Shown: positions 1-21,799 of the stretch, piece after piece
Numbering within the stretch: the stretch's first letter is position 1
Layout of the letters: each line of letters opens with the position of its first letter
From: a virus
IMG/VR virus record: IMGVR_UViG_3300013006_000144
Coordinates: 1 to 21,799 of that record
Direction: 5' to 3' (one strand)
DNA: 21,799 nt
The notes under the pieces: generated by a model
The model's input: the letters and a program-made list of their open reading frames with translations, nothing else
What the model was told of the DNA's origin: nothing
The model's database searches: none
Position numbers and translations under genes: made by a program

Positions 1-1494
1 ACCGAGACCGGTCAAGATAATAACGTGGTAATAAAGATTAGCACCAAAGATGTTATCTACAACGCCATAACGGGTTAATAGACCAACACGAGGAGCAAAA
101 TCATTAGGACCAATTGTTCTCTGGACCATTACAGGAATATACGGACAATAGATAATTCCAGTGTCGTAGAATTCCGGACCCTTGTACCCGAGTAGAGCAT
201 ACTCGAGACGCTGAGAGCGGGTATATTTGTTAGCGGGAGTTGAAGGAGCACCTTGCGAGGCAAAGTTTCCACCAAAACCAGCTTCAAATTGAGCTTCAGT
301 GCGGGTGTCACGATACACGTTGAAACGACCGGCCAATGAACCTACCTTTGCGACACCTACCGGTTGAGTGTTAACATTACCGGAGACAGGAACCCACTGG
401 AATTCGGGCAACATTTCAAGGATGGCACACACACGAGGTGTAGCCACAATGAAATTTGCCGAACCACGGCGATTCCGGACTGCGATACGATTAGCTTCAA
501 CGATAAGTCTCTGATAGAAGTCACGATTCCGCTCAACGAGCCAGCGACCGTCTGCAGAAGCGGGCGACCACACTGAGTAGCCGATTCCGTATCCTGCATT
601 AAGAGCTGTCTGGATCATTCTGATGATCATTTCACGATCGATTTCGGCCTGTAGCTCATACGACATAGCGTTTGTGAGCTCAGTATCGATATCAATACCG
701 TTCATGTTCTTTAGATCCTGCTCGAGTTCAACTGACCAGCGGGCAGCAAGCCTACGAGTTCCAGCTTCAACAGCTGTCTTTTCGAAGCTAACTACTACCT
801 GAGGAATGTTTGATGTCAATTCAAATTGCGAAAGCAATCTGGCAACACCTTGATCCTGGAGCATCATTGTGAAATCAGCATTACCAGATAACGCGCCTGT
901 TCCGGATGAACCGGTAAAGCGTGTATCTAGGTACTGATAACCAAGTTCTGCACCGTCATCGATTGCAGGTCCGGCATTTGTACCGGCGGTTAAAGAACCG
1001 TCGATTTTGCCATTACCTGCACCGAGAGCTGAGGCTTCGTACTTGTATCTTAGAGCAAAAGCAAGTCCCACTGGACCGCTCATTGGCTGAACACCAACGA
1101 TTTCGTTAGTGATCAACTCAGGGAACGTACGGCGAATCATCGGAATGAGGATCTTCGGTAGACGTGCATCGCCAGCGGCGTATGCATTATCATTCTGTGA
1201 AGGGAACTGATTTCCATAGGAACCAGCACCACCTGTTTCACCACCAAATACACCTGAACCAGCCTGACCATAAGGTAGGCCGCCAGCTGTACCACCTGAA
1301 ACGTTTCCTGCCGTTTCAAAGCACCATTTTTCTTGGTTTTCCAAGAGAATGGCAGTGTTTAGACGGGTATGATCGTCTTCGATAGCACTAACATTATTCG
1401 ATGTGTAATCCAATACTGGACCCCACTTTTCGAGCAATACACGTGCGCGAGACTCATCGATGTAAGCCTGTGTAGGACGGATTTGTTTAGCCAT
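1..1494 (-). CDS. gp23: Major capsid protein, T4 gp23-like (C-terminus cut by window edge)
   Basis: Main shell protein of the phage head, which assembles around the scaffold and is processed by the prohead protease. The open frame runs from ATG at 1494 through the left edge, giving 498 codons without a stop. T4 gp23 is 521 residues, so only a short tail should be missing. Family signatures are visible: LLENQEKW near residues 50-57, a Gly-rich stretch at about 64-95, then IPMIRRTFPELITNEIVGVQ at about 117-136 and the following QPMSGPVGLAFALRY, all typical of T4-type capsid proteins. As in T4, an N-terminal propeptide is probably removed by gp21; LLE (50-52) and CFE (58-60) are possible cleavage points, but this is inference. 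The DNA is clearly richer in G and C than the neighbours, as expected for a very highly expressed gene. It follows gp22, as in T4. No good Shine-Dalgarno lies at the usual distance; AGGA sits 13 nt before the ATG. Confidence 0.95.
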   Translation of the reverse strand, partial: MAKQIRPTQAYIDESRARVLLEKWGPVLDYTSNNVSAIEDDHTRLNTAILLENQEKWCFETAGNVSGGTAGGLPYGQAGSGVFGGETGGAGSYGNQFPSQNDNAYAAGDARLPKILIPMIRRTFPELITNEIVGVQPMSGPVGLAFALRYKYEASALGAGNGKIDGSLTAGTNAGPAIDDGAELGYQYLDTRFTGSSGTGALSGNADFTMMLQDQGVARLLSQFELTSNIPQVVVSFEKTAVEAGTRRLAARWSVELEQDLKNMNGIDIDTELTNAMSYELQAEIDREMIIRMIQTALNAGYGIGYSVWSPASADGRWLVERNRDFYQRLIVEANRIAVRNRRGSANFIVATPRVCAILEMLPEFQWVPVSGNVNTQPVGVAKVGSLAGRFNVYRDTRTEAQFEAGFGGNFASQGAPSTPANKYTRSQRLEYALLGYKGPEFYDTGIIYCPYIPVMVQRTIGPNDFAPRVGLLTRYGVVDNIFGANLYYHVIILTGLG

Positions 1495-1586
1495 AAATAT
1501 AATAATTTCCTAGCATAAATTGTCGACCTTTTAAAATTCTTTTCAGGGATGATCCCTCACCCAAATCTTTTATAAGAAAGAAGAAA
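1495..1586 (-). promoter_or_regulatory. gp22-gp23 intergenic leader with hairpin
   Basis: This 92-nt gap is the longest in the virion module and precedes the capsid gene. On the minus strand it holds, in order, TATAAAAG (1574-1567; two mismatches to the late octamer), an inverted repeat AGGGATCATCCCT (1557-1545; 5-bp stem, 3-nt loop), AAAAGG, and a 9-codon open frame starting at 1516 whose stop (1489-1487) overlaps the start of gp23. The hairpin is not followed by a T-run, so it is not a standard terminator. A role in capsid expression or mRNA stability is inference. Confidence 0.4.
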
Positions 1587-2468
1587 TTAGTATTTCTTAA
1601 GTTCGCTCATGTACAAATTAAAAGCGCCATCACCTTCAGTTCGTACGGGCTCAGAAGCTTCTTCAATAACAGGTCTGTCAACAGTTGTTGCAACAGACTC
1701 TTCAACAGCTTCCGTCTTTAGATTGGAAAGCCGCTCTTCTTCAGTATTCTCAAATAACTTGAGAGTATAATCAAAGTTCTCTTTAATGAATTCAGCAGAC
1801 TTACCATTTAGCATCTTTTTCATGTAAGTCCTTCTTTCATCATCAAGAGAAGAGACCTTTTCTTCTAGAACGAGTCTAGAAGATAATTTTTTATTCTCTT
1901 CTGATAACTTTGTAACCTGCTTATTAGCGGCTTCAAGCTGACTAGCAGCTTCATCTATTTTTTGCTTACCATCAACAACAGCATCGCGAATATTTTCATT
2001 AGCGAGCGCCATATCGACAGATAGCATTTTGCGAAGATCTTCGAGGAGCGATAAAGCTCTCTTGTTCTTCACAGCTTCGTTGACGGTTTCAACCGGCAAC
2101 TTTTCATTTAGGTAGAGATCAAGATATTTACTAACTTGATCTACCATTGTAGTTTTAAACGTAGAAGCCTCTTTATTCAATGCAGCTTCATATTTTTCAA
2201 CAACAGCTTTAAGCTTTGCAGCACGATCTGCATCAACAGCTTCGACAACTTTTTTAAGTTTATTTGTATGATCAGTATCAATAGCCTCAACAAGAGTTTC
2301 GAGCTTCTTAGAATAGTCGGCATCTTGTTCAGAGAGGGCTTTTTCGACATGTAGTTGTACTCTTTCATTTACTGTAGAATCAAAAGCAGCTTCGATTTCT
2401 TTGAGAATATCCTCTGTAAGGATATCTTTTGTTGCTTCTTTCAATGTCTTTGTTATGTCGTTTGTCAT
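1587..2468 (-). CDS. gp22: Prohead core scaffold protein, T4 gp22-like
   Basis: Internal scaffold around which the capsid protein assembles; in T4 it is later degraded by gp21. The 293-residue protein is highly charged and predicted to be almost wholly helical, rich in Glu, Lys, Ala and Leu, with long heptad-like coiled-coil stretches. Residues 54-98 contain three tandem 15-residue repeats of the form [N/A/K]KLK.VVEAVDAD (DNA 2175-2309). The LNEKLP segment near residue 120 and the C-terminal NLYMSELKKY tail resemble gp22 proteins of marine T4-like phages. Length is close to T4 gp22 (269). Identity rests on position (directly before gp23 and after gp21) as much as on sequence. The gap to the gp67-like gene upstream is 3 nt, and no promoter motif precedes it, so it is probably co-transcribed and translationally coupled. 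Confidence 0.88.
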   Translation of the reverse strand: MTNDITKTLKEATKDILTEDILKEIEAAFDSTVNERVQLHVEKALSEQDADYSKKLETLVEAIDTDHTNKLKKVVEAVDADRAAKLKAVVEKYEAALNKEASTFKTTMVDQVSKYLDLYLNEKLPVETVNEAVKNKRALSLLEDLRKMLSVDMALANENIRDAVVDGKQKIDEAASQLEAANKQVTKLSEENKKLSSRLVLEEKVSSLDDERRTYMKKMLNGKSAEFIKENFDYTLKLFENTEEERLSNLKTEAVEESVATTVDRPVIEEASEPVRTEGDGAFNLYMSELKKY

Positions 2469-2471
2469 AAA

Positions 2472-2642
2472 TTAAAAAAGTTTTTCTTTTAGAGCACCAC
2501 CGATTCTAGCTTTAATCTTAGAGTCGATAGCGTTCTGTAAATATTTATTAGCCTCGGAATAATTTTTTTGAGAAATTGAGCGCATAAACTTAATTATTTC
2601 TTGGCTCTCGTTAATCTTCTTTTTCTCTGTTTTGTTGGCCAT
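2472..2642 (-). CDS. Small prohead core protein, gp67-like (56 aa)
   Basis: A 56-residue frame beginning MANKTEKKKI and ending LKEKLF with TAA at 2474-2472. It is a basic helical protein: a Lys-rich N-terminus, then IIKFMRSISQKNYSEANKYL followed by a segment with regularly spaced Ile. This layout (a short helix-turn-helix in which a segment like aIk.nd...A.k.l..a...k...I is followed by a terminal Leu-Phe) resembles the first 45 residues of T4 gp67 (PIP), a prohead core component. The acidic tail of gp67 is absent. It sits between protease and scaffold, whereas T4 gene 67 lies between portal and protease. A perfect TATAAATA five nt before the ATG supports it as a real late gene. The gp67 link is tentative; that the gene is real is much more certain. 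Confidence 0.6.
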   Translation of the reverse strand: MANKTEKKKINESQEIIKFMRSISQKNYSEANKYLQNAIDSKIKARIGGALKEKLF

Positions 2643-2647
2643 ATTAT

Positions 2648-2655
2648 TATTTATA
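2648..2655 (-). promoter_or_regulatory. Late promoter motif TATAAATA before gp67-like gene
   Basis: A perfect T4 late-promoter octamer on the minus strand, followed by exactly 5 nt (ATAAT) and ATG at 2642. In T4 the late octamer occupies about -13 to -6, so the predicted +1 falls on or next to the start codon. It would drive the gp67-like gene and gp22. Confidence 0.65.
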
Positions 2656-2681
2656 TAAATTGTTGATTATTTTCTATCTTT

Positions 2682-3353
2682 TTAGTTAGTCTTTAAGAAT
2701 TTAAAGAACGAAAGAATCTGTTCTTTAAGATAAATTTGTATATCTTTAACAGGTAAATTTCTTAGAGAATTTTCAAAACGTTCGAAAACCTCTTCTAGAT
2801 TACCATCTGCAGCTAGAACAAATTGCTTACTTTCAAGGATGCCGTTAACAAAAGCCTTAGGACACGATGGGTCTGCTACACAATCAACAGCAATTAATCT
2901 CATATCTGTAACACGGTTAATACCGCCTGACTCTTCATTTAATTTTCCAAGAGCACGGCTAGACATACCTACCTTTACACCATCATTAATTAATGACCGT
3001 ACAATCTGACCCATGGGAGTTGAGAGTACTTGAGATTTTCCAATAACATAATTACCCTCCATTTTTAAATTTGTAACTATATGACAAGCTCTTTCCAGAT
3101 TAACTTCAGCTGATGTAGGGTGGTTCAATTCACCCATGGCGCGCTTAGGAGTAACCATTTCTTTAATGTAGCGGTTAACTTCCCGCTCCATATCTGATTT
3201 TTCATAAATTCTTTGATTTTTATTAATTTCATTACAGACCATATATGGTCCTTGAATGCATAAGCGCGCTGGCTCTTTAGAATTTCTTTCTTCGAGAATA
3301 TATTCAAATTGCTCTTCTGGAGCCGGTGTTTCAACTAATAGACGTAGAGCCAT
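2682..3353 (-). CDS. gp21: Prohead core protease, T4 gp21-like (peptidase S77 type)
   Basis: Serine protease that matures the prohead by cutting capsid and scaffold proteins and then itself. The 223-residue length matches T4 gp21 (212). The catalytic layout is clear: GELNHP at 74-79 with His78, and VKVGMSSR at 126-133 with the nucleophile among Ser131/Ser132, the spacing expected for T4 gp21 (His85, Ser140). Other family features are GPYMVCNEINKNQRIY at about 35-50, a segment describing return of the N-terminal strand, and a later GVNRVTDMRLIAVDCVADPSCP-like region ending PSCPKAF, common in S77 proteases. The start ATG at 3353 is fixed by TATAAATA five nt upstream. It lies between the head-completion genes and the core genes, matching its role. 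Confidence 0.93.
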   Translation of the reverse strand: MALRLLVETPAPEEQFEYILEERNSKEPARLCIQGPYMVCNEINKNQRIYEKSDMEREVNRYIKEMVTPKRAMGELNHPTSAEVNLERACHIVTNLKMEGNYVIGKSQVLSTPMGQIVRSLINDGVKVGMSSRALGKLNEESGGINRVTDMRLIAVDCVADPSCPKAFVNGILESKQFVLAADGNLEEVFERFENSLRNLPVKDIQIYLKEQILSFFKFLKTN

Positions 3354-3358
3354 AATAA

Positions 3359-3366
3359 TATTTATA
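3359..3366 (-). promoter_or_regulatory. Late promoter motif TATAAATA before gp21
   Basis: Perfect octamer on the minus strand with 5 nt (TTATT) to the ATG at 3353. A second copy of the weaker form AATAAATA lies just upstream at 3385-3378, overlapping the TAG stop of the gp4-like gene, so gp21 has two tandem late-type motifs 19 nt apart. Confidence 0.65.
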
Positions 3367-3376
3367 TTTTTACTAA

Positions 3377-3835
3377 CTATTTATTTAAGCCCAACTCCCT
3401 TTCAGTCAAGATTAAAAATTTATAATTCCTTTTATCACACCACTTTTTAGCAGCTTCCCATTTTGCCATGTTCTGTATGTATCTTTTATTTTCATAGATG
3501 ATAGTAGAATTTCTCTTTTTTCCTGCCTCTGGTCTTACTAGTTGATCGCGAGGTTTTATTTCGATTACATACTTATGTATACCGTCGGCTTCCTTAAGAA
3601 CTACTACACCGTCTGTAAAGTATCTATGTCCCTTCCCATCCACGGGGTTTATATAGGGTATAACTATAGCTTCGCTAGCCCATTCTATAACATTTATATT
3701 TTCATCGCACCATCTAAAAAATCTTAATTCCCACCCTGATCTATATACAGGAGGTGTATTACCTACATATTTCTTAGAATTTTTAGGACGAAAAACGCCC
3801 TGACGGTACTTATCTGTCTTATTAAGAGGTATCAT
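3377..3835 (-). CDS. gp4: Head completion protein, T4 gp4-like nuclease fold
   Basis: The T4 gp4 (50/65) family acts in head completion, preparing the packaged head for tail joining. The 152-residue length matches T4 gp4 (150). The N-terminus KTDKYRQGVFRPKNSKKYVG followed by VYRSGWELRFFRWCD is characteristic of this family. A PD-(D/E)xK-type nuclease arrangement is visible: Glu36 in SGWELR, Asp75 in FTDGVVV, and Glu92-Ile-Lys94 in YVIEIKPRDQ. The ATG overlaps the stop of the gp13-like gene by one base (TAATG), which implies coupled translation. In T4 this gene lies far from the capsid genes; here it sits inside the head cluster. Confidence in family is high; the actual DNA substrate is unknown from sequence. 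Confidence 0.85.
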   Translation of the reverse strand: MIPLNKTDKYRQGVFRPKNSKKYVGNTPPVYRSGWELRFFRWCDENINVIEWASEAIVIPYINPVDGKGHRYFTDGVVVLKEADGIHKYVIEIKPRDQLVRPEAGKKRNSTIIYENKRYIQNMAKWEAAKKWCDKRNYKFLILTERELGLNK

Positions 3836-4911
3836 TAACCAACAAAGAATTGTGGAGGTGCAGCGTCTCCTAATCCAGGAGAGCTCTCATAAAGCTTTTG
3901 TTCGAGCTTTTCTTTTTCAGCTAAACCTTGTGAGAGGAGATCATTATAGTTTACTTGACCGCCACCGAAGAGCGTTGTGCCTGTATATTTCCCTCGTACA
4001 TTACCAATAGATATCTTGCTTAATGCGAGTGCATATTGATAAACCCACGCTTCTTTAATAATGTCGCGGAGAGGTCTTTCGACATAACAAGCGATAACAC
4101 CATAGAAACGGCTACCCGATCCAGGTGTACGTGGTGGTGGGTAAAATACAAGATATTGTGTTCTATCATCAAATGTAATATATCTTCTTTGAGCAAGTAA
4201 TTTTTCTCTAACTTCCAACCAATTCTTCAGTGTATACCAGCTAATTAAATCGAACCCGTAGTTACCCATTGCATAACTAAAATATGTTTGTTGAGCTAAT
4301 GTTTGTTCAATTGTAAATAATGTATTAACACCGTTATTAGACCCTTCTTCAAAATCGATAATATCGATTACCTTTCTATAATCCATTGCATCGTAATCAA
4401 AGCTATTAACAAATTTAAGTTGACTGTTACCGGATGCTTTAAAATATTGAGCTAAAGTACCTTCGAAGTTGATAACGGAAAGATAACTACTTGTTGTCAA
4501 GATTTGATTTTCAAATATACCGCTTTCGTATTCAGAAGAAAGAATAGCAGAAGATGAAAAAACAGTTGCAGGAAGTGAAGATGTCGCAACATAAACAGTA
4601 GATGAAGGTGTAATAGTTTTATTAAAATAGGGTGTAATAGTATAGAGTTCATCGAGTTTTAACCCTTTGCCATCGACATATAAATCCGAATCAAAAATTA
4701 ATATTTCTTCAGTATAGCCAGCAAATTTTGCAAACATTTCACAAGCAATTGAAATATTTTCAAACAATTGATCATGATGTATTTCGAGATTAATCATAGG
4801 AGCGCCAAGAGAGCGAGTTATCCTATCAGCTAATCTAGTAAATGAATCAATTTTACTATTAAGATTAGTACTTTGAAACGCTGTAACTGGTGTTATAGCA
4901 GAGCAATCCAT
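3835..4911 (-). CDS. gp13: Neck protein, T4 gp13-like
   Basis: T4 gp13 forms part of the neck that closes the packaged head at the portal and joins it to the tail. The 358-residue protein keeps both diagnostic ends of gp13. Near the N-terminus, ITRSLGAPMINLEIHHDQLF (31-50) parallels the T4 segment RRLGAPIINVELTPDQI. Near the C-terminus, AWVYQYALALSK, then a GGG turn, an acidic-basic stretch AEKEKLEQKLYE and a final PQFFVG parallel T4 WVKDYATALAKE, GG, EKEALREELY and a final GILVG. The middle, with FDYDAMDYRKVIDIIDF and an aromatic-rich segment, is diverged and about 50 residues longer than in T4. It is placed next to the gp4-like gene rather than beside gp14/gp15 as in T4. Confidence 0.78.
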   Translation of the reverse strand: MDCSAITPVTAFQSTNLNSKIDSFTRLADRITRSLGAPMINLEIHHDQLFENISIACEMFAKFAGYTEEILIFDSDLYVDGKGLKLDELYTITPYFNKTITPSSTVYVATSSLPATVFSSSAILSSEYESGIFENQILTTSSYLSVINFEGTLAQYFKASGNSQLKFVNSFDYDAMDYRKVIDIIDFEEGSNNGVNTLFTIEQTLAQQTYFSYAMGNYGFDLISWYTLKNWLEVREKLLAQRRYITFDDRTQYLVFYPPPRTPGSGSRFYGVIACYVERPLRDIIKEAWVYQYALALSKISIGNVRGKYTGTTLFGGGQVNYNDLLSQGLAEKEKLEQKLYESSPGLGDAAPPQFFVG

Positions 4912-4917
4912 ATTAGA

Positions 4918-4925
4918 TATTTATG
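4918..4925 (-). promoter_or_regulatory. Late promoter-like motif CATAAATA before gp13
   Basis: NATAAATA variant on the minus strand with 6 nt to the ATG at 4911, placed immediately after the portal stop codon. The first base is C rather than T; NATAAATA is the form known for T4-like cyanophages. Confidence 0.5.
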
Positions 4926-4928
4926 CTA

Positions 4929-6728
4929 TTAAGCTGCAGGAGCACCAGGGGCTCCTCCAGCAGCCGGTGCTGCTCCAGCAGCTGGTGCTTCAGAGGGCGC
5001 AGCTGCGGCACCAGCTTCACCACCAGCTGCAGCAGGACCGGGTCCAAATTCAGGTGGTAAGCGCGAACCACCTCCGCTTCCTGCTCCGCCTGCAACATTA
5101 GCTTCACCGCCCGCAGGGGCTTGACCCTGTGCAGCTGCACCTTGTTCTCTCCAGTTTGGACCTGCATTTGTAATTTGATCTAACTCCCAAAGCAGCTCTC
5201 TATCTTTTCTTAAAAACTCTCTATTAGCCATAAGGTCGGTATCCGACCATCCGAGATATTTCTTTTGGGCATATGTCTTAGAAACAAGATCGCTCTGTGT
5301 AATAGAATTAAAGTTTTCTGCTTTTAATTGAAATTTTTGGTTTTCTCTAAGTTCATAAAAATTAGTTGGAACGTTAAAACACAAATCAATATCAAACTCT
5401 TTTAATTTATATTCTTCCCAAAGTTTTTTAAGTTTGAGATGTGTAATAAACCCATTCCTTAATCCGCTAGCAAAACGTTGCTGCTGTCTAATTATAAATC
5501 GTGCAAATTTAAGCTCTTCGCGAAGAATGTCCGTACCGTCTTTAAATGTATCATCAGCATTAAGACGTGAAATAGGTACTTTAAGAGATTTATAAAGTTT
5601 TTGTACAAAATACATTAAGTCGGTCAATTCACCGAGATTGGCTCCACCGGGTAATTGTGTTACTGTTGTACCTTCACTTCCTTGACGCTTAGCAAACCAA
5701 AAACTATCCAGCATTGATTGTGGGTTAAATTTCTGTACCGTTGCTCCCTGATCCGCATCATATGTTCTACGCGACCAATAATTAGACATTAACTTGCGAA
5801 GATATGCCTCAGCTTTTGGTGGGGGCATATTTCCTACATCTACATTAAAAACTAAACGCTCTGGTGCACGGACTAACCGGTAAATGACGATAGCATCCTC
5901 AATGAGTGATAACTGTCTGTAAGCACGTCTCGCATTTTCAATGAACGGAAGCCTTACAGTCTTTGATTCATTCCAAATGCCTGAATTAACATATGTAATT
6001 TGATTGACGTCCATCGGAATTAACTCAACCTTTGCAACTTTACCGGGATTTTTTGAGTCGTAAATATTCTTGCGAAGTAAATAGCCTCTGACTATTTGAT
6101 TTTGTACGTTCTCGAAAATCGGATCAACAATATCGGATGGTATAGCAACAACGCCCAGGATGCCTTCTTGAGGATATTTTTTATGGACGATATGTTCGAA
6201 ATATAGTTCTGCATCAACAAGAAGTTGTCTCAAATACTCCCAACCCCTATTCTCGAGATCAAAATACCCAATATATTTTTGAAATTCTTTTTTAAGTTTT
6301 TCTTTCTGATCATCGGAAAGAGTAGCTGTTTTAAATTTTATTTTAACAATATCGCCATTATCGTCTTTATTAATAAATTCATCACAAATTTCATCTAGTG
6401 CATCTGCAACTTCCGAATACGCTGCCATGACGCGATAATCTGTAAGTCTACGGCCTTTATCAGGCTGTAGATTTGCATACATAAAGTTATGATAGTCTTT
6501 ATTTTGTAATACATTAGCGTAAAGATCGTCGGTAAATGAAAGTGAGGATGATACGGACTGACGCGATAGAGCCTCATCTCTCTTTGTACCCTTGTCAAAG
6601 AAATCTTCATATTTTGGATTTAAAGTATTAATTTTATCTTCAATATTAACCGCTTGGTAGGGTAACTTAGAAGATATATACTTCATCATGTCTCTGCCAA
6701 AAGTACTCTCTCTATTGGAATCAGCCAT
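4929..6728 (-). CDS. gp20: Portal protein, T4 gp20-like, with Ala/Gly/Pro-rich tail
   Basis: Forms the dodecameric portal ring at the head vertex, through which DNA is packaged and to which the neck binds. The 599-residue protein has the T4 gp20 signature throughout: YRVMAAYSEVADALDEICDE near 100-120, the WEYLRQLLVDAELYFEHIVH segment, IPMDVNQITYVNSG, AIVIYRLVRAPERLVFNVDVG, NYWSRRTYDADQG, and ISRLNADDTFKDGTDILREE followed by a basic FIRQQQRFASGL. The core ends near residue 528 (about the 524 of T4 gp20). The last 70 residues are an extension made of 80 percent Ala, Gly and Pro. The start at 6728 is preceded by GATAAATA. Identity is close to certain; the role of the tail is unknown. Confidence 0.95.
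   Translation of the reverse strand: MADSNRESTFGRDMMKYISSKLPYQAVNIEDKINTLNPKYEDFFDKGTKRDEALSRQSVSSSLSFTDDLYANVLQNKDYHNFMYANLQPDKGRRLTDYRVMAAYSEVADALDEICDEFINKDDNGDIVKIKFKTATLSDDQKEKLKKEFQKYIGYFDLENRGWEYLRQLLVDAELYFEHIVHKKYPQEGILGVVAIPSDIVDPIFENVQNQIVRGYLLRKNIYDSKNPGKVAKVELIPMDVNQITYVNSGIWNESKTVRLPFIENARRAYRQLSLIEDAIVIYRLVRAPERLVFNVDVGNMPPPKAEAYLRKLMSNYWSRRTYDADQGATVQKFNPQSMLDSFWFAKRQGSEGTTVTQLPGGANLGELTDLMYFVQKLYKSLKVPISRLNADDTFKDGTDILREELKFARFIIRQQQRFASGLRNGFITHLKLKKLWEEYKLKEFDIDLCFNVPTNFYELRENQKFQLKAENFNSITQSDLVSKTYAQKKYLGWSDTDLMANREFLRKDRELLWELDQITNAGPNWREQGAAAQGQAPAGGEANVAGGAGSGGGSRLPPEFGPGPAAAGGEAGAAAAPSEAPAAGAAPAAGGAPGAPAA
4932..5141 (-). repeat. GC-rich low-complexity tail-coding stretch of portal gene
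   Basis: These 210 bases encode portal residues 530-599, of which 27 are Ala, 19 Gly and 10 Pro. The DNA is a patchwork of GCT/GCA/GGA triplets such as GCAGCTGGTGC, clearly more GC-rich than the AT-rich flanks. No exact long tandem unit is seen, but short variants of AAPAAG recur near the end, suggesting growth by slippage or unequal recombination. Confidence 0.7.
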
Positions 6729-6737
6729 ATAATAAAT

Positions 6738-6745
6738 TATTTATC
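6738..6745 (-). promoter_or_regulatory. Late promoter-like motif GATAAATA before gp20
   Basis: NATAAATA variant on the minus strand, 9 nt before the portal ATG at 6728, in the 55-nt gap after gp15. The spacing is longer than the 5-6 nt seen elsewhere, so a leader of a few bases would result. Confidence 0.4.
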
Positions 6746-6783
6746 AATAAAAACAAAACTTAAACTATAAATATTCACTTTTA

Positions 6784-7599
6784 TTAATATATCCTTGTAT
6801 TTGTAAAATCTATATTCGTAGCTTGCGGGTTACCAGACAAGGCTACTATTTCTTGTTCGTCTATTAAGCCTGTACTTACAGGATATATGTATGTATTATC
6901 CATTAACTCATCATAAGTTGTAATATTTGAGCTAACAGAGAATATATTATCAATAAAGAAAATATTGCCAACTGGATTTTGAATTGCAGGGAATAACCAG
7001 CCTTTAATAGTAAAAGATGTATCACCAACAATTCTATACTTTTCATTTGCAGCAATATCAGTTGGATAACTTAAACTAACAGCCCCATCCCAGAGTACTT
7101 CGCTACGAATTTCTTGTGATGGTAGAACGCCACCAATGGCTAGCCCATCAGGCACGCGCCATGATATTATAATATACGGGTTGTTATAAGGAACGAAATT
7201 AGAAATAATTTGATCCATATCTGTTTGAAACTTTGTTATTATTGACATCGATATACCAATATTAACAGGAACAGGCATTCGTATAAAATTCGATGAAGAT
7301 CTTACATCTGAATCAGATGTATTGCGCGTTTGATAGAAGCCTGTATTTTTATTAAATACACGTGATTCATCACGCGAAACGTCAGAAATATTAATTGCAA
7401 CAACAGGTACAGTTAGATTTTGTGCTTTGTTAACCAAATCATATAGTACCCTTTGCTTGGGCGCATATACATATCTTACCTGTACTTTATTCTCAGGAAT
7501 TCTATTTTTATCGTAACGTTTTATTATAATATCATCAAACGCAGCTGTAAATTGCGTAATAAGATCTTTTATTTCAAAATGAAATGTCTGGTTCTTCAC
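6784..7599 (-). CDS. gp15: Tail sheath stabiliser/completion protein, T4 gp15-like
   Basis: T4 gp15 caps the contracted-tail sheath and tube and binds the neck. With the GTG start at 7599 the protein is 271 residues, against 272 for T4 gp15. Visible family features: FDDIIIKRYD near the start followed by IPVRYV-like strand KVQVRYVYAPKQRVLYDL, IPVVAINI-type strand, IRMPVPVNIGISMSIITKFQTDMDQIISNFVPYNNPYIIISW (paralleling the T4 region PIKMIYELSIFTRYEDDMFQI), and FTIKGWLFPAI near the end, like T4 FEVNGWMYPPV. A TTG at 7617 would add six residues and overlap the helicase gene; the GTG is preferred because AATAAATA lies exactly 5 nt before it, the same geometry as neighbouring late genes. It directly precedes the portal gene, close to the T4 order with 16-19 missing from between. 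Confidence 0.8.
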   Translation of the reverse strand: MKNQTFHFEIKDLITQFTAAFDDIIIKRYDKNRIPENKVQVRYVYAPKQRVLYDLVNKAQNLTVPVVAINISDVSRDESRVFNKNTGFYQTRNTSDSDVRSSSNFIRMPVPVNIGISMSIITKFQTDMDQIISNFVPYNNPYIIISWRVPDGLAIGGVLPSQEIRSEVLWDGAVSLSYPTDIAANEKYRIVGDTSFTIKGWLFPAIQNPVGNIFFIDNIFSVSSNITTYDELMDNTYIYPVSTGLIDEQEIVALSGNPQATNIDFTNTRIY

Positions 7600-7604
7600 T
7601 ATAT

Positions 7605-7612
7605 TATTTATT
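7605..7612 (-). promoter_or_regulatory. Late promoter-like motif AATAAATA before gp15
   Basis: NATAAATA variant on the minus strand, overlapping the helicase stop codon and followed by 5 nt (ATATA) and the GTG at 7599. It is the main reason for choosing GTG over the TTG at 7617 as start. Confidence 0.45.
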
Positions 7613-9242
7613 AACAAACGCGGTCAATAAAATACTTTGGAAGCTTATCTTTGACGCGTTTAAGAGTATTAACTATATTACCATCAAGTATATATGTAGT
7701 AGAGAAATCATGCTTACTTCTTGTCGATCTACCGCATGCTTGAACAAGGGTATTTAGCATCTTATTTTCATACCAATCTTTGTCTAGATCGAACAACTTC
7801 TTAATATGTTTTGATGATAGAGGTGGAAACGGTAGTTTTACTAAAATCTGAAACCTTGCAAGATGATCTTTAAGATCGACACCATAAGCAAGGGAGGGCG
7901 ATACAAGAATAGTAGGAAAATCAGTTTCATAATGTTCTTTTAAGATGGCTTCATTATTTGAATGATCATCTCTAAAGAGAAATCTTTTGTTATTAGAGAG
8001 CTTTGATTTTAAAAAGTTTGTTATTTCACGCGAATGAGTATGAATTACCCCTTTATCGTTTTTATGATGATCAATAATTGTTTTTATTTGCTCGCATATA
8101 TGCGGTAAAATATTAGTAAGGTTCTTATAGTTTAATTTATTTTTTGATGTTACATATATAGGTGATTTTTGAGGATCGAAATCACTGTCCACTTCAACAT
8201 ATTCATAGCTATGTATACCTAGATTTTTAGCAAAATTTTTATGATCAATGATAGTTGCAGACATTAGAAGAACGTTCTCCGCGTGATCAAAAATAAATTT
8301 TGTTAATTTATCGGCTTTTAAAGGTGTAAAAATAACTCTTTTAGAGTCTTTATCAATAATATATTCGCAGTCCTTCCATAGCCCATCGACCGTAGTAAGC
8401 GAATTATGAAGCGTTTTAAGATATTGTAATTTTATTTTTTCGGGTTGAGAGAGTGTTCTTTGTTTTTTATTTACGCGGTTGATAAGCGTATTAATAGTTT
8501 CACTCACATTAAATATTAATTCCGACACCCACGTACGCGCTCTATCTTTATTATCTGTAATAAGCGTACTGCAACTTATACCGTAATTTTTTAATCGATC
8601 ATATGTAATTTCGGCTGAGTACCGCTTTATAAGCTCATCTTCGAGCTCTGATGCTTCATCACAAATTATAAAATTTTTTCGCTTTAAGTGACTAGGTAAT
8701 GCAAGGAACATCTTATAATTTAAAACGGCAAACCTTGATAAGAGGGCTCTATTACGAGCATTATAATATGGGCATCTATTCTTCTCCCAACATTCATCTC
8801 GTATCTTTGGAACCAGAGCACAAGGAGCCGTCTCTACATCAAAATTAGGATCGACATCACATATATAATTTGTTTTACCTTTTAAAATATCTGTATCTGG
8901 AAATAAATCAAGATATTGGTCTTGAAGCGATTTTGTTATTGTCAGCGCAAAAGCTCCAAAAGGGGGTTGCGATAGACAGTCAACCTCATTAATATAGTTT
9001 CCGTAATAGTCTTGTTTATATGCCGCATACGTTTCAATGCTATTAATAAATTTCGACCCCGGCAGCGAGCTAACACCCGCAAGCGTTTTAGCTAAAAAGC
9101 TTTTACCGGTTCCAGTTGGAGCACAGCATATAACAAATTTTTTACCATTATTGAAAGCCTTTTCGACACCTTTAATTAATTTTACTTGCGAATCACTAGG
9201 ATTGTACTCTCTTGGAAACTGCGCCAAATATCTACTAAACAC
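7611..9242 (-). CDS. Superfamily 2 DNA helicase, DinG/XPD (Fe-S) type
   Basis: ATP-driven 5'-3' DNA helicase of the XPD/DinG group, by family knowledge. Motifs visible in the 543 residues: Walker A APTGTGKS (41-48); four cysteines C128, C141, C151 and C157 in the position of the Fe-S cluster of XPD/DinG, between Walker A and Walker B; the LNYKMFLALPS segment near 174 typical of this group; Walker B ICDEAS (193-198, DEAx box); LMSATI (326-331); and motif VI QACGRSTRS near 501-509, with the two arginines for ATP hydrolysis. The start is GTG at 9242, with a TATAAT element 5 nt before it. It stands between chaperonin/replication genes and tail genes. T4 has no Fe-S helicase of this type. Role could be replication restart, recombination or R-loop removal. 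Confidence 0.85.
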   Translation of the reverse strand: MFSRYLAQFPREYNPSDSQVKLIKGVEKAFNNGKKFVICCAPTGTGKSFLAKTLAGVSSLPGSKFINSIETYAAYKQDYYGNYINEVDCLSQPPFGAFALTITKSLQDQYLDLFPDTDILKGKTNYICDVDPNFDVETAPCALVPKIRDECWEKNRCPYYNARNRALLSRFAVLNYKMFLALPSHLKRKNFIICDEASELEDELIKRYSAEITYDRLKNYGISCSTLITDNKDRARTWVSELIFNVSETINTLINRVNKKQRTLSQPEKIKLQYLKTLHNSLTTVDGLWKDCEYIIDKDSKRVIFTPLKADKLTKFIFDHAENVLLMSATIIDHKNFAKNLGIHSYEYVEVDSDFDPQKSPIYVTSKNKLNYKNLTNILPHICEQIKTIIDHHKNDKGVIHTHSREITNFLKSKLSNNKRFLFRDDHSNNEAILKEHYETDFPTILVSPSLAYGVDLKDHLARFQILVKLPFPPLSSKHIKKLFDLDKDWYENKMLNTLVQACGRSTRSKHDFSTTYILDGNIVNTLKRVKDKLPKYFIDRVC

Positions 9243-9247
9243 ACTTA

Positions 9248-9275
9248 ATTATAGTATACTCTTAAATTAAAGCAA
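9248..9275 (-). promoter_or_regulatory. Candidate sigma70-type promoter before helicase
   Basis: On the minus strand: TTGCTT (9275-9270), 16 nt, then TATAAT (9253-9248), within TATACTATAAT. The same 11-mer occurs in the promoter candidate before the glycan operon at 19767. The -35 box matches TTGACA in only 3 of 6 bases. The TATAAT is 5 nt from the GTG, so a transcript from here would start within or next to the start codon. Confidence 0.4.
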
Positions 9276-9614
9276 AGTTATAGTTAGCCTTTTATTGTAA
9301 TATTTTGACGGCTTGCTTATATTCAAACTACGCATTAATAAATCGATATTCTTATTATTTTTGCAAAAAGATAAAGCAGTATAATCAAAAACTATTTTTT
9401 TACTTGTTGTGTTCATTGAAAAGGGATAAGGTATTTCGTAGATTATTTTTTTATTTCCACGATCAGGACATATAAGCGTAAAGACGCAGAAAAAATCTTT
9501 TATACAAAAAAGTATTAACTTACCTTTTTTTACTATTTTATTTTCAAGTGTAAATGTAACATTGTTTTGCAGCGCTTTGCTTATGGCTGCTTCTATTTCA
9601 TATATAGATGTCAT
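9267..9614 (-). CDS. Hypothetical protein (115 aa)
   Basis: Not recognised. The start ATG overlaps the stop of the upstream WYL_2-like gene by 4 nt, and 24 nt separate its stop from the helicase GTG. The protein begins MTSIYEIEAAISKALQNNVT, a short helix, followed by alternating hydrophobic strands (KLILFCIKDFFCVFTLICPD, then KKIIYEIPYPF), so a small beta-rich fold is likely. There are no signal peptide or convincing membrane segments, although the ILFCIKDFFCVFTLI stretch is very hydrophobic. Its position in a tight operon suggests a real gene acting with its neighbours, but no function can be given. Confidence 0.6.
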   Translation of the reverse strand: MTSIYEIEAAISKALQNNVTFTLENKIVKKGKLILFCIKDFFCVFTLICPDRGNKKIIYEIPYPFSMNTTSKKIVFDYTALSFCKNNKNIDLLMRSLNISKPSKYYNKRLTITLL

Positions 9615-9988
9615 GTATTCATAAACCTCATCTTATCATTAGCTGATAAAAGACTTAATCGTTCGTTAAAATATTTCCAAAATTCTTTATTAGCCGGTAT
9701 AACGCTTATAAGATCGCATGCCGACATATTTATGCTTCTATAGTCTTGCATAAAAATATCCCAAGTAATTACTACATTTTTTACTGTAGGGTCATATTTA
9801 GGGTAATTGATGGCGCGGCGATAGTTAAGCGCTATTCTACCCTCTGGGCTCATAAGAAGTGGTAGCGAGTTTGTACAGAGCATTCGACGCGTAGCTGGCG
9901 CGCCGATTTTTACCCTCTTACGCAAGAACTTAATCTCGGCTACGTTGTTTAGCAGAAGACCTTTTAACGTGGGCAGCGACACTTTCAT
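9611..9988 (-). CDS. WYL_2 / Sm-like SH3-barrel family protein (tentative)
   Basis: A 125-residue protein with the pattern NNVAEIKFLRKR (14-25), then RRMLCTNSLPLL (34-45), then VVITWDIFMQDYRSINM (about 71-87) and IPANKEFWKYF near the end. The spacing of EIxF, RxMxCT and WD...YR resembles the WYL_2 family (formerly DUF2693), small SH3-barrel proteins common in T4-like phages and thought, by fold, to bind nucleic acid or ligands. The match is by eye only. The first 20 codons overlap the end of the co-chaperonin gene by 59 nt in another frame; since the LLNNVAEIKF strand begins at residue 11, the overlap appears genuine rather than a misplaced start. Confidence 0.5.
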   Translation of the reverse strand: MKVSLPTLKGLLLNNVAEIKFLRKRVKIGAPATRRMLCTNSLPLLMSPEGRIALNYRRAINYPKYDPTVKNVVITWDIFMQDYRSINMSACDLISVIPANKEFWKYFNERLSLLSANDKMRFMNT

Positions 9989-10391
9989 TATCTTTTGTTA
10001 TAGTACAAATACCGAATATGCGTTGTTCATTTAAAAAGAGACCTTTCTTAAGAGTACCATAATTTTCAATATCTAAATTTGCAACTGGTACACCAAGGTT
10101 ATTAGGAAATACGACATGATCGCCGGTCTTAACGTATTTTGATGACGGGCCGCATAACACAACCTCTCCGATACGCCATGCCTTAGTATCAACATTAACA
10201 GGTACAATAATACCATTTCTCATGATCGATGTACCGTCTTCCGTTTCATCGACATACTTTACAAGTAAAACATCATCAAGTAATGACTTGAGATTATACC
10301 CGTAAAAAACGGAGTTAAAGGAATTTTTTGGTAATTCGGACAAATCGATTACACTTTTTGTCGTTGGAAGTAGATCAATATTAGCAGGCAT
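9930..10391 (-). CDS. GroES-like co-chaperonin, T4 gp31-type
   Basis: Caps a GroEL-type chaperonin so that phage proteins, chiefly the capsid protein in T4, can fold. In the 153 residues a GroES core lies at about 36-130: LDDVLLVKYVDETEDG aligns with GroES LHDRVIVKRKE; NGIIVP matches the GroEL-binding end of the mobile loop (GGIVL in GroES); KAWRIGEVVLCGP matches RGEVLAVG; VKTGDHVVFPNNLGVPV matches VKVGDIVIFNDGYGVK; and the closing LNEQRIFGICT strand matches DILAIVE. The first 35 residues and a basic C-terminal tail (KRSSAKQRSRD) are extra. The tail is encoded in the region that overlaps the next gene. Length and extras are closer to phage co-chaperonins than to bacterial GroES (97 residues). 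It likely partners with host GroEL. Confidence 0.78.
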   Translation of the reverse strand: MPANIDLLPTTKSVIDLSELPKNSFNSVFYGYNLKSLLDDVLLVKYVDETEDGTSIMRNGIIVPVNVDTKAWRIGEVVLCGPSSKYVKTGDHVVFPNNLGVPVANLDIENYGTLKKGLFLNEQRIFGICTITKDNESVAAHVKRSSAKQRSRD

Positions 10392-10394
10392 ATG

Positions 10395-10775
10395 TTATTT
10401 TAATTGCGTTGGCTCGCAATTCAACGTATTTAAATATTCTTTTATCTCTCTCTGTGAAAGTTCTTTTGATGTAGCAATTCTTTGTATCAACTCGTCGTCT
10501 TCTGTTTTTTCACTCTTTGTTCTTTTAAAATAGTTAATTTTTCGTGACGGATGCTTTATAAAGACAGCGTGAAATAAGGAATATAAATCTTTTTTTGAAT
10601 CAAAAATTGACAAGTATTTATTAATAATATTACAATCTTGTGCCACGCTAGCTGAATACATACTTAACCAGCGGTTAACAAGAAAGGGAGTAAATTCGCT
10701 TTCTTCGTCGACTGTATTTAAAAGATTTTTTTTCTTAGTAAAGAGAATGTCTGATATATAGTCAAAAATTGTCAT
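10395..10775 (-). CDS. gp62: DNA polymerase clamp-loader small subunit, T4 gp62-like
   Basis: In T4, gp62 joins four gp44 ATPases to load the sliding clamp gp45 on DNA. The 126-residue protein has the pattern found in short gp62 proteins of marine T4-like phages: an N-terminal helix FDYISDILFTKKKNLL, then ESEFTPFLVNRWLSMYSASV (the conserved [YF].PF[ML]VNR.LS element, here at 27-36), a middle segment in which the polypeptide passes through YSLFHAVFIKHPSRKINYFKR (basic), and a C-terminal helix REIKEYLNTL. T4 gp62 itself is longer (187), so this is the compact form. It overlaps the DUF366 gene by 4 nt and is 3 nt from the co-chaperonin. No gp44 or gp45 is in the window. Confidence 0.65.
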   Translation of the reverse strand: MTIFDYISDILFTKKKNLLNTVDEESEFTPFLVNRWLSMYSASVAQDCNIINKYLSIFDSKKDLYSLFHAVFIKHPSRKINYFKRTKSEKTEDDELIQRIATSKELSQREIKEYLNTLNCEPTQLK

Positions 10776-11362
10776 TTACAAATTACTTTAGACGTAGCAA
10801 TAAAGATATCATCGTTCATTGTATAAAATAATTCAATAACATCTTTCATAAACGCGTTAGCTTGATCATCAGTAAGTTGTGTTGAGTAAGCAAATGCAGG
10901 CGCCTTCTTTCCTGCAACAATATTAATACCCGTATGACCTAGAGCGACATTGTTGTTTGTATATGTAATACTAACAGAGCATTTTCCTTTAGGTTGCGCA
11001 ATACCGCCTTGTGTATGCTCTTTATGCACAATCAAGTCATCACCGTCTACTTCGATGGGTGCATTAATATATTTCTTACTTAGAATGCCTGCTAATTGTG
11101 TATTGAATAGTCTCTGCCACGCTACCGCACCAAACGGATCAAGATGTGGAATTTCCCAGCAAAAATTAATAGCATCATCGCTGTAGATATAATCAGCGTT
11201 AATAATATCTTCGCTATCAATCATACCTTCTGCCTCTACTTTCATTGGCGCGCGAAACGCAACAATATTACCAATTGGTAGAGTTCTGTCTTTAAAATGT
11301 TTGTATGCAAATCTAGCGTGAATAAGGTCACCGTCGTATACTTTAATATTATTAAGGATCAT
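10772..11362 (-). CDS. DUF366 family protein
   Basis: A 196-residue protein matching DUF366, a family of unknown function mainly known from archaea and bacteria. Supporting features: an early GNIVAFRAPMKVEAEGMIDSED segment followed by I.SDD..NF.WEIPHLD near 55-75, WQRLFNTQLAGIL near 83, DGDDLIVH near 107, and CSVSITYTNNNVALGHTGINI near 127-147, which corresponds to the family's LSVSIAT...HxGxNI element, then AFAYSTQL. No signal peptide or membrane segment. It is the first gene after the glycan operon (29-nt gap) and overlaps the gp62-like gene by 4 nt, so it is co-expressed with replication functions. The polar conserved residues suggest an enzyme or ligand binder, but no reaction is known to me. 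Confidence 0.6.
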   Translation of the reverse strand: MILNNIKVYDGDLIHARFAYKHFKDRTLPIGNIVAFRAPMKVEAEGMIDSEDIINADYIYSDDAINFCWEIPHLDPFGAVAWQRLFNTQLAGILSKKYINAPIEVDGDDLIVHKEHTQGGIAQPKGKCSVSITYTNNNVALGHTGINIVAGKKAPAFAYSTQLTDDQANAFMKDVIELFYTMNDDIFIATSKVICK

Positions 11363-11391
11363 AAATTGTGTTTATTATAATATCTGCTGAC

Positions 11392-12252
11392 TTAAGATCC
11401 AGCGATAATTCTCATTAGATATCTACAACGACTGTCATACGTATGTTTTTTTAGAGCAGTTTCATAGCCATGCAATTCTATTTCTTCTCTCTTCGAGGGA
11501 TTATTAAGATAGTAGCGTATTTTAAATTTTAAATCATCTGCTGTCGCATATGTTACTAAATCCTTATCTAAAGTAAAAAGCTTTTCTAACCCTTCAGTAT
11601 AGTTTGTAATAAGAAACGTTTTGCAGCCTAGTGTTTCAAATGTTCTATAATTTATATCGTTCGCTATATTTCTATTGAAATTAATCTTATATGAATTAAT
11701 AGCAGTAACCATATCATTACCTATTACAAAAATATCTTTTTTAATATTAAATTCATTCAAGCTTTCAATCCAATCGCCGCGATTTAAGATATTACCACAA
11801 AAACCAACATCATATTTTTTTTCTATATTGAGAGGTTTAATTAAATCGCTCGAATATGCATTTGGAAACCAGAAGCATTTAGGGGTTATGTGAGTAAAAA
11901 ATCTAAGATAATATTCTGTTGAATTAAGATGTATATCGATTTTTAATTTATTGCAAAGGTCGACATGGTTATTCAAAATACAATGGCTATCGATACTCCA
12001 ATATATTTTTAATTTTTTACTCTTATTAATTTTATCTACTGGAAGCCAGTCAGGATAATAGTTTTCGATTATAAAAATAGCATCTGCCCACTTTTCAAGC
12101 TCATCAAATTTTTCGAAATCCGGATATCCGTGGCCCCATACTTTAGCAGAATTGCTCGGTATTTTTTCTAGCGATCGCTGTAGGCAAAGAGATTCACGAA
12201 AATTTTTATTTGCCTCATGTCTTCCTGCTTCCTGTATAATTAGAAACTTCAT
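11392..12252 (-). CDS. Glycosyltransferase, CgeB-like (GT-B, Glyco_trans_1_2 type)
   Basis: Probable sugar transferase of 286 residues. The C-terminal half carries the CgeB/Glyco_trans_1_2 pattern: KYDVGFCGNILNRGDWIESL, a Rossmann-type start with the Gly turn, near 145-165; FNRNIANDINYRTFETLGCKTFLIT near 193-217, matching the family's N.R.FE..ACG.FLLT nucleotide-sugar binding element; then EGLEKLF, LVTYATADDLKFKIRYYL and a closing REEIELHGYETALKKHTY helix. The N-terminal half holds IENYYPDWLP and KIYWSIDSHC, typical of the acceptor domain. Cytosolic; donor and acceptor unknown. It is the last gene of the glycan operon and overlaps the upstream gene by 4 nt. Confidence 0.75.
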   Translation of the reverse strand: MKFLIIQEAGRHEANKNFRESLCLQRSLEKIPSNSAKVWGHGYPDFEKFDELEKWADAIFIIENYYPDWLPVDKINKSKKLKIYWSIDSHCILNNHVDLCNKLKIDIHLNSTEYYLRFFTHITPKCFWFPNAYSSDLIKPLNIEKKYDVGFCGNILNRGDWIESLNEFNIKKDIFVIGNDMVTAINSYKINFNRNIANDINYRTFETLGCKTFLITNYTEGLEKLFTLDKDLVTYATADDLKFKIRYYLNNPSKREEIELHGYETALKKHTYDSRCRYLMRIIAGS

Positions 12253-12677
12253 GTTTTAAAATTATATACAGTATCTGAGCAAATTCCATAACATTTAGAA
12301 ATTTTTTCATTTAAACCCGGCAATACACATATAGACTTTTCTGTAAGAGGCTTTCCTGGATAAGTCCAGATAAAGCCGTTTGACGTAAGTGTAACATCGT
12401 CATCTTGATGCCAGAAGCAGTGTATCTTGTTATTATTTAACATTTTGTATAATGCTTCTATATTTTTTGCATGGCACCATATTTTTTTGTTTACTAGAAA
12501 AGACTCCTCTATATTATAAGTCGGCTCATCGTGTCCGAGATAATATTTTTCATTTTTTACCCAAACGTCAATTTCAACGTCAAAGCCTTGATAAAGTGCG
12601 CTTTCGATATAAAGTGGGTTATTTTCTTTTTCAGGATTTTTACCTGAGACATTACCTCTGTGAGCTATTAGTACCAT
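12249..12677 (-). CDS. Short glycerophosphodiester phosphodiesterase-like protein
   Basis: PI-PLC/GDPD-type TIM-barrel phosphodiesterase relative of 142 residues, about half the usual GDPD length (roughly 240 or more). The metal and catalytic residues of the N-terminal half are all present: IAHRGN with His6-Arg7, KENNP with Glu18-Asn19, VEIDVW with Glu35 and Asp37, and YLGHDEPTY with His49. After that come strand signatures WCHAKN (67-72) and FWHQDDD (88-94) with short helices, then IWTYPGKPL. The barrel appears to be compact or incomplete, yet the frame is intact, so this is likely a distinct short subfamily. It overlaps the downstream transferase by 4 nt and the upstream fusion enzyme by 26 nt. 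It might remove or transfer a phospho-alcohol group in the glycan pathway; that is inference. Confidence 0.65.
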   Translation of the reverse strand: MVLIAHRGNVSGKNPEKENNPLYIESALYQGFDVEIDVWVKNEKYYLGHDEPTYNIEESFLVNKKIWCHAKNIEALYKMLNNNKIHCFWHQDDDVTLTSNGFIWTYPGKPLTEKSICVLPGLNEKISKCYGICSDTVYNFKT

Positions 12678-14049
12678 AATTATTTAAATAATAAACAAGA
12701 TCTTCTGGTGTACCCAGTCCCCACATTTTCGATGAATCGATTTTAAATACTTTAATCTTTTTACCATCTTGTATAGCCTCATTAAAAACTGGACATACAT
12801 AAAATTCGTTATTGACGCGAATATTTTTTTCAATCATTCTCTCAGCATATTTTACATAATCTTTTCCATTTTTCCAGAAATACACACCCACTGTTGCAAG
12901 ATTGCTTATAGGCCTTTTTTCAGCAACTTCACAAACAAATCCTGCAGAGTCGAGCTTTGCGTAGCTCCATTTTGGATGGGTTGATTCAAATACTAATATA
13001 CCACCGTCAATATTATCTGCCATCATCGAATACATAAACTCACTACTATCCCAATCAAGAAATTGATCAGAGTTTGCAAGTAAAAGCGGTCCATCAGTTA
13101 TTACATCCTTAGCTAAAAGTGTAGTGCATGCAGCTCCTTCTGTCAGCCCGCTAGTTGTAACGATCTTACATGATGGTGAAATTAGATGTAAAGTCTCGTT
13201 TAGATTATATTTTTTATAATGATCTTCCTGTGCAATAAAAATATAATTAGCATCAACATTTAAGCTTTCAACAACAACCTGTATCATAGGCTTATTTTTT
13301 ACATCAATCAAAGGCTTGGGAAAAGTATATCCCGCTTTCTCAAAGCGAGTTCCAGCTCCCGCCATAGGTATTAACACATTTAGTTTAGGATCTTGCCACA
13401 TAAGTTTAAGATTAGCTGTACTTTTAGCTTCATAGTTAATTATACAAGTGTTAAGCTTTTCCAAGGTCAAGTCCTCAGGGTTTATAACAGGGCATAAAAA
13501 GGCACCAGAGCTTTTTGCTGCTTTTCTTCCTACGTATGAATCTTCAATAATTAGGGTTTCGCATGGATCCACACCTGCATCAACCATGCATTTTAAATAT
13601 ATCTCTGTACTTGGCTTAGGCTTCTTTACATCTTCATTAGAATAATAATTATCAATAAATTCAAAAAACCCTTTTCTTAAAAGAGTTAGCTTTACTGTTT
13701 CTCTAATTGAGTTTGAAGCTACATATATCTTATAGTCTCTCTCTTTTAAATTACGTAGTATATCTACAATGCGATCATCTTTAGTAAATAAAGAATTAAT
13801 TAATTCTCTTGTAAAAATCTGTTTATCTGTCCATATTTGTGTATAATATTTTTCAGGGAGATTTTTATTTTTTGTTAGCAATTTTAATTTCTTCATTGTC
13901 GGAAGTCCATCATATGTTGATAGATGTTCTTCTTTACCTATTGTGTATTGGCTGTCAACTCGCTCTAGGGCGCGATTTAATGATAGATAGTGTAACTCAC
14001 GCGCATCAGCTAACACACCATCTAGATCGAATATAATAAGCTTAACCAT
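12652..14049 (-). CDS. Bifunctional HAD phosphatase / sugar nucleotidyltransferase
   Basis: Two enzymes in one 465-residue chain. Residues 1-215 are a HAD hydrolase with a helical cap: motif I FDLDGVLAD (Asp8, Asp10), motif II VASNS (110-114), motif III KPKPS (143-147) and motif IV IIEDS (167-171), closest in style to the beta-phosphoglucomutase group. Residues 223-465 are an NTP_transferase domain: LNVLIPMAGAGTRF (223-236) is the nucleotide-binding loop, FPKPLIDV (243-250) holds the conserved Lys245, and LLANSDQFLDWD (323-334) supplies the metal-binding Asp. Together they could prepare an activated sugar or phospho-alcohol, for example dephosphorylating an intermediate and coupling another to CTP, GTP or UTP; the substrate is inference. 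It is 3 nt after the upstream gene and overlaps the GDPD-like gene by 26 nt. Confidence 0.82.
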   Translation of the reverse strand: MVKLIIFDLDGVLADARELHYLSLNRALERVDSQYTIGKEEHLSTYDGLPTMKKLKLLTKNKNLPEKYYTQIWTDKQIFTRELINSLFTKDDRIVDILRNLKERDYKIYVASNSIRETVKLTLLRKGFFEFIDNYYSNEDVKKPKPSTEIYLKCMVDAGVDPCETLIIEDSYVGRKAAKSSGAFLCPVINPEDLTLEKLNTCIINYEAKSTANLKLMWQDPKLNVLIPMAGAGTRFEKAGYTFPKPLIDVKNKPMIQVVVESLNVDANYIFIAQEDHYKKYNLNETLHLISPSCKIVTTSGLTEGAACTTLLAKDVITDGPLLLANSDQFLDWDSSEFMYSMMADNIDGGILVFESTHPKWSYAKLDSAGFVCEVAEKRPISNLATVGVYFWKNGKDYVKYAERMIEKNIRVNNEFYVCPVFNEAIQDGKKIKVFKIDSSKMWGLGTPEDLVYYLNNYGTNSSQR

Positions 14050-14052
14050 AGT

Positions 14053-14928
14053 TTAGCCCTTTGGTGCGTCGTTTTGATAGACGTGTCTATGATGTTTATT
14101 TGCTTCTCCACCGGGACCGTAATCGCTAGGGAAATCAAGCATAAATGGCATATCCATATTCTGTACTCTAAGATTATGCCTATTGTGTACATGATGATGA
14201 ATAAAGAATTCTGCTCCGGTGCCTGCAGGCGCAATTGCACCGTACTCTTCAAGATTTAAAAAAACTTTTGAGTAAGCTTCCATATTATTTCTATTACCCA
14301 TAGCGAACATATCAGTAAGCATACCGCAATATATAGAAAGATAGTTTTGCGGTACGCTAATAGAATCGAGACTGCTATACGCTGCTTCAATCTCTTCATC
14401 AGTTATCTTAGAGAAAAAGAAAGCATCTGGTCTTGCTCTAATAACAATATCATATTGTATACCTTGTTCATGTTCATACTGCTTAAGCAGTTCAAAGCAA
14501 TTATATATATTATAAAATTGGCCGAGTATTGTTTGGCATCTTTGCGTACACCCTTCTTCTGCGTTTAGAAACTTTTGCTTAAGAGCTTCAGGTACATCTA
14601 GCTTTGTTTCTTGAATATCATTTATAGTATATTTCTTAAGGTTGTTAAAATTTTTAATTTGATCTTCATTTGCTTTTTTTCCGCTCCTATTACCCCAACC
14701 AAAGAAAAAGGTATCAGCGTTTAACGGATCTATTAGAAATTTATTCATCCATTCTTGTGTCTGTTCAAAATGCCTGAGACCTCCTGATATACAAATAGCA
14801 ATTTTATATTTTGTGCTAGTAGGTTTAATATTAAATTTTAAGAATTCTTTCGTTATTGCAGGAAAAACATTGCGCACTCTATTACGCGTTAAACATAATA
14901 CTTCATTTTCTAGTAGCTCTTGATTCAT
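14053..14928 (-). CDS. Putative glycosyltransferase-like protein (ISGGLRHFE family)
   Basis: A 291-residue protein of a type common in phage and bacterial glycan clusters. It begins its conserved domain with YKIAICISGGLRHFEQTQEW (41-60), followed by ADTFFFGWGN, and has QYDIVIRARPDAFFF (158-172). The RARPD element is a GT-A-like acidic motif, analogous to the DxD of nucleotide-sugar enzymes. Later come DSISVPQNYLS, MLTDMFAMGNRNNMEAYS and GTGAEFFIHHHVHNRH, a His-rich stretch that may bind metal. The assignment as a transferase is inferred from motif style and neighbours; no precise family name can be given with confidence. It overlaps the DUF3431 gene by 4 nt. Confidence 0.6.
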   Translation of the reverse strand: MNQELLENEVLCLTRNRVRNVFPAITKEFLKFNIKPTSTKYKIAICISGGLRHFEQTQEWMNKFLIDPLNADTFFFGWGNRSGKKANEDQIKNFNNLKKYTINDIQETKLDVPEALKQKFLNAEEGCTQRCQTILGQFYNIYNCFELLKQYEHEQGIQYDIVIRARPDAFFFSKITDEEIEAAYSSLDSISVPQNYLSIYCGMLTDMFAMGNRNNMEAYSKVFLNLEEYGAIAPAGTGAEFFIHHHVHNRHNLRVQNMDMPFMLDFPSDYGPGGEANKHHRHVYQNDAPKG

Positions 14929-15599
14929 AGAAAAAAATCTTCCAGCTTTACTTTAGGCTCTGTTTCGTTACCTGTAAAGATATAGTACCATATCCATTCA
15001 AAAAGTCTTGAAGAATAAAAACTAGGTGCTACCCCTAGATGTGAGTCGAGCATAAGACCGTCAGTATAGAGCCAATTAAGTAGCTTGCTGTATGTAGTGC
15101 TATCATGTCGGTGAATAAGGTCTCTATGTACAATAAATTGCGCAGCTGCATAGGAAGAAATTGATCCTGGTAGAGGACCAAACAACTCGCTTCCTAGTGT
15201 ATGCCAGAAAGCTTTGATTGCTTTATAGGGTCTGTTATTAGACTCGCCTGGAAAAGCACCAGCAGCAATTGTTTTTTCAGGTAGCAGTACGTTATAATAA
15301 TTACCAAAATTAAGCCATTTATTTTTAATTTTTAAAATATCTATTTTGTTAATTAGATCGAGAGCTGAGTATTCTTGATGCGGTGAAGTTAGATGACCGT
15401 GAAAGAAGTATGTCCATTCATGTAAGTTGTCGTAATTTTTTACTATGTATTCTAAATACGATGACGCTTCGTTACCTATATTTTTATCTTGTAGTACTGT
15501 TTTATTGTCTGCTTTTGTTTTAGAGTAGACAATATAATCACATGGAAGTTTTTCTAACCATGCTATATCTTCGTTATAATGCGAAATTACTGTAAGCAT
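14925..15599 (-). CDS. DUF3431 family protein
   Basis: A 224-residue protein matching DUF3431: TVISHYNEDIAWLEKL (3-18) corresponds to the family's VVSRYNEDLSWL start; KNIGNEASSYLEYIVKNYDNL (39-59) to the NxGREASSYLxYI element; and WTYFFHGHLTSPHQ (62-75) to the FLHGH motif. SYAAAQFIVHRDLI near 148-161 and the C-terminal WLYTDGLMLDSHLG and RLFEWIWYYIF segments also fit (YxAQFxVxR and ExxWxxIF). The family is described from fungi and many bacteria and is usually linked to glycan or surface-polymer clusters; a glycosyltransferase-like fold is often assumed. It overlaps its neighbours by 4 and 13 nt. Confidence 0.75.
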   Translation of the reverse strand: MLTVISHYNEDIAWLEKLPCDYIVYSKTKADNKTVLQDKNIGNEASSYLEYIVKNYDNLHEWTYFFHGHLTSPHQEYSALDLINKIDILKIKNKWLNFGNYYNVLLPEKTIAAGAFPGESNNRPYKAIKAFWHTLGSELFGPLPGSISSYAAAQFIVHRDLIHRHDSTTYSKLLNWLYTDGLMLDSHLGVAPSFYSSRLFEWIWYYIFTGNETEPKVKLEDFFL

Positions 15600-16093
15600 T
15601 GCTCTAGATGCTCATATAGAGCAATATTAGTAGTCCACACGGTAGTCCAATTTTCATGTTTTTTAAAAATAAATTTCTTATAATTAGAAAGCTCTTTTAC
15701 GCGCGTCCAACCATAACTCCCCATCTCTGTATCGTGTGCAATTACAATAGGTACGTTATTATCAAACATTAAATTAATACATTCAGGTCTCGACTCACCG
15801 TGACCGTCAACAAATGCAAGGTTCGTATTTTTAAAATCACAGCTCATAAATTGAAGTGACCCTATTAACTTTAATGACCTCCAGTTTGCTTTGTTTTTAA
15901 ATTTTTCAAACATCTTCTCATACCAATCTTCAGATTGCATTTCAATAGAAATTAAGTTAGTAGAATTTTCTAATAATAATTCGGTCGAAAAATTACCCAT
16001 ACCAAATTCGACAACATTTTTTTGTTTTCCAGTAAATTTAAATATAGCTTTTAAAAGATCTAAATGTGTACCATAGGGATCAGCCTTATTCAT
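15587..16093 (-). CDS. Class I SAM-dependent methyltransferase-like protein
   Basis: A 168-residue protein with a Rossmann methyltransferase start: NVVEFGMGNFST (26-37), the motif I glycine loop, followed by the strand LISIEM with an acidic residue (Glu51) placed to bind SAM ribose. LAFVDGHGESRPECINLMF further on fits the motif IV/product-release region, and VPIVIAHDTEMG is the next strand. It is short and resembles the small Methyltransf_24-type proteins of glycan clusters. It could methylate a sugar or a glycan terminus; a non-catalytic role is possible because the protein is short. It overlaps flanking genes by 8 and 13 nt, so it belongs to the glycan operon. Confidence 0.6.
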   Translation of the reverse strand: MNKADPYGTHLDLLKAIFKFTGKQKNVVEFGMGNFSTELLLENSTNLISIEMQSEDWYEKMFEKFKNKANWRSLKLIGSLQFMSCDFKNTNLAFVDGHGESRPECINLMFDNNVPIVIAHDTEMGSYGWTRVKELSNYKKFIFKKHENWTTVWTTNIALYEHLEQCLQ

Positions 16094-16796
16094 AAGATAT
16101 TTTAATATCAGAAATCAGTTTATCAATTTGATCTTTATACGTACTATAAGGTCTTAGCATATGTGAATCAATGTAATGTCCCTGCTTAAGTTTTTTAATG
16201 TCATATATCCAATCAGGGCGATTAATCCTACGTGAAAAATCTCTTTGTTTTACTCTCAAAAGCGGTACATATTTTTGTAATTTTTCATACATAAAATGCT
16301 CATCAGTATTCCATTTAATTCCATAATTCTCTGATAACATTTTACAATATTGGTCAAACGTTAGACCGTCAATATCTAGATATTTTTTAAATGTATTTGA
16401 ATGGCTAAGTGCATAACACATCGGATAATATGGATTTACCCCATATGGTTGCCCAGAAAACAAAACCACTGTTCTATCGTTAAGATCGCTGTCGTAGCTA
16501 GAAAAATAACCACCGTTAATAGGTAGCATATCAATATCCGACATGAGAAGGTTTCCGGTTATAAAATTAGAGCAGAACAATCTAACAACCTGCGACTGAA
16601 AGCTAGTAGGTATATAGTCAATACTTTTTATTTTATGTATAATACCAAACTTATTAGTCTCTATAGAATTTTCATTTGTAATATTTGCGTAATATGTTTT
16701 ATAGCCAAGATCATGCCATTGCTGTGCAACAATAGGATAAAAATCCTTATAAAGCGGATTATCGTCAGAAGCTATAACAACATAATCAATTTTCAT
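16086..16796 (-). CDS. Putative GT-A glycosyltransferase
   Basis: With the ATG at 16796 the protein has 236 residues and begins MKIDYVVIASDDNPLYKDF, a typical first strand and loop. LLMSDIDMLPI (84-92) is the DxD metal-binding motif (Asp87, Asp89), preceded by a VVRLFCSNFI helix, and the later TDEHFMYEKL segment fits a conserved downstream acidic helix. An ATG at 16853 would add 19 residues (Lys-rich) but would overlap the upstream gene by 68 nt; the inner start gives an 11-nt overlap and starts right at the first strand, so it is preferred. Substrates unknown. Middle of the glycan operon. Confidence 0.6.
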   Translation of the reverse strand: MKIDYVVIASDDNPLYKDFYPIVAQQWHDLGYKTYYANITNENSIETNKFGIIHKIKSIDYIPTSFQSQVVRLFCSNFITGNLLMSDIDMLPINGGYFSSYDSDLNDRTVVLFSGQPYGVNPYYPMCYALSHSNTFKKYLDIDGLTFDQYCKMLSENYGIKWNTDEHFMYEKLQKYVPLLRVKQRDFSRRINRPDWIYDIKKLKQGHYIDSHMLRPYSTYKDQIDKLISDIKISYE

Positions 16797-17553
16797 ATTT
16801 TTTTGATACAATTTTAATAAGTTCTTTTGCTTGATCAACTTCTTTACAACCATGCCAGATATATTCTTTTACGTTAAAAGGTATATCACCTAATAGTTTT
16901 GGATATTTTTCTAGGTAACTTTCTGTTGTAAGAGCGTGTCCGAACCAGGGGTCACAGCAATCCATAAACGATGTTTTTCTTTTTTCTTCCCAATATATTA
17001 AATTGATAAAAGTTTCATCATAGTTTGCATAATAAATTCTATCATTAAGATTAAGTTTTTTTACTCGTTCATACATTTTAAAAAATTTATCAAAGAAAGA
17101 CTTACTTTTTGTAGAGTATAAAAAGCATGCAGCGTGTACATATGGCTGAGTTTTCTCTTGTATACCCAAAATCTTCATTAACGCTAATTGATTATGTGGA
17201 TCTTGAGGGTGTAGCGGGCAAAGAATGTCGCCGTCTATTCTATTTATATTATCAAATACTCTAACAACTTCTGGTGTAACAACAGAATCAGCATCGACAA
17301 GAAATCCTTCATCGAGTATTGATGTTTTTGCTGCTTGTAATTTCGTATAGTATATATTTTCGTTATTTTCTAAATTTAAATTTATTCTTCTTGTATGTAT
17401 TCTGGTGTTATCAAAAGTTCTGTTAAAATTAATCGTAACATATTCAATATCTAAATTAGTAAATTTTAATATGCTCTCAATAAGAACATCACTTAAAGAA
17501 GCGTACTTATCTTCCTTATTAACAACAATAAGAATTCCTCTTTTATTTTGCAT
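16786..17553 (-). CDS. Putative GT-A glycosyltransferase (family-8-like DxD)
   Basis: A 255-residue protein starting with strand KRGILIVVNKEDKYASLSDVLIESI. A helix NIYYTKLQAAKTSIL leads into FLVDADSVV (84-92), the DxD motif (Asp87, Asp89), as in GT8-type and related transferases. DILCPLHPQDPH follows, then HAACFLYSTKS, and later TSFMDCCDPWFGHAL and EYIWHGCKEVD, where His and Cys residues cluster as in retaining GT-A enzymes. An internal TATAAATA (17241-17248) lies inside the gene with no start codon after it and is probably chance. It overlaps the upstream gene by 11 nt. Confidence 0.6.
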   Translation of the reverse strand: MQNKRGILIVVNKEDKYASLSDVLIESILKFTNLDIEYVTINFNRTFDNTRIHTRRINLNLENNENIYYTKLQAAKTSILDEGFLVDADSVVTPEVVRVFDNINRIDGDILCPLHPQDPHNQLALMKILGIQEKTQPYVHAACFLYSTKSKSFFDKFFKMYERVKKLNLNDRIYYANYDETFINLIYWEEKRKTSFMDCCDPWFGHALTTESYLEKYPKLLGDIPFNVKEYIWHGCKEVDQAKELIKIVSKKYEN

Positions 17554-18220
17554 GCTGAATATGCTGCTTTAATAATTCTATGTGCTCGGGGTTTACAGGT
17601 TTATCATTTTCATCGTATTGACAGCCAATAAATTTGTATCCATCGCGTTTTACTGGGAAAGGTTTCTTTTCAAAAAATTCATCATGTACAACCATATCGT
17701 TAGTAAACAAAGGATATATTTGCTGTGTTATTATAACTTGATCAGTACCCCAGCGATCTTGCTTTGGATACTTAAAGATAAGATCTTTAATATTTCTTAA
17801 TTTCTCTGCTCTAACTCCCCACATACCCCCGAGCATCATCGCATAAGGGCTAGGACCATGCCACGGGTGATCTCTCATAACATGAAGACCTTTTCCGCTT
17901 CTCACCCATTCATCTACTGCTGCGGCTTCTCTTTCATCAACACGGCTATCAGTATCTCTAAAGATAGCATGTGTTACACGTTGATCTGCACAAGGAAAAT
18001 ATCGATAATTCATAAAAAATGCGGAATCACTATCATCAACATACATTACCGTAGCGCCTAGATCTTTTAATTCCTTAGCAATGCTTTTTTCTATAGACGA
18101 TGAAAGATAGAACCAAGGAGACCAATCCGGGTATATACTCTTGCAGAGCTCTGCGTTTTTTAACGCTCCTGTTTTATAGAGCTGCTTTGTTCCATAGAGA
18201 CAAAAGCTTATAACTTTCAT
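17543..18220 (-). CDS. Putative glycosyltransferase (RDTDSR motif family)
   Basis: A 225-residue protein beginning MKVISFCLYGTKQLYKTGAL, a family start often seen in small capsule and glycan proteins. Conserved elements: YPDWSPWFYLS (30-40), ATVMYVDD, MNYRYFPCAD (70-79), and AIFRDTDSRVDEREAAAVDE (85-104), where DTD is the probable metal motif. MRDHPWHGPSPYAMMLGGMWG (115-135) and WGTDQVIITQQIYP near 157-170 follow, where TDQ fits a catalytic-site loop. These features together mark a defined family of DxD-bearing proteins; the sugar is unknown. It overlaps the neighbours by 4 nt (upstream) and 11 nt (downstream). Confidence 0.6.
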   Translation of the reverse strand: MKVISFCLYGTKQLYKTGALKNAELCKSIYPDWSPWFYLSSSIEKSIAKELKDLGATVMYVDDSDSAFFMNYRYFPCADQRVTHAIFRDTDSRVDEREAAAVDEWVRSGKGLHVMRDHPWHGPSPYAMMLGGMWGVRAEKLRNIKDLIFKYPKQDRWGTDQVIITQQIYPLFTNDMVVHDEFFEKKPFPVKRDGYKFIGCQYDENDKPVNPEHIELLKQHIQHAK

Positions 18221-18957
18221 AAAATCTTACTTTTATCGTAACTAATTCCGAGCTTTTGCTTCCACATTTCAGCTTCTTTTATCCTCTCATCTTGTAATGC
18301 TGGCCAGAGAAGGTCTGAATGCTCTTTATCCTTGCCCTCTGTATCACGTAAATTTTGCGCAACTTTATCGAACTTTGTTGATCCAAAGACCCAGTGGTTG
18401 TGTGTAATGGTAATATCACTTCTATAGACTTTACGCTTAAAAGCTAGATACATATTATCTAGCCACTGATCAATCCAATTGCGCGAAAATTCTTCTCTCA
18501 TAAAATATCCTGTCTTTTCCATATAAAATCTATGAATAAAAAGCCACGCAGCAAACTGATCATTTCTATGACCGTCATAGCCTGTTACGAGTTTAAATTT
18601 ATCAGGACAATTTTTTGTTGAAAATTCTTCTAATATTTTCTCATCCCAATTATCAGTAGAAAATACCATATCGTCACCAACCATAGAAATAATTTCTTCA
18701 GTACTATTTTTGGCAAGTACATTCCAAAAATAACCTAGACTAAATTTTCCGGTTGGGTTTGGTGGGATGATAACAATTTTTAAGTTTGTTATTGTTTTTG
18801 CCATCTTTTGGCAACGCTCGAGTGTGGGGTCATCTTTATCAAGTCCCATATAGAGCGTATAATTATTAGGATCTTTGCATCGCGCAAGAGCGCTCATCAT
18901 AAAATTAATCTTGTTATTCATCCTCTCTCTTGTTGGTAGTAATAGTGCAATTTTCAT
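18217..18957 (-). CDS. GT-A glycosyltransferase (GT2-like)
   Basis: A 246-residue protein. MKIALLLPTRERMNNKINFMMSAL (1-24) is a GT2-type first strand and helix; YTLYMGLDKDDP (33-44) is the second strand; LGYFWNVLAKNST leads to IISMVGDDMVF (89-99), in which GDD replaces the usual DxD; WDEKILEEF follows. Later LVTGYDGHRNDQFAAWLFIHRFYMEKTG holds the strand and acceptor loop, and WIDQWLDNMYLAF the typical D..L helix. The final third, with HNHWVFGSTKFDKVAQ, probably contributes to acceptor recognition. It overlaps genes on both sides by 4 nt. Confidence 0.68.
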   Translation of the reverse strand: MKIALLLPTRERMNNKINFMMSALARCKDPNNYTLYMGLDKDDPTLERCQKMAKTITNLKIVIIPPNPTGKFSLGYFWNVLAKNSTEEIISMVGDDMVFSTDNWDEKILEEFSTKNCPDKFKLVTGYDGHRNDQFAAWLFIHRFYMEKTGYFMREEFSRNWIDQWLDNMYLAFKRKVYRSDITITHNHWVFGSTKFDKVAQNLRDTEGKDKEHSDLLWPALQDERIKEAEMWKQKLGISYDKSKIL

Positions 18958-19754
18958 TTTTTCTTTATTCCTTTTAAAAATTTTACGACATCGTCTTTTG
19001 ATGTATCAGGTACACATCCTTCCCATGCTGGGAGATATTTATGCTTTTGTTTAAAAAGTAAAACTCCCTGTTGTATATTTTCTTGCCAATCTGTACGCGG
19101 ACGGATAGAGCTACTACGCTCTGAACATTCAATTTCATCTAAATAATCCATACTGTTTGCAAGGTCAGGCCAATTCCAATAAGGTGTACAGTAACCAGCT
19201 TTAGCAATTCTGTAATCGTGGTCTACGTGCTCAAACGCATTAGTAAAATCTTCATCAATTAGGCCTACTTTCTCTAATACTTCTTTTGTATAATAACAGA
19301 AAGCACCAACACTATGCGCGTTTATTGCAATTTTGACCTCACCGTAATCTACGGTATATCGAGGTTTAGGTGACCCACCTGAAATATTACCTTTGTTTGC
19401 GGGCCCATGATAACCAAAATTAAAATGCTGTATACCGGTAATCTTACTTGCTTCAATATAAGCGTTAAAAACATCAGTACTTTTAATTATAATATCATCT
19501 TCAATAATAAAAATATGCTCACAGCCTCTTTTTAATAATTCTCTAAAAAGTATATTTTTTGATTTACCAACACCGAGATTCTGTGTGTTATGTATATAAG
19601 TGAAAGATTTTTCAGCTCTTAATCTATCAATATCTTGAAAATCACTGCCATCATTAACTATAACAATATCAACACAATTGGGTATTGACCTAAAGCATTT
19701 AAGAAAGAACTTAGGGCGATTACAAGTAACTATGCCTACACCTATTTTATCCAT
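18954..19754 (-). CDS. Family 2 glycosyltransferase
   Basis: First gene of the glycan operon, 266 residues. The GT2 fold is clear: KIGVGIVTCNRPKFFLKCF (3-21), IVIVNDGSD (30-38) with the nucleotide-binding Asp, HNTQNLGVGKSKNILF (55-70), where GVGKSKN is the usual GxAxxRN element, and HIFIIEDDIII (80-90) with the EDD metal motif at 85-87. Further on, GAFCYYTKEVLEKVGLIDEDF and FEHVDHDYRIAKAGY supply the acceptor-side strand and the ED-type catalytic segment. Start ATG at 19754 lies 12 nt after a strong TATAAT. The whole chain seems devoted to GT-A folding plus a short tail, with no membrane segments. Confidence 0.85.
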   Translation of the reverse strand: MDKIGVGIVTCNRPKFFLKCFRSIPNCVDIVIVNDGSDFQDIDRLRAEKSFTYIHNTQNLGVGKSKNILFRELLKRGCEHIFIIEDDIIIKSTDVFNAYIEASKITGIQHFNFGYHGPANKGNISGGSPKPRYTVDYGEVKIAINAHSVGAFCYYTKEVLEKVGLIDEDFTNAFEHVDHDYRIAKAGYCTPYWNWPDLANSMDYLDEIECSERSSSIRPRTDWQENIQQGVLLFKQKHKYLPAWEGCVPDTSKDDVVKFLKGIKKK

Positions 19755-19766
19755 ATTATTTTTAAT

Positions 19767-19794
19767 ATTATAGTATAAATAATAGTAATGGCAA
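19767..19794 (-). promoter_or_regulatory. Candidate sigma70-type promoter of the glycan operon
   Basis: On the minus strand: TTGCCA (19794-19789; 5 of 6 bases of the -35 consensus), 16 nt, then a perfect TATAAT (19772-19767) inside TATACTATAAT, the same 11-mer as before the helicase. The predicted start is about 5-7 nt before the ATG at 19754, so again with almost no leader. The -35 box overlaps the start codon of the divergent virion gene, and the late motif of that gene lies in the spacer. Confidence 0.55.
19774..19781 (+). promoter_or_regulatory. Late promoter motif TATAAATA before plus-strand virion gene
   Basis: Perfect octamer on the plus strand with 6 nt (ATAGTA) to the ATG at 19788. 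It lies back to back with the sigma70-like promoter for the opposite operon, so the 33-bp gap holds an early-type and a late-type promoter facing apart. Confidence 0.65.
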
Positions 19795-20492
19795 TCTACA
19801 CCTCAAATAGTAATTCTGTCAATATAAGCAATTTACCTCAAGTACAGCAAGCTGTAGATGGTGATCTTCTAATAATACAGACGGAGAACGGTACACAAAC
19901 AATTGACTTTACAAACTTTAACGTTGTAAAAACAGATGCTGCTGGTAATGCAACAGTTGTTGGGGATCTAACAGGTAATATGGCATTTTTCGATGGGCTC
20001 TCAGCTTCCGGAGCGGTTTCATCATATACATATAGATCTAATAACGTTGAGGGTGTATTTGCTCCAGTTAATTTTTATAATAGATTTACAATAAATGGTG
20101 GTCTTTTAACTAGCGCCTCGTACGTTCAAGGCTCACCAGAATTTAATTACATTGTCAATACGTTTGTACCGAGCGTTACAGCATTTCAAAATCAGGTCTA
20201 TAGACAAATTATTGATCTTAACGGAATTCAAACAGTACCTGCCGGTCAATCAACATACGCAATGCCTGGGTTCCCAAATTTCTTTACAATTTATCCGTTT
20301 GTTGATGATAATGCTATCAAACCATATCATATCAATCTCACCGTTAATGCTAGAATATCTTCTTATCCCTTTATTACAGATCTAGCTAGAAGTGGTAATA
20401 ATCTTGCTTTTAATGTTTCGTTTGGTTACCCCATACCTCAAAACATACAAGTTTCGTATCGATTGCTATATACGTATACACCGACAAGCTAA
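19788..20492 (+). CDS. Putative virion structural protein (tail fibre-like)
   Basis: The only plus-strand gene, 234 residues. It begins MAIYTSNSNSVNISNLPQVQ, then AVDGDLLIIQTENGTQTIDF and NFNVVKTD, an N-terminal module of the sort seen on fibre or attached virion proteins of marine T4-like phages, and continues with Thr/Asn/Ser/Gly-rich beta-type sequence such as YVQGSPEFNYIVNTFVPSV and IQTVPAGQSTYAMPGFPNFFTIYPF. The composition is that of a beta-structured surface protein; there is no signal peptide and no enzyme motif. The late promoter motif directly upstream supports a virion role. It ends convergently with the next gene, one base apart. Exact position in the particle is unknown. Confidence 0.6.
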   Translation: MAIYTSNSNSVNISNLPQVQQAVDGDLLIIQTENGTQTIDFTNFNVVKTDAAGNATVVGDLTGNMAFFDGLSASGAVSSYTYRSNNVEGVFAPVNFYNRFTINGGLLTSASYVQGSPEFNYIVNTFVPSVTAFQNQVYRQIIDLNGIQTVPAGQSTYAMPGFPNFFTIYPFVDDNAIKPYHINLTVNARISSYPFITDLARSGNNLAFNVSFGYPIPQNIQVSYRLLYTYTPTS

Positions 20493-20493
20493 A

Positions 20494-20706
20494 TTAGCTA
20501 GAGTGAAATAAAAGCGCTTTATTAATGCGCGCTAAAGCCTTGCGAGGATGATTTCCCTCATCAATAAGACGTTTATATTCGTGCTTAAAAGCTTTAACAA
20601 ACTCTTCTGAAAGTTTAAAATTTTTGGGATAAAACTCTCTTTTTACTGTTCTTATACATTTAAAGCTTTCGAGAAGCTCATCATACTTCTCGTTAAAATT
20701 ATTCAT
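20494..20706 (-). CDS. Hypothetical small late protein (70 aa)
   Basis: Not recognised. A helical, strongly basic 70-residue protein (MNNFNEKYDELLESFKCIRT, then REFYPKNFKLSEEFVKAFKH, then GNHPRKALARINKALLFHSS) with no membrane segment. A perfect TATAAATA five nt before its ATG marks it as a probable late gene; the motif overlaps the stop of the P-loop gene. A role in the virion or in head assembly is possible, but no homology is evident. Confidence 0.6.
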   Translation of the reverse strand: MNNFNEKYDELLESFKCIRTVKREFYPKNFKLSEEFVKAFKHEYKRLIDEGNHPRKALARINKALLFHSS

Positions 20707-20711
20707 GTAAT

Positions 20712-20719
20712 TATTTATA
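20712..20719 (-). promoter_or_regulatory. Late promoter motif TATAAATA before 70-aa gene
   Basis: Perfect octamer on the minus strand with 5 nt (ATTAC) to ATG at 20706. The TAA stop of the upstream P-loop gene (20717-20715) lies within the octamer. Confidence 0.6.
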
Positions 20720-21452
20720 GTCCGCCAATGATTTTATTTCTAACTCTTGTTTCTTGTTTTTCTTCAAAAAGTGCTTTCTTTTGAGCTTTAAGTACCGCTT
20801 CCATTTGACCAATATTTTCAGGGCTTAATACGCTGGATTGATCATCAATAAGATCGCCACTCTCTGTTAGATATAACTTAAGCATCTCTACACGCTGCTC
20901 TGGGTTACCAAAAATTTCAATGATCGGAGGGCGATCATCCTTTGCCATAAAAGGACACTGGCCATGAACCATCAGATTGTAGGTAATTGCCTTAAAAATA
21001 TGATCGATTTCTTGAATAAAAGCAGCATCAATTTCTCGGTCTTCTCTAATTTTTATTTCTACTGGAGCTACTTTTGTAATAGGTAAGAAGAAAATAATAT
21101 CAATTGAGCGCATACTTTCTTGTACAAGAGGAATGCATTTGTCAATAAATGCTTTGTCAATATCAGACGTCTGCTTATCTTCACTCCATACAGAGTAAAT
21201 AAGATTATCCAGAGGACAGCGATCGAATATTACATTATCGTTTTTTGATGTCTTTAATATATCATCTACCAAGCAATTTAGAATTCTCCATTGGCCTTCC
21301 TTATTTACTTGTTTGTTTATCTTTAGGTTTTCTTCTTTAAGAATCTTGCGATACGATTCGTCCGAACGCTTATAAGATGGCCATTTTTTAAGTATATCAT
21401 TAACAAGAGTTGATTTACCTTGACACGCGCTTCCAGAAATTGCTAATCTCAT
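20715..21452 (-). CDS. P-loop kinase-like ATPase (AAA_28/NadR-like)
   Basis: A 245-residue P-loop protein. Walker A is GSACQGKST (7-15). NVIFDRCPLDNLIYSVW near 72-88 is the D-R-x-P-x-D lid/acceptor signature of AAA_28/NadR-like and deoxynucleoside kinase-like proteins, and IIFFLPITKVAP near 119-130 is a Walker B-type strand. An acidic-basic KIREDREIDAAFIQEIDHIF stretch supplies a likely lid arginine. The C-terminal 70 residues (VEMLKLYLTE onwards) appear to be helical and extra. Phosphoryl acceptor is unknown. It begins 2 nt after the queE stop, so it is likely co-transcribed with queE; a nucleotide or nucleoside kinase role linked to deazaguanine metabolism is possible but is inference. Confidence 0.65.
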   Translation of the reverse strand: MRLAISGSACQGKSTLVNDILKKWPSYKRSDESYRKILKEENLKINKQVNKEGQWRILNCLVDDILKTSKNDNVIFDRCPLDNLIYSVWSEDKQTSDIDKAFIDKCIPLVQESMRSIDIIFFLPITKVAPVEIKIREDREIDAAFIQEIDHIFKAITYNLMVHGQCPFMAKDDRPPIIEIFGNPEQRVEMLKLYLTESGDLIDDQSSVLSPENIGQMEAVLKAQKKALFEEKQETRVRNKIIGGL

Positions 21453-21453
21453 A

Positions 21454-21799
21454 TTATACTTTAAGAGCTTTATCCCAAATTACAAGCTGTAGTCGTGGGC
21501 TAAAATTAAAATTATGCTTCTTACAAAGCTCAGCAACAATATGAGCTTTTTCAGAATGCTCAGCTCTACTCCCACAACAAGGCATTAGCCAAATACGATC
21601 AGTAGGTACTTTGCATTCATAAACATATTTTTCTATTATTTCATCAACTTCAGCTTCACTACTCACAACAAACTTAAAACCTGATCGGTTTTTAGCATGC
21701 CATTTCAATACTTCAGGTTTATATCTCTTCTCAACCGGATCACCATTATTACTCAGCTTTGGTGATGTTGTAAATGTAGCCTTCCAATCAAGCCATTGC
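21454..21799 (-). CDS. queE: 7-carboxy-7-deazaguanine synthase QueE, C-terminal part (cut by window edge)
   Basis: QueE is a radical-SAM enzyme that converts carboxy-tetrahydropterin to 7-carboxy-7-deazaguanine, the first committed base in queuosine and in 7-deazaguanine DNA modification. The frame is open through the right edge: in-frame residues upstream of 21708 read QWLDWKATFTTSPKLSNNGD and then KRYKPEVLKW, the classic QueE SPKLS substrate-loop segment. RIWLMPCCGSRAEHSEKAH near the middle and the final FSPRLQLVIW correspond to the family's LMP...A and SPRLHxxIW C-terminal elements. The N-terminal CxxxCxxC cluster lies outside the window. Any start shown within the window, such as the TTG at 21708, is not the true one. 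Confidence 0.85.
   Translation of the reverse strand, partial: QWLDWKATFTTSPKLSNNGDPVEKRYKPEVLKWHAKNRSGFKFVVSSEAEVDEIIEKYVYECKVPTDRIWLMPCCGSRAEHSEKAHIVAELCKKHNFNFSPRLQLVIWDKALKV

Follow-up and report, generated by a model that had tools for sequence, protein, structure and literature searches.

A short GDPD-like protein and its HAD-nucleotidyltransferase partner in marine phages and some SAR11 bacteria: candidate core of a surface-glycan modification cassette

Why does a virus encode a GDPD-like protein of about 60% of the normal length, next to a protein in which a HAD domain is fused to a nucleotidyltransferase? The question is raised by a window of 21,799 nt, which PHROG profile matches assign to a T4-like phage, and in which all the features described below lie on the minus strand. 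The gene of the short protein (mini-GDPD, 142 aa, ATG start) occupies positions 12249..12677, and that of the fusion (465 aa, ATG start) positions 12652..14049; the ORF coordinates contain the 26-nt overlap (12652..12677) reported in the first-pass annotation. By 4 nt, the mini-GDPD gene also overlaps a downstream glycosyltransferase gene (Glyco_trans_1_2 by Pfam, 11392..12252). Upstream of the fusion are a DUF7796-type gene (14053..14928; Pfam 1.7e-12) and, in the same gene run, the gene of a DUF3431 protein (14925..15599; Pfam 5.6e-25), while the start of the run is formed by two phage glycosyltransferase-like genes (PHROG_14945 and PHROG_2456, 18217..19754).

The mini-GDPD of the window has no Pfam match, the gathering cut-off of PF03009 (GDPD) not being reached; one of 82 members of the family matches this profile, with an E-value of 0.045, and when nine carrier genomes were searched with PF03009, none of the three matches fell on mini-GDPD. 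The protein is recognized by the PHROG_34507 profile (5.2e-28, residues 2-131), and a profile-profile comparison with 26 canonical GDPDs gave a probability of 93.7 over residues 2-51. The GDPD motifs H-R-G, E-N, E-x-D and H-D are represented by the catalytic residues first noticed in the window protein (H6, R7, E18, N19, E35, D37 and H49), which are conserved in 144 of 145 related loci, far beyond chance, the exception being one truncated copy (this count omits the window itself, L015, and includes L001, which is protein-identical to it). The homologues are stand-alone genes with a 5-95% length range of 140-156 aa, and not always fragments of frameshifted GDPD genes, the outcome which the first-pass annotation had named as fatal to its idea of a new short type. 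Rather than GDPD fragments, the mini-GDPDs form a family that recurs with a length of about 145 aa, and that idea is borne out by a distinct family lying outside Pfam. It should be noted that alignment A2 retained 81 of 86 relatives, five near-duplicates having been dropped, and also excludes L001, L012, L014, L016-L021 and L068, and that alignment A6 used 47 of 51 references.

Sequence alignment of the C-terminal half of mini-GDPD to canonical GDPDs failed, with only residues 2-54 or so being alignable. Two sites beyond these residues are strongly conserved. H69 and K71 are invariant (145/145 loci; codons of H69-x-K71 at 12465..12473) and stand at the position of the GDPD E-x-K metal-ligand motif, whose E is found in 21 and whose K in all 26 of the 26 canonical GDPDs. 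D135 of the C-terminal (S/T)-D motif is kept in 139/145 loci, and the codons of C133-S-D135 (12273..12281) fall at the place of the GDPD last-strand (F)TD, in strand 131-134 of the model described below. The third metal ligand looks to have changed from the Glu of ExK to His, an equivalence based on the order of motifs and strands and not on sequence alignment, as the profile alignment ends at residue 51.

The AlphaFold model of mini-GDPD (pLDDT 97.3, pTM 0.91) contains eight strands in barrel order (residues 2-6, 33-41, 66-70, 87-88, 95-97, 103-105, 115-118 and 131-134). Although Foldseek returned no match in the PDB at E <= 0.001, VIA-align superposed the model on the GDPDs 1o1z, 1v8e and 1vd6 with Z 10.5, 10.4 and 10.4 and 134-135 of 142 residues aligned; for TmGDPD 1o1z the 134 aligned residues covered chain positions 1-220, and complete GDPDs align across mini-GDPD residues 1..142. 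Ranks 1-31 were taken by GDPDs, GDPD-like phospholipases D or, at ranks 4 and 5, the initial portion of a multidomain glucanase. The predicted structure is consistent with a TIM-type barrel, whose closure is suggested by the structural alignment, and mini-GDPD seems to be an entire barrel that has been reduced to 142 aa through loss of the GDPD insertion and of helices 4-7. The earlier statement that the second half of the barrel is missing is not supported, given the eight ordered strands, the 1..142 alignment and the retention of D135. The same annotation would have yielded to a predicted fold without a closed active site; the fold predicted here is complete, with closure as judged from the alignment.

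Compared with the GDPD family (PF03009; TmGDPD 1o1z, TtGDPD 1v8e, PfGDPD 7e0v), mini-GDPD shares HRG, EN, ExD, HD, the K of ExK, the last-strand (T/S)D, the strand order and the full-length structural alignment. It differs in length (142 aa against 217-255 aa), in a shortened HD-to-ExK stretch (residues 49 to 69; in L158, 51 to 110), in the absence of helices 4-7 in the model, in the His found in place of the ExK Glu in 145/145 loci, and in not being recognized by PF03009. GDPD-like phospholipases D and sphingomyelinases D are secreted lipid-cleaving enzymes with chains of 271-289 aa; they have the superfamily fold in common with mini-GDPD but match it less well than GDPDs do (Z 6.6-7.8), and mini-GDPD is found instead in a glycan cassette.

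The partner protein begins with a HAD-IA domain resembling beta-phosphoglucomutase (beta-PGM; about residues 1-183, 13501..14049; PF13419, 5.2e-26, residues 5-183). The fusion alignment comprises 79 of 82 fusions (430-490 aa), 43 of which enter alignments A4 and A5. In it, the HAD-IA motifs are nearly invariant (D8 and D10 in 78/79; K145, E169 and D170 in 79/79), and H20, K54, K76 and N113 are also conserved. H20 and K76, present in 79/79 fusions, align with H20 and K76 of the beta-PGM 6h8y, a pair which we take to be a beta-PGM signature; its meaning was not found in open-licence full text. The resemblance to TIGR02009 and 6h8y (beta-phosphoglucomutase, HAD-IA) extends over residues 2-194, but the domain scores below the beta-PGM cut-offs (78.7 against 153.35 bits for TIGR02009, 75.5 against 189.4 bits for TIGR01990), and in the alignment to 6h8y the positions of K45 and R49, presumably the cap residues of beta-PGM, are occupied by S44 and G48.

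The C-terminal part is a sugar-phosphate nucleotidylyltransferase domain (about residues 224-454, 12688..13380; NTP_transferase PF00483, 1.2e-9, residues 229-432, 38.6 bits against a cut-off of 21.2). Its conserved motifs are G231-x-G-x-R-F, P244-K-P and N326-x-D328, with G231, G233, R235, P244, K245 and P246 in 79/79 fusions. The best match is 4evw (4.2e-19; 1.7e-29 by profile), an entry without a stated substrate, and it is followed in the profile comparison with NDP-sugar pyrophosphorylases by mannose-1-P guanylyltransferase 7x8j (4.3e-10), the deoxymannoheptose pathway protein 5xhw (4.4e-9) and RmlA (2.8e-8); unlike these enzymes, the nucleotidyltransferase is here fused to a HAD domain. 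In GDP-heptose synthesis, the HAD phosphatase GmhB acts before the sugar-1-phosphate nucleotidylyltransferase HddC. This order of functions resembles that of the fusion, although GmhB and HddC are two separate proteins without a GDPD partner. The phage families of mini-GDPD, the nucleotidyltransferase and the HAD domain (PHROG_34507, PHROG_3980 and PHROG_29467, respectively) are listed as function-unknown, and neither their coupling nor the fold is annotated there.

Do the two genes belong together? A nucleotidyltransferase is encoded in 128 of the 145 mini-GDPD loci (84/97 viral or phage, 44/48 bacterial) and the HAD fusion in 82 (50 and 32, respectively); a HAD was found in 100 loci using the gene list, or in 102 using all frames of at least 50 aa. 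Of at least 591 viral loci the closest 80 were used, so that these rates apply to close relatives. Each of the 16 phage records with mini-GDPD also matches the nucleotidyltransferase. Conversely, 13 phage records match at least 80% of the length of the fusion. Mini-GDPD is present in 11 of these, every one a Synechococcus phage, and the two without it are Bacillus phage G, with 22% identity over two genes. A reverse scan from the fusion side found mini-GDPD in 11/12 cases, or in 7/8 when contigs already in the first set are excluded. These rates support the view, already put forward in the first-pass annotation, that mini-GDPD and the fusion belong to one pathway. No nucleotidyltransferase of this family was found in seventeen loci, and 15 of them also lack a HAD; since the available sequence is at least 9 kb long in seven of these 15, they are real exceptions to the pairing. 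In other loci the HAD is replaced by RpiB or a RuBisCO-like protein, or is of the HAD-III type, and the RpiB and RuBisCO-like stand-ins suggest sugar phosphates at least as much as glycerol phosphate. The tree of the family comes from a quick search on 140 of the 145 loci, omitting L001, L012, L014, L143 and L108.

The pair is directly adjacent or overlapping in most SAR11 loci, and bacterial cassettes, including those of SAR11, have the arrangement gyrB-[mini-GDPD, fusion, WavE-type gene]-lepA. The first-pass annotation had proposed a search for the pair in bacterial capsule loci; in bacterial chromosomes it does occur beside LPS-type genes. Strong mini-GDPD matches occurred in 10 of 297 sampled SAR11-family genomes, and 16 more were weak and partial, mostly over residues 3-46 in frames of 195-212 aa. 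In an alphaproteobacterial class sample mini-GDPD was strongly matched in 2/289 genomes (centre genome included), with 16 further weak matches, mostly to the first 50 residues of canonical-length GDPD-like frames, and in the class samples around SAR86 and Chitinophagales genomes it was found in the centre genome only (1/274 and 1/295, E <= 1e-8). With these counts, a widespread bacterial gene was rejected. A search for plasmid carriage gave no match.

The neighbouring genes point to glycans. The AlphaFold model of the upstream DUF7796-type gene (pLDDT 83.2) shows a predicted GT-A glycosyltransferase fold (best Foldseek match 1.1e-6, VIA-align Z 13.0-11.4), and the 50 VIA-align matches listed for it are glycosyltransferases or proteins with such domains. 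The family is present in 67/145 loci, and in one phage (L068) mini-GDPD is fused to a DUF7796-type protein. The annotation of a protein from the giant virus Homavirus, to which the domain is 48% identical, reads FkbM methyltransferase.

As this gene pair is also chromosomal in certain abundant bacteria of the ocean, it probably helps to remodel the bacterial surface coat. We lean, with moderate confidence, towards the pair being the core of a cassette for the modification of a surface glycan of the LPS O-chain or capsule type, with mini-GDPD as a reduced but complete barrel; the cassette occurs in T4-like marine phages and in a minority of marine bacteria, SAR11 among them. Judging from the domain families, the HAD would prepare a sugar phosphate, either by dephosphorylation of a bisphosphate or by a beta-phosphoglucomutase-like phosphate shift, and the fused nucleotidyltransferase would couple it to a nucleotide. 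Neighbouring glycosyltransferases, including the GT-A DUF7796 gene, could then put the activated unit on the host surface glycan. Mini-GDPD, with an apparently intact His/His and acidic metal site whose third ligand would be His, may act in the cytosol, cleaving a phosphodiester that arises as an intermediate of this glycan pathway. The most likely benefit to an infecting phage would be that competing phages no longer adsorb to the altered surface. For the LPS-type genes of SAR11 and cyanobacterial myophages, a surface change is proposed in PMC7029224.

It is conceivable, though unlikely, that mini-GDPD is a phosphotransferase, which would transfer phospho-X to a glycan hydroxyl, the donor being the nucleotide-activated product of the fusion. 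The constancy of the nucleotidyltransferase and mini-GDPD beside a varying sugar-phosphate supplier (HAD-IA, HAD-III, RpiB, RuBisCO-like), the fusion with a glycosyltransferase in L068 and the changed third metal ligand would all suit this reading; the proposed reaction is, however, a matter of chemical reasoning, and we know of no GDPD-fold enzyme with such phosphotransfer. The bolder form, in which a natural and active TIM-type barrel of about 140 residues, spread mainly by marine viruses, acts with its Glu-to-His metal site as a phosphotransferase and decorates surface glycans with phospho-sugar taken from what the partner nucleotidyltransferase makes, is equally doubtful. Slightly harder to credit is that mini-GDPD hydrolyses a glycerophosphodiester to free glycerol 3-phosphate (or a different alcohol phosphate) and that the fusion converts it into a CDP-activated alcohol phosphate to be put on a sugar. 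The GDPD fold, the catalytic residues and the constant nucleotidyltransferase partner agree with this, but glycerol 3-phosphate would presumably need no HAD phosphatase or mutase, sugar phosphates fit better with the exchange of HAD for RpiB or a RuBisCO-like protein, enzymes acting on sugar phosphates are the nearest matches of the nucleotidyltransferase profile, and no LicD- or TagF-type phosphotransferase was found among the Pfam-scanned representatives.

The target of the cassette might be the DNA of the phage, with hypermodified or glycosylated bases as the product, instead of the surface of the host: T4-like phages can glycosylate DNA, and glycosyltransferases lie in the same gene run. 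This appears very improbable, as SAR11 and other bacteria have the pair in their chromosomes, partly beside WavE/LPS-type genes, and the glycosyltransferase partners are highly variable (mean column identity 16%), as surface antigens would be. Least credible is a degenerate or half barrel that is either inactive or functional only when dimeric: the reduced length, the weak Foldseek match and the helices missing from the model speak for it, but the model with its confident full strand set, the full-length structural alignment, the constant length and the conserved active site lead us to reject a half barrel as well as a frameshifted GDPD fragment, and dimerisation would be compatible with a complete barrel.

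Searches of open-licence full text listed no publication that describes a short GDPD next to a HAD-nucleotidyltransferase fusion, either for phages or for SAR11. Should the model hold, many marine viruses and some SAR11 possess a natural enzyme barrel, with defined missing helices and a changed metal site, that is smaller than the minimal barrel obtained by design. The extent to which a (beta/alpha)8 barrel can shrink and yet remain an enzyme would then be visible, and there would be a way into an unstudied route of sugar activation that may serve phages and some of the most abundant ocean bacteria to alter their surface. For comparison, sTIM11, the designed minimal barrel, has 184 residues (PMC13105402); mini-GDPD is about 40 residues shorter.

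The window spans 21,799 bases taken from an IMG/VR virus record. Matches to PHROG profiles for a portal protein, a head maturation protease, a tail sheath stabiliser and a helicase identify it as a fragment of a T4-like myovirus; with 33% identity between its portal protein and the one in Synechococcus phage ACG-2014b, the phage is considered a divergent relative of the cyanomyophages. On the minus strand, a run of genes that overlap or directly adjoin one another extends from 19754 to 11392; by profile, several are glycosyltransferases. Near its end lie a HAD-nucleotidyltransferase fusion (12652-14049, minus strand) and a short gene (12249-12677, minus strand) whose 142-residue product, resembling glycerophosphodiester phosphodiesterases (GDPDs), is here called mini-GDPD. 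A DUF7796-type gene (14053-14928, minus strand) is located directly upstream of the fusion, and a glycosyltransferase gene (11392-12252, minus strand) follows mini-GDPD.

Mini-GDPD belongs to PHROG_34507, annotated as of unknown function, and gave no match in Pfam or NCBIfam. The first-pass annotation had held that the second half of the barrel is missing. The AlphaFold model (82 sequences; mean pLDDT 97.3, pTM 0.91) contradicts this: with predicted strands at residues 2-6, 33-41, 66-70, 87-88, 95-97, 103-105, 115-118 and 131-134, and helices limited to 21-29, 58-61, 73-80 and 137-140, it superposes in VIA-align on complete GDPDs from its first residue to its last (for TmGDPD, 1o1z: Z 10.5, rmsd 3.2, 134 aligned residues, chain 1-220). 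Foldseek alone found no significant match to mini-GDPD in the PDB. The protein is predicted to be a complete, strongly reduced GDPD-type barrel, very small rather than half; the designed minimal barrel sTIM11 is given as 184 residues in PMC13105402.

The motif order in 26 canonical GDPDs is HRG, EN, ExD, HD, ExK, SF, (T)D, whereas in mini-GDPD it is HRG, EN, ExD, HD, HxK, F-x-H, (S/T)D. The distance from HD to (E/H)xK is 59 residues in the canonical GDPD L158 and 20 in the window protein, and that from F to the last D 90 and 47, respectively. Mini-GDPD resembles GDPDs by motif and predicted fold, but departs from them in two respects: judged by the order of motifs and strands, its third metal ligand is His instead of Glu, and the GDPD model PF03009 does not recognise it. 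It is best called a separate GDPD-like family.

An alignment-based scan found relatives in at least 591 viral stretches, of which 80 were retained for comparison; 16 Synechococcus phage records and 48 bacterial-genome loci, mostly SAR11, also encode one. Residues were counted over 145 loci, the viral part including those 80 of the at least 591 viral relatives. The catalytic residues H6, R7, E18, N19, E35, D37 and H49, already reported as intact in the window protein, are present together with G48 in 144/145 loci, the exception being one truncated copy. H69, K71 and H90 occur in all 145, F88 and W104 in 144, D93 in 142, C133 in 141 and D135 in 139. The length is 140-156 residues (5-95% range); the L068 fusion is the longest copy, while L143, L012, L014 and L108 are the four shortest. 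In Synechococcus phage S-CAM9 (L017:8995-9453), mini-GDPD is annotated from a late start at 9166 (95 residues), while the frame open from 8995 encodes 152 residues with all motifs.

A nucleotidyltransferase relative was found in 84 of the 97 viral and phage loci (a set including 80 of the at least 591 viral relatives) and in 44/48 bacterial loci; the HAD fusion was present in 50/97 and 32/48, and the nearest HAD or nucleotidyltransferase gene touched mini-GDPD or lay within 60 bases in 39/97 and 36/48. Conversely, 11 of 12 fusion loci encode mini-GDPD within 6 kb, or 7/8 once four loci on contigs of the first set are removed. Neither HAD nor nucleotidyltransferase was found in 15/145 loci; seven of these have at least 9 kb of sequence and are therefore true exceptions.

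In the fusion, residues 1-183 are HAD-IA, the nearest proteins being of the beta-phosphoglucomutase type, and residues 224-454 form the nucleotidyltransferase domain. Over 79 fusions of 430-490 residues, D8 and D10 of the HAD domain are each kept in 78, and its H20, K54, K76, N113, K145, E169 and D170 in all 79; in the nucleotidyltransferase domain, conservation covers the motifs G-x-G-x-R-F, PKP and N-x-D. Both domains therefore look active, judging from sequence. The nucleotidyltransferase profile best matches 4evw (1.7e-29); next come mannose-1-phosphate guanylyltransferase, a protein of the deoxymannoheptose pathway and RmlA. The domain is a predicted sugar-phosphate activating enzyme.

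The DUF7796-type protein (AlphaFold pLDDT 83.2) matches GT-A glycosyltransferases (Foldseek 1.1e-6; VIA-align Z 13.0) and is predicted to be one. Its family occurs in 67/145 loci, and in L068:4992-6062 it is fused to mini-GDPD in a single 356-residue frame. A 523-residue Homavirus sp. giant-virus protein, annotated as FkbM methyltransferase (BFVD A0A3G5A5B5), contains a mini-GDPD domain (48% identity). As described in PMC7029224, LPS-type genes are numerous in SAR11 and cyanobacterial myophages, and are proposed there to change the host O-chain and exclude other phages.

Somewhat favoured is a general reading in which the fusion would convert a sugar phosphate into a nucleotide-activated sugar, the glycosyltransferases of the run would attach it, and mini-GDPD would cut, or possibly transfer, a phosphodiester within the same pathway. 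That mini-GDPD acts by phosphotransfer appears unlikely, and the phospho-alcohol-modified sugar route of the first-pass annotation slightly more so.

Other partners accompany the nucleotidyltransferase: a small HAD-III-like domain at the C-terminus (L024, L045 and L070 by Pfam, L032 by similar sequence), RpiB/LacAB (L019, L021, L072), a second nucleotidyltransferase in tandem (L021), and, in 12 loci where mini-GDPD is also present, a RuBisCO-like protein (viral L036, L037, L054, L055, L057, L068, L084; bacterial L099, L100, L106, L124, L125). HAD is absent from all 12, in contrast to its presence in 100/133 other loci (Fisher p 2.5e-7, uncorrected for kinship). The variable part is the sugar-phosphate supply, the constant part nucleotidyltransferase plus mini-GDPD. 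Two of the RuBisCO-like proteins matched the RuBisCO III and MtnW models far below cut-offs, and also had PDB matches. An HpcH/HpaI-type aldolase cluster was observed in eight viral loci (L061:4321-5001 and seven others), at a median of about 0.6 kb from mini-GDPD.

In SAR11 (L102, L107, L112), the pair is flanked by gyrB and lepA, either by itself or together with a WavE-type gene, and is therefore a resident chromosomal cassette there; a strong mini-GDPD match was found in 10/297 sampled SAR11-family genomes. In a quick tree with many unresolved forks, copies from bacteria intermingle with those from viruses; of the 13 changes, at least four are forced by well-supported branches, which argues for repeated exchange. 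Several SAR11-family genomes also contain a 195-212-residue frame that matches the mini-GDPD profile at residues 3-46 alone, and is possibly another GDPD-like family.
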